A program made the translations under genes and the position numbers. A stretch of DNA of 64,000 nucleotides, from positions 110,141 through 174,140 of the forward strand of contig NZ_KE386873.1 in assembly GCF_000429265.1 (NCBI RefSeq), in the 5' to 3' direction. The notes below the pieces were generated by a model. It searched no databases, was not told the origin of the DNA, and saw only the letters and a list, made by a program, of their open reading frames with translations. Below, one piece after another: positions 1-64,000 of the stretch. How positions within the stretch are numbered: the stretch's first letter is position 1; the number at the start of each line of letters is the position of its first letter. This DNA comes from Actinomyces gerencseriae DSM 6844. Its GTDB lineage: Bacteria > Actinomycetota > Actinomycetes > Actinomycetales > Actinomycetaceae.

Positions 1-169
1 GCGGAACCGGCGGCCCGACGACCTCTACCGGCCCGACGGGACGCACCGTCACCGCCCCCGGCAGAACCACCAGTCCCACGAGCCGGACCGGCGGCTCGAC
101 GCCCTGTATCGGCAGCCCGACGGAGTGGCTCGCCGGGCCAACGGGAGGGCCCGTCGGCCCGGTGCGTCG
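1..169. other. Window-edge segment with an in-frame 81-nt-spaced direct repeat
   Basis: No gene can be supported here. Two similar segments (about 7-40 and 88-124) are offset by 81 nt, i.e. 27 codons. Read on the + strand in frame 2 both give an arginine-rich stretch ending in LYR and PDG. This may be the tail of a gene cut by the window edge, but that frame runs into the antisense of dcd. On the minus strand an ATG overlaps the dcd stop (ATGA at 171-174), so a coupled downstream gene is also possible. Neither reading is convincing. Confidence 0.3.
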
Positions 170-820
170 TCATGCCTGCACCTCGGTTCCGGCCGAGGAC
201 GCATCATTGAAGCGGGTTCCCCCCGAGATCGATTCGCTCGGATCCTCAATGCGTATCCGGCGGAAGGACATGTGGCCCCGTGACGCTGTCGGGCCGCGCT
301 GCCCCTGGTAGCGCGAGCCGTGCGCACCGGAGCCGTAGGGAGCCTGAGCGGGGCTGGACAGGCGGAAGAAGCAGAGCTGGCCGACCTTCATGCCCGGCCA
401 CAGCTTGATCGGCATGGTGGCGGTGTTGCTCAACTCGAGCGTGACGTGCCCGGTGAAGCCGGGATCGATGAAGCCGGCGGTGGAATGGGTGAGCAGGCCG
501 AGACGCCCCAGGCTCGACTTGCCCTCCAGACGGGCGGCGACGTCGTCGGGTAGAGTGACGCGCTCGTAGGTGGAGCCGAGCACGAACTCGCCGGGGTGCA
601 GGACGAAGGGATCGTCGGGGCCGACGTCGATGACGTGTGTGAGGCCGTCCTGCTCCACAGCCGGGTCGATCACCGGATAGCGGTGGTTGTCGAACAGGCG
701 GAACCAGCGGTCCAGCCGCACATCGATCGAGGCGGGCTGGAGCATCTCTGGATCATAGGGTTCGAGGACGACACGGGCGGCGTCGAGCTCGGCGCGGATG
801 TCGCGATCGGAGAGGAGCAC
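170..820 (-). CDS. dcd: Bifunctional dCTP deaminase/dUTPase
   Basis: Converts dCTP to dUMP, feeding dTMP synthesis and limiting uracil in DNA; cytoplasmic. The protein (216 aa) starts [12 protein letters not shown] and carries the Dcd signature [10 protein letters not shown] at residues 112-121 within a [16 protein letters not shown] block. The similarity to the Mycobacterium tuberculosis bifunctional enzyme (about 190 aa) runs nearly end to end, so dual deaminase/dUTPase activity is inferred. A tail of about 30 residues extends past the usual end. The start is taken as GTG at 820, which gives the canonical N-terminus. It lies 6 nt after a CACAAT -10-like hexamer, so the mRNA is probably leaderless. 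A 60-bp tandem duplication (801-920) places a second copy of the same hexamer and GTG in frame at 880, which would add 20 residues. Confidence 0.95.
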
Positions 821-920
821 GGGTCGATTGTGCCATGCGCCTGACGCTGCCCCACGGGGGTCGCGATCGGAGAGGAGCACGGGTCGATTGTGCCATGCGC
901 CTGACGCTGCCCCACGGGGT
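801..920. repeat. 60-bp tandem duplication over the dcd start
   Basis: Bases 801-860 and 861-920 are identical except for the last base. Each unit holds the dcd start codon (GTG at 818-820 or 878-880) and the CACAAT hexamer 6 nt before it. The duplication is therefore in frame and copies both the putative leaderless promoter element and the start codon. Confidence 0.95.
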
Positions 921-983
921 TAGCGCAGTCGGCGCAAGGCCCGCGCCGGCGCGCTCGCAGCGGGAGGACGCGCCGGTCGCACG

Positions 984-1550
984 TCAGCTGGACAGGGGGA
1001 TCCCGCGGGCGTCCACGCCCCACGGCTGCGAACCGGGCTGCGCGCACAGGATGAGGATGCCCTCGACGAGCGCCCAGATCTCAATCCCGATAACGATGAA
1101 GACCCCGATGACGATGAAGCTCAGGATGAAGCCGATGATCGTCCCCACCAGCTGGCCGACGGCCTTGTTGGTGTAGCCCAGATAGAAGTTGTGGACGCCG
1201 AACGAGCCCAGGAAGATGCCGAGCAGACCGGCGGCGACCTTGGACTTCTGGTCGTAGTAGGCGCCGGGCTGCTGGAAGCCCATCTGCCCCGGGTCCGCCC
1301 CCGGATAGTAGCTCTGCTGGGCCCCGGGGCCCGCCGCATAGGCCGCACCGGGCTGCTGGTAGCCCGCCTGCTGATAACCGGGCTGCTGGTAACCGGGCTG
1401 CTGGTAGCCCGCCTGCGCACCCGAGGCCGCGGAGGAAGGATAGGGGCTCTGAGCCGAGTAGGGGGCCGCCGCCTGGCCGCTGTCGGCGCTGGGGGTGCCG
1501 CCGCCGGGCATCGCCTGCGGATATCCGGAGGGGTCATACGCGTTACTCAT
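984..1550 (-). CDS. TM2 domain membrane protein with GYQQP repeats
   Basis: Predicted inner-membrane protein of 188 aa with unknown biochemical role. Residues 1-99 are a low-complexity, Gln/Pro/Gly/Tyr-rich cytoplasmic region with tandem GYQQPGYQQ-type repeats. Residues from about 102 form a TM2 domain: KVAAGLLGIFLGSFGVHNFY, with the typical GxHxFYLG motif, then two hydrophobic helices. It ends in a short tail. The ATG at 1548-1550 is chosen because GAGAGG lies about 7 nt upstream; an in-frame TTG immediately precedes it. It lies downstream of the tRNA-Gly on the opposite strand and shows no operon partner. TM2 proteins with such tails are common in actinobacteria. Confidence 0.85.
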   Translation of the reverse strand: MSNAYDPSGYPQAMPGGGTPSADSGQAAAPYSAQSPYPSSAASGAQAGYQQPGYQQPGYQQAGYQQPGAAYAAGPGAQQSYYPGADPGQMGFQQPGAYYDQKSKVAAGLLGIFLGSFGVHNFYLGYTNKAVGQLVGTIIGFILSFIVIGVFIVIGIEIWALVEGILILCAQPGSQPWGVDARGIPLSS

Positions 1551-1679
1551 CAAGGGCCTCTCACTGGTGGGGAAGGGTCGCCCGAGTGACGACCCCGGCC
1601 CAGGCTAACGGGTCTGCGGCCCGCATCTCCACAACTGCGGGGGGCGGAGTACGACTCGGAGAGCCTGATTGGACACGTT

Positions 1680-1708
1680 TTCACGTTCGGGGCCACGTGA
1701 GGTATGCT
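1680..1708 (+). promoter_or_regulatory. Candidate promoter of tRNA-Gly
   Basis: TTCACG at 1680-1685, a 17-bp spacer and TATGCT at 1703-1708 fit a housekeeping sigma promoter. The expected transcription start is about 20 nt before the mature tRNA. Confidence 0.5.
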
Positions 1709-1734
1709 GCTCCAGCACCTCACGGCAGGTGAGC

Positions 1735-1808
1735 GCGGGTGTAGTTCAATGGTAGAACTTCAGCTTCCCAAGCTGACAGCGCGGGTTCGATTCCCGTCAC
1801 CCGCTCCA
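1735..1808 (+). tRNA. tRNA-Gly (anticodon CCC)
   Basis: The sequence folds as a cloverleaf with acceptor GCGGGTG paired to CACCCGC, an anticodon stem TCAGC/GCTGA and loop TTCCCAA giving anticodon CCC. The T arm carries GGTTCGATTCC. The 3' CCA is encoded at 1806-1808. Confidence 0.96.
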
Positions 1809-1921
1809 GCAGGGCCCGGGGCCGCAGCGGTTCCGGGCCTCATTCTTGACCCGGCGTTCCCGCGCCTGTCGCCCGCCCCTGACCGCCTTCGCCTCGTCGC
1901 GCCTCTCGGCCCGGCAGGGGT

Positions 1922-2314
1922 TCAGCGCCTGCGCCCGGCGGCCACGAGCAGCAGACCGCCGATGACGGCCGCATTGTTGAACATCCCCGACACCGCCGCG
2001 CGGCGCTTGGCCTCGTCCTCCAGCTTCCAGAAGGGGTGCCCGACGACCGTCGTCGGGATGAGCATGCCGATGAGAGCCGCGGCGGACAGGCGCGGCGCCA
2101 CGCCCAGGGCGAGGGCCCCTCCGGCGATCGCCATGCCCGCGCCGTTGAGCCGGACCAGATCCTCTCCCGCCACGTCGATCATGACCCCGTACTCCTCCTT
2201 GGCGGCGTCGACCTTGGGGGCGAGGAGATGCGCGCCCTTGACCTGGTTGATGCCGCCGCTGACGAAGACACCGGCCAGAAGGCCTCGGGCGAGGAGGTGA
2301 AGAGGACCGGTCAT
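1922..2314 (-). CDS. DoxX family membrane protein
   Basis: Small integral membrane protein (130 aa) of the DoxX family. The sequence has about four hydrophobic segments, starting at LLARGLLAGVFVSGGINQVK near residue 8, then IAGGALALGVAPRLSAAAL and VVGHPFWK. The family motif around GHPFWKxED is present. DoxX-like proteins have been linked to quinone or thiol redox chemistry in the membrane, but no substrate can be read here. An AAGGAG site lies about 7 nt before the ATG. No operon partner is visible: the next minus-strand gene upstream begins about 900 nt away. Confidence 0.85.
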   Translation of the reverse strand: MTGPLHLLARGLLAGVFVSGGINQVKGAHLLAPKVDAAKEEYGVMIDVAGEDLVRLNGAGMAIAGGALALGVAPRLSAAALIGMLIPTTVVGHPFWKLEDEAKRRAAVSGMFNNAAVIGGLLLVAAGRRR

Positions 2315-2488
2315 ACGTGCGCTCCTTGGGGTGAGTGGTCCAGATGCGTCTTCGCCCCAGCGTATCGGTCGAAGCCGCCCGGCGCCGCCACCTGGCCGCC
2401 CGGGTCGGCGCCCGACGAGGAGGGAACCCGACGAACAAGTGTTCGAGAAGCCGACTCTTCCGCCGACGGCGCCCGGCGAGGAGGGGAC

Positions 2489-3211
2489 TCAGGTCAGGGC
2501 GTTCCATATGCTCGACGCCACCGCGCCGGTCGCCGCGGCGTCGACGAGGAACCAGGTGGCGAGCCACAGCACCGCGGGCACGCCGGTGAGCGCCGCCAGC
2601 GTGCGATGATCCTGCGCGCCGTCCCGGGAGACGGCGACATCGCGCAGGGAGTCCCAGGCGCCCACGAGCAGTGCCAGCCCCACCCCCGCGACGATGCCCG
2701 CGCGCAGCGGGACTCCGGCCACGGCGTCGCCCCACCGCCACAGGACGAACGTGAGCGCACCCACGAACGCGACGAGGAGCACCGTGCGCACGGAGCGGGA
2801 CATGACCAGGAGCACGACCAGAACCACGGCGGCCAGGATGAGGACGAGGCCGCTCCAGCCTCCCAGCGCGGCGAGGGCGATGAGAGCGCCGAGCACCGCC
2901 GGAGTCGGGTAGCCCGCCCAGGTGGTGAAGATCCGTCCGGGGCCGCGCTCCTTGCCGGCGGTCACGGCATGCCCGGCGAGGTTCTTCTCGACGACGAAGC
3001 CCTGGAACCTGCGGCCCACGAGGACACCGGCGCCGGCGTGCCCGGCCTCGTGCACGATGGTGACGAGGGTGCGCCCCCAGCGCCGCGCCGTCGGGACGAC
3101 CAGCACCGCCGCCAGAACCGCGAGGGCGATCCACAGGGCGTACCGGCCCGAGGCGCCGTTGGACAAGGGAAGGGCGGCGTCGGGCCACCACGAGTTCCAG
3201 TCGATGTTCAC
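2489..3211 (-). CDS. M50B-like membrane zinc metalloprotease
   Basis: Predicted intramembrane metallopeptidase of 240 aa. The zinc-binding HExxH motif is seen as VHEAGHAGAGVLVGRR near residue 55, on the second hydrophobic segment, followed by about five more membrane helices. This matches the Peptidase_M50B family rather than site-2 proteases with PDZ domains; substrates are unknown. The start is GTG at 3211, giving MNIDWNSWW and then a membrane helix. CACACT lies 7 nt upstream of the GTG and no ribosome site is present, so the transcript may be leaderless. It diverges from the NUDIX gene across a composite repeat. Confidence 0.8.
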   Translation of the reverse strand: MNIDWNSWWPDAALPLSNGASGRYALWIALAVLAAVLVVPTARRWGRTLVTIVHEAGHAGAGVLVGRRFQGFVVEKNLAGHAVTAGKERGPGRIFTTWAGYPTPAVLGALIALAALGGWSGLVLILAAVVLVVLLVMSRSVRTVLLVAFVGALTFVLWRWGDAVAGVPLRAGIVAGVGLALLVGAWDSLRDVAVSRDGAQDHRTLAALTGVPAVLWLATWFLVDAAATGAVASSIWNALT

Positions 3212-3295
3212 GGCGGGAAGTGTGCCAGGTATGGCTGCAAGGAGCCTGTGCGGTCCGGGCCCGGGCCTCAGCCGCGGAGCACCCGGGGGAGGAGG

Positions 3296-3396
3296 GCGCC
3301 GTCGTCGGGCTCGCACCGATATGCCCGACTCGACGCCCGCCAGCGCCGCCGAACCGATCTCGAGCCGGAACTCGACCGATCTCGGCGAAGCACGAC
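3296..3396 (+). repeat. Composite intergenic repeat, copy a (partial palindrome plus 22-bp iterons)
   Basis: Half of the family palindrome (GCCGTCGTCGGGCTCGCACC, then ATGCCCGACTCG) is followed by an iteron at 3355-3376 and a shortened iteron from 3377. The last iteron runs into the -10-like TAGGGT of the NUDIX gene at 3400. Orientation is palindrome then iterons. Confidence 0.7.
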
Positions 3397-3412
3397 CGAT
3401 AGGGTTCCGAGC

Positions 3413-3952
3413 ATGACCGACCGCCCCTCCCGGCTCGTGGTGGCCGCCGCCGTCGTGGACCGTCTGGCCGGCCCCACGGCCATGCTGTGCGCCGCCCGCT
3501 CCTACCCGGCCGAGCACGCCGGCCAGTACGAGCTGCCCGGTGGCAAGGTCGAGCCCGGCGAGGCGCCGACCCGGGCGCTCGCGCGAGAGCTGGCCGAGGA
3601 GCTCGACCTGGTCGTGGCCCTGGGCCCCGAGGTCCGTCCGGCCCCCGAGCTGGCCGTGACGGCCCCGCCCCGGGACGCCGCCGCGGACGGCTCCTCCACC
3701 CGCCTCCCCGGCGACGACTCCCCCGCCTGGCCCGCCATGCACGGATACCGGATGCGCGTCTGGCTCGCGGAACCGGCCGACCCGGACCACGGACCGCGAT
3801 GCGGGCGGGCGCACACGTCGGTGCGATGGGTCGCATGGGACGACCTCGAGGCGCTGCCCTGGCTGCCCGCCGACCTGCCCATCCTGGCGGCGATCCGCGC
3901 AGCGGCGGACGCTTCGGCGCCCCGTCCCCCGCACGTCGTACGTTCTATATGA
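3413..3952 (+). CDS. NUDIX hydrolase (MutT-like)
   Basis: Hydrolyses a nucleoside diphosphate linked to another moiety, possibly oxidised dNTPs. The 179-aa protein has the complete Nudix box GKVEPGEAPTRALARELAEE (about residues 44-66, continuing LDL), with the RELAEE core that binds the metal. The early LVVAAAVVD and late RWVAWDDLEALPWLPAD segments resemble MutT-type (8-oxo-dGTPase-like) members. A loop of about 30 residues between strands is longer than in Escherichia coli MutT. The ATG at 3413 is 7 nt after TAGGGT, with no ribosome site, so the mRNA is probably leaderless. The tetR-like gene follows 42 nt downstream on the same strand. Confidence 0.88.
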   Translation: MTDRPSRLVVAAAVVDRLAGPTAMLCAARSYPAEHAGQYELPGGKVEPGEAPTRALARELAEELDLVVALGPEVRPAPELAVTAPPRDAAADGSSTRLPGDDSPAWPAMHGYRMRVWLAEPADPDHGPRCGRAHTSVRWVAWDDLEALPWLPADLPILAAIRAAADASAPRPPHVVRSI

Positions 3953-3972
3953 CGGTTATCGCATTTCCGTCA
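3950..3972. promoter_or_regulatory. Inverted repeat upstream of the TetR gene, candidate operator
   Basis: TGACGG (3950-3955) and CCGTCA (3967-3972) form an inverted repeat with an 11-bp spacer, in an AT-richer stretch that also contains the NUDIX stop codon. The position 23 nt before the regulator start suits autoregulation. Confidence 0.4.
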
Positions 3973-3994
3973 CCTCGTAGGTTAGGGTGATGGC

Positions 3995-4696
3995 ATGCCG
4001 AAGATCATGGGAGGTTCGCTCGCCGAGCACCGCGAACGAACCCGCACCGCCTTGTTCGATGCGCTCTCGAGGCTGATGGCCGCACGCTCCTTCGACAAGA
4101 TCACCCTGTCGGACGTCGCCGCGCACGCCGGCGTCGGGCGCACCGCGGTCTACAACCACTTCGCCGACAAGGAGGATCTCCTCCTGGCCTTCATGGAGCA
4201 CGAGACCGCCCGCTACGCCGAGGAGCTCTCCGCCGCGCTGGCGGGCGTCGAGGACCCCATCGATCGGCTGCGCGTCTACGTGCGCCAGCAGGCCCTCATC
4301 AAACGGCACTTCCACTTCCCCGCGTCCGGCCCGCTGGCGAACTCGGTCTCCCGCGGAACAGCCGGTCGGCTGCGCGCGCACGCCGGGCTCATGGCGCAGA
4401 TGCTCGCCCAGATCCTCAACGACGCCGTCGCCGACGGGGCGATCCCGCCGCAGGACCCGGCCCAGGTCATCCCACTCGTGCACGCCTGCGTCATGGGCGG
4501 GCGCCCGACGCCGACGGACCCGGTCGCCCGCACCGCCTACCTCGACGCCCTGGACACCTTCGTGCTGCGCGCGGTGGGCGCCTCCGCACCGGCGCACGGC
4601 GTCCCGATGGTGCCCCCCACCCACGCGACCCAGGAGGTCGGCGACGAGACGCGGGCCGGGATCGCCGGGCCCGCCGTCCGCGCGGTCGCCGGCTGA
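3995..4696 (+). CDS. TetR/AcrR family transcriptional regulator
   Basis: DNA-binding repressor of 233 aa. The N-terminal helix-turn-helix is clear at about residues 12-60: RTRTALFDALSRLMAARSFD, then ITLSDVAAHAGVGRTAVYNH followed by FADKEDLL. The C-terminal two thirds is a helical ligand-binding domain with no recognisable ligand. GTTAGGGTGATGG lies just before the ATG and gives a weak ribosome site. An inverted repeat at 3950-3972 is a possible operator. No efflux or enzyme gene sits immediately next to it, so the target is unknown. The last 30 residues are low complexity. Confidence 0.88.
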   Translation: MPKIMGGSLAEHRERTRTALFDALSRLMAARSFDKITLSDVAAHAGVGRTAVYNHFADKEDLLLAFMEHETARYAEELSAALAGVEDPIDRLRVYVRQQALIKRHFHFPASGPLANSVSRGTAGRLRAHAGLMAQMLAQILNDAVADGAIPPQDPAQVIPLVHACVMGGRPTPTDPVARTAYLDALDTFVLRAVGASAPAHGVPMVPPTHATQEVGDETRAGIAGPAVRAVAG

Positions 4697-4737
4697 CCGC
4701 ACTCCCGGCCGTCCCGTCCTCGGCGTCCCCAGTGGCC

Positions 4738-4965
4738 TCAGCCCCAGTGGGGAGGCACGTCGCGCAGAAGCCGGCTGTCGTTGGCGCCGACGCTCTCCTC
4801 GTCGCCCCGGTACCCGAGCGCCTCGTCCTCGCGCGCGAGCGCGTCCGTCAGGGGGTCGATCCCCCGGCGCCGCTCGACCTCGGCGTCCGCCTCGGGACGA
4901 TCGCCGCGCGCGACCCGCGCCCGGTCCTGCGGCGAGAGCGCGACGGCGCGCCGCCGCCGGCTCAA
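4738..4965 (-). CDS. Small protein translationally coupled to the helicase-like gene
   Basis: A 75-aa reading frame starts at TTG (4963-4965), whose bases overlap the TGA stop of the large upstream gene (4962-4964), as in translational coupling. Codon use has strong G/C third positions. The N-terminus is very basic (SRRRRAVALSPQDRARVARG). The middle is acidic and helical (ADAEVERRRGIDPLTDALA). The C-terminus reads NDSRLLRDVPPHWG, the sort of short terminal motif seen on small actinobacterial proteins of unknown function. The function is unknown. The coupling suggests it works with, or is dosed against, the 1477-aa protein. Confidence 0.55.
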   Translation of the reverse strand: MSRRRRAVALSPQDRARVARGDRPEADAEVERRRGIDPLTDALAREDEALGYRGDEESVGANDSRLLRDVPPHWG

Positions 4966-7900
4966 CGGGTCCGCCGCACGGCGTTGGAGAGCACCGCGCT
5001 GATGCCCGCGCCGTGACGCGTCAGCGCGAGCGCGGCCCGCAGCTCCTCGATCTCGGCTTCCTCGTCGCGCTTGACGCCGTCGGAGCGGATCCACGCCATC
5101 ATGTCGTCGAGCTGGTCATCGGAGTAGGCCTGCAGCGGCAGCCCCTCGACGATCGGGGGCCGCCGGGTGCGCCCGTCGTCGGCGCCGTGCGCACCGACGG
5201 CTCCCGGCCGCGTCGCTCGGGGACTCGCCTCAGGCCCACGAGCGCTCCTCGGCGGTGGCGGCGCCGCGGGCTCGGGCGGTGGCGGCGGTGGCGCCGTCTC
5301 CTCCACGTGCGCGGGCGGCGCCGGCTCGCGGAGCACCTGCTCGGCCCTGGAGCGCGCGGTCAGGACGGACATCACCAGCGCCTCGACCCGGCGCGCCTCC
5401 GCCTCGGGATCGACGAAGACGCCGGCGGAGAAGGCCGTGTGCACGAGCCAGCCCCGCCGCTGGAGTCGTTCCACCCAGTGGCGGTCGCGGCGTCGCAGGC
5501 TCGGCTCGGCGACGTAGGCGTCGTCGTCGGTCAGCACGGCCACGAACAGCTCACCGGGGTAGTCGGGGTGCCCGATGGCCAGAGGGATGCGCGGACCGCC
5601 GGGCACGCCGTAGCGGGGCACCACCTCCAGTCCTTTGCGCCACAGGTGCTCGGCGAGATCGACCAGGAGCCGATCGGGCACCGCGGCGTCCTCGATCTCC
5701 ACGGCGTCCGTCCCCGAGGCGCGCAGGAGTACCTCGCGCAGCAGCCGGGCGCCCGGGGCGTGCAGCCGCTCGGGGTCGAGGTCGTCGGGCCCCAGGCAGG
5801 AGACGACCCGCGTGCGGTTGCGCGACACGCACAGCGCCTCCACGAGCCCCACCATCCCGCCGGCCCGGGAGACGGGGCCGAAGCTGTGGATGGTGCGGCC
5901 GTGCGGAGTCTTGGCGTAGCCGACGGAGACAATGGCGTGGTCCCGGCGCAGCGAGCGCGCCTCGGACAGGTCCACGACGACGAAGGGCTCGGCGATCCCG
6001 GCGGCGAAGAACTCCTCCAGGGCCACGGAGCCCGCCACCGCGGCGGCGGCGGCCCTGCGGATCTCCTCGGCGTGCCGTTCGTTGAGAGCCACGACCGCCA
6101 GGGAGCTCTCGGGATGGCTCAGGGCGTGGTCGATGACCAGATCGACGACGTGCTCGACCTCGGCGGGTACCGACTCCACGGCCATCTGGCCGGGTGCCGG
6201 CATGCCCCGCCCTTCCACGAGGTCGAGGGACAGGTTGGACGTCCCGGGCGGGGAGGGCACGGCCTCGACGACGCCCTCGTAGCCGTTGGTCGCCAGGAAG
6301 GCGGCGATTCGCGGGTCGAGGGTGTTGCGACCGGTGGGCAGGGTGACGCTGGGCAGCAGCGGCCCGAGCTCGGCGGCCAGACCGGAGGTCGCCCGCCGCG
6401 GGTCCCCCACGACCAGGACCTGCTCGGCCCGTACGAAGGCCGGCATCACCTGCGCGACCGGCATCTGGGCGCTCGCGTCCAGGACCGCCAGATCGACGAC
6501 GGCATCCGGCGTCAGCACCTGGGGGACGAGCGTGGGCGGGACGATCCACACCGGCTTGGCGATCAGGGACACCGGGTGGGCCGCGATGATGTCGCGCAGC
6601 GGAACCCCGTCGTCGCGGGACAGGGCGCGGTACAGCTCGCGAGCGTCATCCTTGTCGGCCTCGACGGCGGCGCGCACTCGGCGGGCGCAGGCGTGGGCCA
6701 CGGGAGCGGCCAGCGAGCCCGCCTGGGCGGTGTCCAGCTCTCGCAGCGAGTCGGCCATGTCGTTGAGGGCGCGGGCGTCGAGCCCGCCCAGGGCCGGGTC
6801 GTCGCGCAGGATCCGCGCCAGCAGCGAGGACCACCAGCAGTAGGTGAGCTCGTCCTCGATCTGGCCCGAGTCGATGCCGCGGTCGGCCAGGTCCTTCGCC
6901 AGCGGCACCAGGCCCAGGTCGTCGAGCTGCGCCGTGACGCGACCGAGCTCGGGGAGGATCTGAGCCGTGGTGTCGTCGTCGGCCAGGGCGCGCACATGGG
7001 TCTTGAGGTCCCCCAGGCTCATGTCCATGAGGTCCGGGGCGCCCTGCGCGCGCCCGAGCACGGGCTGGACCTCGGCGACGGCCCGGCGGGCCCGAGTGGC
7101 GATCGTCCTCATCTCGTCCAGCCCGGACGGAAGAGTGGGCCATCCGCCCTCGGGATCGTGGCGCCGCCAGACCTCACGGCGCTGCTGGACCTCGACCAGC
7201 TCGGCGTGCAGGTCATCGACATCGCGCCCCGGGCGCACGAGGTCCTTGGCCTGCCGGATGAAGCGCCGACGGGTCGAGGCGCTCATCTCGATGCTGCGCT
7301 CCTCGCGCCATCGCCTGGAGGCCGTGGCGATGACCATGTCCGCGGCCGAGCGCTCGAAGACCTCGGGGATGAAGATATCGAGGGAGTCGCGCACGCCGTC
7401 GAGCATGTCGAGCTGCTCGCACCAGTCGGCGAGGGTGGAGGCGCAGGTGAGCCCGGTATCGGAGGCCACCTCGGCGGTGTGCCGCAGAACGGCCGGCAGG
7501 AGCTCATCGGCGAGCCGGCCCAGCTGGGCGAGCACGTCGGTGGCCTCGTCGATATCGGTGATGCTGATGCCGTTCCAGACCGACGAGCGCGTCCGCGGGG
7601 AGAAGACCCCCAGCATGTTGGCGCGAGTGAGGAGGGCGACGGCACGGCTGCACCCGTCGTCGTCGAGGCGCTCGAGTCGCTCCGGCGCGATCCGCTCCTT
7701 GGTGCGCGCCCGCACGCGCCCGGTGGTGAGGTCGGCGAGCCTCTGCAGGGCGTCGTGGGCGGACACGCCCCAGGGCTCGCGGCGTCTGTGGAGCGCCTCG
7801 ACGTACCGGGTCAGGTGCGCGCGCACGGACGTCAGGCGCTCGCGCATATCGACGATCGCGGCGACGTCGAGCGCGGGCGGCGTCGCCCCGAGGGCCTCCT

Positions 7901-9395
7901 TGATGCCCTCGCCCGCGTGACGGCGCCAGGAGGCGTCCTCGGTCAGGTCCAGCACGATCTCGCCCAGCCCCAGGTCTCGCAGCGCATCCGCGACGGCGTG
8001 CCCGTCGGCGCTGGTGGCGGGCACGTGGAGCACGGTGCGGCCCGAGGCGGCGGCGTCGGCGGCGATGGCGGCCAGGGACGCGGCCGCGTCGGAGCCGGGC
8101 GGGGCGTCCAGCAGCAGCGAGGCGCCCGAGCCGACGGCCTCGACGGCGTCGAGCTGCGCGGGGTCGAGGTCGCCCGCGCCGCGCTCGGCGCCGGGCGGGC
8201 GGTCCTCGGCCCCGGGGGCGGGCAGCTCGACGTCGAGGGCGTCGCGGGCGATGTCGTCCCCGGCGAGCGCGGCGACGAGCGCGGAGGTGCGGGCGCGCTC
8301 GATGGTGGCGTCGAAGTCCTCGATGAGAGCCTGACCCGGATGGACGAAGGCCCCCACGACGAGGCGCTCGTGAATCTCGAAGCCGGGCAGGTACTCCCGG
8401 CCCAGGCTCCCGATGCGCGCCAGAGCGGCGCGCGGGGTGAAGCCCTCCGCGGACAGGGCGGCGTGCGCGATGGCCTCGACATCGGTGGTCGAGCCGTAGC
8501 GCTGCAGGGCCCGGGTGAGCACGGGGTTGACCTCGATGGAGGGGTCCAGGGTGAGCGAGGGCTCGGCGGTGGCGCTGGACAGCCGCACGGGGCGCAGGAG
8601 CACGGGGGCGTTGACGTGACGCACGATCATCCGGGCTCCGGACGCGTCACCGTGCTCGGCGGCCCTGGCGTCGCGGCGGGAGGCCGACATGCCCGATGCG
8701 GCCGACGGCGGTGTGCCCGCCGCGCCCGACGCAGCCGATGCCGGCGCACCCGCCGCGCCGGCATCGGCCGGGCTGACGGGCCCGGGATTGGCCGGGCTCA
8801 CCGTCTCGGGGCTCGCCGGGCTCGCGGGTGCGGCGGGACCAGCGGAGTCGCCCGTCGCGTCGCCCGCTCGGGGCCGCGGGGCGAACGGGGCCATGAGGCG
8901 GGGCGCGGGTTCGTCGGCCGGCACGGTCTCGGTCCAGGTCGCCACGCCGATGGCGAGGTAGACGGGGGCGACGCCGAACTGGCGGGCCAGCAGATTCATG
9001 TGCCCCGCGACATCCCTCAGGCTCTGGCGCGCCCGCCCCAGGGCCTCGTGCTCGCGCACGAGGTTGCCCAGGTGCGTAGGACGTCCGGCGTAGAGCTGCG
9101 CCAGCCCGGAGGGATGGGCGGTCGTGAGGTCCACGACAGCATCGAGCAGTCCGATGTCGTCCAGGCTGGAGGCGCCCCCCACGTCGATGAGCTCGTCGCG
9201 CCAGGCGGTCAGGGCATCATCCACCAGGGCCCGGCGCTCGGGGGACACGGGAGGCGCCGGAGGCTCGACGGGCGGAGCGGGTTCCTCCTGCGGCACGGGC
9301 GGCGATGGAGTGGACGCGACAACATCTTCGGGCTGACCCGTCGGCTCGCCGGCGCGACGCCGGCTGCGTCCGAATGAGAAGAGTGAAGGCGTCAT
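4962..9395 (-). CDS. SF1 helicase/nuclease-like protein with degenerate catalytic motifs
   Basis: A 1477-aa protein whose overall order matches large bacterial SF1 (Upf1-like) helicases that end in an MTES_1575-type endonuclease-like domain. The expected motifs are present in position but altered. At about residue 430 the P-loop reads DAPPGSDAAAS, without the GK(T/S). At about 972 motif II reads LDASAQMP instead of a DEASQ-type sequence. At about 997 motif III reads GDPRRATS. At about 1188 the VI-like motif reads ALCVSRNRTRV. Near 1265-1300 the nuclease-like region reads PRIPLAIGHPDYPGELFVA, lacking the usual metal-binding Asp. Residues 1-50 and 175-245 are Pro/Ala-rich linkers. The frame is open throughout with normal codon use, so it is probably a maintained non-catalytic protein, not a fresh pseudogene. 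Start: ATG 9395, the first Met of the conserved part. Confidence 0.75.
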   Translation of the reverse strand: MTPSLFSFGRSRRRAGEPTGQPEDVVASTPSPPVPQEEPAPPVEPPAPPVSPERRALVDDALTAWRDELIDVGGASSLDDIGLLDAVVDLTTAHPSGLAQLYAGRPTHLGNLVREHEALGRARQSLRDVAGHMNLLARQFGVAPVYLAIGVATWTETVPADEPAPRLMAPFAPRPRAGDATGDSAGPAAPASPASPETVSPANPGPVSPADAGAAGAPASAASGAAGTPPSAASGMSASRRDARAAEHGDASGARMIVRHVNAPVLLRPVRLSSATAEPSLTLDPSIEVNPVLTRALQRYGSTTDVEAIAHAALSAEGFTPRAALARIGSLGREYLPGFEIHERLVVGAFVHPGQALIEDFDATIERARTSALVAALAGDDIARDALDVELPAPGAEDRPPGAERGAGDLDPAQLDAVEAVGSGASLLLDAPPGSDAAASLAAIAADAAASGRTVLHVPATSADGHAVADALRDLGLGEIVLDLTEDASWRRHAGEGIKEALGATPPALDVAAIVDMRERLTSVRAHLTRYVEALHRRREPWGVSAHDALQRLADLTTGRVRARTKERIAPERLERLDDDGCSRAVALLTRANMLGVFSPRTRSSVWNGISITDIDEATDVLAQLGRLADELLPAVLRHTAEVASDTGLTCASTLADWCEQLDMLDGVRDSLDIFIPEVFERSAADMVIATASRRWREERSIEMSASTRRRFIRQAKDLVRPGRDVDDLHAELVEVQQRREVWRRHDPEGGWPTLPSGLDEMRTIATRARRAVAEVQPVLGRAQGAPDLMDMSLGDLKTHVRALADDDTTAQILPELGRVTAQLDDLGLVPLAKDLADRGIDSGQIEDELTYCWWSSLLARILRDDPALGGLDARALNDMADSLRELDTAQAGSLAAPVAHACARRVRAAVEADKDDARELYRALSRDDGVPLRDIIAAHPVSLIAKPVWIVPPTLVPQVLTPDAVVDLAVLDASAQMPVAQVMPAFVRAEQVLVVGDPRRATSGLAAELGPLLPSVTLPTGRNTLDPRIAAFLATNGYEGVVEAVPSPPGTSNLSLDLVEGRGMPAPGQMAVESVPAEVEHVVDLVIDHALSHPESSLAVVALNERHAEEIRRAAAAAVAGSVALEEFFAAGIAEPFVVVDLSEARSLRRDHAIVSVGYAKTPHGRTIHSFGPVSRAGGMVGLVEALCVSRNRTRVVSCLGPDDLDPERLHAPGARLLREVLLRASGTDAVEIEDAAVPDRLLVDLAEHLWRKGLEVVPRYGVPGGPRIPLAIGHPDYPGELFVAVLTDDDAYVAEPSLRRRDRHWVERLQRRGWLVHTAFSAGVFVDPEAEARRVEALVMSVLTARSRAEQVLREPAPPAHVEETAPPPPPPEPAAPPPPRSARGPEASPRATRPGAVGAHGADDGRTRRPPIVEGLPLQAYSDDQLDDMMAWIRSDGVKRDEEAEIEELRAALALTRHGAGISAVLSNAVRRTR

Positions 9396-9814
9396 ATACC
9401 CAACATATCGGCAGGAGGTCGCCGAAGGGCGCAGGCACTCCGACCCGAGCCACGACATGTTGGGCGGCGCGGGTGTGACCTCCTCCGCCGATCTCGGACC
9501 GGCTCCAACCCGGTTGCGGCCCGGTCGGATCGCGACCCGGAGCTCTCTCGAGCCGGTCCTCGGCGTCGAGATCGGTTCGCCTCCGCACCGAGAGATCGTC
9601 CGGGGTTCTCGCGCGCCGAGCGTCGGCCCGACCGCACCCGAGGGCCCGGTTGAGACCCGGCGGGCCGGTCGAGATGCGGAGCCGCCCGATACGCGAGAGG
9701 CCCGCCTGCTCGGGCTGGTGGCGGGGCCGGCATCCAACGGAGCCGCCCGATACGAGAAAGGTCCGCCCGAGCCGGGCCGCAACGTCCTCACGCAGCGAGG
9801 AGGCCGCCGGATAC
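9396..9814. repeat. Intergenic stretch with three about 60-nt imperfect repeats and degenerate iterons
   Basis: No gene is supported. Segments beginning at 9678, 9739 and 9799 share a GAGCCGCCCGATACGCGAG-like core and are 60-61 nt apart; the last runs into the hairpin beside tRNA-Arg. Around 9488-9600 there are CGATCTCGG and GAGATCGGTTCG sequences that look like decayed members of the 22-bp iteron family. Confidence 0.55.
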
Positions 9815-9857
9815 GCGAGGGGCCCGCCCCGATGATCCATCGGGGCGGGCCCCTCGC
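9815..9857 (-). terminator. Very long hairpin downstream of tRNA-Arg
   Basis: Arms of 20 bp (9815-9834 and 9838-9857) are perfectly complementary around a 3-nt loop. The hairpin starts 6 nt beyond the mature tRNA 3' end, so it may end the tRNA transcript or mark it for processing. No U-tract follows on the minus strand, so intrinsic termination is uncertain. Confidence 0.55.
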
Positions 9858-9863
9858 ATCATG

Positions 9864-9936
9864 TGCCCCCGGCGCGATTCGAACGCGCGACACCCGCTTT
9901 AGGAGAGCGGTGCTCTATCCCCTGAGCTACGAGGGC
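9864..9936 (-). tRNA. tRNA-Arg (anticodon CCT)
   Basis: On the minus strand the acceptor GCCCTCG pairs with CGGGGGC (one T-G pair). The D arm reads AGCTCAGGGGATAGAGC, and the anticodon loop CTCCTAA gives CCT, decoding AGG. The T arm has GTTCGAATC. CCA is not encoded, unlike the tRNA-Gly of this window. Confidence 0.95.
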
Positions 9937-10019
9937 CCGCGCCCAACCCTACCGCACGCGGCGCCGAGGCGGAGCCACGGGGCCGCGGCAGGATCGAGAT
10001 GCTCCCGCTGCTCGGACCT

Positions 10020-10961
10020 TCAGGCGCGCCCCCAGGGGATGCCCTGGCTGCGCCCTCCCGCGGAGGCCTCATCCTTGGTCCGGGCGGGCACCACCATGAC
10101 CGGGCAGGACGCGTGCGACAGGACGCCCTGGCTCACCGAGCCCAGCAGCAGCCCCGAGAACCCGCCCCGGCCGCGTGAGCCCACGACGACCAGGTCCACG
10201 GCGGTGGAGAACTCCGCCATGAGCTCGGCCGCGTTGCCGTCCAACGCGTGACGACGCACCACCACCTTGGGATGTCCCTCGATCGCGTCCGCCACGGCGC
10301 GGTCCAGGCCGGAGCGGACGTCGGCGAGTACCTGCTCCCGATCAACGGCCGCCGGCAGCCACGCCAGCGCGCCGGCGCCGGAGGCCATGGGCACGGCGGC
10401 GATGGCGGTGAGCTCGGCATCCCAGACATCGGCCTCGTGCACGGCCCAGCGCAGCGCCTTGCGGGCCGAGTCCGAGCCGTCCACGCCGACCACGATGCGG
10501 CGCACGGGCGTGTAGTCGGAGCCCTCGGTATGACGGGGAACCACGATCGCGGGGCAGTGGGCGTGGGCCGGCAGCGCCGACGAGACGGTTCCGAGCAGGC
10601 GGTCGGCGAAACCGCCGCCGCCGCGAGTGCCGACGACGGTCAGGGCCGCCTCGTCGGACAGGTCGACGAGCACTCCGGCCGGGTCGCCCGTCTCCAGGGA
10701 ACTGGTCACGGGCACTCCCTTGTCCCGGATTCGGGCGACCGCCTCATCGACGACGGCCTGGGCGCCCGACCGCACGGCCGTGTCGTCGAGAGCCGCGTAC
10801 CCGCCGTCCAGGGAAGCAGTGGTGAAGGAGGGCAGGGAGTACGCGCACAGGATGTGGACCCGCCAGTCCTCGCAGGCGGCCCGGGCGACCGCCCAGTCGA
10901 CCGCACCGAGCGACTCCGGTGATCCATCAACTCCGACCAGGATGACTCCGCCTTCGGACAT
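10020..10961 (-). CDS. Tandem-domain universal stress protein
   Basis: Cytoplasmic stress-associated protein of 313 aa made of two Usp domains (about residues 5-142 and 153-297). Each domain has the ATP-binding motif of the UspFG type: GTRGGGGFADRLLGTVS in the first and GSRGRGGFSGLLLGSVS in the second, and each begins with an (I/V)VGVDGS strand. ATP binding is therefore expected in both. Actinobacteria usually carry several such proteins, often induced by hypoxia or starvation. AAAGGGG lies about 8 nt before the ATG. A promoter candidate is seen at 11006-11033. The tail after residue 297 is short and basic. Confidence 0.93.
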   Translation of the reverse strand: MSEGGVILVGVDGSPESLGAVDWAVARAACEDWRVHILCAYSLPSFTTASLDGGYAALDDTAVRSGAQAVVDEAVARIRDKGVPVTSSLETGDPAGVLVDLSDEAALTVVGTRGGGGFADRLLGTVSSALPAHAHCPAIVVPRHTEGSDYTPVRRIVVGVDGSDSARKALRWAVHEADVWDAELTAIAAVPMASGAGALAWLPAAVDREQVLADVRSGLDRAVADAIEGHPKVVVRRHALDGNAAELMAEFSTAVDLVVVGSRGRGGFSGLLLGSVSQGVLSHASCPVMVVPARTKDEASAGGRSQGIPWGRA

Positions 10962-11005
10962 GACTTGTGCCCCTTTCTCCAGGCGCCGGGAATCCGATAC
11001 GGATC

Positions 11006-11033
11006 ATTCTGCCTCGCGATGCCGTGTGGTCAA
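11006..11033 (-). promoter_or_regulatory. Candidate promoter of the universal stress protein gene
   Basis: On the minus strand TTGACC (11028-11033), a 16-bp spacer and CAGAAT (11006-11011) resemble a housekeeping promoter about 45 nt before the start codon. Confidence 0.4.
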
Positions 11034-11314
11034 AGCCACTGAACGCCACCGCCTTGTGTGGCTTGCGTCAACAAACGAGTGTCCTGCCTCAGCCCGGGCT
11101 CCGGAGGCTCGAGGAGGGTCGTGGCTCGGGCGGGACCCCGGGGAAGAAGGCGGGCCCCGGGGGAGAGCGCGGTTCCCGGCCAGAGGGCGGAGCCCGAAGA
11201 GAACGGGCCCGCTCAGAGGCCGGTGTCCGGAGGAGCACGGCCAGGGCCCGACGAAGGCGGGCAGAACCCAACGAGTACGGGAGGCGCAAGCGCGGGAGGC
11301 GAGGAACGCGAGAA
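11034..11314. other. Intergenic stretch without a supportable gene
   Basis: Open frames here are arginine/proline-rich on both strands and lack coding character. The + strand is strikingly purine-rich (GGGAGAGC- and GAGAACGGG-type runs, about 11100-11310). No promoter, repeat or RNA gene was recognised. Confidence 0.5.
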
Positions 11315-11341
11315 AGCGGCCGTCCCGAGGGGACGACCGCT
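11315..11341 (-). terminator. Candidate terminator after the first NlpC/P60 gene
   Basis: An imperfect hairpin (AGCGGCCGTCCC against GGGGACGACCGCT) lies about 20 nt past the stop. On the minus strand it is followed by TTTCTCG, a weak U-tract. Confidence 0.45.
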
Positions 11342-11363
11342 CCACCGCGCCGGCGCGACGACC

Positions 11364-12146
11364 TCAGCCGACTCGCACGTAACCGATCGGGGTCTCGTAG
11401 ATGTCGCGGTAGACGACGCCGGTGGACTCCGTGCCGGCATCGATCATCTTGCCGTCACCGGCGTAGATGCCCACGTGGTGGCCGAAGTAGACGATGTCGC
11501 CGGGCTGGGCCTCAGCGGCGGAGACGAGCCTGCCCGCCGAGCCCTGCGCCTGGGCGGTACGCGGAAGAGAGATGCCCATCTGCGCGTAGACGTACTGGAC
11601 GAGGCCCGAGCAGTCGAAGGCGTCCGGCCCCGCGGCGCCGGAGACGTAGGGCCGACCGACGTACTGCATGGCGATCGCCACAGCGCCCCCGGCGTTGGAT
11701 GCGGGTGCCGGGGCGGGGTTCGACGTGGAGCGCCCGGAATCGGCCGCGTTCTCCGTGGCCGAAGCGTTCGTGGCGGTGGTGGAGTTGGAGGCCGACTCGT
11801 CGGTGCTGGTGTTGGCCTGCGGTGCGGGCTGCTCGACGACGGGAGCCTCGGCGGTCACGTCGGCAGCGACGTCGGCGGCCTCGGTGGAGGCGTCCGGAGA
11901 GACGTGAACCGCGGCATTAGTGGATACCGCCGCACGAGCATTGGCCGCGAGCGTGCCAACACCGGCCTCCTTCAAGGAGCCGGCGGAGGCCTCGGCCTCC
12001 GTGCTCCCGGCCGCGTGAGCGCCCGAGGCGATCATCGTCAGCGCGAGACCCGAGGAAGCGGCAGCGGCGAGGCTGCGGCGCGCCACCGGGGTGACGGACG
12101 TGACGGGACGGGCATCCTTGCGATGACGAGCCTTGGTGCTGGACAT
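11364..12146 (-). CDS. Secreted NlpC/P60 peptidoglycan hydrolase (first copy)
   Basis: Probable D,L-endopeptidase acting on peptidoglycan stem peptides outside the cell (260 aa). A signal peptide (residues 1-45) runs RRSLAAAASSGLALTMIASG then HAAG. A Ser/Thr/Ala-rich linker fills 46-150. The C-terminal NlpC/P60 domain (about 152-260) has the catalytic Cys179 in FDCSGLVQYVY and His224 in GHHVGIYAGDG. AAGGAG lies 6 nt before the ATG. The leader contains a c-di-AMP riboswitch (12160-12292), so expression should fall or rise with that second messenger. It is paralogous to the next upstream gene, with its own leader and no shared operon. Confidence 0.93.
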   Translation of the reverse strand: MSSTKARHRKDARPVTSVTPVARRSLAAAASSGLALTMIASGAHAAGSTEAEASAGSLKEAGVGTLAANARAAVSTNAAVHVSPDASTEAADVAADVTAEAPVVEQPAPQANTSTDESASNSTTATNASATENAADSGRSTSNPAPAPASNAGGAVAIAMQYVGRPYVSGAAGPDAFDCSGLVQYVYAQMGISLPRTAQAQGSAGRLVSAAEAQPGDIVYFGHHVGIYAGDGKMIDAGTESTGVVYRDIYETPIGYVRVG

Positions 12147-12159
12147 TTCTCTCCTTGTT

Positions 12160-12292
12160 GAGCTGCCGAGGTGAGCTGTCGGGTTCGGACTGGAGAAGCC
12201 CGGCCTGCTCTCGCAGACTTCACCCCTGAGGTTCGCGGAGCGCAGCGCACCGCGATCCATTCTGTGGTTCCCCCGTTCCTGCCATAGCTTGG
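12160..12292 (-). promoter_or_regulatory. c-di-AMP riboswitch (ydaO/yuaA type), first copy
   Basis: Read on the minus strand, the leader has the conserved ydaO blocks in order: AACGGGGGAACCAC, then AGGGGTGAAG, then GCGAGAGCAGGCCGG, then CCGAACCCGACAGCTCACCT. This class binds cyclic di-AMP. In actinobacteria it typically controls cell-wall hydrolase genes, as here, where an NlpC/P60 gene follows 14 nt downstream. Confidence 0.92.
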
Positions 12293-12463
12293 GAAAGGAG
12301 CCCCAGTTCGAGCGGCAGGACGAAGCCTCGAACCGAGGATCACGAGGAGGGCCTCGCAACAGGGGCAACGGTACCCGAGGGAAGCCCGGCGTGTCACGGC
12401 CAGATCACGCACACGACTGTGGGAGATCACACTTTTGTTTCGTGCGCCTCCTCCCCCAGGATG

Positions 12464-12504
12464 AAAAACCGTCCCCGATCTTGAGAAACTGAGACCGGGG
12501 ACGG
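12464..12504 (-). terminator. Intrinsic terminator of the second NlpC/P60 gene
   Basis: CCGTCCCCG and CGGGGACGG form a 9-bp GC-rich stem. On the minus strand the stem is followed by five U (AAAAA at 12464-12468 on the + strand). It lies 26 nt past the stop codon and separates the gene from the next riboswitch-controlled paralog. Confidence 0.85.
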
Positions 12505-12529
12505 CCTGGGACGCGAAGAAACGCGCCTC

Positions 12530-13321
12530 TCACATACGGAGGAAGGTACCGCCGGACCGGACGGGGAGGTAGCGAACGCCGGTGCTCTCGTCCTCGGCGG
12601 AGACCATCATGCCGTCGCCGGCGTAGATGGCGACGTGGCCGGGCCACCAGATGACGTCGCCGGGCTGGGCCTCGGCAGCCGAGATGGGGGTGCCGGCGCT
12701 GCGGATCCCCTCGGACGAGTGGGGCAGCGAGGTGCCGAACTGGCCGTACACGTAGGACACGAGACCGGAGCAGTCGAAGGCGCTCGGCCCCGAGGCGCCC
12801 CACACATAGGGGGAGCCGACGTACTGCATGGCGAGGGCGGCGATCGAGCCGGCCGAGGAGGCGGGCGCCGGAGAAGCGGGGGCGGGCGACTCCTCCGCGG
12901 AAGCCGCCGGGGCCTGCTCCTCCTCGGCCGGTGCCTGCGCCGGGGCCTCCTCCTGAGGAGCGGCCTCCTGGGCGGCGGGCCGCTGCTCGACGACGGGCGC
13001 CGGGGCCTCGGCGGTGACGTCCGCGACCGGGTCGGCGGCCTCGAGCCTGGACGTCTGGGACGTGGTGATGGCCGCGTTCGTGGTGACGGCCTCACGAGCG
13101 TCATTGGCGAGGGTGTCGACCCCCGTCTTCGTCAGCGCACCGGCGGAGTCGCCGACGTCCGCGCCATCCCCGGCGGCATTGGCGCCGGAGGCGATGATTG
13201 TGAGAGCCAGACCCGAGGATGCGGCGACGGCGAGGCCGCGGCGGGCAACGGGACCGGCGGTGGACAGCGGGGTCAGCGGAGGAGCGGCCTTGCGGTGACG
13301 GGCCTTGTCGCTTGAAGTCAC
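12530..13321 (-). CDS. Secreted NlpC/P60 peptidoglycan hydrolase (second copy)
   Basis: Extracellular cell-wall peptidase of 263 aa, paralogous to the gene at 11364-12146 with the same layout. A signal peptide (ARRGLAVAASSGLALTIIAS, cleavage near ANAAG) is followed by an Ala/Pro/Glu-rich linker (about 60-155). The C-terminal NlpC/P60 domain has Cys184 in FDCSGLVSYVYG and His229 in PGHVAIYAGDG. The linker differs from its paralog: acidic Pro/Glu/Ala instead of Ser/Thr. The start is GTG 13321 with AGGAG about 9 nt upstream. A c-di-AMP riboswitch (13338-13475) precedes it and an intrinsic terminator follows it, so it is a monocistronic riboswitch-controlled unit. Confidence 0.93.
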   Translation of the reverse strand: MTSSDKARHRKAAPPLTPLSTAGPVARRGLAVAASSGLALTIIASGANAAGDGADVGDSAGALTKTGVDTLANDAREAVTTNAAITTSQTSRLEAADPVADVTAEAPAPVVEQRPAAQEAAPQEEAPAQAPAEEEQAPAASAEESPAPASPAPASSAGSIAALAMQYVGSPYVWGASGPSAFDCSGLVSYVYGQFGTSLPHSSEGIRSAGTPISAAEAQPGDVIWWPGHVAIYAGDGMMVSAEDESTGVRYLPVRSGGTFLRM

Positions 13322-13337
13322 TGAATTTTCTCCTGAA

Positions 13338-13475
13338 GAGCCGACGGAGTTAGCTGTCGGGTTCGGGCGGGAGACGCCCGGCCCGCTTGCGCGGGCTTCA
13401 CCCCAAGGCTCGGGCCAACCGCGTGGGCGGGACCCGAGCCGGAGAAAGTGGTTCCCCCGGGCCTGCCGATGGTGT
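13338..13475 (-). promoter_or_regulatory. c-di-AMP riboswitch (ydaO/yuaA type), second copy
   Basis: On the minus strand the conserved blocks appear in order: CCCGGGGGAACCAC, then TTGGGGTGAAGC, then GCGCAAGCGGGCCGGGC, then CCGAACCCGACAGCTAACTC. The variable stem between the first two blocks differs from the first copy, so this is not a recent duplication. The NlpC/P60 start codon is 16 nt further on. Confidence 0.92.
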
Positions 13476-13936
13476 CTTGAGTACGATCACGGAAGAGGCG
13501 AGGCACCGGCAGGCTTAGGCTCTGCCCGCCTCTCCACAGCCGACTTCATCGACTGCGCCAATTACGTTAGCGGACTTTTACCTCCCGTGTGAAGCCGGTG
13601 GACGCCGGACCTCTGTGGGATCACCCACGCGCCCGGGCCCCTCGTCACAGCAGCCGCGCCACCCGCCGCGGACCCGGGAAACTCGGGGAAAACGACGTCG
13701 GTACCGCCCGGAACCCGTCGTCGTCGAGGCGCCTCCGCGCACCCCGCCGGAGGAGGGGCGGAGGCGGGAGGCGCCGAGCCCGAGCGGGAAGGCCGATGGA
13801 ACGGGGAAGGGGAGCGAGTCCCGTCGGGCGAGGGCGCGACGGCTCATCGCAGTGAGACGCGACGGACGACCGTGGCAGTCCCCGGCGGAGCTCATCGGGC
13901 GCGGGCGAGATCGGACGGGACTCGGCCCGCATGCGC
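13476..13936. other. Intergenic region holding the riboswitch promoter
   Basis: No gene is supported; the open frames are compositional. An AT-richer patch (about 13555-13585, reading GGTAAAAGTCCGCTAACGTA on the minus strand) is the most likely promoter for the riboswitch and NlpC/P60 gene. The rest (13600-13936) is GC-rich with no recognised signal. Confidence 0.4.
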
Positions 13937-14608
13937 TCACCTGCGCAGGAAGAGATGGGGCGCGAGGTCGCGGGAGAGCATCACGGGCTCCTGCGTGGGA
14001 CCGGCCACGCGCACGCCGCCGGAGGCCGCACGCAGACGGACCGTCTCACCGACCCGGATATCGGCGTCCTCGACCCGGGCGATGAGCTCGGCATCGGCCT
14101 GAATGGGCTCGCCCACGCGCGAGACGACCGCACTGGTCTCCCCAGATCGGCTCAGGTGCGCCGCGCTGACCTCATCGGCGGCGGGCGCCGGGCGCGCCGC
14201 GGCGTCCAGGGGGATGTCGTTGCCGAACGGGTCCGTGTCGGTGTCCCGGAGGATCTCCGCCAGACGCTCCTCGACCTGCTCGCTCATCACGTGCTCCCAG
14301 CGACAGGCCTCCTCATGAATCAGGCGACGGTCCATGCCGATGACGTCGAGGAGCAGTCTTTCCGCAAGTCTGTGCTTGCGAATGACCTCGGTGGCCCGGG
14401 CTCGACCCGTCTGCGTGAGCTCAAGCGACCGGTTCTCCGCCACATGAATGAGGCCGTCGCGCTCCATACGGGCGACCGTCTGGGAGACCGTGGGCCCGGA
14501 GTGGTCGAGACGCTCCACAATGCGCGCCCGCAGGGGAGGAACGCCGTCCTCCTCCATCTCGTAGACGGTCTTGAGATACATCTCCGTCGTGTCGATGAGC
14601 TCACTCAC
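13937..14608 (-). CDS. DtxR/IdeR-type iron-dependent repressor
   Basis: Iron-activated DNA-binding repressor of 223 aa. The start is GTG 14608, which gives the family N-terminus MSELIDTTEMYLKTVYEMEE and has GAGGAGG about 8 nt upstream. The winged helix (1-75) includes HSGPTVSQTVARMERDGLI. The metal ligands fall at the same numbers as in IdeR and DtxR: His79, Glu83 and His98 for site 1, and Met10, Cys102, Glu105 and His106 for site 2. Retaining Cys102 and Met10 argues for iron sensing over an MntR-type manganese sensor. Residues 150-223 form the SH3-like C-terminal domain. It probably controls iron uptake and storage genes elsewhere; the MFS exporter upstream is separated from it by about 510 nt of repeats. 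Confidence 0.95.
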   Translation of the reverse strand: MSELIDTTEMYLKTVYEMEEDGVPPLRARIVERLDHSGPTVSQTVARMERDGLIHVAENRSLELTQTGRARATEVIRKHRLAERLLLDVIGMDRRLIHEEACRWEHVMSEQVEERLAEILRDTDTDPFGNDIPLDAAARPAPAADEVSAAHLSRSGETSAVVSRVGEPIQADAELIARVEDADIRVGETVRLRAASGGVRVAGPTQEPVMLSRDLAPHLFLRR

Positions 14609-14936
14609 GCTCAGCGCCTCCTCGCGATTCGACGGCGTCGGGCGGACGCCATGCGGGCGGCGGGTCCCGACCGGCCCGCGCCCCGGATTCCACAATATCC
14701 GGGCGTCATGGAGCCAACCCGCGATACGGCGGAGAGACCGGGCCCCGCGCCCCGGGGCTCCCGGTTTCTGCCCCCGCCGATCTCCTCCAGCATGTACAGG
14801 CCGAGCCCCGCGCCCAGGGGCTCCCGCGTCCCCGCCCCAGCCGCGCCCACCGGATGCCGTCGGGCGGGGCGGGGTCCCAAAGCCCTCCTCGCGGGCCCGA
14901 GGACGCCTTGAGCCGCGCCGCGTAGGCGGCCGCCTG
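14609..14936. other. Repeat-rich leader between DtxR and the 66-bp repeats
   Basis: Two GC-rich hairpin-forming segments share GGGCTCCCG-type ends (GAGCCCCGCGCCCAGGGGCT near 14803 and GGCCCCGCGCCCCGGGGCT near 14740). A truncated copy of the 66-bp repeat core lies at 14881-14905. A CACAATATCC sequence at 14691-14700 stands out as AT-rich. No gene is supported. Confidence 0.45.
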
Positions 14937-15102
14937 CCGGCGGCTCTCCTCGCGGGCCCGAGGGCACTGCCTGGCGACGTCGATGATGTCGCCCCGTCGG
15001 GGCCGGCGGCTCTCCTCGCGGGCCCGAGGGCACCGCCTGGCGACGTCGATGATGTCGCCCCGTCGGGGCCGGCGGCTCTCCTCGCGGGCCCGAGGGCACC
15101 GC
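14937..15102. repeat. 66-bp tandem repeat, 2.5 copies
   Basis: Units begin at 14937, 15003 and 15069 with CCGGCGGCTCTCCTCGCGGG. The first two full units differ at one base; the third stops after about 34 bp. Each unit contains a CGACGTCGATGATGTCG segment. The array lies just past the stop of the MFS gene and upstream of the iron regulator. Confidence 0.9.
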
Positions 15103-15117
15103 CGAGCGCGCCGCGGC

Positions 15118-16425
15118 TCACCCGGCGTCGTCGTCCGGCGAGGAGCCCCGCCGCGGCGGCAGCGCCCGCCCGTGCGATCCGCCCGCCGACAGGTGGCGAC
15201 GAGTAGAGGAGTAGGTCAGGCTCACGTGCCAGTGGCGGCGGGCCCACACGGCTGCGATCAGGGAGACCGCCACCGCCGCGGCGCCGCCCACCAGCAGGGA
15301 CGTGCGCGGCCCCCAGGTGTCCGAGACCCACCCGATCAGCGGCGACCCGATCGGCGTCGTCCCCAGGAGGCACATCATGTACAGGCTCATGACGCGCCCG
15401 CGCATGTCCGGCGCGGTGGTCAGCTGCACCGTCTGGTTGGCGGCGGTCAGGACGGTGAGCACGCACAGCCCGACCGGGATCGTGGAGGCGGCGAAGAGCC
15501 AATAGCTCGGCATGACGGCCATGACCAGCGTGAAGGCTCCCAGGAGGAACGAGGCGCCGACGACCGTGCGCACGCGCGGGGAACGACGGCGCGCCGCCCA
15601 CAGGGCGCCGGCGAGCGAGCCGATCGCGAAGACCGAGGAGACCGTGCCGTAGGCGTCGGACTCCATGGCGAAAGCACTGCGGACCATGGCGGCCATGGTG
15701 ACCTGGAAGTTCAGCGTGAGCATCGAGACCACCGAGATGACCACGATGATGACGATGATGTCCGCGCGGTGGCGCATGTATGCCAGTCCCTCGCGCACCT
15801 GTCCCTTCGCCCGCGCCGCGCGGGGGAGATCGTAGAGCTCGGAGACGCGCATGGTCATCAGCACCAGGGCCGGGAACAGGAAGGTGAGCGCGTTGACCAG
15901 GAAGACCCAGCCCGCCCCGATCCAGGCGATCACCAGACCGGCCGCCGCGGGTCCCAGCAAGCGGGCGGCGTTGAAGGAGGCCGAGTTCAGGCCCACTGCG
16001 TTGGCGAGGTCTCCGGCGGGGACCATCCGCGCCACGAAGATCTGCCGGGCGGGAGCGTCATAGACGCTCGCGACGCCGGTGGCGAGGGCTGCGAGATAGA
16101 CATGCCACAGCTGGGCGCGCCCCATCAGGACGTCAACGGCGAGGAGCGCCGAGACGACGCCCATCGCCGTCTGGGTGATGACGAGGAACCTGCGCTGGTC
16201 CACACGGTCGACGACGAGCCCGGCGTGCGCGCTCAGAAGCATCGCCGGCAGGAACTGGAGCGCGGTCGTCATCCCCGTGGCCGCTGCGGAGTCGTCGGTG
16301 AGAACTCGCAGCACGAGCCAGTCCTGGGCCACGCGCTGCATCCACGTCCCGGTGTTGGCGACGAGGGCGGCGCAGAACCAGAGACGGTAGTTGTGGAACT
16401 TCAGCGACTCGAAGGTGCTGCTCAC
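15118..16425 (-). CDS. MFS exporter (MFS_3/EntS-like)
   Basis: Twelve-helix major facilitator protein of 435 aa in the inner membrane, probably an efflux carrier. It begins MSSTFESLKFHNYRLWFCAA, typical of the MFS_3 (EntS-like) family, with WMQRVAQDWLVL and VYDAPARQIFVARMV motifs. EntS members export siderophores, but drug-export members look the same, so the substrate is open. The IdeR-type regulator downstream makes a siderophore role worth considering. The start is GTG 16425; no good ribosome site is near it. A TAAAAT hexamer at 16662-16667 (minus strand) is the best -10 candidate and would leave a leader of about 230 nt. The C-terminal tail is long and basic/acidic mixed. Confidence 0.87.
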   Translation of the reverse strand: MSSTFESLKFHNYRLWFCAALVANTGTWMQRVAQDWLVLRVLTDDSAAATGMTTALQFLPAMLLSAHAGLVVDRVDQRRFLVITQTAMGVVSALLAVDVLMGRAQLWHVYLAALATGVASVYDAPARQIFVARMVPAGDLANAVGLNSASFNAARLLGPAAAGLVIAWIGAGWVFLVNALTFLFPALVLMTMRVSELYDLPRAARAKGQVREGLAYMRHRADIIVIIVVISVVSMLTLNFQVTMAAMVRSAFAMESDAYGTVSSVFAIGSLAGALWAARRRSPRVRTVVGASFLLGAFTLVMAVMPSYWLFAASTIPVGLCVLTVLTAANQTVQLTTAPDMRGRVMSLYMMCLLGTTPIGSPLIGWVSDTWGPRTSLLVGGAAAVAVSLIAAVWARRHWHVSLTYSSTRRHLSAGGSHGRALPPRRGSSPDDDAG

Positions 16426-16785
16426 GGTCGGAACGACTCCAGCTTCTTTGAGAGGACGCGCAACGCCCTGACGGAGCGGCGGGACCCTGGGACTCGGGGT
16501 CGCCGACGAGTGCAGCGGGCGGGTCCGGGGCGGGTCGGCCGGCAGCCGAGCACTGGCCGACGGGCGAGCCGTCCCACCGGTGCGCAACGGGTGCCCGCCG
16601 ACGGGCCGCCGCCCGGCTCCGGTGCGGGACGGTGCGCGTGCGATGTCGTGCGGATCGATTGATTTTACGCCCGCGATGCCCGGGCCAGCGCGACGCCGGG
16701 GTGGGGACAACGCCGGGGGCGGAGGGCGACGGTGGGGCCAAGGCGGGAGCGGCGCTCTCGGGCCCGCGAAGGCCGGGCCCGCAGT

Positions 16786-16943
16786 CGTCGAGATCGGTTC
16801 GGTTCCGTGCCGAGATCGGTCGAGTTCCGCGTCGAGATCGGTTCGACGGCGGCGCGCCCGGGGGCCGGGGCCGCGAGGCAGGCATTTCGGCGCGAGTCCG
16901 ACGGCGGCGTCGTCGGACTCGCGCCGAAATGTCGACCTCGACG
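16786..16943 (-). repeat. Composite intergenic repeat, copy b (full, inverted)
   Basis: Three iterons in the GAGATCGG orientation (from 16786) are followed by a linker (16844-16876) and a long palindrome: GGCATTTCGGCGCGAGTCCG, then ACGGCGGCGTCG, then TCGGACTCGCGCCGAAATGT. The order is the reverse of copies a, d, g and i. Confidence 0.8.
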
Positions 16944-17022
16944 GGGGCGAGGCCGTGCGCCGGCGGGAGTCGTTCCCCCATGAGCGCCGGACCGCTCGCC
17001 CCGCACGGGCCCGACCGGCACC

Positions 17023-17184
17023 GCGGGGTCGTACCCGACGCCGCACGGTCGTACCCTAAAGCCCCCCTACAGTACGACCCGGCGCCGCAGCGTACGACCG
17101 CGCGAGCCCGGGTACGACCGCGCGAGCCCGGGTACGACCGGCCCGAGGCAACGGCCGCCGGCCCCGTCGGACGTACGACCGCAC
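17023..17184. repeat. Dyad array of 12-bp GTACGACCGCGC half-sites, copy 1
   Basis: Two left half-sites (17023-17034, 17043-17054) are inverted relative to right half-sites at 17072-17083, 17092-17103, 17112-17123 and 17132-17143. All neighbours are spaced by 20 bp, with 8-bp spacers, and the centre is 17 bp. A further half-site lies at 17173-17184, 41 bp on. The consensus half-site is GTACGACCGCGC. The same architecture occurs at 61365-61485. Confidence 0.85.
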
Positions 17185-17190
17185 GAGCAA

Positions 17191-17397
17191 CGGCACCACC
17201 GCACAACCCTCCCACCGCACCAGACCCCACCCGACCCATCACCCCCACACCCCGACCACGGCCACCCACCCCGACCGCAAGCCGCACAGCACGTCCGTCC
17301 GACAACCACCACCCACCACCTGCCCCGCCACGAACCACCCCACCGCACAACCACGACAACGAACCGAACTCGAGCCGGAACCGAACCGAACTCGACG
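17191..17397. repeat. 207-bp A/C-strand repeat, copy 1
   Basis: Nearly identical (three or four mismatches seen) to 31563-31769, in the same orientation. The + strand is almost only A and C over its first 150 bp (CACCACCGCACAACCCTCCC, then ACCCCACCCGACCC) and it ends in an iteron-like CGAACTCGAGCCGGAACCG. Frames on the minus strand are Gly/Val/Arg/Trp-rich and look non-coding. Confidence 0.9.
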
Positions 17398-17459
17398 AGG
17401 GAGAGAGGGGGAGGGCCGCCGGCGGTTACCGGCGCGCGCCGGCCACCGCCGTCGTCGGC

Positions 17460-18932
17460 TCACACGATCCCGAGGATCGCCTTGATGGGTGCGAGCGTGA
17501 AGTAGATGACGAACAGGAGGGAGGCGCCCCATATGAGCGGATGGATCTCCCTGACCCGCCCGCGCGCCAGCTGAACCACCAGATAGGCGATGAAGCCCGC
17601 GCCGATGCCGTTCGTGATCGAGTAGGAGAACGGCATCATGATGATGGTGATGAAGGCCGGCAGGGCGACCTCCGGAGACTTCCAGTCGATGTCGGTCACC
17701 TGGGTCATCATGAGGAAGCCGACGACGACCAGCGCCGGGGTGGCGGCCTCGTACGGCACCATCGAGACGACCGGCGCGAGGAACATGCTCAGCAGGAACA
17801 GGACGCCGGTGACCACGGAGGCCAGGCCGGTGCGCGCGCCCTCCCCCACGCCCGCCGCGGACTCGACGTAGGACGTGTTGGAGGAGACACCGCCCGCGCC
17901 GCCGGCGATCGCGGCAAGGGAATCGACGGCGAGGATCTCGCGGGTCCTCGGCGGGTTGCCGTCGGCATCCAGGAGGTCTCCCTCGGCGCCGATCGCGATC
18001 ATGGTGCCCATGGTGTCGAAGAAGTCCGCGAGCAGCAGCGAGAAGACGAGCAGGACGACACTCACGATGCCGACCTTGTCCAGGGAGCCCAGCAGGCTGA
18101 ATCGCCCGAGAGTGGCCGGATCCGGCAGCTCGACTGGGGAGCCCGACAATGACGGGACCGACAGGGCCCAGCCGGTGAGGTTGACCGGCCCGGCGTCGGG
18201 GTCGTCGTTGTAGGCGCCCAGGTGGACGACGGCCTCGATGACAGCGGCGAGCACCGTGGAGGCGACGATGCCGATGAGGATGGAGCCCTTCACCCTGCGC
18301 ACGTGCAGGATGAGCATGAGGAACAGGCCGAGGAGGAAGACGAGCACGGGCCATCCCTGAAGGGACCCGCCCAGCCCCAGCTCGAGCGGAGTGCCGCCGG
18401 CGCGGACCACCTTGGCGTCCACCAGGCCGATCAGGGCGATGAACAGGCCGATGCCGACGCTGATCGCGGTCTTGATATGGGCGGGGACCGCTCTGAAGAC
18501 GGCCTCGCGGAAACCGGTGAGCACCAGGATGAGGATGATGACGCCCTCGATGACGATGAGCCCCATGGCGTCGGCGTAGGTCATGCCATTCATGCCGACG
18601 AGCGTGTAGGCGATCATCGCGTTGATGCCCAGCCCCGCCGCCAGAGCCATGGGGTAATTGGCGACCACTCCCATGAGGATGGTTATGACCCCGGCGATCA
18701 GGGCGGTGCCGGCGGCGATCTGCTCGGTGGTGCCCAGCGGGGCGATGCCGTCGTGCGGGGTGGACAGGATGAGCGGGTTCAGCACGAGGATGTAGGCCAT
18801 CGTGAAGAAGGTGACGACGCCGCCGCGAATCTCGCGGGCGAGCGTCGAGCCGCGCTCGGTGATGTGGAAGAAGGCGTCGAGGGCGGAGCCGCGGGAGGCC
18901 GCCGTCCGGGAGGTGGGGGTGTGCGTACTCAC
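17460..18932 (-). CDS. NCS2 (AzgA-type) purine permease
   Basis: Proton-coupled importer of adenine, guanine or hypoxanthine in the inner membrane (490 aa). The AzgA signature is complete: FFHITERGSTLAREIRGGVV near the N-terminus, TMAYILVLNPLILS, LADFFDTMGTMIAIGAEGDL and TSYVESAAGVGEGARTGL. About 12-14 hydrophobic segments are seen. The start is GTG 18932 with GGAAGA about 9 nt upstream. It diverges from a 2-hydroxyacid dehydrogenase gene, with two 29-bp direct repeats between them. Which purine is carried cannot be read from the sequence. Confidence 0.93.
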   Translation of the reverse strand: MSTHTPTSRTAASRGSALDAFFHITERGSTLAREIRGGVVTFFTMAYILVLNPLILSTPHDGIAPLGTTEQIAAGTALIAGVITILMGVVANYPMALAAGLGINAMIAYTLVGMNGMTYADAMGLIVIEGVIILILVLTGFREAVFRAVPAHIKTAISVGIGLFIALIGLVDAKVVRAGGTPLELGLGGSLQGWPVLVFLLGLFLMLILHVRRVKGSILIGIVASTVLAAVIEAVVHLGAYNDDPDAGPVNLTGWALSVPSLSGSPVELPDPATLGRFSLLGSLDKVGIVSVVLLVFSLLLADFFDTMGTMIAIGAEGDLLDADGNPPRTREILAVDSLAAIAGGAGGVSSNTSYVESAAGVGEGARTGLASVVTGVLFLLSMFLAPVVSMVPYEAATPALVVVGFLMMTQVTDIDWKSPEVALPAFITIIMMPFSYSITNGIGAGFIAYLVVQLARGRVREIHPLIWGASLLFVIYFTLAPIKAILGIV

Positions 18933-19009
18933 AGCGTGATTCTTCCAGACGGAATCGGGTGGCGCTCGCCGCGCTCGTCACGTGGACATCTCGATCCGAC
19001 GACTCGCGC

Positions 19010-19099
19010 GCCGCTTCCGCATGCGGCACGGGTCGCCCCAGGTCATCGTGCCTCTCCCTGCCTATACGGGGCCGCTTCCGCATGCGGCACGGGTCGCCC
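19010..19099. repeat. Two 29-bp direct repeats in the divergent promoter region
   Basis: GCCGCTTCCGCATGCGGCAC plus GGGTCGCCC occurs at 19010-19038 and at 19071-19099, identical and 61 bp apart. Each copy contains the palindrome CCGCATGCGG. They lie between the purine permease and dehydrogenase genes and could be operator sites. Confidence 0.85.
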
Positions 19100-19189
19100 G
19101 ACGCCGCCGGGCCGGGCGGCAAGACTGCGGGGCCGGGTGGGAACGCCGCCGGGCTGGGCGGGAGCCCGACGGCGTGGGAGGCTGGCTCC

Positions 19190-20167
19190 ATGAAGATCCT
19201 CCTGACTGAGACCGGTTATATCGACCCCTCCCCCATCCGCGACGCGGGGCACGAGGTCGTCCTGTTCAGCGAGGCCGAGCCCGTCCCGGCCGAGCACCGC
19301 GACGCCGAGGGCCTGGTCCTGTGGGGCGGCGGCGGACCCGGGAGCGCCGATGTGCTGGCGGAGATGCCCGGATACCTCACTCGACTGCGCTGGATCCAAA
19401 CGCTGGCCGCCGGACCGGACAACGTCCTGGCCGCCGGTTTCCCGAACTCAGTGGCGATCACCTCGGGCCGCCACTTCCACGACCGCACCGTGGCCGAGCA
19501 CGTGGCCGCCCTGGCGCTGGGCTGCGTGCGCTCCCTGCCGACGGCGGTGCGCGCGGCCGACCGTCACGAGTGGGAGCCGACCCTGGGCGGCGCCCATCCG
19601 GTCCACGACCCGGAGCGCCTGACGACGCTGTTCCGGGCGCGAGTGCTCATATGGGGCTTCGGGGCGATCGGGATCACGACGGCGCAGCTGCTGACCGCCT
19701 TCGGGGCGAGTGTGCGCGGGGTCGCGCGCTCCGCCGGACAACGCGCCGGGTTCGAGGTCATCTCGGTCGACAACATTGAGTCGGCCCTGCCCTGGACCGA
19801 CCTGCTGGTGATGATCCTGCCGAGCACGCCGCAGACCGCGGGAGCGTTGAGCGCCGAGCGGCTCGCACGGCTGCCACGCCGCGCCGTCGTCGTGAACGCG
19901 GGTCGCGGCACGACGATCGACCAGGAGGCCCTGGAGGCGGCCCTGCGCTCGGGCGCCATCAGCGCGGCGGGCCTCGACGTCGCCGATCCCGAGCCCCTGC
20001 CCGCCGACTCGACGCTCTGGGATGCTCCGAATCTCCTTCTCACTCCGCACGCCGCCGGAGGCCGGGTGGTCGGAGCGGTGGAGCGGATCATCGCCAATGC
20101 GGCGGTCGTCGACGCGACGCCGCCCGGTGAGCCGATCACCGGCCTGGAGGCCCTGGTCACCCGCTGA
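19190..20167 (+). CDS. D-isomer-specific 2-hydroxyacid dehydrogenase
   Basis: NAD(P)-dependent oxidoreductase of 325 aa, interconverting a 2-hydroxy acid and a 2-keto acid; the substrate is not evident. The Rossmann motif is GFGAIG at residues 156-161. The catalytic trio is visible as Arg239 in VNAGRGTTID, Glu268 in DPEPLP and His287 in LTPHAAGG. It ends a little beyond the usual catalytic domain and has no regulatory ACT domain, so it is unlikely to be the full serine-pathway SerA. GGGAGG lies about 8 nt before the ATG at 19190. It is transcribed away from the purine permease. Confidence 0.9.
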   Translation: MKILLTETGYIDPSPIRDAGHEVVLFSEAEPVPAEHRDAEGLVLWGGGGPGSADVLAEMPGYLTRLRWIQTLAAGPDNVLAAGFPNSVAITSGRHFHDRTVAEHVAALALGCVRSLPTAVRAADRHEWEPTLGGAHPVHDPERLTTLFRARVLIWGFGAIGITTAQLLTAFGASVRGVARSAGQRAGFEVISVDNIESALPWTDLLVMILPSTPQTAGALSAERLARLPRRAVVVNAGRGTTIDQEALEAALRSGAISAAGLDVADPEPLPADSTLWDAPNLLLTPHAAGGRVVGAVERIIANAAVVDATPPGEPITGLEALVTR

Positions 20168-20205
20168 CGCCGTCCGGGCGCGCCGCCATCGCCGCCGGCC
20201 CGGAC

Positions 20206-20238
20206 CGATCTCGACGCGGAGTACTACCGATCTCGGCG
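20206..20238 (+). repeat. Iteron-only member of the composite repeat family, copy c
   Basis: CGATCTCGACGCGGAGTACTAC (22 bp) at 20206-20227 is followed by CGATCTCGGCG. The second unit lies inside the final codons of the DUF3027 gene on the minus strand, so the repeat supplies that protein's PRRDR ending and stop codon. Confidence 0.7.
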
Positions 20239-21615
20239 GGGAAGGTGAGCCTCCAGCTCGGTCAGGCTCGCAGGTCCCACCACCTCGGGCGCGGCGCCGC
20301 GCTCCTGCAACCCGGCCTTCAGACTCGCGACAGCATCCCGAGCGGCGGCCGCCCGTTCCGCGGGCTCGCCCGCAGCCGCGCGCCTCTGCGCCTCCTCGGC
20401 CTCGAGCGCCTTCGACTGTCGCGCCGTCGCCCTCCGGGCGCGACGCGAACGGGACGAGCGCGCAGTCTCGTCCTCCTTGCGCGCGACGAGCTTCTCGACC
20501 GACTTCCCCGGCTTCCCGGGCTTCTCCGTCCCCTCATCCGGGGCCGGCACAAGCGTGATCGCCATCGCACGGGCGCTGCGAGCGCGCTTCGCGTCGGCAC
20601 GGCCTTCCCCCGCCCTCGCGGACTCGCGCCCCCCGGCGCTCTCGGACGCCGCCTCCGCCTCAGCCCCGCGACACCCCTCTCCGGGAGGAGTCCCGGCCCC
20701 GGCCCGGTCGGCCCGGTCGCTCATCCGGCTGCGCCCACCACGGATCGAGGAGCCATCGGTGCCGAGCGGCTCCATCAATCCCTCATCCATGCGCGACGGC
20801 GTCACCGGCCAGTCGGAGTCCTGATCCGGCAGGTCGGTCTCGGAGTGAGCACCGCAGCCGTGGTCCATGGACACGACCCGGCCATCATCGACGGCCAGCT
20901 CATTGGCGCAGACGCCGAATACTCGACGCATCCGCCCGGCCATGGGCAGGAGGAAGCCGCAGGACGAGCAGGTCGCGTCCGCCTTGCGAACGCCATCCGC
21001 ATCCGGACCATGGTCGCCGTCGTACCACCGCTGGGCGGCGCGTTGGATCCCTTCGAAGCTGAGCACGCGGGCGCGTCCCAGGTCGAGCTCGTCGAGGGCG
21101 GTCCTGTCGCCCTCCTCGCCCGCGGCCTCCCAGCCGGCCTCGAGACGCTCGTCGGTCTCACGCCGGGGCAGGCGGTCGGAACGAGCGAGATCACCGGAAC
21201 GGAGACGATCGGCCCAGGGAACCCAGGGCGGGGCGAGGAGCGCGCCCTCGCCGGGCAGGAGCTCCAGCTCGCAGACCGTCGCAGTGCGACTGCGCGGAGG
21301 CCGAGCCATGGTCACCGCCCAACGCCAGCCGTTGTAGCCGGCCAGGTTGCACTCGAAGAGGTGGGTGACCAGACGTTCGGCCTGCAGCTTGGCCGCCGTG
21401 TGCTCTCCGACCGACAGCGGCTCGGTGATCTCCCCCAGGGCCGCCCGGGCGCGCTCGACGGCGGCCGGGGAGGTGAGGGTCCGGTCCTTGGCGGCCGCCG
21501 TGCTCTCGGCCCTGGTCGGCAGGGAGCCGGGCCGCTCGACGGCGGCCGGTTCCGGAGTGCCGTTCGAGGCGGCTCCCGCGGAACCGGTCGTATTCGATGC
21601 GTCTGCGTCAGTCAC
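20224..21615 (-). CDS. DUF3027 family protein
   Basis: Actinobacterial protein of 463 aa with no known biochemical function. The conserved core (about residues 55-290) includes HLFECNLAGYNGWRWAVTMA, then LPPWVPWADRLR-like sequence and a CSSCGFLLPMAG motif. The latter may be a small zinc site together with FGVCANELAVDDGRVVS. The last third is long, charged and low complexity (Arg/Ala/Glu-rich, probably coiled coil). The start is GTG 21615, 6 nt after TACACT, so a leaderless mRNA is likely. Its C-terminal residues overlap an intergenic iteron. It sits beside the XPB helicase partner gene, but on a separate transcript. Confidence 0.85.
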   Translation of the reverse strand: MTDADASNTTGSAGAASNGTPEPAAVERPGSLPTRAESTAAAKDRTLTSPAAVERARAALGEITEPLSVGEHTAAKLQAERLVTHLFECNLAGYNGWRWAVTMARPPRSRTATVCELELLPGEGALLAPPWVPWADRLRSGDLARSDRLPRRETDERLEAGWEAAGEEGDRTALDELDLGRARVLSFEGIQRAAQRWYDGDHGPDADGVRKADATCSSCGFLLPMAGRMRRVFGVCANELAVDDGRVVSMDHGCGAHSETDLPDQDSDWPVTPSRMDEGLMEPLGTDGSSIRGGRSRMSDRADRAGAGTPPGEGCRGAEAEAASESAGGRESARAGEGRADAKRARSARAMAITLVPAPDEGTEKPGKPGKSVEKLVARKEDETARSSRSRRARRATARQSKALEAEEAQRRAAAGEPAERAAAARDAVASLKAGLQERGAAPEVVGPASLTELEAHLPRRDR

Positions 21616-21621
21616 CCTTCC

Positions 21622-21649
21622 AGTGTAGGGGGCGGCGCAGACGGGTCGA
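21622..21649 (-). promoter_or_regulatory. Candidate leaderless promoter of the DUF3027 gene
   Basis: On the minus strand TCGACC (21644-21649), a 16-bp spacer and TACACT (21622-21627) are followed after 6 nt by the GTG start codon, which would coincide with the transcription start. Confidence 0.5.
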
Positions 21650-21715
21650 CCAGTGGGCCCGGGCGGCGCACCCGGTCCGCACGAGGTCGTGTCCCCGCTT
21701 TCCGATACGGCCCGT

Positions 21716-21906
21716 CGAGTCGGGCTTATCCGCACGAGTCCGGCGTTCCGGGACGAATCGGGCGTTCCGGGACGAGTCGCGCTTCTCCGCGCGAGTCCGA
21801 CGGCGGCGTCGTCGGACTCGCGCAAGGATGTCCGACTCGCGATTCCGGTGGCCGGGCGCGCCGTCGCCGGACCGATCTCGATGCGGAACTGAACCGATCT
21901 CGACGA
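21716..21906 (+). repeat. Composite intergenic repeat, copy d (full)
   Basis: Tandem GGGCGTTCCGGGACGA-type segments lead into the palindrome (GCGCGAGTCCGACGGCGG against GTCGTCGGACTCGCGC, 21789-21822). After it come the linker GGCCGGGCGCGCCGTCGCC and iterons from 21871. Orientation is palindrome then iterons. Confidence 0.8.
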
Positions 21907-21990
21907 AAGGGGGCAGCGGGGCCACCCGGATCCGCCCCGCCCACCCGCTCCTCACGCCCGGCTCCACTCATCACCTACTCAGCACTCACT

Positions 21991-22034
21991 CAATATTCAC
22001 TTGGTATTCACTCGGTATTCATTCAGTATTCACC
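21991..22034. repeat. Four 11-bp AT-rich repeats over the end of the Helicase_C_3 gene
   Basis: CAATATTCACT, TGGTATTCACT, CGGTATTCATT and CAGTATTCACC follow one another exactly every 11 bp, sharing TATTCA. The stop codon of the minus-strand gene (22019-22021) lies inside. Such AT-rich iterations are rare in this GC-rich window. Confidence 0.85.
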
Positions 22035-24403
22035 GACACGATCCGGTGAACAGCCACCGTCAGCTCCGTCTGGCGCACGACGTCGGCGATCCGCACCCGT
22101 CCGGACTCGACGGCGAGCACACGAGCCCTCCGCTCCTGCACGGCGCCGTCCGTTCCCGCCAGCCGCAGCCGCACCTGCTCCCGTGAGGCCTGGGCCTGAC
22201 GCAGCAGGGCCAGGGCGTGGGCGGGGTCCGTCGCGGCGCTCGCGGGCATTCCGGAATCGACGCGCGTCTGCTCTCCCGTGCGCAGACGGGAGACCAGGGC
22301 CGCGAGCTCGCGCGCATCGTGACGGCGACGGCGAACCGCGTGCTGCGAGCCGGGACGCGCCGGCTCCGGCGCCCGCGCCTCGCCACGCCGGCCCCTCTCG
22401 GCATCACCCGCGACGAGCAATCGACCGGAGGCGTCCTCCAGGACGGGGGCGCGCCCGGTCGCCCGCAGATCGCGCAGCACCCTCGCGGGCGACGCCGAGG
22501 AGGCCAGGACGCCAGGACCGATCTCCGTCAGCGCCAGGTCGCCCAGCCGCGCGTCGGTGACGAGGCCGGCCGCCACCGCCGGGTCGTCCACACGCAGAAG
22601 ACTGGCGGCCGCTCGAACGCGCACGGCGCCATGACGGCGGACGGCGTCCTCGATGAGCACTGTCAGGGCGGAGGGCAGCGGGGTCGGGCTGTGCGCGCCC
22701 AGCGCCTCGATGAGCCCGTCCCCGGAGCAGCCCGCGTCCAGGGCCCTGCGCACCGAGTCCGCGGTGAACCTGACGGTCACGGCTCCGCCGCGCGACTCGA
22801 CCACGGCGCAGCGCTCGAGCACCGCCGCCAGCGCCGGGGCGGGGCGCCCCGGGACGATCGCGGTGAGGTCGGACTGAACCAGCAGCATATCGACCGGGTC
22901 GGGAAGATCGGCGGCGAGCGCCTCCTCCAATCGGGTCAGGAGCTCCTCGCTCCCGTCATCCCCGTCACCCGGCCACTCGGCCCCGGCCCCGGCGGCATCG
23001 GCGTCGTCTCCCCCCTTCGGGAAGCCCGCCAGAAGGCGCCCGGCGCGACTCAGCGCCCCGCCCCCGGTCAGGCCGAGCAGCTCGGCCTCGGACAGCACCG
23101 CCGTGACCGCGCCCTCGGGAACGGGCCGCCGCGGCCTGGCGAAGGTCAGCGCGGCGCGCACCCACGTCGGGGTCACCGCCGTCCCCTCGGGCAGCGAGTC
23201 GAGCAGAGCCAGGACACGGCGACGCAGGGCGCGGGCCCAGGCGGCCTCGACGTCGGCGCCCAGTACCGGGCGCAGGGTGCCGTCGTCGCCGCGCCGGCCG
23301 ACGAGCCAGGCCGTGCGAGCACTGGTGGCCCACGCGGCCGCCAGTGCCGCCCACCGCTCGGGAAGCTCGGCGGACAGCCAGGCGGCAGCCGTTCGAGCGG
23401 GCACCCAGGTGGCCCCGGCGTCATCGAGCCCGAGCAGTCCGGCGGCGGCCGCGGCCTCGATGAGGGTGGCGGCAGTGGCGGGCTCGACGTCGAGAACCTC
23501 GGCGGTGCGGCCCAGCGCGCGCACGCCCACCCCTCCGGTGCGTAGGACCGGCCCGCCCTCACGGCCCCACTCGGCGAGCAGGGCGGCCACCAGGCGGACG
23601 GCCTCCTCGCCGTGGCGAGTGGCCTCCGCGGCAACGGCGTCGGCGGGCAGAACCTCCAGATCGGCATGGTCGGGGGCGGCCAGGGGCTCGCGGGACAGGA
23701 GGCCGCCGCGCAGCGCGAGAGCGACCTGCCGGGGCATGACGAAACGGGTGCGACCGGCGGTGTCGTGGTCACGCACCAGCCAGCCGCGCCGGACGAGCTC
23801 GACCGCACCGGGCGCTCTGCCGCCGGCCCGCAGCGTACCCACGGGCGGCCCCCAGGCGAGAGCCTGCAGCATGCCGAGCGCCGCCTCGGACACGTCTCCC
23901 GGATCGGCCAGGAGCGCGGGGAGGGCCGGCGGGAGAGCGGGCGGATCGTCGGTCAGGGGCCCCAGGCCGAAGGGGTGCGGACCGAAGGCGTCCGCAAGGC
24001 CCGCCACGGGACCGGCCTCGATCACCAGGGCGAGCCGGGTGAGCCGCTCCAAACGGGCGACGACGCCCTCGGGCTCCAGACCGAGGGCGTCGGACAGGGG
24101 GGCGGCGTCCTGAGAGCCGAGGGCGACAACGGCCTCGGCGACGGCGAGGGTGGGGGCGTCGAGGCGGGCCAGGGCCGCCTCCACGCTGGGACGCGCTCCG
24201 GCGCGTGCCGCGAGCGCGGTGAAGGAGGCCGACGGCGGAGCGATCAGATCGGGACGAGCGGTGAGGAGCCCGGCGACGTCGGCGTCGGGCAGGGCGGCCA
24301 GGTGAGCGGCCAGCTCCTCAAGGGTCGCACCGGTGACGTCGGGGGCGCGAGCGCTCCGCTCACTGCGCGTCTCGTCGCCGCCCTGCCGTATACCTGTGTC
24401 CAT
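22019..24403 (-). CDS. Helicase-associated (Helicase_C_3) protein, XPB partner candidate
   Basis: A 794-aa protein of the XPB/Ssl2 domain 3 (Helicase_C_3) family, lacking helicase motifs of its own. The middle is built of helical winged-helix-like repeats. The conserved block is seen from LPDPVDMLLVQSDLTAIVPG through FTADSVRRALDAGCSGDGLI and LTEIGPGVLASSASPARVLR. In mycobacteria a homologous gene (Rv0862c) sits next to the XPB helicase gene Rv0861c; here the same two families diverge with only about 580 nt between their starts. The start is ATG 24403, 7 nt after TAGAAT with no ribosome site, so it is probably leaderless. A role with XPB in DNA repair is inferred from this linkage. Confidence 0.85.
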   Translation of the reverse strand: MDTGIRQGGDETRSERSARAPDVTGATLEELAAHLAALPDADVAGLLTARPDLIAPPSASFTALAARAGARPSVEAALARLDAPTLAVAEAVVALGSQDAAPLSDALGLEPEGVVARLERLTRLALVIEAGPVAGLADAFGPHPFGLGPLTDDPPALPPALPALLADPGDVSEAALGMLQALAWGPPVGTLRAGGRAPGAVELVRRGWLVRDHDTAGRTRFVMPRQVALALRGGLLSREPLAAPDHADLEVLPADAVAAEATRHGEEAVRLVAALLAEWGREGGPVLRTGGVGVRALGRTAEVLDVEPATAATLIEAAAAAGLLGLDDAGATWVPARTAAAWLSAELPERWAALAAAWATSARTAWLVGRRGDDGTLRPVLGADVEAAWARALRRRVLALLDSLPEGTAVTPTWVRAALTFARPRRPVPEGAVTAVLSEAELLGLTGGGALSRAGRLLAGFPKGGDDADAAGAGAEWPGDGDDGSEELLTRLEEALAADLPDPVDMLLVQSDLTAIVPGRPAPALAAVLERCAVVESRGGAVTVRFTADSVRRALDAGCSGDGLIEALGAHSPTPLPSALTVLIEDAVRRHGAVRVRAAASLLRVDDPAVAAGLVTDARLGDLALTEIGPGVLASSASPARVLRDLRATGRAPVLEDASGRLLVAGDAERGRRGEARAPEPARPGSQHAVRRRRHDARELAALVSRLRTGEQTRVDSGMPASAATDPAHALALLRQAQASREQVRLRLAGTDGAVQERRARVLAVESGRVRIADVVRQTELTVAVHRIVSVNTE

Positions 24404-24603
24404 TCTCACTATTCTAGTGGGCCTGCGTCCGCCCGCCACCCGAGGAGCCGCGAGGCGATGGCCCGCGATGGCCCGGTCCGGAAGCCGCCCATCGGCTGCC
24501 CGCGGCCCGCTCGCCTGCTGCCCGCCGTCCGTCCGATGGCCCGCTCGCCTGCCGCCCATTCGACACCCTGGCCGCCGCGCACCGCGCCGGTTACCGCGCA
24601 TGA

Positions 24604-24864
24604 ATGAGCAGTGTCAGTGCCAGCGCATCAACCGAACCGCGTGCGTCGACCGCGTCGACCGACATGCCGGGGCCCGTCGTCCCGGGCTTCCTCCCATCCC
24701 ACCCCGCCGCGACCGACTTTGCCGCCCTGCGTCTGATCTGGCCCCCAGTGGCCGACCCGGGCGAGGCCGCGGACGTCGTGGGACTCACCATCGCGGAATT
24801 CCTCCCCCGACGCCTTCTCGCCCTGGGCGCGGTCCTGGCCTACCTGCCCCTGGTCAACGACTGA
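24604..24864 (+). CDS. Small hypothetical protein between the XPB pair
   Basis: An 86-aa frame with clear coding-type third positions (nearly all G or C over the last 65 codons). The first 20 residues are Ser/Ala/Thr-rich. The rest reads DFAALRLIWPPVADPGEAAD, then LTIAEFLPRRLLALGAVLAY and LPLVND, suggesting a small helical domain. There is no ribosome site and no recognised family. A shorter form could start at the ATG at 24664. It points toward the XPB gene (120 nt on) and may be co-regulated with it. The 200 nt before it (24404-24603) hold only GC-rich GCCCGCTCGCCTGC-type repeats. Confidence 0.55.
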   Translation: MSSVSASASTEPRASTASTDMPGPVVPGFLPSHPAATDFAALRLIWPPVADPGEAADVVGLTIAEFLPRRLLALGAVLAYLPLVND

Positions 24865-24984
24865 GGCCGGCCGGACCCGCGCCCCGGCGCACGACCGTAG
24901 CGGTCCGGTATCACGGAAGCAGTCCGAGGAACACGTCGCCCGAATCACGGCGCGAGCGCCACGGGACTTGGGATACTGCCCATC

Positions 24985-26667
24985 ATGTCCGACCCTGCGA
25001 CGCCCGACGGCCCCCTCATCGTCCAGTCCGACAAATCGGTCCTCCTGGAGGTGGCCCGCCCCGGCGCCGATGATGCCCGTCGCGCCATCGCCCCCTTCGC
25101 GGAGCTGGAGCGGGCGCCGGAGCACGTCCACACCTACCGGATCACCCCGCTCGCCCTGTGGAACGCCCGCGCCGCCGGCCTGGACGCCGAGACCGTCGTC
25201 CACGTCCTCATCAGCTACTCGCGCTTCCCGGTGCCGCACGCCCTGCTCACCGAGATCGCCGAGACCATGGGCCGCTACGGCCGCCTCCAACTGATCACCG
25301 ATCCGGCCCACGGCCTGGTCCTGCACGCCACCGACGTGCCCGTCCTGGAGGAGGTCCTGCGCTCCAAGCGCACCAAGGGCCTGCTCGGGACTCGCCTGTC
25401 CCCCGCCGACGTCGTCGTCCACCCCTCCGAGCGCGGCCATCTCAAGCAGGTCCTCATCAAGCTGGGCTGGCCCGCGGAGGACCTGGCCGGCTACGTCGAC
25501 GGCGAGGCGCATCCGATCGTCCTGCGCGACGACCCGGCCGGGGTCGAGGCGCACGAGCCGGGAGCCTTCGCGCTGCGCCCCTACCAGTCCGAGGCGGTGG
25601 ACTCGTTCTGGGCGGGCGGGAGCGGCGTCGTCGTCCTGCCCTGCGGAGCCGGCAAGACGCTGGTGGGCGCCGCGGCCATGGCGAGGAGCTCGACGACGAC
25701 TCTCATTCTGGTCACCAACGCCGTCTCGGCTCGCCAGTGGAAGGAGGAGCTCATGCGCTTCACCTCCCTGGGCGAGGACGAGATCGGCGAGTACTCGGGA
25801 TCCCGCAAGGAGATCCGGCCCGTCACCATCGCCACCTACCAGGTCCTGACGACCAAGCGGAAGGGCGTCTACCCGCATCTGGACCTGCTCGACTCCCACG
25901 ACTGGGGACTCGTCGTCTACGACGAGGTGCACCTCCTGCCCGCACCGATCTTCCGCATGACGGCCGATCTGCAGGCGCGCCGCCGTCTGGGGCTGACCGC
26001 CACGCTGGTGCGCGAGGACGGCCGGGAGGACGAGGTCTTCAGCCTCATCGGCCCCAAGCGCTACGACGCCCCCTGGAAGGACCTGGAGAATCAGGGATGG
26101 ATCGCCCCGGCTGTGTGCACCGAGGTGCGCCTGGCCCTGGACGCCAGGGAGCGGATGGCCTACGCGACGGCGGAGAAGGAGGACAAGTACCGCCTGGCGG
26201 CGGCCACACCCGCCAAGCTGCGCGTGGTGGACCACCTGCTGGCCCGTCATCCCGGGGAGTCCTCACTGGTGATCGGCCAGTACGTCGATCAGCTGGAGGA
26301 GCTCGCCGAGCATCTGGACGCCCCACTCATCACCGGGACCACCACCGTGCGCGAGCGTCAGCGGCTCTACGACGCCTTCCGCGCCGAGGAGGTGAGCACG
26401 CTCGTGGTCTCCAAGGTCGCGAACTTCTCCATCGACCTGCCCGGGGCCTCCGTGGCCGTGCAGGTGAGCGGCTCCTTCGGGTCCCGGCAGGAGGAGGCCC
26501 AGCGCCTGGGGCGGATCGTGCGGCCCAAGAGGGGAGGGCGCCAGGCGCACTTCTACACGGTCGTCACCCGGGACACGATCGATCAGGAGTTCGCGGCCCA
26601 CCGGCAGCGCTTCCTGGCCGAGCAGGGCTACACCTACGACATCATCGACGCCGACTCCCTGCAGTAG
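24985..26667 (+). CDS. XPB/Ssl2-type DNA repair helicase
   Basis: SF2 3'-5' DNA helicase of 560 aa in the bacterial XPB group, expected to act in DNA repair. The N-terminal damage-recognition-like domain (1-190) is followed by the motor: Q-type LRPYQ at 197-201, Walker A PCGAGKT at 219-225, DEVH at 313-316, LTAT at 337-340 and the adjacent REDGRED, an XPB-type RED motif. The second RecA domain has VSKVANFSIDLPGA and QRLGRIVRPK. The start is ATG 24985, placed 7 nt after GATACT with no ribosome site (leaderless). A palindromic repeat follows the stop and may act as a two-way terminator with the convergent amidotransferase gene. Confidence 0.95.
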   Translation: MSDPATPDGPLIVQSDKSVLLEVARPGADDARRAIAPFAELERAPEHVHTYRITPLALWNARAAGLDAETVVHVLISYSRFPVPHALLTEIAETMGRYGRLQLITDPAHGLVLHATDVPVLEEVLRSKRTKGLLGTRLSPADVVVHPSERGHLKQVLIKLGWPAEDLAGYVDGEAHPIVLRDDPAGVEAHEPGAFALRPYQSEAVDSFWAGGSGVVVLPCGAGKTLVGAAAMARSSTTTLILVTNAVSARQWKEELMRFTSLGEDEIGEYSGSRKEIRPVTIATYQVLTTKRKGVYPHLDLLDSHDWGLVVYDEVHLLPAPIFRMTADLQARRRLGLTATLVREDGREDEVFSLIGPKRYDAPWKDLENQGWIAPAVCTEVRLALDARERMAYATAEKEDKYRLAAATPAKLRVVDHLLARHPGESSLVIGQYVDQLEELAEHLDAPLITGTTTVRERQRLYDAFRAEEVSTLVVSKVANFSIDLPGASVAVQVSGSFGSRQEEAQRLGRIVRPKRGGRQAHFYTVVTRDTIDQEFAAHRQRFLAEQGYTYDIIDADSLQ

Positions 26668-26726
26668 AGGCGGCGGGGCGGACGGCGCGGCGCCCGTCGC
26701 CGAGCCGGCCTCCGAGCGCGCCCCGA

Positions 26727-26793
26727 CGAGGTCGGCATTCCTGCGCGAGTCGGACGACACCGGCGTCGGACCCGCGCAGGAATGCCGACCTCG
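26727..26793. repeat. Palindrome-only member of the composite repeat family, copy e
   Basis: CGAGGTCGGCATTCCTGCGC and GCGCAGGAATGCCGACCTCG are inverted copies around a short GTCGGACGACACCGGCGTCG centre. It sits between two convergent genes (XPB and the amidotransferase) and could terminate both. No iterons follow. Confidence 0.8.
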
Positions 26794-26860
26794 CGCAGAC
26801 ATGCTCGACTCGTGGAGGGCCGGCCGGGAAGACCGGACCCGACGGCGCCGGCGTGCGCCA

Positions 26861-27790
26861 TCAGCGTTGTGCGACGGCGACCCTGTGAGCCGCTCGGGCG
26901 CGCGCGTCGCGCACCAGGACCCGGGCCAGGGCGCGGCCGAAGGCCTGAATGACCGGCTCCACCTCCTCGGCCTCGGCACGGGCGCGCGCGCCCGCCTCCA
27001 CGGCCTCGGCGGGAAGCTCGACCGTGGACAGCGCCCCGGCCTCCTCCCCCACGGCAACGCCCATGGCCCGGGCCGTCGAACGGGCCCGCCAGTAGTCGAT
27101 GCGCGCGGGAGTTGACTCGGGATGGTGCTGGAGGGCCAGGAGCTTGCCCGCACGCCACGCCTGCACCGGTGCGCCCGATGAGGAGGCCAGCAGCGTCGCC
27201 CCCTCGGGCAGGCGGACGACGTCGTCGTCATGGGAGACGATGACGGGCAGCCTGGTGCCATCCCGGGTGGGGACGCCGGCTCGGACCGCGGCGCGCACCG
27301 CCTCGTCGACGATCTCGGAGAAGGCCGCGTCCCGCTCGGCGTCCTCGGTCAGCTCCAGCTCGACGACGCCGCCCTCGCCTCCGTGCGGGGAGGGGACCGC
27401 GGTGGCGCCGCCCAGCGCCTCGGCCGCCACCTGGGACCCCAGGCAGATGGCGACCGCGGGCACGCGCTCATCCACTGCGCCCCGCAGCAGGGCGCGCAGG
27501 TCCGCGAGCCAGGGGTGAGCGGCGTCGTCGTGCGCGCTCATGGCCCCGCCCAGGACGACGAGCCCGCTGCCGATCTCGGACAGGTCGGGGATCGCGTCCC
27601 CGGACCAGGGCCGCACCATGTGCAGGACGGCTCCCTCGGCGAAGAGCCATTCGCTCAGGCGCCCCAGAGGCGCAAGAGCCTCGGGCTCAACCACGGTGAT
27701 GACCGGAGCGGATGCGGGCGCAGCGCGCCCCTCGGGCTCGGCGTCGCGAGCAGCCTGCGCCACCGTGGATGAGTTCGGGTTATCAATCAT
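26861..27790 (-). CDS. Class I glutamine amidotransferase-like protein
   Basis: Cytoplasmic protein of 309 aa with a GATase1 fold resembling the GMP synthase glutaminase domain. The catalytic triad is present: the nucleophile Cys117 in AICLGSQ, and His223 and Glu225 in QHHPES. The oxyanion-type segment GLVVLGGAMSAHDD is seen near residue 77. It would release ammonia from glutamine or cleave a gamma-glutamyl bond; no synthetase partner is adjacent. The ATG at 27790 is 7 nt after CACCCT, consistent with the leaderless pattern; an in-frame GTG lies two codons earlier. A C-terminal extension of about 80 residues is helical and Ala/Arg/Glu-rich. Confidence 0.85.
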   Translation of the reverse strand: MIDNPNSSTVAQAARDAEPEGRAAPASAPVITVVEPEALAPLGRLSEWLFAEGAVLHMVRPWSGDAIPDLSEIGSGLVVLGGAMSAHDDAAHPWLADLRALLRGAVDERVPAVAICLGSQVAAEALGGATAVPSPHGGEGGVVELELTEDAERDAAFSEIVDEAVRAAVRAGVPTRDGTRLPVIVSHDDDVVRLPEGATLLASSSGAPVQAWRAGKLLALQHHPESTPARIDYWRARSTARAMGVAVGEEAGALSTVELPAEAVEAGARARAEAEEVEPVIQAFGRALARVLVRDARARAAHRVAVAQR

Positions 27791-27838
27791 GGCCACTAGG
27801 GTGGACTGACCCTGTCATAGGCGCAATGTGAGCATGTT

Positions 27839-27870
27839 CGCCCGTCCAGCGGTGCGCCGCTGGACGGGCG
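27839..27870 (-). terminator. Strong hairpin after the two-gene operon
   Basis: CGCCCGTCCAGCGG and CCGCTGGACGGGCG form a perfect 14-bp stem with a TGCG loop, about 90 nt past the stop at 27963. There is no U-tract, so it may act as an RNA end stabiliser or a Rho-linked end. Confidence 0.5.
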
Positions 27871-27962
27871 GGCGGAGAAGCACGGCCCGCATCGCCGAGC
27901 ATGGTGACCCCGCCCCCGGGCGGGCGGAGAGGCGCGAAGGTGCTCCGCGAGCCACCGGTCGA

Positions 27963-28727
27963 CTACGGATTCGCCCACAACCAGCGGCTGACCTCGGCCC
28001 AGACCTCGGTCCCCAGCACGGGTCGCAGCGGAATGGCCGAGGAGGGGCCGTTCGGGTCGACGACGGGGTTGGAGTCCTCCATGATCTCGTAGAGCATGGT
28101 GGTCACGCCGAGGGTCAGCATCTGCCCGGTGGCGGTGAAGCCGTCCCTGTCCCGGTCCTCCCGCATGCGCATCGCCATGGTCCAGCGCCCGGTTCCGGCG
28201 TCGTGGACGAAGTCGGAGGCGCGCGGTCCGCTGGCCCCGATGTCCCGCATGATCCGCGCGGCGGCCTCGATGTCCGCGAGGCGCGCGGCGGCGGCCAGGG
28301 TGTCGAAGACCTCGTCGGGGCCGTCGTCGATCATGGGGCGGGGGTACAGGTGGTCGTTGGCCAGGGCGATATGGGGGACCTCGACGTCGTCGCAGGCGTA
28401 GAGGTGGATGCCATCGGCGTCGTACCGTGTGACGGTGCAGCGGGGTGCGGCGAGCGAGATGATGAGGTCGCGCACGGGCACCGTGTCGGTCGGGTCGAGA
28501 CGGCGGAGGGTGTACCGGGCGTCGGCGGCCATGAGACCCGCGAGGACCTCCCGAGCCGCCGCCGTCGGGCCGTAGGGGTCGATGACGCCGAGGTCCTCCA
28601 GACCGACGAGGGCCCCCTCGGCGTAGGTGGCGCGATCGGCGACGGGACCGGTGACCATGCGTTGGAGAACATCCCACTGGGCCGTCTCCAGGATGATGAC
28701 GCCGCGGTCGGTGTCGAAGGAGCTCAT
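27963..28727 (-). CDS. Uncharacterised protein in a two-gene operon (possibly EspG-like)
   Basis: A 254-aa soluble protein I do not firmly recognise. It starts MSSFDTDRGVIILETAQWDV, has conserved-looking DLGVIDPYGP and YDADGIHLYACDDVEVPHIA segments, and ends WLWANP. Alternating strand/helix character and length resemble ESX secretion-associated chaperones of the EspG type, but no diagnostic motif confirms this. Its ATG overlaps the TGA of the gene before it (ATGA at 28724-28727), so the two are translationally coupled. A strong hairpin (27839-27870) closes the unit. No WXG100 or EccC gene is in the window. Confidence 0.6.
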   Translation of the reverse strand: MSSFDTDRGVIILETAQWDVLQRMVTGPVADRATYAEGALVGLEDLGVIDPYGPTAAAREVLAGLMAADARYTLRRLDPTDTVPVRDLIISLAAPRCTVTRYDADGIHLYACDDVEVPHIALANDHLYPRPMIDDGPDEVFDTLAAAARLADIEAAARIMRDIGASGPRASDFVHDAGTGRWTMAMRMREDRDRDGFTATGQMLTLGVTTMLYEIMEDSNPVVDPNGPSSAIPLRPVLGTEVWAEVSRWLWANP

Positions 28728-29197
28728 GCTGCGACCTCCAGGGTCTCGCTCATGGAGAGGAACTGCTCGGAGACGGTGCCGAACTCGCGGGTGGTGCAGG
28801 TGAAGGTCGCCGTCCACAGGTTGATGCCCTCGGGGGTCTCGTCCAGCCAGGCGATCTGGAACACGGTGAGGGCCTGGTCGTCGAGGATGTAGATGCCACT
28901 GCGCAGACGCCGTCCCTCGGGCGGGCCGGCGGCCGCGAACTCGTCGATCATGCGCATCCCGGGGATGCTGTCCGCCATGACGCGGGCGGAGCCGACGAGG
29001 ACCTCCGCAGGATCCTCCTCCGGGCTCAAAGAGGTGCGAACGACCACGAGGTTGGGGGCGTAGGCGGGCGTGCTGGGCACGGCCGCCGCCACGTAGCGGA
29101 CCGTGTCTCCGGCGGGGTCGAGCATGCCCGGCGGAAGCTCCTCGGGGGTGATCGTCCGCCACCCCGGGGCGAGCTGGACGTTGATTGTGTCGCGCAT
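28724..29197 (-). CDS. LpqN/DUF1795-like protein
   Basis: A 157-aa protein that looks like the LpqN/DcrB (DUF1795) fold: an opening APGWRTITPEELPPGM segment, then APNLVVVRTSLSPEEDP and a final pair of strands (NLWTATFTCTTREFGTVSEQ). It has no signal peptide or lipobox, unlike mycobacterial LpqN, so it is cytoplasmic. GAGGAG lies about 6 nt before the ATG. It is the first gene of a coupled two-gene operon with the 254-aa protein. In actinobacterial type VII secretion loci, DUF1795-like and EspG-like proteins can be neighbours; that is the only hint of function here and is an inference. Confidence 0.6.
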   Translation of the reverse strand: MRDTINVQLAPGWRTITPEELPPGMLDPAGDTVRYVAAAVPSTPAYAPNLVVVRTSLSPEEDPAEVLVGSARVMADSIPGMRMIDEFAAAGPPEGRRLRSGIYILDDQALTVFQIAWLDETPEGINLWTATFTCTTREFGTVSEQFLSMSETLEVAA

Positions 29198-29340
29198 CGT
29201 TCTCCTCATCCTCCGCGTGTGTTCCCGACCCGGTGGCCCCGGGGCGACGGGGCACCGCCGAGCGGCTCGCCGGCACGGCCACAAGGGTAGCGTCAGCGCG
29301 GCATTCACCCGATTCCAACAGACTCCATCCGGGGCCGGGC

Positions 29341-29436
29341 CGGGGCCGCCCGGGCCCAGCCTAGGCCCGCTCGGGTCCAGCCGGGGCCGCCCGGGTCCAG
29401 CCGGGGCCGCCCGGGTCCAGCCGGGGCCGCCCGGGC
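29341..29436. repeat. 20-bp GC-rich tandem repeat, about five copies
   Basis: CCGGGGCCGCCCGGGTCCAG repeats exactly at 29381-29400 and 29401-29420, then partly to 29436. Two more divergent units fill 29341-29380. It lies upstream of the two-gene operon on the minus strand. Confidence 0.85.
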
Positions 29437-29763
29437 AGGCCCGAGTCCGCCCGAAGGCGGGGCCTCGGCCCGCCGACGGCCGATACTCGCGCCGGCCCCT
29501 CCTACTGAGTGTCGACTATTGAGTACCGACGGAGGGGGTGACGGAGCCGATAACGCATCGACTCTTCTCCAACTACCCCTTCCAACTACCCCTCCGAATA
29601 CATCGGCGCCGGGAAAACAAAGCGGAATCAGCTCCAGCACCTCCACCACCATCCCCGCGGCCCCGGGCAATCTCACTGGGACCCCATCACGCGCGAAGAA
29701 AACTATAGAGAGAATTCCAGCGAGCACCGATTTGATACCGGGATATGATGGAGGCATCTTGGT
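29437..29763. other. Lower-GC intergenic stretch before the secreted-protein gene
   Basis: Base composition drops compared with the surroundings. A TCCAACTACCCCT unit is doubled at 29568-29595. Short frames on both strands lack a ribosome site. AACTATAGAG at 29701-29710 and GATATGATGG at 29742-29751 are possible -10 regions for the downstream gene. No gene is supported. Confidence 0.4.
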
Positions 29764-29783
29764 GGCGGCATCCGGATGCCGCC
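29764..29783. promoter_or_regulatory. Perfect 20-bp palindrome upstream of the secreted-protein gene
   Basis: GGCGGCATCCGGATGCCGCC is self-complementary over all 20 bases. It lies 97 nt before the ATG of the secreted protein and is a plausible operator. Confidence 0.55.
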
Positions 29784-29880
29784 CAGGATGTTCATCGGAG
29801 ATTTTTCGCGAGCCATCCACTCCGTTCGTCATACACTGATCAACGAGTCCGCCCCCTGACGACATCAACGAGAAGAAAAT

Positions 29881-30633
29881 ATGACGACCGCATCTTCAAT
29901 TGTTCGACGCACCGCCACCGCCGGCACAGCACTCACTCTTCTCATCGGATTGTCCTCTCCTGCCGCGGCCAGCAGTGATCCCGGCGGTTCTCAGCGCTTC
30001 GAGACGGACGCCACAACGGGTGCTCAGTTGGCAATCAGCGGAGAGGGCGACTGTGACACGCTGTCCGTCGAGGTCACATACTCGAAGAGCCCTTCCGTCG
30101 ATGCCTCCATAGAGTACGACATCACGGACGACTGCCATGTTTCCGGCATCGAGGGTACGGAGTCTCCCTCGACCGCTTCAGCGCCGTCCGCCCAGGTGGA
30201 TGAAGTCGGGGATGAGGCCGCATCGTCCTGCAACTGGATCCATTCCTCTCAGACTGTTCAGGATATTATCAATATCGACATCGCCAAGCACCGACTCAAT
30301 TCGCATCGCTGCTGGGATGATTCATCCACCTGGATGACTCGATGGACCGCCACGTCCTCCACATCAGTGTCCTGGAACCACCCTTCAGGAAAGCCGGTTG
30401 AACTTCAGTTCGATACGTCACCGGCCGAAACCGCGACCACGCGAACATCCGCCTCATTCCATAGCGACTGGCTATGGTGCAACTTCAGAAGCGATTGGCA
30501 AGAAATTGAGTTGAGGAACACCAACGTCTCGTACGACGACGGGACCTACAGAGTCACCTTCTGGCAGAGTCGCTCATGCCCGGGCACTCACATGGCGACC
30601 GCGTCCAAGAGCAATGACAACCCCGAGTGGTGA
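29881..30633 (+). CDS. Secreted cysteine-containing protein of unknown function
   Basis: A 250-aa exported protein. Residues 1-30 are a Sec signal peptide (VRRTATAGTALTLLIGLSSP, cleavage after AAA near residue 31). The mature part has six cysteines spread as DC, DDC, SSC, HRC, WLWC and SRSC contexts, fitting three disulfides. It is rich in Trp, Ser and Thr in its second half (WMTRWTATSSTSVSWNHPSG). GAGAAG lies about 8 nt before the ATG. Third codon positions are less G/C-biased than in any neighbouring gene, suggesting recent acquisition or fast change. The next gene, 9 nt on, encodes a small membrane protein. A toxin or bacteriocin with its immunity partner, or a surface adhesin, are both possible; nothing decides between them. 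Confidence 0.75.
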   Translation: MTTASSIVRRTATAGTALTLLIGLSSPAAASSDPGGSQRFETDATTGAQLAISGEGDCDTLSVEVTYSKSPSVDASIEYDITDDCHVSGIEGTESPSTASAPSAQVDEVGDEAASSCNWIHSSQTVQDIINIDIAKHRLNSHRCWDDSSTWMTRWTATSSTSVSWNHPSGKPVELQFDTSPAETATTRTSASFHSDWLWCNFRSDWQEIELRNTNVSYDDGTYRVTFWQSRSCPGTHMATASKSNDNPEW

Positions 30634-30642
30634 TGACCCCCG

Positions 30643-30993
30643 ATGTCGGTTCCGACTCTCCCGGTACTCCACCGCCCGGTCGCCTGGGCGCTAGCGGCGA
30701 TCACCGCGCCGATGGCGCTGTACGGGGCGTGGGTCGCCCTCGTCTACGACGGCGGCACCTCCGTTCTGATCCCCTTCGCGTTGGTCAGTATTATCGGCAC
30801 CGCTCTGGCCATCGTCGGAGCGGCCAGGCGCAACGATGCTCTTCTGGGCACCGGCCTTCTTCTTCAAGTCGCGTGCCCCATCGGATTCGCCTGGATCGCC
30901 GCTCTCGCCGAGGCGGTGATCGGAGCGGCCCTCCTCGTGCGCCTTCTCATCGGGCGCGTGCGGGCTGCGCCGAGTCGTCCTCCTCACCGATGA
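30643..30993 (+). CDS. Small membrane protein paired with the secreted protein
   Basis: A 116-aa protein with about three membrane helices (residues 11-33 WALAAITAPMALYGAWVALV, 40-60 SVLIPFALVSIIGTALAIVG and 68-100) and a basic tail. It starts 9 nt after the stop of the secreted-protein gene, so the two are probably one operon. No family is recognised. It could be an immunity, anchoring or export helper protein for its partner, judged only by position and topology. Confidence 0.7.
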   Translation: MSVPTLPVLHRPVAWALAAITAPMALYGAWVALVYDGGTSVLIPFALVSIIGTALAIVGAARRNDALLGTGLLLQVACPIGFAWIAALAEAVIGAALLVRLLIGRVRAAPSRPPHR

Positions 30994-31025
30994 CGGCGGG
31001 AACCTTCTCCTCGGGCACGTCCGGG

Positions 31026-31144
31026 TGTCCACATCTGCCGCAAAGGCCCGGATCCCGCCGGAATGCGCGAGAGGAATCGTTGATATTCCGGGTTTTCTCC
31101 GCCGCCGATACTGGCTCGGGACTCCTTTGCGGAAGATGTGGACA
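31026..31144. repeat. 119-bp element bounded by 21-bp inverted repeats
   Basis: TGTCCACATCTGCCGCAAAGG (31026-31046) is inverted at 31124-31144 with one mismatch. The interior holds a second inverted pair (CCGGAAT at 31059-31065 against ATTCCGG at 31085-31091). It follows the membrane-protein gene by 32 nt. It may be a structured RNA or terminator, or a miniature mobile element; no target-site duplication is clear. Confidence 0.65.
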
Positions 31145-31231
31145 TTGTGCCGCCCAGATGAGTCCGGCTACGCCGCAGAAACCCCACGGGCCCCATCAGG
31201 AGGCCGCACCCTCACTCTCGTGCCCCATGTC

Positions 31232-31320
31232 TCCACCGCCACGCGCGCGAAGGGGCCGCTCCTGGCCCGAAGGGGGCAAGGGTGAGCCGGGTCCACCGCC
31301 ACGCGCGCAAAGGGGCCGCT
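31232..31320. repeat. Two 29-bp direct repeats, 60 bp apart
   Basis: TCCACCGCCACGCGCGCGAA plus GGGGCCGCT at 31232-31260 is repeated at 31292-31320 with one mismatch. No gene lies here; the surrounding 31145-31560 contains only compositional open frames. Confidence 0.8.
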
Positions 31321-31562
31321 GGCCCCACCGAGAGCTCCCGGCACGGCCAGCGGCCCGTACGCGCGAATCCACGTGGCGGGCCTCATTCGCGCCCACGCCT
31401 CCCAGGCCGATGATCGCGAGGTGGTCATCCTCAGTCAGGATGACCGGAGGCGTCGGGGCCACCACTCGGGTAGCCCGCGCGCCGCCACACCTCCTCAGCC
31501 GCATCGGCGCCTCCGGCACTACCACCCGCACCCGATTGCGCGGCCCGCCGACTCCAAGATTA

Positions 31563-31769
31563 CGGCACCACCGCACAACCCTCCCACCGCACCAGACCCC
31601 ACCCGACCCATCACCCCCACACCCCGACCACGACCACCCACCCCGACCGCAAGCCGCACAGCACGTCCGTCCGACAACCACCACCCACCACCGGCCCCGC
31701 CACGAACCACCCCACCACACAACCACGACAACGAACCGAACTCGAGCCGGAACCGAACCGAACTCGACG
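31563..31769. repeat. 207-bp A/C-strand repeat, copy 2
   Basis: Direct copy of 17191-17397 with three or four substitutions. Unlike copy 1 it has no 12-bp half-site array before it. It ends with the same iteron-like CGAACTCGAGCCGGAACCG. Confidence 0.9.
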
Positions 31770-31785
31770 GCGAGGACCGAGAATC

Positions 31786-31831
31786 GACGGCGGCCCGCCG
31801 TCCTCCGTGCGGAGGGCGACGGGCCGCCGTC
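31786..31831 (-). terminator. Candidate terminator hairpin of gpmA
   Basis: GACGGCGGCCCGCCGTCCTCC pairs with GGAGGGCGACGGGCCGCCGTC with two bulges around a GTGC loop, about 63 nt past the gpmA stop. No U-tract is present. Confidence 0.45.
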
Positions 31832-31893
31832 ACACGAACACGCGCGGCTACCGCATGACCGGGATCATCATCAGGACCGGCGTCCCGTGAGCG

Positions 31894-32631
31894 TCACTTA
31901 CCCTGATTGGCGACCGCGGCGATCTTCGCCTCGGCCTCGGGGTCGAGGTAATGACCGCCCTTCTCGACGGGCTTGAGCGTCTCCTCATCCAGCTCGTAGA
32001 CCAGCGGAATACCAGTGGGGATGTTGACGGCTGCGATGTCGTCGTCGGAGATGTCGTCGAGATGCTTGACGATGGCGCGCAGCGAGTTGCCATGCGCGGC
32101 GATGAGGACGACCTTACCCGTCTTGACCTCGGGGATGATGGTGCCCTCCCAGTACGGGAGGAGACGGGCGAGGACGTCCTTGAGGCACTCGGTGGCGGGA
32201 ATCGGCTCACCCGCGTAGCGGGGATCGGTGTCCTGGGAGAACTCGCTGCCGGCCTCGATCGCCGGCGGCGGGACATCGTAAGAGCGGCGCCAGAGCATGA
32301 ACTGCTCCTCGCCGTACTCATCGCGCGTCTGCTTCTTGTTCTTTCCCTGAAGCGCGCCGTAGTGGCGCTCGTTGAGACGCCAGTCGCGCTCGACCGGGAT
32401 CCAGTGGCGGTCGGCGGCGTCAAGGGCGAGATTCGCCGTCGTGATAGCACGGCGCAGCATCGAGGTGAAGAGCTTCTCAGGCAGGACCCCCGCCTCCTTG
32501 AGCAACTCACCTCCGTGCACGGCCTCGGCACGGCCCTTCTCGGACAACGGCACATCGACCCAGCCGGTGAAGAGATTCTTCGCATTCCATTCGCTCTCGC
32601 CGTGGCGGAGCAGCACAAGGGTGTAAGCCAT
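31894..32631 (-). CDS. gpmA: 2,3-bisphosphoglycerate-dependent phosphoglycerate mutase
   Basis: Interconverts 3- and 2-phosphoglycerate in glycolysis; cytoplasmic, 245 aa. The active-site motif RHGESEWN covers residues 9-16, with phosphoryl-accepting His10. The mid-protein motif [12 protein letters not shown] and the second histidine in [15 protein letters not shown] complete the cofactor-dependent family pattern, and the N/G-rich [12 protein letters not shown] loop is intact. Length matches bacterial GpmA. The ATG at 32631 lies 6 nt after CAAGAT without a ribosome site, consistent with a leaderless start. lsr2 is 105 nt upstream on the same strand. Confidence 0.97.
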
Positions 32632-32736
32632 GGCTCTATCTTGCCAGGCCGCGGCAGACACGGCCAGGCCCCTGAGTCCCAGTGGACGCAGGGGCCCGAG
32701 TCGCGCGTCGGCCGCGGCGGACGTGTGACGACGAGA

Positions 32737-33060
32737 TCAGTTGGCGGCGTCGTAGGCCTCACGGACGGAAGCGGGGATGCGGCCTCGGTCGGAGACCTCA
32801 TAACCATTGGAGCGCGCCCACTCGCGCACCTTCTGCGTGTTCGAGGAGGTCCTGGCGGCCCCCGCGCGGCGGCGGGTGCGACGTCCGCTGACACGCCGGG
32901 CCTTGACTGTCCATTCTTCAACGGTCTCACGCAGCGCTGCTGCGTGGTCGTCATTGAGATCGATCTCGTAGGTTACGCCGTCAAGGGCGAAGGTAACGGA
33001 CTGAGTGGCCTCGGAGCCGTCGATGTCGTCCACAAGAATGATCTGAGTCTTCTGCGCCAT
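32737..33060 (-). CDS. lsr2: Lsr2 nucleoid-associated protein
   Basis: H-NS-like DNA-bridging protein of 107 aa that silences AT-rich, often foreign, genes. The N-terminal dimerisation domain (MAQKTQIILVDDIDGSEATQ, then VTFALDGVTYEIDLND) is joined by a basic linker (ARRVSGRRTRRR) to the C-terminal DNA-binding helix pair WARSNGYEVSDRGRIPASV, with the RGR AT-hook-like minor-groove motif. AAAGGTG lies about 7 nt before the ATG. Given the generally high GC, the few AT-rich patches in this window (29.5-30.6 kb, 21.99 kb, 53.74 kb) are likely binding regions. Confidence 0.96.
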   Translation of the reverse strand: MAQKTQIILVDDIDGSEATQSVTFALDGVTYEIDLNDDHAAALRETVEEWTVKARRVSGRRTRRRAGAARTSSNTQKVREWARSNGYEVSDRGRIPASVREAYDAAN

Positions 33061-33161
33061 AGCACACACCTTTCGGGTTGGCGGTCCCCGCTTTCCAGCG
33101 AGCAAATCATTGGTGACAACGCTAAGCGCAAAGAGAATTGAATGCAAGCCCGAACAGCGAC

Positions 33162-33224
33162 CGATCTATCCGCGTCCGATCCCGTTTCCGCCGATCTCGA
33201 TGCGGGTATCCACCGGTCTCGGCG
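33162..33224 (+). repeat. Iteron-only member of the composite repeat family, copy f
   Basis: CGATCTATCCGCGTCCGATC at 33162 is followed by a 22-bp unit CGATCTCGATGCGGGTATCCAC at 33192-33213 and CGGTCTCGGCG. It lies between lsr2 and tRNA-Thr. Confidence 0.6.
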
Positions 33225-33296
33225 AGAGGGTGGGGAAGAGCGGGCGCCAGCGACACCGGCGGCGGGGAGACCCGAGAGGGGCGGCGAGGGGGCGAA

Positions 33297-33330
33297 AACG
33301 AAAAATCCCGGGACCTCGGGGTCCCGGGAT
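33297..33330 (-). terminator. Intrinsic terminator of tRNA-Thr
   Basis: ATCCCGGGACC and GGTCCCGGGAT form an 11-bp stem with a TCGG-type loop (33305-33330), followed on the minus strand by TTTTCGTTTTCG. It lies 16 nt past the mature tRNA end. Confidence 0.9.
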
Positions 33331-33345
33331 GAGGCGTCTGCGGAG

Positions 33346-33418
33346 AGCCACCTGTGGGAATCGAACCCACGACCTATTCATTACGAGTGAATCGCTCTGC
33401 CGACTGAGCTAAGGTGGC
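33346..33418 (-). tRNA. tRNA-Thr (anticodon CGT)
   Basis: On the minus strand the acceptor GCCACCT pairs with AGGTGGC. The anticodon stem ATTCA/TGAAT encloses loop CTCGTAA, giving CGT. The T arm reads GTGGGTTCGATTCCCAC. The discriminator base is U and CCA is not encoded. Confidence 0.96.
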
Positions 33419-33865
33419 GTGCTACGAGCGCAGCGGGTCGCACATTACCGGCCTCGGAGCACGTCGCGCAAACCGCGCGCCAACCACGCGGAAGTGGTTC
33501 TGGACACAGGCTCGGGCCCGCACCGCCAACGGCGGCGCGGGCCCGCGGCCCGGACGATCCCCGGGACCGCGACTCGCACTCACGACGCCGTTCCCCGCAG
33601 TCGCGCACCCACCGGAAGCGTCATTCCCGGGACGCGGGCTCCCCGCGCCGCGCAAGCGATCTCGATCCGCGAGTCGCCTCCCTCGTTCTTCTCAATTGAC
33701 GTATCCCGCATCGATGACAGGGGGTGGCCCCCACCACCCCTCTTTCTTCATTTGAATGGTCCGCGCACCGTACGGAGCCCCGCACCGCCCCATACTCCGC
33801 GACCGCCACCTGAGCCCATCAACCCGTCGCGATCCGCCACGACCGGCGCTCCGCCGCGCCCCGTC
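33419..33865. other. Intergenic region between tRNA-Thr and the asparaginase gene
   Basis: Open frames here are shadows of GC-rich sequence without coding character. An AT-richer patch at 33690-33765 (including TTCTCAATTGACGTATCCC) contains TTGACG at 33698-33703 and is the likeliest promoter area for the tRNA on the minus strand or a transcript toward the asparaginase. Nothing else is recognised. Confidence 0.4.
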
Positions 33866-33894
33866 ATGACTCCCGCACTCGTCGCGCCTATTAT
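33866..33894 (+). promoter_or_regulatory. Candidate leaderless promoter of the asparaginase gene
   Basis: ATGACT (33866-33871), a 17-bp spacer and TATTAT (33889-33894) form a good promoter. The ATG at 33902 lies 7 nt further, at the predicted transcription start. This argues against the two earlier in-frame ATGs, which lie inside the promoter. Confidence 0.6.
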
Positions 33895-33901
33895 GCCCGC
33901 T

Positions 33902-35041
33902 ATGCCAGCAGCTATGCCGTCCGAGTCCGCACCCGGCGTGCACATCACCTATACCGGTGGAACCATCGGGATGATCGACTCCCCTCATGGGCTCGTGCCC
34001 AGCGCCGAACTCGGCGAACGGCTCTTCGCACATTTCAAGGGCACCGACCTGGACGGGCGGATCTCTCTCACCGTCCTCGACCCTCTCATCGACTCCGCCA
34101 ACGCCACTCCCGACTCGTGGCAGGCGATCGTCGACGATCTGCGCGAACACCGCGCCGCGGCCCCGGCGGAGAGCGCGGCGGGCTCCGAGAGCGGGCAGAG
34201 CGCAGAGAATGGGGAAAACGCGGGGAGAGCAGAGAGGAGGGGGAGCGCGGAAGGCCCGGGGACTGCAGGGGGATACGTCGTTCTTCATGGCACCGACACG
34301 ATGGCCTACACCTCGGCCGCGTTGTCCTACGCCCTGACCGACTTCGACCGGCCGATCGTCGTCACCGGCTCCCAACTGCCCCTGGGCGTCGTCGGCTCGG
34401 ACGCGATCCCCAACGTCACAGGAGCCCTGCGCGCCGCCACGAGCGGGCTCGCGCCCGGCGTCAGCGTCTTCTTCGGGCACCATCTGCTCGCTGGAAACCG
34501 CATCACCAAGACCAGTTCGTGGGCCTTCGACGGATTCTCCTCCCCCGGCGCGGAGCCTCTTGCAGCGGCCGGGGCGCCCTGGCGGTGGGCGCCCTCCCGC
34601 GCGTCCGGCGCGGGCTGGTCACGGCCCCTGCCGTACGCGCGCCACGACGTCGTCGTCATCGACCTCGTCCCGGGCATCACCGCCGCCCGGCTGAGGGCAC
34701 TGGTCACGCCCCTGCCCGAAGCGATCATCCTGCGGGCCTTCGGGGTCGGCAACGTCCCGAGCGCGGAGCCCGGGCTGACCGACGTCGTCGTCGATGCGAT
34801 CGATGCGGGCGCGGCCGTCGTCGTCGCCTCCCAGTGCCACGAGGCCGAGGTGCTGCCGGGTCGCTACGAGGCGAGTGACGCGATCGCGCGGGCCGGGGCG
34901 GTGGGCAGCCGCGACATGACGCTGGAGGCGACCTACGCCAAGGTGCAGTTCCTCCTCGCCCAGGGACTGCGGGGCGCTGAGCTGGCCGAGTGGATGAGCC
35001 GGTCGATCGCGGGCGAGCTCACCGAGTCGCACGACCGCTGA
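33902..35041 (+). CDS. L-asparaginase (type I-like) with an internal low-complexity insertion
   Basis: Hydrolyses asparagine to aspartate and ammonia; no signal peptide, so probably cytoplasmic (379 aa). The two catalytic threonine motifs are present: YTGGTIGM near residue 18 and VLHGTDTMAYT after the insertion. Further family blocks are PIVVTGSQLPLG, FGHHLLAGNRITKTSSWAFD and LRAFGVGNVP. Between DDLREHRAA and the second motif there is an inserted stretch of about 35 residues (SAAGSESGQSAENGENAGRA type), coded by a purine-rich strand (34170-34265). The start is chosen from the promoter at 33866-33894; in-frame ATGs at 33866 and 33893 would lengthen the protein. Confidence 0.9.
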   Translation: MPAAMPSESAPGVHITYTGGTIGMIDSPHGLVPSAELGERLFAHFKGTDLDGRISLTVLDPLIDSANATPDSWQAIVDDLREHRAAAPAESAAGSESGQSAENGENAGRAERRGSAEGPGTAGGYVVLHGTDTMAYTSAALSYALTDFDRPIVVTGSQLPLGVVGSDAIPNVTGALRAATSGLAPGVSVFFGHHLLAGNRITKTSSWAFDGFSSPGAEPLAAAGAPWRWAPSRASGAGWSRPLPYARHDVVVIDLVPGITAARLRALVTPLPEAIILRAFGVGNVPSAEPGLTDVVVDAIDAGAAVVVASQCHEAEVLPGRYEASDAIARAGAVGSRDMTLEATYAKVQFLLAQGLRGAELAEWMSRSIAGELTESHDR

Positions 35042-35315
35042 GCCCGGCGCCCGGCGGCCCGGGAGCCGCCCCGGCCCGCGCAGCGCCTCCGACGGCGGAG
35101 CCGCGCATCACGGTGCGAGCGGGCTCACCGATGTCGGTGATCGCAGTGGGATCCGCCGCGCCCCCGCGAGCGGGCCGGCCGCCGCGCAGCGCCTCCGACG
35201 ACGGAGCCGCGCGCCGCCGTCGGGACGATCCGCCGCGCGCCGGCGGGAGTCACGCGGGGAGTGCCGCCCCGCGCGGATAGGCGCTGTCGACCCGCCGCGC
35301 GCCGGCGGGAGTCAC
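35042..35315. repeat. Short direct repeats between the asparaginase and hydrolase genes
   Basis: CGCGCAGCGCCTCCGACGGC occurs at about 35077 and, with one change, 35183. A 24-bp unit, CCGCCGCGCGCCGGCGGGAG plus TCAC, is identical at 35230-35253 and 35292-35315. The second copy covers the stop codon of the hydrolase gene. No gene is supported. Confidence 0.75.
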
Positions 35316-36937
35316 TTGTCGGCGGCGCAGGTCAGTCCCGCCTCCGGCAGTCGGCCGGCGAGCAGGTAGGCGTCGACCGCGTCGGTGATGCACCTGCCCG
35401 CGCGCCCGTAGGCGGTGTGGCCACTGCCCTCCCACGTGAGCAGGTGGCCGTCGTCGAGCTGGGCGGCCAGGGCCTGGCTCCAGGCGTAGGGGGTGGCCGG
35501 GTCGCCCACGGTGCCGACGACGAGCATCGGAGCGGCTCCGGAGGCGCGGATGGGCTCGCGCGCCCGGGTCGACTCATGGCCCCAGGCCTGGCAGTACAGG
35601 TCCGAGTAGGTCAGCTCCTCCCCGAAGGTCGGCGAGGCCGCCTCGATCTCCTCGGCCTCGGCGTCCCAGGACTCGGTGTCCCCGGCGACGGGGTAGTCCA
35701 GGCAGTTGATCGCGCCGATGGCCTCATCACCGTTGCTCTTGTAGGTGCCGTCGGAATTGCGAGAGGAGAACAGGTCGGAGATGGAGAGTAGAGTCGAGCC
35801 GTCATCCTGGTTCATGGCCCGGTCCAGGCCCTGGGTGAGGGACGACCAGGACTCGGGCTGGTACATGATCCTGAGAACCGCATCCAAGGCCAGCGAGTAC
35901 GTCAGCGGCCGGCTCGAATCGGATGTCTTCAAGGGCAGGGTCCGGGTCTGCTCGAGGAAGTCCCGCACCTGCTTGACCCCGGAGTCGACATCGCCCATCA
36001 GGGGGCACCCCTTCTTGCTCTGGCAGTCCTCGACGTAGGCTCGCAGAGCGCCCTCGAGGCCCTGCGCCTGGCCCAGGGAGACCTGTCCCCCGGTGAGTGT
36101 CGGGTCGACCGCACCGTCGAGCACCATGCGCCCGACGTTGCCCGGGAACAGCTCGGCGTACGTGGCCCCGAGGTAGGTCCCGTAGGAGTAGCCCAGATAG
36201 CTCAGGGCGCCGTCCCCGACGGCCGCCCGCAGAACGTCCAGGTCACGGGCGGCGGACACGGTGTCGATGTGGTCGAGCAGCCCCTGGACACCGGTGCCGG
36301 CCTCGCACTCGCCCTCGAGCCTGGTGGCGCGCTCGGTGACATCGGCCCGCGCCTCGGCCGCCGAGGTCTTCCGGGTGTTCCGGTCATCGTCCTCGCCCGA
36401 GCGCTCCGCATCGAGCTCGGCATCGGTCAGGCACTCGACGGCGGTGGAGCCGCCCACGCCGCGCGGGTCGAATCCCACGACGTCGTACGACTCGAGCAGG
36501 TCGTCGGACAGATAGCCCTTGACGTTCTCGACCAGATTGACGCCCGAGCCTCCCGGCCCGCCGGGATCGACGAACAGGGAGCCGATACTGGTGCCGTTCG
36601 CCGAGCGGCGCTTCAGGGCGATCTCGATGGCGGCGCCGCCGGGATCGTCGTATGACAGCGGAACGGTGATGCGCGCGCATGAGTAGGTGCCTGAACCGGT
36701 ATCGGCGTCGGACCCGGCCTCCCGCATGCCGCCCTTCTCCCCGCACGGATACCAGGAGACCTCCTGACCGTAGAACGTCTCCAGCCCCGCCGGCGTGGGC
36801 GCCGGGTCGCCGTCGGCGATGGGCGTGGGAGCGACCGCGGGATGACTGCCGCAGGAGGTCGCCGTCACAGCCGTCAGAAGGGCGGCCGCCGCCGCGAGCG
36901 CGCGACGGGCACAGGAACGCGTACGGAAGATAGTCAC
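35312..36937 (-). CDS. Secreted TAP-like alpha/beta hydrolase (S33 peptidase family), lipoprotein
   Basis: Probable extracellular aminopeptidase or esterase of 541 aa. The N-terminal export signal ends in a lipobox-like TATSC with Cys29 as anchor. The alpha/beta hydrolase core shows the oxyanion segment DPGGPGGSG (124-132), VGFDPRGVGGS and the nucleophile Ser251 in GYSYG. The acid appears in TVGDPATPY and the histidine in GSGHTAYGR of the C-terminal TAP-like domain. Start GTG 36937. TAGGCT lies 6 nt upstream, a possible leaderless arrangement. A paralog lies at 43019-44854. Secreted members of this family trim peptides for uptake. Confidence 0.9.
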   Translation of the reverse strand: MTIFRTRSCARRALAAAAALLTAVTATSCGSHPAVAPTPIADGDPAPTPAGLETFYGQEVSWYPCGEKGGMREAGSDADTGSGTYSCARITVPLSYDDPGGAAIEIALKRRSANGTSIGSLFVDPGGPGGSGVNLVENVKGYLSDDLLESYDVVGFDPRGVGGSTAVECLTDAELDAERSGEDDDRNTRKTSAAEARADVTERATRLEGECEAGTGVQGLLDHIDTVSAARDLDVLRAAVGDGALSYLGYSYGTYLGATYAELFPGNVGRMVLDGAVDPTLTGGQVSLGQAQGLEGALRAYVEDCQSKKGCPLMGDVDSGVKQVRDFLEQTRTLPLKTSDSSRPLTYSLALDAVLRIMYQPESWSSLTQGLDRAMNQDDGSTLLSISDLFSSRNSDGTYKSNGDEAIGAINCLDYPVAGDTESWDAEAEEIEAASPTFGEELTYSDLYCQAWGHESTRAREPIRASGAAPMLVVGTVGDPATPYAWSQALAAQLDDGHLLTWEGSGHTAYGRAGRCITDAVDAYLLAGRLPEAGLTCAADK

Positions 36938-37160
36938 GTCAACAGCCTACGGCCCCGGTTTCCGCACGCTCCTCCTTCTGAAGGGGGACTTCGGCGCCCT
37001 CCCCCGGCCCGACCGCAGCCGCCGCCGTGGCTCGCGGGAGGACTCCTGCGGGGCGTCCGCACCGCCGCGCACCCCGCGGGCCCGCCCGGGGCCCGCGGAG
37101 CCGCAACGGGGATCCGTCAGGGTCTCCCGTCCGGGCGGTCCCGGCATTAGCGTGATCGGC

Positions 37161-38120
37161 ATGAGTGAGAAGGCCCCCACCTCATCCACGACGGGCGTCC
37201 CCGCACCGGCGGACGCCCGAGCCGAGGTCAAGGACTTCCTGACGACCAGGCGCGCCAAGATCACTCCGCAGATGGCGGGGCTGCCCGTGGTCGGCGGGAA
37301 CCGCCGGGTTCCCGGTCTGCGTCGCGAGGAGGTCGCCATGCTCGCGGGCGTGAGCGTCGACTACTACACGCGCCTGGAGCGGGGCCGCGTCGCCGGCGCC
37401 TCGGAGGAGGTCCTCGAGGCGCTCGCGTCCGCCCTGCAGCTCGACGACGCCGAGCGCCGGCACCTGTTCGACCTCGCGCGCTCCGCGTCCCCCACCGGCC
37501 GCGCCCGACGGCGTCGTTCCCGCGCGGACGGCAGCACGCTGCGGCCGAGGATGCAGTGGATCCTCGACTCGATGAGCGCTCCGGCGCTCGTGGAGGATTC
37601 CCTGAGCACCTACGTCGCCTCGAATCTCATGGGGCGGGCCCTGTACTCCCCCTTATTCATCGATCCCATGCCGCAGGCGGGTCAGAACGCCAACATGGCC
37701 CGCTTCATGTTCCTCGACCCTCGCAGCCATGATTTCTTCCCCAACTGGGCATCGGGCGCGGAGGACCTCGTGGCCATGCTGCGCCTCGCCGTCGGAGCGG
37801 GCCCGACGGACGAGCGTCTGACGGCGCTCGTGGGGGAGCTGTCCACGCGCAGCCGCGACTTCTCCGAGCTGTGGGCCCGCCACGACGTGCGCTACCTGTG
37901 CCGTGGCGAGAAGGTCGTCCACCACCCGGTGGTCGGCGAGCTGCACCTGGCCTACGAGCCGATGCCGCTGACGACGGCGCCGGGCCTGCGCATGACGGTC
38001 TACGCCGTCGAGCCGGGATCGCCCAGCCAGGACGCGCTGCGCCTGCTCGCCTCCTGGGCGGGCACGGAGTCGGCCCCCGCCGCGAGCCAGGGGTCAACCG
38101 CCTCGACGGCGTGCCCCTGA
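37161..38120 (+). CDS. XRE-family regulator with MmyB-like ligand-binding domain
   Basis: Transcription factor of 319 aa. The N-terminal helix-turn-helix (about residues 25-95) contains VPGLRREEVAMLAGVSVDYY followed by TRLERGR, the hallmark of the actinobacterial XRE/MmyB group. The C-terminal domain (about 110-290) is the MmyB-like sensor fold with DSMSAPALVEDSLSTYVASN and FLDPRSHDFFPNW. These domains are thought to bind small lipophilic ligands. The ATG at 37161 lies 7 nt after TAGCGT, a probable leaderless start. It diverges from the secreted hydrolase gene, which is a possible target. Confidence 0.88.
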   Translation: MSEKAPTSSTTGVPAPADARAEVKDFLTTRRAKITPQMAGLPVVGGNRRVPGLRREEVAMLAGVSVDYYTRLERGRVAGASEEVLEALASALQLDDAERRHLFDLARSASPTGRARRRRSRADGSTLRPRMQWILDSMSAPALVEDSLSTYVASNLMGRALYSPLFIDPMPQAGQNANMARFMFLDPRSHDFFPNWASGAEDLVAMLRLAVGAGPTDERLTALVGELSTRSRDFSELWARHDVRYLCRGEKVVHHPVVGELHLAYEPMPLTTAPGLRMTVYAVEPGSPSQDALRLLASWAGTESAPAASQGSTASTACP

Positions 38121-38206
38121 GCGGGCCGGATCGCAGGAGGCGGACTCCGCGAGGTCCGCGCGCTCCCCGGCACCCCCGCCACGAGGCGAACGTGCCGGTG
38201 CGAGAC

Positions 38207-38374
38207 CGACATTCCTGCGCGAGGCGGGCATTCCTGCGCGAGTCGGACAACGCCGTCGTCGGCCTCGCACCGAAATGCCCGACTCGTGGTCCCGGCGACC
38301 GGATGCGGCGCCGGCGGACCGATCTCGAGCCGGAACTCGACCGATCTCGGTGCGGAAGCGAACCGATCTCGGCG
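38207..38374 (+). repeat. Composite intergenic repeat, copy g (full)
   Basis: A doubled GGGCATTCCTGCGCGAG leader and the palindrome are followed by the linker GTCCCGGCGACCGGATGCGG and iterons at 38320-38341, 38342-38363 and 38364-38374, exactly 22 bp apart. It sits between two convergent genes. Confidence 0.85.
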
Positions 38375-38414
38375 AAAGGGGGCGGCGGCAGTGCCCGAGG
38401 TGCCCGCGACGCCC

Positions 38415-39701
38415 TCAGGCCTGGGGGCGCAGCTGGACCATGAGGGATTCGACGGCCAGCAACGGAGCGGCGTTGGAGCGCAGCCGCGCCCGGCACTCCT
38501 CGATGGCGGCGATGCGCGCCAGGGACTGCTCTGGGCAGGTGGAGGCGGCGACGCCGTCGAGCGCCTCGGACAGGTCGATATTGACCCGTTCGACGTCGCT
38601 GCCCATCTGGGCGGCGAGCACATCACGGTAGAAGGAGAGCAGATCGATCATGGCCCGGTCCAGGACGTCGGTGCGGGCGCGCCTGGCGCGGCGCTTCTGG
38701 TCCTCCTCCAGCTGGCGGACCTGAGCGCGCAGGGCGGGCGGCACCCTGGCGCCCCCCTCCAGGCCCAGCGCCCGCAGCAGAGACGTCCTCTCCCTCGCGT
38801 CGCGCTCGGTGGTGGCGTCCTTGGCCTCGGCCTCAGCGGCCTCGACGAGCTCGGCGGCCGCCAGGACGGCATCGCCGACGCTGCGCAGGGACACGGGCGC
38901 GAGCAGGAGCCGGCGTCGGTGCTCCCAGGCGCCCGGATCGGTGGCCAGGTGCCGGGCGAGCCCGATGTGCGACTGGCTGGCCCTGGCGGCCCGCGCGGCG
39001 AGACCCGGCTCCGCGCCGTCGCGGCGCACGAGCAGCTCGGCGACGGCGTCGGCCGGCGGGATGCGCAGGGTCACCAGACGGCAGCGGGAGCGGATGGTGG
39101 GCAGGACGTCGTCGGCGGACGGTGTGCACAGGATCCACACGGTCCGGGGCGGGGGCTCCTCGATGGACTTGAGCAGCACGTTGGTGGTGCGCTCGGCCAT
39201 GCGGTCGGCATCCTCGACGAGGAGGACGCGCCAGCGACCGGTCCAGGGGCGCCGCTGCGCCTCGCCGACGAGGGTCTTGACCTCCTCCATGCTGATGAGG
39301 AGCTTCTCGGTGGCCAGGCGCACGACGTCGGGGTGGGAGCCGGCCATGACGTCGCGGCAGGGCTTGCACTGCCCGCAGCCGGGGACCGGGCCGGTGCACT
39401 GCAGGGCGGCGGCGAAGGCGCGGGCGGCGACCGAGCGGCCCGATCCGGGCGGGCCAGTCACGAGCCAGGCGTGGGTCATGGCCGAGCCCTCGGGCCCGCC
39501 GGATCCGTCAGCGGGGTCGGTGGGGCCGGCGGAGGTGGCGCCGTCGGCGAGGCCGGCGGCACCGGCCCCATCCGTGGCGACGGCCGAAGGGGGCTCCGCG
39601 ACGCCCTCGCGCGCCTCGGCGACGGCGCGGGCCGAGCGGGCGGCCGCCTCGAAGGAGGAGACGACGGCCTCCTGCCCGACGACGTCGTCCCACACGCTCA
39701 C
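38415..39701 (-). CDS. holB: DNA polymerase III subunit delta prime
   Basis: Clamp-loader subunit of the replicative polymerase, 428 aa. The AAA+ core has the P-loop-like GPPGSGRS at residues 83-90, zinc-binding cysteines at 102, 109, 112 and 115 (CTGPVPGCGQCKPC), LLVEDADRM as Walker B-like and the SRC motif in PTIRSRCRL. An Ala/Gly/Asp-rich insertion (about residues 33-75) separates the conserved MSVWDDVVGQEAV start from the P-loop. The GTG start (39699-39701) overlaps the tmk stop (GTGA), so the genes form a coupled tmk-holB operon. A helical collar domain occupies the C-terminal 130 residues. Confidence 0.94.
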   Translation of the reverse strand: MSVWDDVVGQEAVVSSFEAAARSARAVAEAREGVAEPPSAVATDGAGAAGLADGATSAGPTDPADGSGGPEGSAMTHAWLVTGPPGSGRSVAARAFAAALQCTGPVPGCGQCKPCRDVMAGSHPDVVRLATEKLLISMEEVKTLVGEAQRRPWTGRWRVLLVEDADRMAERTTNVLLKSIEEPPPRTVWILCTPSADDVLPTIRSRCRLVTLRIPPADAVAELLVRRDGAEPGLAARAARASQSHIGLARHLATDPGAWEHRRRLLLAPVSLRSVGDAVLAAAELVEAAEAEAKDATTERDARERTSLLRALGLEGGARVPPALRAQVRQLEEDQKRRARRARTDVLDRAMIDLLSFYRDVLAAQMGSDVERVNIDLSEALDGVAASTCPEQSLARIAAIEECRARLRSNAAPLLAVESLMVQLRPQA

Positions 39702-40480
39702 CGCGCGCCCCCACGGTGAGCGGTCGCCGCGGCGACGAAGGCCTCCAGGCCCACGAGCACGCGCTGGTGGGCCGTCCCGCCGCGCTGGAAGCGGGCGCCA
39801 TGGCGCTGAACGGCGCCGACGGCGGCCTCGATGACGTCATCGGCGACCTCGTCGACGGAGCGATCGGCGTCGATGACGACGAAGCGGGCGGGCTCGGCGT
39901 CGGCGAGGGCGAGGAACTCGGCCCGCAGAGCGGCGTGGAAGGCGCCGGGCTCGCGCTCGAAGCGATCCTTGGCGCCGCGTGCCATGGTGCGGCGGGCGGC
40001 GAGGCCCGGGTCGGCGTCGAGCAGGACCGTCAGATCCGGGAGAAGGCCGTCGCTGGCCCACAGGGACAGGGCGCGGACCTCCTCGGGCCCCAGCGCCCGG
40101 GCGGCCCCCTGGTAGGCGATCGAGGAGTCGAGGTAGCGGTCGCTCAGGACGACGGCGCCGCGCTCGAGGGCGGGGCGCACCAGCGTGGCGACGTGGTGGG
40201 CGCGGTCGGCGGCGTACAGGAGCGCCTCGGCACGGGGAGCGATGTCGCCGCCGTGCAGGAGAAGCTCGCGAATGGAGCCGCCGAGGTCGGTGCCGCCGGG
40301 CTCGCGAGTCAGGACGCGGTCGACGCCGGCGGCGGCGAGGAGGTCGGCGAGGATGCGGATCTGGGTGGTCTTGCCGACGCCGTCGCCGCCCTCGAAGGAG
40401 ATGAACAGGCCCGGGTGCGCGGAGCCGGGCGCGTCGGGCGCCTCGAGGGCGTCCTGCGGGCGAGAGGCGCTGTCGGTCAC
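39698..40480 (-). CDS. tmk: Thymidylate kinase
   Basis: Phosphorylates dTMP to dTDP for DNA synthesis (260 aa). The P-loop is FEGGDGVGKTT (GGDGVGKT at 31-38). The TREPGGTDLGGSIRELLL and SDRYLDSSIAYQGAARALG motifs bind dTMP and magnesium. The LID region reads AKDRFERE. The C-terminal 40 residues extend beyond the normal kinase end and are Ala/Arg-rich. The start is GTG 40480, 6 nt after TACGCT with no ribosome site, so the tmk-holB transcript is probably leaderless. A full composite repeat lies just upstream. Confidence 0.95.
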   Translation of the reverse strand: MTDSASRPQDALEAPDAPGSAHPGLFISFEGGDGVGKTTQIRILADLLAAAGVDRVLTREPGGTDLGGSIRELLLHGGDIAPRAEALLYAADRAHHVATLVRPALERGAVVLSDRYLDSSIAYQGAARALGPEEVRALSLWASDGLLPDLTVLLDADPGLAARRTMARGAKDRFEREPGAFHAALRAEFLALADAEPARFVVIDADRSVDEVADDVIEAAVGAVQRHGARFQRGGTAHQRVLVGLEAFVAAATAHRGGAR

Positions 40481-40519
40481 GGTCCCAGCGTAGCGGGCCT
40501 CGTCGGCGAATCCGCGCCA

Positions 40520-40697
40520 TCGCCGAGATCGGTTCAATTCCGGCTCGAGATCGGTCCGGTTCCGGCTCGAGATCGGTCCGACGGCGCCGCATCCGGTCGC
40601 TGGGACCACGAGTCGGGCATTCCTGCACGAAGCCGGCATTTCTGCGCGAGGCCGACGACGTCGTCGCCCGACTCTCGCAGAAATGCCCGACTCGCGC
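40520..40697 (-). repeat. Composite intergenic repeat, copy h (full, inverted)
   Basis: Iterons in the inverted orientation (CCGAGATCGG, CTCGAGATCGG, CTCGAGATCGG) come first. They are followed by the linker GCCGCATCCGGTCGCTGGGA and the palindrome GCGCGAGGCCGACGAC against GTCGTCGCCCGACTCTCGC, flanked by GGCATTTCTG and CAGAAATGCC. Confidence 0.85.
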
Positions 40698-40742
40698 GGA
40701 AAAGCCCGGGCCGGCGGGCACCGCCGGAGCGGCCCGGCGCGG

Positions 40743-41534
40743 CTAGTCCTCCTCGGCCTGGTTCTTGATCGTGTTGTAGTCGCCGAGGTCCTGAATCTGC
40801 GGGGTGTTGCCGGCCCACAGCACGGTGTTGAACCTACCGGTGACGGTGACGCTTCCCGTGTCGCGCACGTAGACGTGGACGCCGGTTCCGTTGACGATGA
40901 CGTTCTGGGCGTAGTCGACCACGACGTCCACGTGGTCGGAGTTCACCGTCAGGTCAGTGACATCGCCCTCGATGACGATGTTCTTGAAGCTGCGATCGAC
41001 GACGACCTGACCGTTGCTCGGCGTCATCGTCATGTTCTTGTCCTGCTGCGCCGTCACCCAGTCGTCGTTGGTGATGGTGACCCCGGCGCCCGGGCGCGAG
41101 GGATCGGCGGACGGCAGCGGCGGCAGCGCGGTGGGCGAGCCGCTCGGCGACGGCGTCGTCGAGGGCACGGGCACCGACGGCGAGTCGTCGATCCGCCTCG
41201 TCGTCGGCGTCTGCGACGCGGAGGCCGCGGACGTGGGGGCCCCGGAGGATGCACCGGAATCGGAGGGCGCCTCCGCGGCGCCCCCGGAGCTCCCCGAGCC
41301 TCCGCCCGCGCGGTCCAGGGTGATCGAGCAGGCTCCCAGCCCCGCGCTCAGGGCCAGGGCGCAGGCCAGGGCGACCAGGCGGCGCACGGGGCGGGACGGC
41401 GCAGGACCACCCGCGGAGGCGCCGGAGCGGGAGGCGGCGGGGCCGAGCGAGCCCGCTGAGGACAGAGGGCCGGATGAAGACGGGGAAGGGGTCGGGGCCG
41501 CGAGGGACTCCGGGATCGCGGAGGCGATGGTCAT
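40743..41534 (-). CDS. DUF3060 lipoprotein (first copy)
   Basis: Predicted surface lipoprotein of 263 aa. A hydrophobic signal segment, VALACALALSAGLGACS, ends in the lipobox LGAC (Cys69). The unusual 50 residues before it make GTG at 41387 (residue 50) an alternative start, although the ATG at 41534 has a strong AAGGAG site. A Ser/Pro/Ala linker (70-150) leads to the C-terminal DUF3060 beta repeats (VVVDRSFKNIVIEGDVTDLT, then VNSDHVDVVVDYAQNVIVNG), a right-handed helix-like fold of unknown ligand. It lies 67 nt after the OmpA-like gene on the same strand and is probably cotranscribed with it. The leader contains two AAGGAATCC direct repeats. Confidence 0.82.
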   Translation of the reverse strand: MTIASAIPESLAAPTPSPSSSGPLSSAGSLGPAASRSGASAGGPAPSRPVRRLVALACALALSAGLGACSITLDRAGGGSGSSGGAAEAPSDSGASSGAPTSAASASQTPTTRRIDDSPSVPVPSTTPSPSGSPTALPPLPSADPSRPGAGVTITNDDWVTAQQDKNMTMTPSNGQVVVDRSFKNIVIEGDVTDLTVNSDHVDVVVDYAQNVIVNGTGVHVYVRDTGSVTVTGRFNTVLWAGNTPQIQDLGDYNTIKNQAEED

Positions 41535-41601
41535 GGGATGCTCCTTGTGGATTCCTTAACGGATTCCTTGTGAACTTCTTGCGGGTGAGGACGGGAACGG
41601 G

Positions 41602-42909
41602 TCAGAAGACGGGGATCATGATCTCGACACGGCGGTTGAGCTGGCGCCCGGCCGGGTCGTCCGAGCCGTCGGGAGCCGTGTTGGGCGCCACCGGCTGAGT
41701 CTCCCCGTAGCCAACGGCGGTGAGCTGGGTGGAGGTGGCGCCGGACGCGCGCAGGGCATCGACGACGGCCTGGGCGCGCTGCTCGGAGAGGGTCTGGTTG
41801 TAGGCGTCGTCCGCGACGGAATCCGTGTGACCGGCCACGGTCGCCTTCGGAGCACCGGCCTGGGAGAGCACCCGGGCCAGGGACGCGAGCACCTCGTTCG
41901 ACTCCGGGCGGATCTGGTGGGAATCGACGTCGAACAGGATGCCGGCGTCCAGGGAGATGGCGGTGCCGCAGGACTGCACCGGTTTGATGGCGTCGATCGA
42001 GGGGAAGGACCCGACCTTGCCGACCGGCGACAGGGGCTCGGCGGCAGTGCTCTGGCCGTTGACCAGCGCCGTGCCATCGCCGCGGTTGAGGATGGACAGC
42101 GACCCATCGCTGTAGGTGCCCGTGCCATCGCCGTTGTTGACGATGCTCACGGAGCCGCGCTTGTAGGAGCCCGAGCCGTCGCCGTTGATCACGGTGCTCT
42201 CCCCGGTGGTGGAGTCGGTGGAGGTGCCCGAGCCGTTGGTGTTGACCGTCACGGACAGGTGCTCGTCCACGTAGGTCCCCGAGCCGTCGCCGTTGGTCAC
42301 GATCCGCGTGGTCCCGTCCGTGTAGGAGCCCGACCCGTTGCCGTTGTTGACGACGGTCGCCTTGCCGTCCGTGTAGGAGCCCGAGCCGTCGCCGTTGTTG
42401 ACGACGGAGCCGGTGGCGTCGGAGGAGGCGACACCGCCATTGCCGGTCAGGACGGTGCTGGTGGAGCCCAGGTAGATGCTCCCGGCCTGGTCGCAGCGGG
42501 CGGGTGAGACGGTGACGCCGGGGACGGAATCGACGGCGGCGGTCTGGTCGGAGGTCAAGGAGCCGCGGTCGGCCGTGAGCAGGCCCATGTCGGGCAGAGT
42601 GAACAGGGGGACGGGCGGCGCCTCGCCCAGGGCGTACCCGGGCACCGTCGTGCCGGCCGAGGCGGAGGCGGACGCGGAGGGAGTCGCCGGGGCGGCCGAG
42701 TCCGCGGCCCGGGGGCTCGTCGCCTGAACGGAGGCGGGGGCGGTCGACGGGTCGGCGGCGCCCGCCTCCGAGGAGGGCGCCGCCACCGGAGCCGAGGCGC
42801 GGCAGGCGCCCAGGGCGAGGCAGGCGGCACTGAGCAGGACCGCGCAGGCGACGGGACGCCGGGGGCGCACTCCGACAACGGCGATGCGGGCGTGGGTGAC
42901 GTGATTCAT
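41602..42909 (-). CDS. OmpA-family lipoprotein with DUF-type glycine-rich repeats
   Basis: Envelope lipoprotein of 435 aa. The signal ends in LALGAC (Cys36). Residues 150-290 are six to seven repeats of about 17 residues with the core NNGDGSGSYTDG, probably a beta-solenoid-like stalk. The C-terminal OmpA domain (about 315-435) has ILFDVDSHQIRPESNEVLAS, AGHTDSVADDAYNQTLSEQR and VGYGETQPVAPN, and binds peptidoglycan in known members. The start is ATG 42909, 7 nt after TAGGGT (probably leaderless). It is the first gene of a unit with the DUF3060 lipoprotein. It may anchor or space surface proteins on the cell wall. Confidence 0.9.
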   Translation of the reverse strand: MNHVTHARIAVVGVRPRRPVACAVLLSAACLALGACRASAPVAAPSSEAGAADPSTAPASVQATSPRAADSAAPATPSASASASAGTTVPGYALGEAPPVPLFTLPDMGLLTADRGSLTSDQTAAVDSVPGVTVSPARCDQAGSIYLGSTSTVLTGNGGVASSDATGSVVNNGDGSGSYTDGKATVVNNGNGSGSYTDGTTRIVTNGDGSGTYVDEHLSVTVNTNGSGTSTDSTTGESTVINGDGSGSYKRGSVSIVNNGDGTGTYSDGSLSILNRGDGTALVNGQSTAAEPLSPVGKVGSFPSIDAIKPVQSCGTAISLDAGILFDVDSHQIRPESNEVLASLARVLSQAGAPKATVAGHTDSVADDAYNQTLSEQRAQAVVDALRASGATSTQLTAVGYGETQPVAPNTAPDGSDDPAGRQLNRRVEIMIPVF

Positions 42910-43018
42910 GTGGATGACCCTACGATCGGGATGTCGCTGCGATGTCATCGCCCTGTCGCGGTCCTGCGACAGGCGGTGCGCGCAACCGGCGGTGCGCGCA
43001 CCGTGGTACTTTCGCGGT

Positions 43019-44854
43019 ATGACGCTCTTCTCGGGTACTCGTCTCGGGCACCTGGCGGCAGCGCTGGCGGTCCTCGTCCTGGTCGTCGCCCCGACGGCGG
43101 CCTGCCGGTGGAGTCCCGGGAGCGCGCGGGACGAGACGGCGGCTGGCGACTCCTCCGCGGCGGAACCGGCGGAATCCGGGCAGGCCTCGTCGAACGGCGC
43201 GCCCGCGGGCCTGGAGCCCTTCTACGACCAGGATCTGTCCTGGAGCGACTGCCCGGACGGCGCCGTCGGCTATCAGTGCGCCACGGCGAGCGTCCCGCTG
43301 AGCTACGACGACCCGGCCGGGCAGACCGTCTCCATCGCCCTCAGGCGCCTGCCGGCCTCCGACGGCGGAGCCGAGCTCGGCTCCCTGTTCCTCAACCCCG
43401 GCGGTCCGGGCAGCAGCGGTACCGGCATGGTCGCGTCCGCCGCGTCCGCGTACACCCCCGAGATGCTCGCCTCCTACGACCTCGTCGGCTTCGACCCGCG
43501 CGGCGTCGGCGACTCGACCCGTCTGACCTGCTGGTCCCCCGACGACCTCGCGCACGTCGGCGACGAGGACGGCGACGGCAGTGGTGACGGCGGTGACGGC
43601 GGTGCCGCCGGAGACGACGCCGCGGGCGCGGCGCCCTCCGACGAGGCGGGCGGGGACGCCGAACCCCCCGAGCCCTCTGAATCCGCTGGCCCCGCCGGCC
43701 CCGGGGCCGCGCCGTCGGACGACGCCTCCCCCGCCCCGACGATCGACGACATCTTCTGGACGTCAACGGTCGCCAAGGGCGCGGCCGACGCCGCCGCGTG
43801 CCGGAGGTACTCCGAGATCCCGGATCTCATCGATCACATGGGCACGTTCGACACGGCCCGGGATCTCGACGTCCTGCGCTCCGCGGTCGGCGACGAGCGG
43901 CTCGCCTACCTCGGCTACTCCTACGGCACCTCCATCGGCAGCGCCTACGCCGAGCTCTTCCCCGGCAATGTCGGGCGTGTCGTCCTGGACGGCGCGACGG
44001 ACCCGACGCTGACCCGCTCGGAGACGGCCGACGCCCAGTTCGCGTATCGGGAGAGCCGGCTGCGGGCGTATCTCGACTACTGCCTGGGGCAGGACGGATG
44101 CCCGGTCACCGGCACCGTCGATGAGGCCGTCGCGCAGGTCACCACCTTCTTCAAGAGCCTGAACGCCGCGCCGCTCACCGTCACTCTGGACGGACGGACC
44201 AGCCGGATGGACGGCTCGGCGGCCTTCAACCGCGCGCAGAGCCTGTGGCTGGCCCGCCCCGAGTACTGGGACGCGCTGACCGGGGCCCTGTCCCGGGCGA
44301 TGACCCGGCGCGACGGCAGCGAGCTCGCGCGCGCGAGCGCCCTGGCGCCGGAGTCCGGCCAGATCACGACGCCGAGGACTCAGGAGGAGGCGCGCTTCGC
44401 GATGATCCACACCGCGGTGACCTGCGCCGACTCCCCCGACGTCGCCGATCGGGCCGTATGGAACGCGAACGCGTCGCGGGCGTCCGAGGAGTACCCGTTC
44501 ATGAGCGCCATGGGCTCGCTGCCCGCCGGGACCGACGCCTACTGCCACGGCTGGGGCGTCGTCTCGGCCTCCGCGCCGACCGCGACCCGAGCCCCCGGCT
44601 CGGCGCCGATCCTCGTCGTCGGCGTCACCGGGGACTCGCAGACCCCCTACTCGTGGGCGCAGTCCCTGGCCTCGCAGCTCGACGCCGGGCACCTGCTCAC
44701 CGTCGAGGGCCACCAGCACGGCGCCTCGCTGTCGAACGCATGCGCCACCTCGCGCGTCAGCGACTACCTGGTCGATGGCTCGCTGCCCGATGAGGGGGAC
44801 GTCTGCCGGATCGATCCGCTACCCGCCGACGTCGCCGACGAGCTCGCGCAGTAG
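43019..44854 (+). CDS. Secreted TAP-like alpha/beta hydrolase, lipoprotein (second copy)
   Basis: Paralog of the gene at 35312-36937, 611 aa. The signal peptide ends in a PTAAC lipobox (Cys29). The core has NPGGPGSSGTG, VGFDPRGVGDS and the nucleophile GYSYG (about Ser301). The acid is in GVTGDSQTPYS and the histidine near VEGHQHGAS in the TAP-like C-terminal domain. A unique insertion of about 70 residues after CWSPDDLAHV is Asp/Gly/Ala/Pro-rich (about residues 180-245) and may be an exposed loop. The ATG at 43019 is 6 nt after TACTTT (leaderless). It diverges from the OmpA-like lipoprotein gene. Confidence 0.9.
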   Translation: MTLFSGTRLGHLAAALAVLVLVVAPTAACRWSPGSARDETAAGDSSAAEPAESGQASSNGAPAGLEPFYDQDLSWSDCPDGAVGYQCATASVPLSYDDPAGQTVSIALRRLPASDGGAELGSLFLNPGGPGSSGTGMVASAASAYTPEMLASYDLVGFDPRGVGDSTRLTCWSPDDLAHVGDEDGDGSGDGGDGGAAGDDAAGAAPSDEAGGDAEPPEPSESAGPAGPGAAPSDDASPAPTIDDIFWTSTVAKGAADAAACRRYSEIPDLIDHMGTFDTARDLDVLRSAVGDERLAYLGYSYGTSIGSAYAELFPGNVGRVVLDGATDPTLTRSETADAQFAYRESRLRAYLDYCLGQDGCPVTGTVDEAVAQVTTFFKSLNAAPLTVTLDGRTSRMDGSAAFNRAQSLWLARPEYWDALTGALSRAMTRRDGSELARASALAPESGQITTPRTQEEARFAMIHTAVTCADSPDVADRAVWNANASRASEEYPFMSAMGSLPAGTDAYCHGWGVVSASAPTATRAPGSAPILVVGVTGDSQTPYSWAQSLASQLDAGHLLTVEGHQHGASLSNACATSRVSDYLVDGSLPDEGDVCRIDPLPADVADELAQ

Positions 44855-44944
44855 AGCCATGAGAACCGCGGTGGCGCTCGGAGCGGCCGGGCGCCCCGGC
44901 CCGAGCCCTCGGGCCGGCGACCCCGTCGGCCCCGGCCCGAGCGC

Positions 44945-45919
44945 TCAGGCCCCTCCCGTCGGCCCCGCCACCGGAAGCGCCAGCCACACGCGCGTGCCCA
45001 CTCCCTCGCGCGAGGTCATGCCCGCATTCCCGCCATGGCGCCTGGCGATCGTGAGCACCAGGGGCAGCCCCAGCCCGGAGCCGGGCAGCGCCCGGGCGTT
45101 GTCGGCACGACCCAGCTCGCGGAAGACGAGTCCCATCTCCCGCTCGGGCACCCCGATGCCCGTGTCGGCGACCTCGATCGTCACCATGCCGCTCTCCTCC
45201 CGGCCGCGCACCTCGATCGCTCCGCCGGCGGGGGTGTACTTGGCCGCATTGGACACGACGTTGTAGACGGCCGAGTAGAGGAGGTCGCCGTCACCGCGCA
45301 CGTGCGGCAGGGGCCAGGGGATCGACGGCAGGTCGAGGCGGATGCGCACGGCGACCCCGCGCCCGGCGGCCTCCTCGATGACGGAGGTCACGGCGTCCTG
45401 GACCGTCTCGGCGAGATCGACGTCCTCCAGGTCGAGGGGCGCCGCCTCGAGCTCGGAGAGCTTGCGCAGGTCGGTCAGCAGACGGCTCATCCTCCGGGAC
45501 TGGGCATCGACGACCTCGAGGTTGACGGCGATGGCGGGAGAGGCGCTCTGGGAGGCGTCGGCGACGGCGGCGCGCACCGCCGTCAACGGGTTCTTGAGCT
45601 CGTGGTCGAGGCGGCGCAGGAAGTGACGGTGCTGCATGCGCGCCTCCTCCTGGATCTGACGTCGCAGGCGCCGGCGGTCGGCGTTCCGACGGTACCGGCC
45701 GACGATCATGATCAGCGCGATCAGGAGGACGACGACCAGGACCTCGCCGACGACCAGCGCGGGCGACGCCGCGATGCGCAGGCGCAGATCGCCCCACAGC
45801 AGTTGCGTCGCGGCGGTCAGCACCACCGCGACGCCCAGGAGGAGAACCCATCCCACCAGGGCGGGGCGCAGCAGCCGGTCCTCATCGGAGGACGGCCCGC
45901 CCTCGCCGGTCCGGGTCAC
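44945..45919 (-). CDS. Two-component sensor histidine kinase
   Basis: Membrane sensor kinase of 324 aa. Two membrane helices (about 20-42 and 52-74) flank only a ten-residue external loop, so it senses membrane state or a partner protein more than a ligand. The phosphoacceptor is His106 in RRLDHELKNPLTAV. The ATPase domain shows the N box YNVVSNAAKYTP, G1 ADTGIGVPE and G2 GSGLGLPLV. GTG at 45919 overlaps the regulator stop (GTGA at 45916-45919), so it is coupled to the upstream response regulator. The nearby DUF3060 lipoprotein genes are candidate inputs or targets. Confidence 0.92.
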   Translation of the reverse strand: MTRTGEGGPSSDEDRLLRPALVGWVLLLGVAVVLTAATQLLWGDLRLRIAASPALVVGEVLVVVLLIALIMIVGRYRRNADRRRLRRQIQEEARMQHRHFLRRLDHELKNPLTAVRAAVADASQSASPAIAVNLEVVDAQSRRMSRLLTDLRKLSELEAAPLDLEDVDLAETVQDAVTSVIEEAAGRGVAVRIRLDLPSIPWPLPHVRGDGDLLYSAVYNVVSNAAKYTPAGGAIEVRGREESGMVTIEVADTGIGVPEREMGLVFRELGRADNARALPGSGLGLPLVLTIARRHGGNAGMTSREGVGTRVWLALPVAGPTGGA

Positions 45920-46647
45920 GCGTGGACCTCGGCGCGGAAGCGGTACCCCACGGAGGGGACGGTCTCGATGTAGACGGGCGCGGAGGCGTCGTCGCCCAGG
46001 ACCTGGCGGATCTCCCGGACGCGGTGGTCGACGGCCCGCGTCGAGGAGGCGAAGTCGATGCCCCACAGGGCCGACAGGAGCGCGTCCCGGGTGTGGAGCT
46101 CGCCGGGATGGCTCATGAGGTAGTCCAGGAGCGTCACGGCCTTCGGCGTCAGGGAGAGCTCGCGCCCCCGCAACTCGACGCGACGCGCGGGCCGGTACAG
46201 GACGAGGTCGCCGGACACGAGGCGGGTCGCGGCGGTCAACGGCTGCCTGGTCCCCCGACTGCGACGCAGGACCGCGCGGATGCGGGAGGCGAGCTCGGCG
46301 GGGTCGAAGGGCTTGGACAGGTAGTCGTCGGCGCCGTCGTCGAGGGCGGAGACCCGCTCGTAGGAGGCGTCGACCTGGGTGAGCAGGATGATGGGCGTCC
46401 AGGCGCCGCCGGCCCGCACCCGCCGCACCAGCTCCCGCCCGTCCATGCGCGGCATGAGGACGTCGGAGACGACGATGTCGACCTCGTAGGCGGCCAGGAG
46501 ATCCAGCGCCTCGACGCCGTCCGAGGCGAGCATGACCCGATACCCGCTGCGCTCCAGGTAGGGGCCGAGAGAACGGCGGATGGGGGCCTCGTCATCGACG
46601 AGCAGAACCGTGGCGGGCGAGGAGGCCGGTGCGGCGGGCCGGGTCAT
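45916..46647 (-). CDS. OmpR/PhoB-family response regulator
   Basis: DNA-binding response regulator of 243 aa. The receiver domain has the acidic pair in LLVDDEAP, phosphoacceptor Asp62 in VSDVLMPRMDG, Thr/Ser in ILLTQ and Lys in LSKPFDP. The C-terminal winged helix ends in VDHRVREIRQVLGDD and IETVPSVGYRFRAE. GGAAGG lies about 7 nt before the ATG. Its 5' leader contains eleven 9-bp tandem repeats, which reach back to the stop of the DUF3060 gene. It is cotranscribed and coupled with the kinase that follows. Confidence 0.94.
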   Translation of the reverse strand: MTRPAAPASSPATVLLVDDEAPIRRSLGPYLERSGYRVMLASDGVEALDLLAAYEVDIVVSDVLMPRMDGRELVRRVRAGGAWTPIILLTQVDASYERVSALDDGADDYLSKPFDPAELASRIRAVLRRSRGTRQPLTAATRLVSGDLVLYRPARRVELRGRELSLTPKAVTLLDYLMSHPGELHTRDALLSALWGIDFASSTRAVDHRVREIRQVLGDDASAPVYIETVPSVGYRFRAEVHA

Positions 46648-46658
46648 GAGCGCCCTTC

Positions 46659-46757
46659 CGAATTCACAGAATTCACTGAGCCCGCAGAATCCGTAGAATC
46701 CGCTGAATTCACTGGACTCGTCGAATTCGCCGAGCGCGCTGAATCTGCAGGATTCAC
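46659..46757. repeat. 9-bp tandem repeats in the response-regulator leader
   Basis: Eleven units in exact 9-bp register with consensus TGAATTCAC or AGAATCCGC (for example 46659-46667, 46668-46676, 46704-46712). Three units (46677, 46713, 46731) are more divergent. The block fills the gap between the DUF3060 stop and the regulator ribosome site. A related 9-nt repeat is found inside topA near 50020-50065. Confidence 0.88.
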
Positions 46758-47347
46758 TGGGTGAGTTTCCCGGTGGTGTTGCCGGCGCCCTGGTCCTGGA
46801 TGTCGGGGTCGTCTTCGAGCCAGTGGACGGTGACGCCGGAGCCCTGGATCACGAGGTGGTCGATGTCGCGCGCATAGACCACGACATCGGATCCCTGAAT
46901 GGTGAGGGTGTCAACGTCCTCAGCGGCGATCCTGGTGCTGGCGCCCTGAATCGTCAGGCTGTCGAGGTCGCCCACCAGGTTGAGGGTCTCGCCCGCACCG
47001 GGGACCGCGTAGCTGCCGGAGACCTGTTTGCGCTCGCCGTTGCTGAGAATGTCCTTCCACGTGGGATCGGTGATCGCGGCGTCCTCGGCGTCGCCGCCGT
47101 CGTGGTCGTGGTCGTCGTCGCCGCCGTGGTCATCGGAGTCCTCGGTGCTCATGGAGCCCCGGGGGCTCGCGGAGCCGTCGGCGCCGGCCGAGCCGCTGGA
47201 GCCGGAGTCCGCCTTCTGGGCCTGGGAGGCCGCAGGCGAGGCGGAGGAACCGGAGTCGGAGCCATTGAAGGACATCGAGCAGGCGCCCGCCGACAGGGCG
47301 AGCGTCAGAGCGGCGGCTCCGGCAAAGGCGGTCCTGGGAAGGTGCAT
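46754..47347 (-). CDS. DUF3060 lipoprotein (second copy) with a His/Asp-rich linker
   Basis: Surface lipoprotein of 197 aa with signal FAGAAALTLALSAGACS and lipobox Cys23. A Ser/Ala/Gly linker contains an acidic histidine cluster, DDHGGDDDHDHDGGD (about residues 73-87), which could bind divalent metal. The C-terminal DUF3060 region shows repeated strands: LDSLTIQGASTRI, VDTLTIQGSDVVVY and IDHLVIQGSGVTVHWLEDD. GAGAGGAA lies about 8 nt before the ATG. It is the gene just upstream of the two-component system on the same strand, so it may be its target or a sensor partner. It is shorter than the DUF3060 protein at 40743 and has a normal signal start. Confidence 0.84.
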   Translation of the reverse strand: MHLPRTAFAGAAALTLALSAGACSMSFNGSDSGSSASPAASQAQKADSGSSGSAGADGSASPRGSMSTEDSDDHGGDDDHDHDGGDAEDAAITDPTWKDILSNGERKQVSGSYAVPGAGETLNLVGDLDSLTIQGASTRIAAEDVDTLTIQGSDVVVYARDIDHLVIQGSGVTVHWLEDDPDIQDQGAGNTTGKLTQ

Positions 47348-47476
47348 GTGAGTCAGTTCCTCTCGGGAATCAATCGGGGAATTCGTGCGAAACGTATCCT
47401 ACCTGTCGGTTCTCCTCAAACTGTCGCAGCTCTGTCGCAGGGCTGCGACGGCGGCCCCGTGATACGGCCGGGCCGG

Positions 47477-47693
47477 GAGTCGGGCATTTTCGCGTGAGTC
47501 CGACGGCGCCGTCGTCGGACTCACGCAGGAATGCCGGTTTCGTGCAGAAATGCGCGACTCGCGGCTCCGGCCGCCGGGCGCGCCGTCGTCGGAGCGATCT
47601 CGGTGCGGAACCCGACCGATCTCGAGCCGGAACCCGACCGATCTCGAGCCGGAACCCGACCGATCTCGGCGCGGAACCGAACCGATCTCGGCG
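47477..47693 (+). repeat. Composite intergenic repeat, copy i (longest; palindrome plus five iterons)
   Basis: Palindrome: GGCATTTTCGCGTGAGTCCG, ACGGCGCCGTCG and TCGGACTCACGCAGGAATGC (47483-47534). A second GTGCAGAAATGCGCGACTCG segment and the linker follow. Then iterons start at 47595, 47617, 47639, 47661 and 47683, precisely 22 bp apart with consensus CGATCTCGAGCCGGAACCCG plus AC. The block ends at the topA stop codon. Confidence 0.92.
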
Positions 47694-50681
47694 TTAGGAG
47701 GACGAGGACTTGTCGGCCCGGGAGGCCGTCGATTTCCTGCGGGAGGTCGTCGATGCCCGGGCGGACTTCGACGACTTCTGAGCGGTCTTCGTCGTCTTCC
47801 TGCGGGTCGTGCGCTTCTTGACGGGGCCCTTGGCGCGCTTCTCCGCGAGCAGCTCGTAGGCGCGCTCCGGGGTGACGGTGGCCGGGTCGTCACCCCGCCG
47901 CAGGGTCACGTTGATCTCCCCATCGGTGAAGTACGGCCCGAAACGGCCGTCCTTGATGACGACGGGCCGGCCGGACTCCGGGTCCGTGCCGAGCTCGCGC
48001 AACGGGCCGCGGGCGGCGGCCTGGCCTCGACGCCGCTTGGGCTGCGCGAAGAGCTCCAGGGCCTGCTCGAGGGTCACCGTGAAGATCTGCTCCTCGGTCT
48101 CCAGGGAGCGCGAGTCCGTCCCCTTCTTCAGGTACGGGCCGTAGCGGCCGTTCTGGGCGGTGATGTCGACGCCCTCGGGGTCCTGGCCGACCACGCGCGG
48201 CAGGCTCAGCAGGTCGAGGGCCTGCTCCAGGGTCACGGTGGACAGGTCCATCGAGCGCAGCAGGCTGGCCGTGCGGGGCTTGGGCCCCGCCGTCTTCGCA
48301 GACCTGGCGGACTTGGTCGTCCTCCTGGCCCTCGTCGTCCTCCCGGACGGCTCCCCGGGCTTGTCGGTCTTGTCGGCCCTGGCGGTCCCGGAGTCCTCCT
48401 CGGGCTCGGGGAGCACCTCGGTGACGTAGGGCCCGTAACGGCCGTCCTTGGCGATGATCGTGTGCCCGGTCGCCGGGTCGACGCCGAGCTCGCGGCCGTC
48501 GTCGGCGGCCCGCTCGAACAGCTCTCGCGCCTTGGCCACCGTGAGCTCGTCGGGGGCGACGTCGGCGGGCACGTTGGCCCGTTTGCCCTCGGAGTCCTCC
48601 AGATAGGGGCCGTAGCGGCCCACCCGCAGGGTGATGCCCTCGCCGATCTCGATGGAGTTGACGGCGCGGGCGTCGATCTCGCCCAGATTCTCCACCAGGG
48701 ACCTGAGGCCCTGCTCGGCCTCGGTCCTCTCCGTCCGCGTCGCGCCGTCGCCGCCCCCGGCGGGCTCCTGCGCGCCCTGTCCGAAGTAGAAGCGGGTGAG
48801 CCAGGCGACCCGGTCCTCCCGCCCGGCGGCGATGCGGTCGAGGTCCGCCTCCATGGAGGCGGTGAAGTCGTAATCGACCAGCTCGGCGAAGCTCTCCTCC
48901 AGCAGGCGGGTGACGGCGAAGGCGAGCCACGTGGGCACGAGGGCCTGACCGCGGTGATCGACGTAGCCGCGGTCGGAGATCGTGGACATGATCGCCGCGT
49001 AGGTGGAGGGGCGGCCGATCTCGCGCTCCTCCAGGGCCTTGACCAGGGAGGCCTCGGTGTAGCGCGGCGGCGGCGTGGTCTCGTGGCCCGAGGCCCGCGA
49101 GGACAGGGCGGTGAGCTCGTCGCCGGCGCTCATCGCCGGCAGGCGCGCGTCCCTGTCGCCCTTGGCGCCGGCCCTGCCGCCGGACTCCGACTCGTAGCGC
49201 TCGGCGTCGCGCCCCTCCTCGTAGGCGGCCAGGAATCCGCGGAAGGTGATGACGGTGCCAGAGGCGGTGAACCCCGCCGTGGAGAAGGCCGGGCCCGCAT
49301 CCCGCGAGTCCCCGCCCGCGGTGCGCAGAGGCACCTCGACCCTCACGGTGGCGGTCGAGCCGACGGCGTCGGCCATCTGGGAGGCGACCGTGCGCCTCCA
49401 GATGAGCTCGTAGAGGCGGAACTGGGAGCCGGTGAGCCGGTCCGCCACCTGGGCCGGGGTGCGGAAGTGGTCCCCGGCGGGGCGGATGGCCTCGTGGGCC
49501 TCCTGGGCGCCCTTGGCCCTCGAGGCGTAGACGCGGGGGCGCTCGGGGACGTACTCGGCCCCGTAGAGCTCGGCCACCTGGGCGCGCGCCGCCGCCACGG
49601 CCTGACCGGACAGCACCGTGGAGTCGGTTCGCATGTAGGTGATGAAGCCGTTCTCGTACAGGCTCTGCGCCACCCGCATGGTCTCGCGCGGGTTCATGCG
49701 CAGCTTGCGGGAGGCCTCCTGCTGGAGGGTGGAGGTGGTGAAGGGGGCCGCGGGGCGGCGCCTGTAGGGCTTCTCCTCGACCTCCGCCACGCGCGGGCGG
49801 CCGCGCTCGACGGCGTCGGCCACGGCCCTGGCCCCGACCTCGTGCAGGTGGACGGCGCCGGCCTCGACGGCGGCCGGGCGTAGCGCGCCGGCGTCGGTGA
49901 AGTCCCGCCCCGTGGCGACGCGACGTCCGTCCAGGGTCGCCAGGCGGGCGGTGAAGGCACCCTCCCGGCGGGCGTCGTCGGCGGTCGGCGGAGCGGCGAC
50001 CGGCCCCGCGGTCCCGGGGAGTCCTGCGGAGTCAGCGGACTCTGCGGACTCGGTGAACTCGGCCTCGACCCCCCAGTAGCCGGCCGCGACGAAGGCCATG
50101 CGCTCGCGCTCGCGCTCGACGACCAGCCGGGTGGCCACCGACTGGACGCGGCCGGCGGACAGGCCCGCACGTACCTTGCGCCACAGCACGGGGCTGACCT
50201 CGTAGCCGACCAGGCGGTCCAGGATGCGCCTGGTCTCCTGGGCGTCCACCAGATGGACGTCCAGGTCGCGGGTGCTGTCCAGGGCGCGAGTGACGGCCTC
50301 CCGGGTGATCTCCGTGAAGGTCATGCGGCGCACGGGCACCTTCGGCTTGAGGACCTGGAGGAGGTGCCAGGCGATGGCCTCGCCCTCGCGGTCGTCATCG
50401 GTGGCGAGATAGAGCTCGTCCGCGCCCTTGAGGGCCCTGCGGAGCTGGGTGACCGTCTTCTTCTTATCGGGGTTGACGATGTAGTAGGGCTTGAATCCGT
50501 CCTCGACGTCGACCGCGAACCTGCCGTAGGGGCCCTTCTTCTCGGCGGCCGGCAGCTCGGAGGGCTGGGCCAGGTCGCGGATGTGGCCGATGGAGGCCTC
50601 GACGTCGAAGTCCTCGCCCAGGTAGGCGGCGATGGACCTGACCTTGTTGGGGGACTCGACGATGACGAGCTTGGTGGACAC
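47694..50681 (-). CDS. topA: DNA topoisomerase I
   Basis: Relaxes negative supercoils by cutting one strand (995 aa). The TOPRIM domain opens TKLVIVESPNKVRSIAAYLG with the metal motif ATDDDREGEAIAWHL. The catalytic tyrosine is in GFITYMRTDST (about residue 347). The C-terminus is actinobacterial in type: four repeats ending GRYGPY or GRFGPYFTDG instead of zinc fingers, then a Lys/Arg/Ser/Thr tail (KKRTTRRKTTKTAQKSSKSA). The start is GTG 50681 with GAGGAAGG about 7 nt upstream. A Glu/Ser/Ala insertion near residue 210 is coded by a 9-nt tandem repeat similar to the one at 46659-46757. Confidence 0.97.
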   Translation of the reverse strand: MSTKLVIVESPNKVRSIAAYLGEDFDVEASIGHIRDLAQPSELPAAEKKGPYGRFAVDVEDGFKPYYIVNPDKKKTVTQLRRALKGADELYLATDDDREGEAIAWHLLQVLKPKVPVRRMTFTEITREAVTRALDSTRDLDVHLVDAQETRRILDRLVGYEVSPVLWRKVRAGLSAGRVQSVATRLVVERERERMAFVAAGYWGVEAEFTESAESADSAGLPGTAGPVAAPPTADDARREGAFTARLATLDGRRVATGRDFTDAGALRPAAVEAGAVHLHEVGARAVADAVERGRPRVAEVEEKPYRRRPAAPFTTSTLQQEASRKLRMNPRETMRVAQSLYENGFITYMRTDSTVLSGQAVAAARAQVAELYGAEYVPERPRVYASRAKGAQEAHEAIRPAGDHFRTPAQVADRLTGSQFRLYELIWRRTVASQMADAVGSTATVRVEVPLRTAGGDSRDAGPAFSTAGFTASGTVITFRGFLAAYEEGRDAERYESESGGRAGAKGDRDARLPAMSAGDELTALSSRASGHETTPPPRYTEASLVKALEEREIGRPSTYAAIMSTISDRGYVDHRGQALVPTWLAFAVTRLLEESFAELVDYDFTASMEADLDRIAAGREDRVAWLTRFYFGQGAQEPAGGGDGATRTERTEAEQGLRSLVENLGEIDARAVNSIEIGEGITLRVGRYGPYLEDSEGKRANVPADVAPDELTVAKARELFERAADDGRELGVDPATGHTIIAKDGRYGPYVTEVLPEPEEDSGTARADKTDKPGEPSGRTTRARRTTKSARSAKTAGPKPRTASLLRSMDLSTVTLEQALDLLSLPRVVGQDPEGVDITAQNGRYGPYLKKGTDSRSLETEEQIFTVTLEQALELFAQPKRRRGQAAARGPLRELGTDPESGRPVVIKDGRFGPYFTDGEINVTLRRGDDPATVTPERAYELLAEKRAKGPVKKRTTRRKTTKTAQKSSKSARASTTSRRKSTASRADKSSSS

Positions 50682-50740
50682 GGCTGCCTTCCTCGCGTTT
50701 CTTCCGACGGCACGGCGCCACCGCGGGCCCGCTCGGAGAT

Positions 50741-50767
50741 GCAGGAGGCCGCCGGGCGGCCTCCTGC
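50741..50767 (-). terminator. 13-bp hairpin in the topA leader region
   Basis: GCAGGAGGCCGCC and GGCGGCCTCCTGC are complementary around one base. It lies 60 nt before topA and 165 nt after the PAS-protein stop on the same strand, so it could end the PAS transcript or structure the topA leader. No U-tract follows. Confidence 0.45.
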
Positions 50768-50931
50768 GGGTGACTGTAACGCATGGTCCGGCGCAGCCGG
50801 ACACGGATTCGCCTCGCGGTCTCACCCGAGCCGGGCGAATCCCGGCGTCGTCGGCGCCGGACCCGTCCACGACGGCGCCCGGCGGGCTCGCCGACCGGTT
50901 GCGCCCGCTCGCCCGTCGGTCGACTCGCCCG

Positions 50932-52251
50932 TCAATCGACCTGGGCCAGGGCCGACCGGAGCAGTCCGAGGCGATGACGGATGACGGCCTCGTCGAAGGG
51001 CAGGTGCAGGCCGCGGCACTCGGCGGCGAGCGCCGCCATGCCGCGCACCTCGGGGGCGCCCCGGTCGGCGAGGGAGGCGGCCTGGGCGACGGCGCCGGAG
51101 GCCCCCCGGCCGCCGTGGCGGTCCACCCAGCGGCTCAGACGGCGAACCATGCGATCCAGGCTCGGCGTGATGCGGCCCAGCTCGGCGTCGAGCGCCGCCG
51201 CGCCCTCCTCCACCTCGATGCACAGCGGTCCGAGTCGGGAGAAGCCGTCATCGAGGGCCCCGCACAGATCGTGGATCGACCCCGCGGGATCCTCCTCGCT
51301 GCCGTCCAGGACGGACCGGGCGAAGCGCCCGACCATGAGCGTGAGCAGACGCATGAGCGCCACCGAGAAGCGCAGCTCGAGCACCGACTGGCGCAGGACG
51401 TCCATGCGGTCGGGCAGGGCGCGCAGCGCCGGCGTCGTGGCACCGGACAGCTCGATGACCTGGGAGGCCAGGGCGTCCGCCCTGTCCATCGTGTTGAGGG
51501 CGCGCCCGCCGACGACCCGCCCGAAGGCCTCGGTGCGGTTGGCCACGTCCAGGAGGACGTCCTCGGTGCCGGCCATGGAGGTCAGCAGCCGCAGGTACTC
51601 CTCGAGCTCGAAGACGAGCAGGTTGGTGTCCCTCTCGATCTGGCCGACGACCGTCAGGATCTGGGTCACGGGCCCGGCCACCGGCGGCGGGGCCGGGACG
51701 CGCACGCCCGCGGACACCAGGGCGGAGATCTCACGGGGCAGCTGCTCCAGAGTCATCGCCTGCAGCGACTCGATCCCGATGGCTCCCAGCTCGCGGGCCA
51801 GTTCGCCGGCGCCGTACTCGCCGATCTGACGGCGCGAGGCGCCGCGCGCGGCCGCCTCGCGCTCGCGGGCGCGCACGACGCGGTAGATCTGCTCGGCGGC
51901 CTGCTGCGTGGCGGTGTCCAACGGCTTGGTGCGCACCGACAGATAGCCGCCCTGAATCGGCACGATGGTAGCGAAGACGCGGTAGTCCAAGCCGTCCGCC
52001 GCGCGGTTGAGCACGTAGGCGCACACGGGCAGGCCGGCCTGGAGGTCATTCCACATGAGCTTGAAGACGCCGGCCGGCATATCCAGGTGCCGGATGATGT
52101 TGTGCGGGGCCCTGATCAGCCTGTCGCGCGTGTAGCGCGACAGGGTGTCGAATGTGCGGTTGGTCCTCAGGATGACGCCCTTGGCGTCAGTCGTCGAGAA
52201 AAAGATGTCGTCCGGCCCGAAAAACCGCTCATATCCGACCTGAGACTCCAC
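50932..52251 (-). CDS. Aer-type PAS sensor protein (first of a tandem pair)
   Basis: A 439-aa cytoplasmic protein without membrane segments. Residues 8-110 are a PAS domain strongly resembling the redox-sensing PAS of the aerotaxis receptor Aer: DDIFFSTTDAKGVILRTNRT, then RAPHNIIRHLDMPAGVFKLM (Aer: PHNMVRHPDMP) and GYLSVRTKPLD. The remainder is helical with no HAMP, methyl-accepting, kinase or cyclase motif. Flavin binding and redox sensing are inferred. Start GTG 52251 with AGGAG about 9 nt upstream. It lies 54 nt after its paralog (52306-53661) on the same strand and probably shares its transcript. Confidence 0.82.
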   Translation of the reverse strand: MESQVGYERFFGPDDIFFSTTDAKGVILRTNRTFDTLSRYTRDRLIRAPHNIIRHLDMPAGVFKLMWNDLQAGLPVCAYVLNRAADGLDYRVFATIVPIQGGYLSVRTKPLDTATQQAAEQIYRVVRAREREAAARGASRRQIGEYGAGELARELGAIGIESLQAMTLEQLPREISALVSAGVRVPAPPPVAGPVTQILTVVGQIERDTNLLVFELEEYLRLLTSMAGTEDVLLDVANRTEAFGRVVGGRALNTMDRADALASQVIELSGATTPALRALPDRMDVLRQSVLELRFSVALMRLLTLMVGRFARSVLDGSEEDPAGSIHDLCGALDDGFSRLGPLCIEVEEGAAALDAELGRITPSLDRMVRRLSRWVDRHGGRGASGAVAQAASLADRGAPEVRGMAALAAECRGLHLPFDEAVIRHRLGLLRSALAQVD

Positions 52252-52305
52252 GTCTGCTCTCTCCTGAATGCTCGTCGCGCGCCCCCGCGAGCGGGGTGCG
52301 GCGTC

Positions 52306-53661
52306 TCATGTCAACTCAGCGATCGCACTGGACACTGAGTTGCTAGCGTCAACCATAGCACTCGCATTATAGGAGAGATCCAGACCCCGGCAACGCGCGG
52401 CCAGCGCGGCCAGCGAGGACATCTCCGGGAATCCCGTGGCGGAGAGGCTCTCCGCCTCGCCCAGCAGCGCGAGGACGTCCCCCTCCGCGCCCTCGCGCAG
52501 AGAGGCGTGCTCGCTCTGCAGCGCACGCAGCCAACGATCGAAGGGGCGCCTCGTGCGATCGAGATCGGAGACGACGAGACGCATCGCACTGTCGAGCGCG
52601 TCACGCCGAGAGCCGAGATCGTCGCAGGCGGCGCCAACGGCCTCCAGATCGGCGCCCAGGGCGCGATGCAGGTCGGCCATCGCGGCCGGAACATCCTCCT
52701 CCGTGCCGTTGACCACCGCGGCGGCGTACGAGCCGAGCACCAGGGTGTGCAGGCGCATGAGGGAGGCCCGGAAGCTCAGCGCCTGGACGGCCCGATACAG
52801 CGAGACGACCGTCACCGTCAGGCCGGTCAGCTGCTCGACGGCGTGACCCGTGCGCTCGGCGACGCGCAGGCCCACGTCGGGCACCGACGACTCCGGATCC
52901 TGACTGTCGAGCATGCCGACGAGCTCGCCGGTGCGGCGCGCCCGGTCGATGATCGCGGGGGCCTCCCGCATCCAGGCGCCCAGACCGTCCAGCAGCGAGC
53001 GGCAGCCGCTCATCTGCCCCACGAGCGTGTCGCTGTCGCGCTCGATGTCATGGGCGCCGTCGAGGATCGTGGCCGCCGGCCCCTCCATCCCCTCCTCACG
53101 AGCCGGAACACGCACGCGCCTGCCGATCAGGAGCACGGCCTCCGTGGGCAGCGACGCCGTGCTGAAGGCCGTCAACGAGGAGAACCCGAGGGCGTCGAGC
53201 TCGGCGAGCAGCGCCTCGGCGCCCTTCTCGGCCACCTCGCGGCGCGAGGCGCCCTGGTCGGCCGCCTCGCGCTCACGCGCCCGCACGCGGCCGTAGATCT
53301 CGCGGACCGTGGCGAACGCGCTCTCGTCGAGCGGCTTGGTGCGCACCGAGACGTACCCGTCCTCAATGGCCGTCACCGTCGCGAAGACCCAGTAGTCGCG
53401 CCCGTCCCCGGCCCGGTTGAGCACATAGGTGCACACGGGCCGCCCGGCCTGGAGATCGTCCCACATGAGCTTGAAGACGCCGGCCGGCATGTCGTCATGC
53501 CGGATGATGTTGTGCGGCGCGCCGACCATCTCCTCGCGCGGGTGGCGCGCGAGCGTCATGAAGGTCTGATTCGCATTGCGGATGACGCCTTTAAGATCGG
53601 TCGTCGAGAAGAAGACGTCCTCGGCGCCGAAGAGGCGCTCATTGCCCTGGATGGTTTCCAC
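52306..53661 (-). CDS. Aer-type PAS sensor protein (second of a tandem pair)
   Basis: A 451-aa paralog of the next gene. The GTG at 53661 is chosen by alignment with the paralog (METIQGNERLFGAEDVFFST against MESQVGYERFFGPDDIFFST); the longer frame adds a poorly supported 24 residues. The PAS domain has GAPHNIIRHDDMPAGVFKLM and GYVSVRTKPLDE. The helical C-terminal part is alignable with the paralog at low identity (RASLMRLHTLVLGSYAAAVV against SVALMRLLTLMVGRFARSVL). No output domain is recognised, and chemotaxis genes are absent from the window, so signalling is probably by protein contact. It diverges from the TrcRS-like operon. Confidence 0.82.
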   Translation of the reverse strand: METIQGNERLFGAEDVFFSTTDLKGVIRNANQTFMTLARHPREEMVGAPHNIIRHDDMPAGVFKLMWDDLQAGRPVCTYVLNRAGDGRDYWVFATVTAIEDGYVSVRTKPLDESAFATVREIYGRVRAREREAADQGASRREVAEKGAEALLAELDALGFSSLTAFSTASLPTEAVLLIGRRVRVPAREEGMEGPAATILDGAHDIERDSDTLVGQMSGCRSLLDGLGAWMREAPAIIDRARRTGELVGMLDSQDPESSVPDVGLRVAERTGHAVEQLTGLTVTVVSLYRAVQALSFRASLMRLHTLVLGSYAAAVVNGTEEDVPAAMADLHRALGADLEAVGAACDDLGSRRDALDSAMRLVVSDLDRTRRPFDRWLRALQSEHASLREGAEGDVLALLGEAESLSATGFPEMSSLAALAARCRGLDLSYNASAMVDASNSVSSAIAELT

Positions 53662-53743
53662 GCAGTGTCCCGGTACGGTAGAAGTGAAATCTATGCATCG
53701 GTAAGCCTGCCTCACGCTGCGGCACCGGCGCACATCGTCAATG

Positions 53744-53782
53744 GTTACAAAGGCGTAACACAGCCTCGGAATGGCCTATAAG
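53744..53782 (+). promoter_or_regulatory. Candidate promoter with overlapping inverted repeat, TrcR-like operon
   Basis: GTAACA (53755-53760), a 16-bp spacer and TATAAG (53777-53782) form a promoter. The inverted repeat GTTAC (53744-53748) and GTAAC (53755-53759) covers the -35 element, suiting autoregulation by the response regulator. The region is AT-richer than its surroundings. Confidence 0.45.
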
Positions 53783-53890
53783 CGGCACATATCACACTCG
53801 TTTCCCATACCATCGTCCCATCATCGGCCCATCGACAACGGGATACCCGTCACACAGTCCCGGCACAGGAAACTTCTGTTGGATAGGCGC

Positions 53891-54634
53891 ATGACCACCT
53901 CCGCTGAGACCCTCACTCGCCCTGACGGCTCACCCGTGCGCGTCCTCGTCGTCGACGACGAGCAGATGCTGGCCGACCTGCTGGCCTCGGCGCTGCGCTA
54001 CGAGGGGTGGGAGGTGACCACCGCGGGCACCGGCGTCGCCGCCGTGCGCGCCGCCCGGGAGATCGAGCCCGACGTCATCGTCCTGGACATCATGCTGCCC
54101 GATTTCGACGGCCTGGAGGTCATGCGCCGCATCCACGGCCGCCAGGCGAACGTGCCCATCCTCTTCCTGACGGCGAAGGACGCGGTGGAGGACCGCGTCG
54201 CGGGACTGACCGCGGGCGGCGACGACTACGTCACCAAGCCCTTCTCCCTGGAGGAGGTCGTCGCCCGGCTGCGCGCCCTCCTGCGACGATCCGGGGCGAG
54301 CGCCGAGCAGCAGGACGACCTGCTGGAGGTCGGGGACCTGCGCATGAACGAGGACTCCCACGAGGTCTGGCGAGGAGAGGACGAGATCCGCCTGACGGCC
54401 ACCGAGTTCGAGCTGCTGCGCTATCTCATGCGCAACCCGAAACGGGTCCTGTCCAAGCCCCAGATCCTGGATCGGGTGTGGAACTACGACTTCGGCGGGC
54501 AGGCGAATATCGTCGAGCTCTACATCTCCTATCTGCGCCGCAAGATCGACAAGGGCCGTGAGCCGATGATCCACACCATGCGCGGCGTCGGCTACGTGCT
54601 CAAGCCCGCCGGTCCGAGCGGACCGCAGGGCTGA
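53891..54634 (+). CDS. TrcR-like OmpR-family response regulator
   Basis: Response regulator of 247 aa. The receiver has LVVDDEQML, phosphoacceptor Asp66 in VLDIMLPDFDG, LTAKDAVEDRVAGLTAGGDD and the Lys in VTKPFSLEE. The winged-helix DNA-binding domain ends VELYISYLRRKIDKG and IHTMRGVGYVLKPA. The N-terminal sequence and adjacent kinase match the TrcR/TrcS pair of mycobacteria in architecture. The ATG at 53891 has only a weak site upstream. The kinase follows after 19 nt, so the two form an operon. An inverted repeat over the -35 region (53744-53759) may be its own binding site. Confidence 0.94.
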   Translation: MTTSAETLTRPDGSPVRVLVVDDEQMLADLLASALRYEGWEVTTAGTGVAAVRAAREIEPDVIVLDIMLPDFDGLEVMRRIHGRQANVPILFLTAKDAVEDRVAGLTAGGDDYVTKPFSLEEVVARLRALLRRSGASAEQQDDLLEVGDLRMNEDSHEVWRGEDEIRLTATEFELLRYLMRNPKRVLSKPQILDRVWNYDFGGQANIVELYISYLRRKIDKGREPMIHTMRGVGYVLKPAGPSGPQG

Positions 54635-54653
54635 GGTCCGCCCGGTTCGGCCC

Positions 54654-56558
54654 GTGAACGCCCCTCCGCCGTTCTCCGCGCTCCATCCGCGCAGCCTGCG
54701 CACACGACTCGTCGTCGGCGTCCTCGGCCTGGTGCTCGTCATGGCCGCCGCGATGGGAGCGCTCTCCACCCTCACGCTGCGCCACACGCTCATGAACCGT
54801 CTCGACGACCAGCTGACGGCGGCCTCCCACCGCGCCGACGTGCGTCGTCACGGGACGAAGCACGACGAGTCCGCCCTCAACGACGACGCCCGCAGGAGCG
54901 CGGAGGACGCGGAGGACGCGGCGAACGGGGAGAAGAGGGAGGAGCCCGCCGACCCGTCGTCCGCCGGCCCGACCGCGGCGCCGTCGTCGGCTTCCTCCGG
55001 GCAGCCGCCCGGCGCCTGCGAGACCCGGGGCCCGGACGGGGCGAAGCCGGTTCCCGCGGGTCTGGACGCCGCCGGGCAGCCCACCGGCACGCTGACCCTG
55101 ATCGCCTCCGGTGCGCGCGACGACCAGAACGACGGGGGCGCCGATCTCGCCTCCTCGACCGTGACGGCCGGGTACATCGACGACGACGGCCGCTACCAGG
55201 AACTGACCCGTGCCGAGTGCGAGGCGCTGCTGTCGCTGGAGGCCAACGGACGGCCGGTGACCGTCGACATCGGGTCCCTGGGCTCCTACCGGGTGCTGGC
55301 GGCCAAGGACGCCGAGACCGGCGACATCGTCATCACGGGCCTGTCGATGAAGGTCGACAACGCCCTCGTGCGCACCCAGCTGCTCATCGAGGGCGCCATC
55401 GCCGTCGCCGGCACCCTCGTCGTGGCACTGGCGGGGCGCGTCATGGTGCGCTCCTCCCTGGCGCCCCTGGCACGGGTCGCGTGCACGGCCGAGCGCGTCG
55501 CCTCCCAGCCCCTGGCGCACGGCGAGGTCAGCATCGACGAGCGGGTGCCCGAGGCGGATCTGGGATCCTCCCTGGAGGTCGGCCAGGTCGGTTCTGCGCT
55601 CAACACCCTGCTCGGCCATGTCGACGAGGCCCTGACGGCGCGCCAGCGCAGCGAGACCCAGGTGCGGCAGTTCGTGGCCGACGCCTCCCACGAGCTGCGC
55701 ACACCCCTGGCATCGATCCGCGGCTACGCCGAGCTCATCGCCCGGGAGGGGGCCGACGCCGCCCTTCCCGAGGAGGCCGTGCACGCCCTGGACCGCGTGC
55801 ACTCCGAGTCGCTGCGAATGACACGGCTCGTGGAGGACCTGCTGCTCCTGGCGCGTCTCGACGCCGGGCGCGAGCTCCGGCACGACGAGGTCGACCTGGT
55901 CGGCATCCTGCTGGACGCGGTCTCCGATGCGCACGCCGCGGGCCCCGACCACACGTGGGATCTCGATCTCGCCGTTCTCGACGCGCCCGCGGACCTGAGC
56001 GAGGACGAGCTCGAGGACTTCGAGCCCGAGCCCCCACTGGTGCTGGGCGACGAGGCGCGCCTGCGCCAGGTGATGGTCAACCTGCTGGCCAATGCGCGTG
56101 TTCACACTCCCGCGGGCTCGCACGTGACCGTGACCCTGACGCGTCGGTCGGCCGCAGGGGCCGATGGCGGCTCCCGGGACGGTGCGGGGACCGAGGCGTC
56201 CGCCGGGCCCCCGGCAGGGGCAAGAACTTCCACCGGCTTCTCGGCGAGGGCCGGCGTCCCCGGCGGCCCCCCGGCGAGGGCCGTGCGCGGGGGCGAGGAG
56301 CTCGTCATCACGATCGCCGACGACGGCCCGGGCATCGACCCGGAGGTGCGCAGCAGGATGTTCGAGCGTTTCGCCCGCGGGGACGCCTCGCGGGAGCGGA
56401 GCACCGGGTCGACGGGCCTGGGCATGAGCATCGCCCTGGCGATCATCCAGTCCCATGGCGGCACCCTCACCGTGGACTCCCAGCAGGCTCCCGAGGGGTC
56501 GCCCGAGGACGCGCCGCACGGCACCGCCTTCACGGTGACGCTGCCCGCCGCCGAGTAG
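54654..56558 (+). CDS. TrcS-like sensor histidine kinase
   Basis: Membrane kinase of 634 aa. Helix one (about 18-40, RTRLVVGVLGLVLVMAAAMG) and helix two (about 243-265) enclose an external sensor domain of about 200 residues, with a Glu/Asp/Ala/Pro-rich insertion. A HAMP region follows. The dimerisation helix has the phosphoacceptor in DASHELRTPLASIRGYAEL (about His346). The ATPase domain shows the N box VNLLANARVHTP, G1 IADDGPGIDPE and G2 GSTGLGMSIALA. A Gly/Ala/Arg insertion of about 45 residues sits between the N and G1 boxes. GTG 54654 is the start. It is cotranscribed with the TrcR-like regulator. Confidence 0.93.
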   Translation: MNAPPPFSALHPRSLRTRLVVGVLGLVLVMAAAMGALSTLTLRHTLMNRLDDQLTAASHRADVRRHGTKHDESALNDDARRSAEDAEDAANGEKREEPADPSSAGPTAAPSSASSGQPPGACETRGPDGAKPVPAGLDAAGQPTGTLTLIASGARDDQNDGGADLASSTVTAGYIDDDGRYQELTRAECEALLSLEANGRPVTVDIGSLGSYRVLAAKDAETGDIVITGLSMKVDNALVRTQLLIEGAIAVAGTLVVALAGRVMVRSSLAPLARVACTAERVASQPLAHGEVSIDERVPEADLGSSLEVGQVGSALNTLLGHVDEALTARQRSETQVRQFVADASHELRTPLASIRGYAELIAREGADAALPEEAVHALDRVHSESLRMTRLVEDLLLLARLDAGRELRHDEVDLVGILLDAVSDAHAAGPDHTWDLDLAVLDAPADLSEDELEDFEPEPPLVLGDEARLRQVMVNLLANARVHTPAGSHVTVTLTRRSAAGADGGSRDGAGTEASAGPPAGARTSTGFSARAGVPGGPPARAVRGGEELVITIADDGPGIDPEVRSRMFERFARGDASRERSTGSTGLGMSIALAIIQSHGGTLTVDSQQAPEGSPEDAPHGTAFTVTLPAAE

Positions 56559-56677
56559 CGGGCCGACAGGAGTCAAGGGCCCGGAACTGCCCATACGCCA
56601 CCATGCGGGCCGGCGACTCTCCCTCCGGAGGCGCGCAGCGCCGACCCGGGCGGCGACGCGTGCGCGCAGTCGGGGCG

Positions 56678-57682
56678 TCAGTCGAGTCGCTTGTGCCGCG
56701 CGGTTCCCCAGTCGGTCAGACTCACCAGAGCCGCCATCGCCAGGCAGGCGACTCCCACGACCGCGGCCGACCCGGTGGCGTAGGAGGCGAAGAGCACGCG
56801 GCGGGAGGCCAGCTCATCGGCTCTCGCCCAGACCCACACCCCCAGCACCACCGCCACCAGCGTGCTGCCCGCGCCGAGCACTGCGAGGAGCGTGTTCCCG
56901 GCCTTCTGAGTCCGCAGGCGCGGAAGAGTCGGCGTCGTCGCGCGGACCGGACCATTCTCCGGTCCCCGCGCCGCGCCTCCGTCCGATCCCCCGCCCGAGT
57001 CCCCCGCGGCCCCCTCGGCACGCGCATGCGGAGCGGCTCCGTAGAAGGCGGAGTCCCAGGCTCCCCCGGCCACGGCAACGGCGCCCCAGGCCACGGGAAC
57101 GAGAACGGCGGCCAGCACGTCGGAGGGGCGGTGCCACTGGCACACGAGGGTGGAGTATCCCATCGCGATGGCGAACAGCGCCCCCGCCCAGGCCGACAGC
57201 GCCCGCCATCTCCTGCCGGACAGCAGGATGAGGGCGACGGCGGCCGAGGTCGCCATGGTCGTATGGCCCGAGGGCAGGGTGTTGGCGTTGTCCCAGCGCG
57301 CGGAGATGTCGTAGTCAGGCCGCCACAGGATCCAGTACTTGAGGGCCTGAGCGGACAGGTTCGACCCCACCACCGCGATGACGGCCCACACCGCCCGACG
57401 GTGACTCCTCCTGAGCAGGCCGATGAGAAGGATGACGGCGACCAGGCCCGCCGCTGCCTGCATGGAGACCACCGAGAGCAGGGTGCGGGCGTGGCCGGTG
57501 ACGTAGTGCGCCCCGATCTCCGAGCCCTTCAAGGCGGCCGCCTCCAGCACCTGCCCCCTGTGAGAGAGCACGAAGACTCCCCACAGGCAGAGGACCGCTC
57601 CCAGGCAGAACGCCGCGAGCAGCGCTCCGCGCAGGCGCATGCGCTCGGCGGGGGTACGAGCGCGTAGACGGAAAGGTGCCAC
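56678..57682 (-). CDS. PAP2-family membrane phosphatase
   Basis: Integral membrane lipid phosphatase of 334 aa, possibly acting on undecaprenyl pyrophosphate or phosphatidate. The three PAP2 motifs are present: KYWILWRPD, PSGHTT, and CQWHRPSD in the position of SRxxxxxHxxxD. About eight hydrophobic segments are seen, two of them after the phosphatase core, separated by a charged Gly/Ala/Asp loop. The start is taken as GTG 57682, 6 nt after TACGAT (leaderless). A longer form from GTG 57754 adds 24 residues with no upstream signal. It is convergent with the TrcS-like gene. Confidence 0.85.
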   Translation of the reverse strand: MAPFRLRARTPAERMRLRGALLAAFCLGAVLCLWGVFVLSHRGQVLEAAALKGSEIGAHYVTGHARTLLSVVSMQAAAGLVAVILLIGLLRRSHRRAVWAVIAVVGSNLSAQALKYWILWRPDYDISARWDNANTLPSGHTTMATSAAVALILLSGRRWRALSAWAGALFAIAMGYSTLVCQWHRPSDVLAAVLVPVAWGAVAVAGGAWDSAFYGAAPHARAEGAAGDSGGGSDGGAARGPENGPVRATTPTLPRLRTQKAGNTLLAVLGAGSTLVAVVLGVWVWARADELASRRVLFASYATGSAAVVGVACLAMAALVSLTDWGTARHKRLD

Positions 57683-57923
57683 CGGCAGATCGTAGGAGCC
57701 GATCCTGGGAGTGTCGGTGGGACGCCTCGCCCTATCGAGTACGACGTGCGCCACACAGGACCGTCGACCACGACCTCCGAGCAGTCCGGAGCTCCCCGCC
57801 GGGGCCCGCGATCACCGGCGTGTCGGCGCGCCCGTGCGGCATGGCGACCGCCGACCGGACCGGCGGGAGAGCCGTCGGAGCGGTCGAGGCGACCGAGGAC
57901 GAAGCCGTGAGACGTCGGGCGCG

Positions 57924-59654
57924 TTACGGGAGCAGCAGGATGCCGTCTCCCGCCAGCGCCCGTGCGGCCGCCACGAGGTCGGCCCGCAGCGCCTCGGCGT
58001 CGGCGCCCGGCAGTCCCATCAGCGCCGACACCGCACTCGCGATCTGGGCCACGCTCAGCTCGCCATCGGCGACGTCCACCAGTGCCGCGAGCGCGGTGTC
58101 GGCGCGCACCGCGCGGCCGAATCCCCCGCCCTGGCGGATGAGAATGAGGGTCGGGTCGCTCGCGCCGGGTCGCAGATGACGTTCCTGAGTGACGTCGGGG
58201 GCGACGACGGGGTGGAGCGCGGCGACCTCGTCGTCGCTCATGGCGGCCAATCGACTGCGCACGGCGACGACCTGCGCCACGTGCTCTCCCAGCGGCCCGG
58301 ACGGTGCGGCGCCCACCTCCTCCAGGATCCGCCACGGCTCGCGCCGACCGTCGTCGGATGCGGGACGGTGCAGGATCAGATAGCCGAGGCCGATCCCCTC
58401 GATGTCGCGGGCGGCGAAGTCGTCGATCCAGGAGCCCAGCCGGGCGTTGAAGGCGGTCTCGTCGCGCTCGGGGGAGACGCCGCCGTCGCGCAGCCACATG
58501 GCGGCGTACTCCACCGGGTCCTGTCCCTCGCGCTGGATCACCCAGGCGTCGAGGTCGTCCGGCAACCAGGCGCGCACCTGCTCGCGCCAGTCCCGCCCGC
58601 GGTGATGCTCCCAGTTGCCGAGCATGACGGCGGTGCCGCCGGGGCTCAGGTGCTCGCCGACGGCGGGGACGAGGACGGGCAGCAGCGGAGCACCGGCGTC
58701 GCGGTACTCCATGAGGGGCAGACCGGCCTCGCGCACGGAGGACGGTGTGAGGACGAAGGGCGGGTTGGAGGCGATCAGATCGAATGCGCGACCGGCCAGG
58801 GGCTCGAGGAACGAGCCGCGGATCAGCTCGAGGCGATCGGGGTCGGTGCCGGCCAGGGCCGCGTTGAAGGCGGTGAAGGCCAGAGCGCGCTCGGAGATGT
58901 CGGTGGCGGTCACGCGGTCGGCGTGTCGCAGGAGGTGAAGGGCTTGAATGCCGCAGCCGCAGCCGAGGTCCAGGGCCGTGGCGACGGGGTCGCGCGGGGT
59001 GAGGGAGGCCAGTGTCAGGCCCGCCCCACCGATGCCGAGAACGTGGTCGGGGGCGAGCTCGCGACCGGTGGTGAGCTCGCCCAGGTCGGAGGCGACCCAC
59101 CAGCGCACGTCGCCGTCGCGGTCGTGGGCCTCGTGAGGGCGCAGATCGACGGCGGCGCGCACGACGGCCGGGGCCGGAGACCCGGTGGTCGCAGACCCGG
59201 CATCGGCGGAGGAGGCGCGCGCCGGGGCGGACGGCGGCTCCGGGGCGGAGCCCGGCGCCGGGGCGGTGTCGGCGGCGTCGGCGTCGGGGGACTCGTCCCG
59301 CCCGACGGGGACGACGAGGCCCATGGCGAGTGCTCCCGCGGTGCGGGTGCGCCGCAGCACCGCGTCGAGCTCCTCCGCGGGGACGGGCTCGCCGAGCATG
59401 AACAGCGCGGTCAGAACGGCTGCGGGACTCGGATTCGCGCCGGCAGCGCGGTCCTCGGCGAGCACGGCGCGCAGGGCCCGCACCGCCGGGAAGAGCAGAT
59501 CGCGGCGCAGGGCGTCGTCGGCGACCGGGCCCAGGAGGTGCCGGGTGGACTCCACGCCCCAGCCCGAGGCCTCGAGGTCGGCGCGCAGGGAGGCGATCCG
59601 CTCGGGCGAGGCGGTGGGAGCGGGCGGCGACGCGGGAGCGGCTGATGCGGTCAC
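57924..59654 (-). CDS. SAM-dependent methyltransferase with N-terminal DUF7059-type domain
   Basis: Class I methyltransferase of 576 aa. The N-terminal 200 residues (LRADLEASGWGVESTRHLLG and following) look like the winged-helix DUF7059 region often fused to actinobacterial PrmC-like enzymes, with an Ala/Pro/Ser-rich insertion (about 125-165). The SAM-binding motif is ALDLGCGCGIQALHL (about 240). The catalytic (N/D)PP(Y/F) motif is ASNPPFVL, typical of N6-adenine or glutamine methylation, so the target may be rRNA or a release factor. The start is GTG 59654, 7 nt after TACCGT. A C-terminal extension of about 150 residues is of unknown role. Confidence 0.85.
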   Translation of the reverse strand: MTASAAPASPPAPTASPERIASLRADLEASGWGVESTRHLLGPVADDALRRDLLFPAVRALRAVLAEDRAAGANPSPAAVLTALFMLGEPVPAEELDAVLRRTRTAGALAMGLVVPVGRDESPDADAADTAPAPGSAPEPPSAPARASSADAGSATTGSPAPAVVRAAVDLRPHEAHDRDGDVRWWVASDLGELTTGRELAPDHVLGIGGAGLTLASLTPRDPVATALDLGCGCGIQALHLLRHADRVTATDISERALAFTAFNAALAGTDPDRLELIRGSFLEPLAGRAFDLIASNPPFVLTPSSVREAGLPLMEYRDAGAPLLPVLVPAVGEHLSPGGTAVMLGNWEHHRGRDWREQVRAWLPDDLDAWVIQREGQDPVEYAAMWLRDGGVSPERDETAFNARLGSWIDDFAARDIEGIGLGYLILHRPASDDGRREPWRILEEVGAAPSGPLGEHVAQVVAVRSRLAAMSDDEVAALHPVVAPDVTQERHLRPGASDPTLILIRQGGGFGRAVRADTALAALVDVADGELSVAQIASAVSALMGLPGADAEALRADLVAAARALAGDGILLLP

Positions 59655-59869
59655 GCCCGCGACGGTACCCGGACCGACTCGGTCCGTCTCAGTCCGCCGG
59701 GCGCGCGGCGAGCCCGCGGTACTGGACGAGCTCGACCCCCGACGTCGTCGATATGGCTGATCAGCATGAGCCCGTCCGTGCGGTGATCCTCCGCGAAGGC
59801 GCGCAGCGCCTCTGCCCCCCACCGGGCCAGCGAGAGGCATTCATAAACTTCCCCGGCCTTCTTGTCGAA

Positions 59870-59905
59870 GATAGGTTGTTGAAACTTATCGCCTCTGACT
59901 CTAAT
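59870..59905 (+). promoter_or_regulatory. Candidate OxyR-like site and promoter of ahpC-ahpD
   Basis: GATAGGTT and AAACTTATC (59870-59890) form an imperfect inverted repeat with ATAG/CTTAT ends, resembling an OxyR half-operator. TTGAAA at 59879-59884 and TCTAAT at 59900-59905 could be the -35 and -10 (15-bp spacer). The AT-rich patch is unusual here. The leader to ahpC would be about 145 nt. Confidence 0.4.
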
Positions 59906-60056
59906 GTGATGCGCGACGTCCGACCGCCAACGAGTCGCCGCGCCAGTGGGCCTCGCACGACGGCGCAGGCGGGGCCGCCCGGCGCCGACCGACGCGGCCC
60001 CGGACCGACCGACATGACAGACCGCGACCGACCAGCAACATCAGGAGAGAGTCCTC

Positions 60057-60638
60057 ATGCCCGTTCTCACCATCGGCGACCGCTTCCCCGCCTACGAGCT
60101 CACCGCCGTCGTCCCCGGCGATCTCAAGGACATCGAAGCCGATCGCCCCGAGGACTACTTCACCACCGTCTCCTCCGCCGTCCCCGAGGGCACCTGGCGG
60201 GTCGTCTTCTTCTGGCCCAAGGACTTCACCTTCGTGTGCCCCACCGAGATCGCCGCCTTCGGCGATCTCCACGAGGACTTCAAGGACCGCGACTGCGAGG
60301 TCGTGGGCGTCAGCGTGGACAACGAGTACACCCACTACGCCTGGCGTCGCAGTCACGACAAGCTCCAGAACCTCCCCTTCCCCATGGCCAGCGACCTGAG
60401 CCGCGAGCTCGTCGAGGCCCTGGGCATCAAGCGCCCCACCGGCGAGGCCGACCGCGCCACCTTCATCGTGGACCCGAACAACGTCATCCAGTCGGTCTCC
60501 GTGACCGCCGACTCCGTTGGCCGCAACACCGAGGAGGTTCTGCGCCAACTCGACGCCCTCCAGTCCGACGAGCTGTGCGCCTGCAACTGGAGGGCGGGGG
60601 CGGCCGCCATCGACGCCCTGTCCGAGATGAAGGACTGA
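60057..60638 (+). CDS. ahpC: Alkyl hydroperoxide reductase subunit C (peroxiredoxin)
   Basis: Two-Cys peroxiredoxin of 193 aa that reduces hydrogen peroxide, organic peroxides and peroxynitrite. The peroxidatic Cys61 is in FTFVCPTEI, and the C-terminal cysteines Cys174 and Cys176 are in ELCACNW. These three positions match Mycobacterium tuberculosis AhpC, which uses AhpD for recycling, and ahpD follows 84 nt downstream. AGGAG lies about 8 nt before the ATG. The start of the protein (VLTIGDRFPAYELTAVVPGD) is fully canonical. An OxyR-like site and promoter lie about 150-185 nt upstream. Confidence 0.97.
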   Translation: MPVLTIGDRFPAYELTAVVPGDLKDIEADRPEDYFTTVSSAVPEGTWRVVFFWPKDFTFVCPTEIAAFGDLHEDFKDRDCEVVGVSVDNEYTHYAWRRSHDKLQNLPFPMASDLSRELVEALGIKRPTGEADRATFIVDPNNVIQSVSVTADSVGRNTEEVLRQLDALQSDELCACNWRAGAAAIDALSEMKD

Positions 60639-60722
60639 GTCCGGTGGTCGCTCGACCGCCGAGCCGGCCGTTCATCTCAATCCGCTCCACCACCGGCAAT
60701 CTCACGAAAGACGAGGATCACC

Positions 60723-61253
60723 ATGACCATCGCCACCCTGCGCTCCGCCCTGCCCGACTGGGCCAAGGACCTGTCGCTCAACCTGTCCACCCTCACCCGC
60801 GCCACCACGCTGACCGAGCAGCAGCGGTGGGGCACGTTCCTGGCCGCGGCCGCCGCCACCCGTCACGAGTCAGTCCTCGTGCAGGTCTCCGAGGAGGCCC
60901 GGAAGCACCTGAGCGATGAGGCCCGATCCGCCGCGCTCGGCGCCGCCTCGATCATGGCGATGAACAATGTCGCCTACCGCACGCGCCACTTCCTCGGCGG
61001 CGACTACGACAACGAGCGCGTGGGCCTGCGCATGAACATCATCGGCACCTCCGGCGGCGTGGAGAAGGTCGACTTCGAGCTGTGGATCCTGGCGGTGTCC
61101 ACCATCAACGGCTGCGAGAAGTGCGTGACCGCCCACGAGGCCACGGCGCGCGCCGAAGGGCTGAGCACCGAGCAGATCTGGGAGGTCGTACGCATCGCCG
61201 CCACCCTTCAGGGCGTCGCCCAGGCGGTGGCGGTCGTCGAGACGCTTGACTGA
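60723..61253 (+). CDS. ahpD: Alkylhydroperoxidase AhpD
   Basis: Thiol reductant adaptor that passes electrons to AhpC (176 aa). The active site is Cys131 and Cys134 in [12 protein letters not shown] with His138, and the proton-relay Glu119 is in FELWILAV; each is one position later than in the mycobacterial enzyme. The family block [19 protein letters not shown] is complete. GACGAGGA lies just before the ATG. It is in an operon with ahpC, together forming an NADH-linked peroxide defence with dihydrolipoamide components encoded elsewhere. A symmetric half-site array begins 112 nt after its stop. Confidence 0.96.
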
Positions 61254-61364
61254 CACCGGCGGACCCGCAACGACGAGAGGGTTCACGACGCAGACCAGCG
61301 GCGGACCGGCGACGTGCGAGCCTCGGCGGCCCCGCGCACCCGGAGATCCGAGGGGGCGGATCCC

Positions 61365-61485
61365 GCGCGGTCGTACGTGAATGCGCCCGGTCGTACCAGA
61401 CGCCGCGCGGTCGTACCTTAGAGGAGCTCTAAGGTACGGCCGCGCGGTTTGATGTACGACCGCGCGGGCTCATGTACGACCGCGC
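61365..61485. repeat. Symmetric dyad array of six 12-bp half-sites, copy 2
   Basis: Left half-sites GCGCGGTCGTAC lie at 61365-61376, 61385-61396 and 61405-61416. Right half-sites GTACGACCGCGC lie at 61434-61445, 61454-61465 and 61474-61485. All spacers are 8 bp (20-bp period) and the 17-bp centre CTTAGAGGAGCTCTAAG is itself a palindrome. Every left site mirrors a right site about position 61425. The remaining 61254-61734 holds no gene. Confidence 0.93.
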
Positions 61486-61734
61486 ACAGTGGATGAGCGG
61501 CGCGTCGTCCGCGCTTCCCGAACCCGCACGCCCCGGGCCGCCCCGATGACGGCCGGGATGGGCCGGGGGACCGAAGGCCCAAGCCGGCTCCGAGACACTC
61601 CAGTTCCCGAGACGCTCCGACCGACGCGGCCCGAAGGGATCGGGACCGCGCCGGGGCTACGACTGCCGCGGGGGCGCCGTGACAGGGCCGCCGCCATCAC
61701 CCGACCGCCCGCAACTTCTCCTCAGCCCCCGCTC

Positions 61735-62247
61735 TCAGTCGTCCGGGTCGACGTCGATAGCGCCCTGAACGTCGTTGAACAGCAGGTTGGCGATCTCCGA
61801 CTGGACCATCTCGACCTCGGGCACGTCGGTGAGCTCCAGCGGGTCGTCCGAGCTCGTCTGCAGCCACAGGGTGCCGCACCGGAAGACCCGGTCGGTCAGG
61901 TCCTGGTCGTGCTGGACGTCGCTGATGCGGGTCAGGGGCAGGTCATGCCCCGTCTTGTTGAACACGCCCGATCTGGTGATGACCCGCTTGGACGTCACGG
62001 TGTAGCTCGTGGTCACCCACCGCACCCACGGCACCACGAGCAGCGGCACGCTCGCGACCAGCACCACCGCCCAGATGCCGATCAAGCCCCAGGGATTCCA
62101 GGAGCCGGGGACCAGCACCGAGCAGACGATGCCGAGTGCGAGCAGCACGATCTCGAGAATGATCCGCCACAGGAGGACCTTGATATGAGTATGCATGTGC
62201 CGCACCACGACCTCGTCGCGGCTGAGCAGCTTCTTCGACAGAGTCAT
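61735..62247 (-). CDS. PH-domain (DUF304-type) membrane protein
   Basis: Membrane protein of 170 aa. After a charged start (LSRDEVVVRHMHTHIKVLLW) there are two helices (about 27-50 and 56-78). A bacterial PH domain follows with the characteristic TSYTVTSKRVITRSGVFNKT and DLPLTRISDVQHDQDLTDRV motifs. The protein ends in an acidic tail. The role is unknown; relatives lie in the cytoplasmic membrane with the PH part inside. CACGAT lies 6 nt before the ATG, which fits the leaderless pattern, and no ribosome site is present. Confidence 0.85.
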   Translation of the reverse strand: MTLSKKLLSRDEVVVRHMHTHIKVLLWRIILEIVLLALGIVCSVLVPGSWNPWGLIGIWAVVLVASVPLLVVPWVRWVTTSYTVTSKRVITRSGVFNKTGHDLPLTRISDVQHDQDLTDRVFRCGTLWLQTSSDDPLELTDVPEVEMVQSEIANLLFNDVQGAIDVDPDD

Positions 62248-62424
62248 GAGCACATCGTGCCATGCCTTCGCGGCCCGCACGGGCCCGTGACGGTCTCCCC
62301 ATCCCCACGGTCGCGCAGGTCTCCCGAGCCGGGCGGCCGGCGCCCGTTCCCACTGCCCACGCCGCCCGGACCACGGGGCGCGCCCGCCGCCGCGCGGTCC
62401 GCGACACTCAGCACCGCGCGATTG

Positions 62425-63147
62425 TCATTCGATGAGAATCGCGTCCAGGCCATCGACCGTGGGCACATCGCGTTCCGGAGATCCGCCGTCACGGCGCAGG
62501 TACACGACGCAGAGCCCCGCACCGAGGTCGCCATCGACATCCGCCCAGGGGTCGTCGCCGATCATGAGGGCGTGCGACGGGGCGACCGAGAGACGGCGGC
62601 ACGCCTCCTCGAAGATCCCCGCGGAGGGCTTGGACGCCCCGAGCTGGACCGAGGCGAGCAGAGGCCAATCGGTCTCAAGAGCGCCGACGGCGGCCAGCTT
62701 CTCCCGCTGCGGCGCCTGGTCCCCATTGCTCAGATACGCGACCGTCAGCGGGCCGCCGGGGCGATCGGCTCCCGCTCGGCGGAGACGGGTCAGGAAGCCG
62801 GGCACGTCGTCGTAGGCGCGCCACAGACTCCGATACACCTCCCGGTAGGCGCGCATGTGCGCATCGGCCTGCGCATCCGACAGCGTCGCGCCGTCGGGCA
62901 CGAAGTCGCGGATGCGAGCACGCAACTGGTCGCCGAAAGCGAGCTCCCCCATCTGGTAACGGGTGAAGTACCTGCGATCCAGAGTCTCCCACAGCTCGGC
63001 GGTCTCCCCCGGCCCGAGGCTCCAGCCCGGCAGTGTGGAGGCCCACTGATAGGAGGCGACGTCGGCGGCACCGCGGTGGTCCACGAGGGTGCCGTCGATG
63101 TCGAGCAGGATGGCGCGGACGGCCGCGGGAACAGTGAAGATCGGCAT
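62425..63147 (-). CDS. HAD-superfamily hydrolase
   Basis: Phosphatase-type enzyme of 240 aa; the substrate is unknown. Motif I is ILLDIDGTLVD (Asp16 nucleophile, Asp18 general acid), motif II is YLSNGD, motif III is the Lys of LGASKPSAGIF, and motif IV is IGDDPWADVDGDLGAG. The cap between motifs I and II is helical (subfamily IA-like, as in phosphoglycolate phosphatase and YjjG). The start ATG 63147 is chosen because it directly precedes the fold; longer frames are low complexity. There is no clear ribosome site. Confidence 0.9.
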   Translation of the reverse strand: MPIFTVPAAVRAILLDIDGTLVDHRGAADVASYQWASTLPGWSLGPGETAELWETLDRRYFTRYQMGELAFGDQLRARIRDFVPDGATLSDAQADAHMRAYREVYRSLWRAYDDVPGFLTRLRRAGADRPGGPLTVAYLSNGDQAPQREKLAAVGALETDWPLLASVQLGASKPSAGIFEEACRRLSVAPSHALMIGDDPWADVDGDLGAGLCVVYLRRDGGSPERDVPTVDGLDAILIE

Positions 63148-63499
63148 GGGGCCAGTGCGCCCGAGGCCGCGGAGATCGAGGAGCCGCACAGCGAGCCGTC
63201 CGGACCGCCCCGACCGCCCATGCATGCCGAATCATCCCCGCTCGCACGGGGTGAGCCGCCCGGACGCGCCCGGGCCTCCGCAGTCACCAATGCGCTTATC
63301 CGCTCCACGCGACGTCCGCTTCAGCCCGCCCGCTCCACCGCTCGGCGCCTGCCGGTTCCCGGACTCGCGGCCCGGTCATCCCGACCATAGCCCGTCGATG
63401 AGACGCCTGCCTGTCTCCGGACAGGCGGGTGCAGGGCACCGCGGTCGATTCGTGCAGGCTGTGCGGCTGCCGGCTCCCGGATGGGCGGGCGTAGGCTGA
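63148..63499. other. Intergenic region upstream of the final exporter gene
   Basis: No gene is supported. A hairpin (CCTGTC against GACAGG, about 63410-63430) is the only structure seen. TAGGCT at 63492-63497 is a possible -10 element for the exporter, directly before the palindrome at 63500. Confidence 0.4.
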
Positions 63500-63515
63500 T
63501 CACGAGCACTCGTGA
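63500..63515. promoter_or_regulatory. 16-bp palindrome, candidate operator of the exporter
   Basis: TCACGAG and CTCGTGA flank a CA centre, immediately after the -10-like TAGGCT. A repressor bound here would cover the expected transcription start. Confidence 0.5.
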
Positions 63516-63553
63516 CGACGCGCCCCGGCCGGTCGCGGGTGCCTCCGCGTGAT

Positions 63554-63579
63554 GGGCGCCGCTGTCAAGGCCGGCGCCC
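63554..63579. promoter_or_regulatory. Inverted repeat in the exporter leader
   Basis: GGGCGCCG (63554-63561) and CGGCGCCC (63572-63579) are inverted around 10 bp, 18 nt before the start codon. It is either an operator or an RNA hairpin that could affect translation. Confidence 0.4.
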
Positions 63580-63597
63580 CATGGATGAGGAGACTCG

Positions 63598-64000
63598 ATG
63601 AGCAAGACACCAACGCCCTCCACCAGCACGCCCGTCCCGAGCGAGTCCGCCACCGCCCCCGATGGATCGACGATCGGAGGAGCAGCACCGCCCCGCCCGA
63701 CGCAGCCCGACGATGCGCCCGCCACGGTCCACGGTCGGATCGTGCGCCCCGCCATCGTCCTGGTCACCTGCTGCGCGGCGCTGTTCATCTCCTCCATGAA
63801 CGTCGCCCTCATCAACGTGGCCCTGCCGGTGATCCGCGCGAGCCTGAGCGCCTCGACGACCCAGCTGCAGTGGGTGATCGACGCCTACACCCTCATGATC
63901 GCCGCCCTCCTGCTGGTCAGCGGCTCGATGGCGGATCGCTTCGGCCGCAAGCGCGCCCTGCTCGTCGGGCTGGTCCTGTTCGCCGTGACGTCGGCTCTGT
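63598..64000 (+). CDS. MFS transporter of the DHA2 (EmrB/QacA) type, 5' part
   Basis: The first 134 codons of a drug/proton antiporter; the gene continues beyond the window. After a Pro/Ser/Thr-rich cytoplasmic start, helix one reads IVLVTCCAALFISSMNVALI with NVALPVIRASL. Helix two has QLQWVIDAYTLMIAALLLVS and the MFS motif A GSMADRFGRKRALLVG. The WVIDAYTL segment is typical of the 14-helix DHA2 family. GAGGAGA lies about 7 nt before the ATG. Two palindromes upstream (63500-63515, 63554-63579) suggest control by a repressor. Confidence 0.9.
   Translation, partial: MSKTPTPSTSTPVPSESATAPDGSTIGGAAPPRPTQPDDAPATVHGRIVRPAIVLVTCCAALFISSMNVALINVALPVIRASLSASTTQLQWVIDAYTLMIAALLLVSGSMADRFGRKRALLVGLVLFAVTSAL

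Follow-up and report, generated by a model that had tools for sequence, protein, structure and literature searches.

Among described systems, the closest to the DNA considered here are the REP/BIME repeats, the ISL3-family MITEs and the chromosomal sites of the Noc and SlmA proteins. ISL3-type ends accompanied by 8-bp target duplications are a mark of transposition. The Noc and SlmA sites are palindromic and are not known to form 20-bp arrays of the kind described below. Noc sites (NBS) number about 70 and SlmA sites (SBS) 24-52, and both are underrepresented in Ter regions (PMC4726725). REPs are defined by an unpaired GTAG or CGTC tag at one end and a unit of 20-40 bp, with CGTC-type REPs reported also without a dedicated transposase (PMC3733652), and known REPs bind proteins (PMC2817692). 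By term search, 'Actino' has no occurrence in PMC3733652 and 'Actinobacteria' none in PMC2817692; judged by their listings, none of the openly licensed PubMed Central papers that our searches brought up describes, for Actinomyces or Isoptericola, a REP-like family whose arms are mirror-symmetric and whose register is strictly two turns.

The window, by which we mean the whole 64,000-nucleotide stretch of Actinomyces gerencseriae DNA that was analysed, contains two arrays of one family, whose coordinates are collected in the table below. For the first of them (array 1), the initial annotation had described six identical sites at 20-bp steps, mirrored about position 61425 around a palindromic centre of 17 bp. 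The coordinates bear out the layout, with 8-bp spacers between the 12-bp sites; the sites are however only nearly identical, as four of the six match GTACGACCGCGC exactly and those starting at 61385 and 61434 depart from it by one mismatch each. Similarly, the centre is palindromic in its arms CTTAGAG and CTCTAAG but not in its middle 3 bp (GAG); the common form in this genome is CTTAGAG-NNN-CTCTAAG. Loose matches to the site (up to two mismatches) number 31 in the window against 23.6 +/- 5.6 in shuffled sequences, a value reached in 12 of 100 shuffles: the site count alone is thus unremarkable, but the 20-bp phasing is not chance. Array 1 sits between convergent genes, a bacterial PH-domain gene on one side and on the other a CMD-domain gene, which we take to be AhpD-like and which comes after an AhpC-family gene.

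Features of the window arrays and the genes next to array 1 (positions within the window)
Feature	Position	Strand	Description
Array 1	61365..61485	.	3 inverted and 3 direct 12-bp sites, 20-bp period, dyad centre 61425
Array 1 site	61365..61376	-	exact match to GTACGACCGCGC
Array 1 site	61385..61396	-	1 mismatch to GTACGACCGCGC
Array 1 inner site	61405..61416	-	exact match to GTACGACCGCGC
Array 1 17-bp centre	61417..61433	.	CTTAGAG-GAG-CTCTAAG
Array 1 inner site	61434..61445	+	1 mismatch to GTACGACCGCGC
Array 1 site	61454..61465	+	exact match to GTACGACCGCGC
Array 1 site	61474..61485	+	exact match to GTACGACCGCGC
Array 2, same family	17027..17200	.	2 inverted and 6 direct units, centre CCTAAAGCCCCCCTACA
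Left neighbour gene of array 1	60723..61253	+	CMD domain PF02627; 3' end towards array 1
Right neighbour gene of array 1	61735..62280	-	bacterial PH domain PF03703; 3' end towards array 1

The units of array 2 follow one another at 20 bp, except for one step of 41 bp, and its outermost unit is degenerate. Together with its flanks this array (around 17047) shows 84% identity over 710 bp to the start of another contig (C10, in L113), which points to a duplication of the array along with its flanks. A long near-perfect inverted repeat, CATTTCGGCGCGAGTCCGAC...GTCGGACTCGCGCCGAAATG, was seen by eye near array 2 (window ~16885-16932). Elsewhere in the window, the minus strand carries a pair of c-di-AMP (ydaO/yuaA) riboswitches (12146-12312 and 13324-13493), separated by about 1 kb.

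A survey of the 3.42-Mb draft genome (28 contigs) of the Actinomyces containing the window revealed that GTACGACCG, with up to one mismatch, forms 135+122 tandem pairs spaced by exactly 20 bp, against 0+0 for a reversed control pattern; dyad centres (up to two mismatches) number 59, against 4 with the control pattern. We read 56 of these 59 hits as arrays, 50 among the hits listed and six in fetched stretches; the other three are unlocated, and the control pattern gives four by chance. All 56 arrays have GGTCGTAC-17 bp-GTACGACC in common, as imposed by the search criterion, and carry from 1 to 11 units per arm. The register is tight: among 341 unit-to-unit steps 312 measure 20 bp, with 22 of 21 bp, three of 41 bp and two each of 19 and 22 bp. 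None of the 56 arrays overlaps a gene predicted by our home-made codon-usage script trained on Actinomyces, and their distance to genes ranges from 43 bp to more than 1 kb. Mapped against gene ends, as the initial annotation had proposed, array 1 does lie between convergent genes but the family in its own genome is unbiased (11 convergent, 9 divergent, 30 tandem and 6 undetermined), and a general placement at promoters or terminators was rejected for this genome. Array 1 belongs to an Actinomyces repeat family that is dispersed, intergenic and non-coding and has about 56 copies here.

The working unit is a ~15-bp motif, RS-GTACGACC-NCGCG, which recurs at 20-bp intervals along two arms that mirror each other about the dyad. 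In 312 units, positions 1-8, the core GTACGACC, carry 1.65-2.0 bits each, values that are inflated because detection required a near match there. Positions 11 and 13, which lie in the NCGCG segment (9-13) unused for detection, carry 1.69 and 1.54 bits, and positions 14-18 only 0.04-0.34 bits. There are 203 distinct spacers, with identical ones occurring in local runs, so that units are gained by tandem duplication. At an array locus of the A. oris group one strain is short by exactly 20 bp. The core is hence conserved while spacers and unit numbers drift.

Mirrored arrays are also present in the named relatives Actinomyces oris, A. naeslundii, A. johnsonii, A. massiliensis and oral taxon 170. 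An order-wide scan of 396 genomes for the exact dyad, allowing any centre length of 2-32 bp, produced matches in 35, 31 of which have one or two, mostly with unrelated centres; the most hits come from the genome of the window itself (45), Isoptericola chiayiensis (28), I. sediminis (14) and an A. oris genome (6). Within the inspected part of 37 genome-contig stretches, the mirrored layout is found only in Actinomyces and Isoptericola, the Streptomyces and other unrelated stretches looking like simple GTACGACC runs or chance pairs. The Isoptericola form, with 28 distinct copies in three genomes, is a compact palindrome with units at -20, 0, +15 and +35; its centre gap measures 7 bp and its spacers 12 bp. 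Both genera thus use 20-bp units, with the inner sites 25 bp apart from start to start in Actinomyces and 15 bp in Isoptericola; their centre gaps (17 versus 7 bp) differ by 10 bp, or about one helical turn. Single hairpins with a CTAAGGTACGACC-like arm were noticed in two A. oris-type genomes (G010, loci L018 and L155; G023, loci L015, L022 and L029) and, as far as their sequences tell, stand in form between the arrays and the palindrome of Isoptericola.

The Isoptericola copies allow a comparison of orthologous elements. Across eight pairs, two of which rest on one-sided flank matches, changes affect 9 of 256 core positions, 70 of 248 spacer positions and 99 of 192 outer flank positions (core versus spacer p=3e-15); in the six pairs anchored on both sides the corresponding figures are 5/192, 51/186 and 74/144 (p=1e-12). 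The paucity of changes in the core relative to the spacers indicates that the core is under purifying selection. Taken together, the selected core, the 20-bp register and the 10-bp difference of the centre between the genera fit a cooperative protein on one face of the DNA. Accounting for these patterns, we consider it probable that the arrays belong to a REP/MITE-like dispersed family, spread in part by transposons, which carries cooperative binding arrays for a putative protein. Each unit would be the footprint of a sequence-specific protein, which might assemble cooperatively outward from the dyad along one helix face at about two turns per unit; more speculatively still, the resulting nucleoprotein sites, lying mostly in the origin half, could help to organise or segregate the chromosome or to insulate transcription. 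An assembly site for a cooperative binder had already been proposed in the initial annotation, and that part of it gains from the recurrence of spacing and dyad in 56 arrays and in relatives, the selected core and a geometry that is apparently compatible with one-face binding.

The initial annotation had alternatively suggested a transposon-like end. The array itself is no such end, but some copies travel as cargo within elements that have ends. A left flank starting with GGYYCTTCGTGT is common to many arrays, and ISL3 transposases (PF01610) have matches in eight of 11 genomes searched, the five matches in the genome of the window being all partial or with a stop. Of 20 fetched ISL3 loci we examined 12: nine have a near-identical GGCTCTTCG end, a tenth has a GGCTCTTCC end, and in the two loci from Isoptericola the end is different or lacking. 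Using a loose criterion, candidate ISL3-type ends are found on both sides of seven of the 56 arrays. One of these elements, of 489 bp, is bounded by an 8-bp target duplication, CTGAAACT, matching at 8/8 positions, and two of 477 and 608 bp by duplications matching at 7/8 each; the remaining four (5/8, 3/8, 1/8 and 1/8) are unconvincing. In A. oris, a 287-bp array element likewise has ISL3-type ends and an 8-bp duplication (7/8, by eye). The ends and duplications of these three copies and the one in A. oris imply that some arrays are the cargo of non-autonomous elements. Around array 1 we found neither an ISL3-type end pair nor a target duplication.

These elements raise the possibility that the array is purely selfish DNA, an internal part (such as additional repeats bound by the transposase) of a non-autonomous ISL3-type element, without use to the host, an idea to which the presence/absence of copies between species and the way 20-bp units are gained and lost locally in tandem also lend themselves. 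The spacing is far from singular, given 56 arrays here and others in relatives; yet an array is present at none of the 19 loci orthologous to that of array 1 that were read in relatives, which have at most two isolated near-units, and this copy is therefore dispensable in the genus. What makes the selfish reading rather unlikely is that the exact GTACGACC unit occurs in none of the 12 ISL3 loci examined, and that the core is conserved in the Isoptericola orthologues, where ISL3-type ends around the elements are at background level (22 loose matches in 77 kb) and where a genome carrying 13 copies gave no match to ISL3 transposases.

Other routes of spread were also considered. Mobilisation of the RAYT/REPIN kind was rejected, with no Y1 transposase (PF01797) match in any of 15 genomes and matches in five of 14 control genomes by the same search. 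A plasmid or phage origin was set aside too: screening 72,556 plasmid and 50,697 phage records with array 1 gave no match. Viral contigs have no exact tandem pairs, and their five exact dyads have unrelated centres with no more units within ~80 bases on either side. Comparison of array-locus flanks between the genome of the window and A. massiliensis or A. oris gave mostly 90-98% identity, with lower segments also present; the ahpC-ahpD region of A. massiliensis is 84% identical to that of the former. This suggests that array regions have been exchanged between species. In the A. oris group, one intergenic array locus (L051:5150-5900 and its orthologues) is nearly identical across several named species, probably as a result of recent exchange.

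A further alternative is that the dyad is kept for base pairing in RNA, with transcribed arrays or palindromes acting in a REP-like manner as bidirectional terminators or stabilisers of mRNA 3' ends. The Isoptericola form speaks for it: its spacers covary, with 60 cells changed on both sides versus 23.8 in shuffles, and arm-to-arm identity is 9.82/12 versus 8.04. Its copies also lie mostly beside gene 3' ends: in the 23 usable ones of 28, the flanking genes are convergent in 11, divergent in one and tandem in 11, the five copies left out being one at a contig edge and four that overlap genes predicted with the Actinomyces-trained caller, each by more than 400 bp. Such covariation may reflect pairing or the correction of quasi-palindromes. 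At array 1, besides the convergent genes, the RNA fold is very strong (z -12.9 and -11.2), as expected of any mirrored array; terminator scoring of this array gave, on the plus strand, a match that resembles a terminator and has a T-rich tail (2 overlapping matches versus 0.1 in shuffles), and a GC-rich hairpin was seen by eye at the same place in nine of the 10 relatives' gaps inspected. At gathering cut-offs Rfam has no family on the window arrays or in seven further loci.

In the genome of the window, on the other hand, the arms do not covary. Facing first spacers are identical at 1.79 of 7 positions versus 2.57 +/- 0.18 when the arms of different arrays are exchanged (n=53), so that complementarity is below chance; numbers of units in the left and right arm are uncorrelated (r=0.10, 54 arrays), and the centre halves lack within-array covariation (5.06 versus 5.05, n=47). 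With a conserved core, unconserved spacers and arms that match no better than chance, the arrays resemble DNA-protein sites more than paired RNA; the non-complementary arms, in particular, favour recognition of each unit in duplex DNA. The deficit of complementarity itself may stem from avoidance of long perfect palindromes. The highly variable distance to genes and the even balance of convergent and divergent neighbours likewise speak against the RNA hairpin, which also leaves the invariant core, the 20-bp register and the one-turn change of the centre unexplained. Accordingly, we regard it as unlikely to be the basis of the family.

We also mapped the arrays against the origin, as had been envisaged in the initial annotation. 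The parS cluster and the only ParB match in the genome of the window lie at C3:150-159 kb, which places the origin there. Contigs were ordered by synteny to a single-contig genome (G007, parS at 1192-1198 kb) using 69 sampled 20-kb stretches and one of 11 kb; the placement of C10 and of parts of C3, C5 and C13 is ambiguous, and C8, C12 and C15 have one anchor each. The 44.5% of the genome at the greatest distance from parS, a zone drawn after the map was seen, contains just three of the 56 arrays (p=7.6e-11); with all three unlocated hits placed there, the count is 6 of 59 (p=1e-8). Four contigs totalling 602 kb, C7, C8 and C12 that map near the terminus and C15 elsewhere in the far part, have none of the arrays read against 9.9 expected. 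At the other extreme, a 152-kb interval centred 2 kb from the parS cluster is array-free although about seven arrays would be expected. In an A. massiliensis genome (G061), three of four arrays share a contig with parB, at distances of 76, 256 and 265 kb, and looser matches in G007 fall at seven places, four of them within 175 kb of parS and three farther away.

The arrays are biased to the origin half, but a 22-bp tandem repeat (GAGATCGGTCGAGTTCCG-like) shares part of this bias: in the sampled stretches this half has a lower coding density and the repeat is commoner there. A repeat-tolerant zone would thus explain part of the distribution, and the origin bias of the arrays may reflect tolerance of repeats. 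The same 22-bp repeat is often found within 800 bp of arrays (e.g. in L102, L106, L113 and at window ~16800). A search for a Noc-like ParB paralogue found none in the genome of the window, its one ParB_N match lying in the parS cluster; in 17 genomes, only one (G029) has a ParB_N match outside the main ParB gene. It is very doubtful, then, that the arrays are nucleoid-occlusion-like or origin-domain sites which a host protein reads as positional marks, as Noc and SlmA do theirs: the sparse far zone, the array-free interval at parS and the placement in A. massiliensis would agree with this, but the ParB paralogue is missing, the number of arrays drops from 56 to 4 in the related A. massiliensis genome and the bias is shared with the 22-bp repeat.

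Returning to the cooperative binding arrays of a partly transposon-spread family, which we prefer, a chromosome-organising role is possible over and above the register, conservation, transposon carriage of some copies and origin bias seen in the data. Its furthest extension, that a binding-site array spread by transposons, dense to either side of the origin, missing right next to it and almost missing towards the terminus, became a chromosome-wide positional mark for a putative actinobacterial protein in the control of segregation or division, is very doubtful. A protein that binds the arrays, if there is one, would be a new nucleoid factor with sequence specificity, for which the genome map of sites is already at hand; comparison between related species could test its role, given their 4 versus 56 arrays and the origin bias.

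Like the REP/BIME repeats, the arrays are extragenic palindromes in high copy that form clusters of regularly spaced inverted units, and the Isoptericola form adds the 3'-end location and the compensatory changes. Unlike REPs, the consensus and the arrays inspected lack a GTAG or CGTC tag, no RAYT was found, and in place of a 20-40 bp unit there are arrays of 67 to more than 200 bp with a fixed 20-bp register and mirror-symmetric arms; the parallel is therefore one of anatomy, with tag, size and RAYT setting the two apart. Some copies resemble ISL3-family MITEs in their GGYTCTTCGTGT-type ends, 8-bp target duplications and the presence of ISL3 transposase genes, mostly broken, in the genome; however, the dyad-array cargo is missing from the IS copies examined, and most arrays, including array 1, show no such end pair. 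With the Noc and SlmA sites, finally, the arrays share their occurrence as tens of sequence-specific sites depleted towards the terminus, a bias in which the 22-bp repeat has a part, but unlike the case of Noc their genome is without a Noc-type ParB paralogue, and this parallel is one of distribution only.
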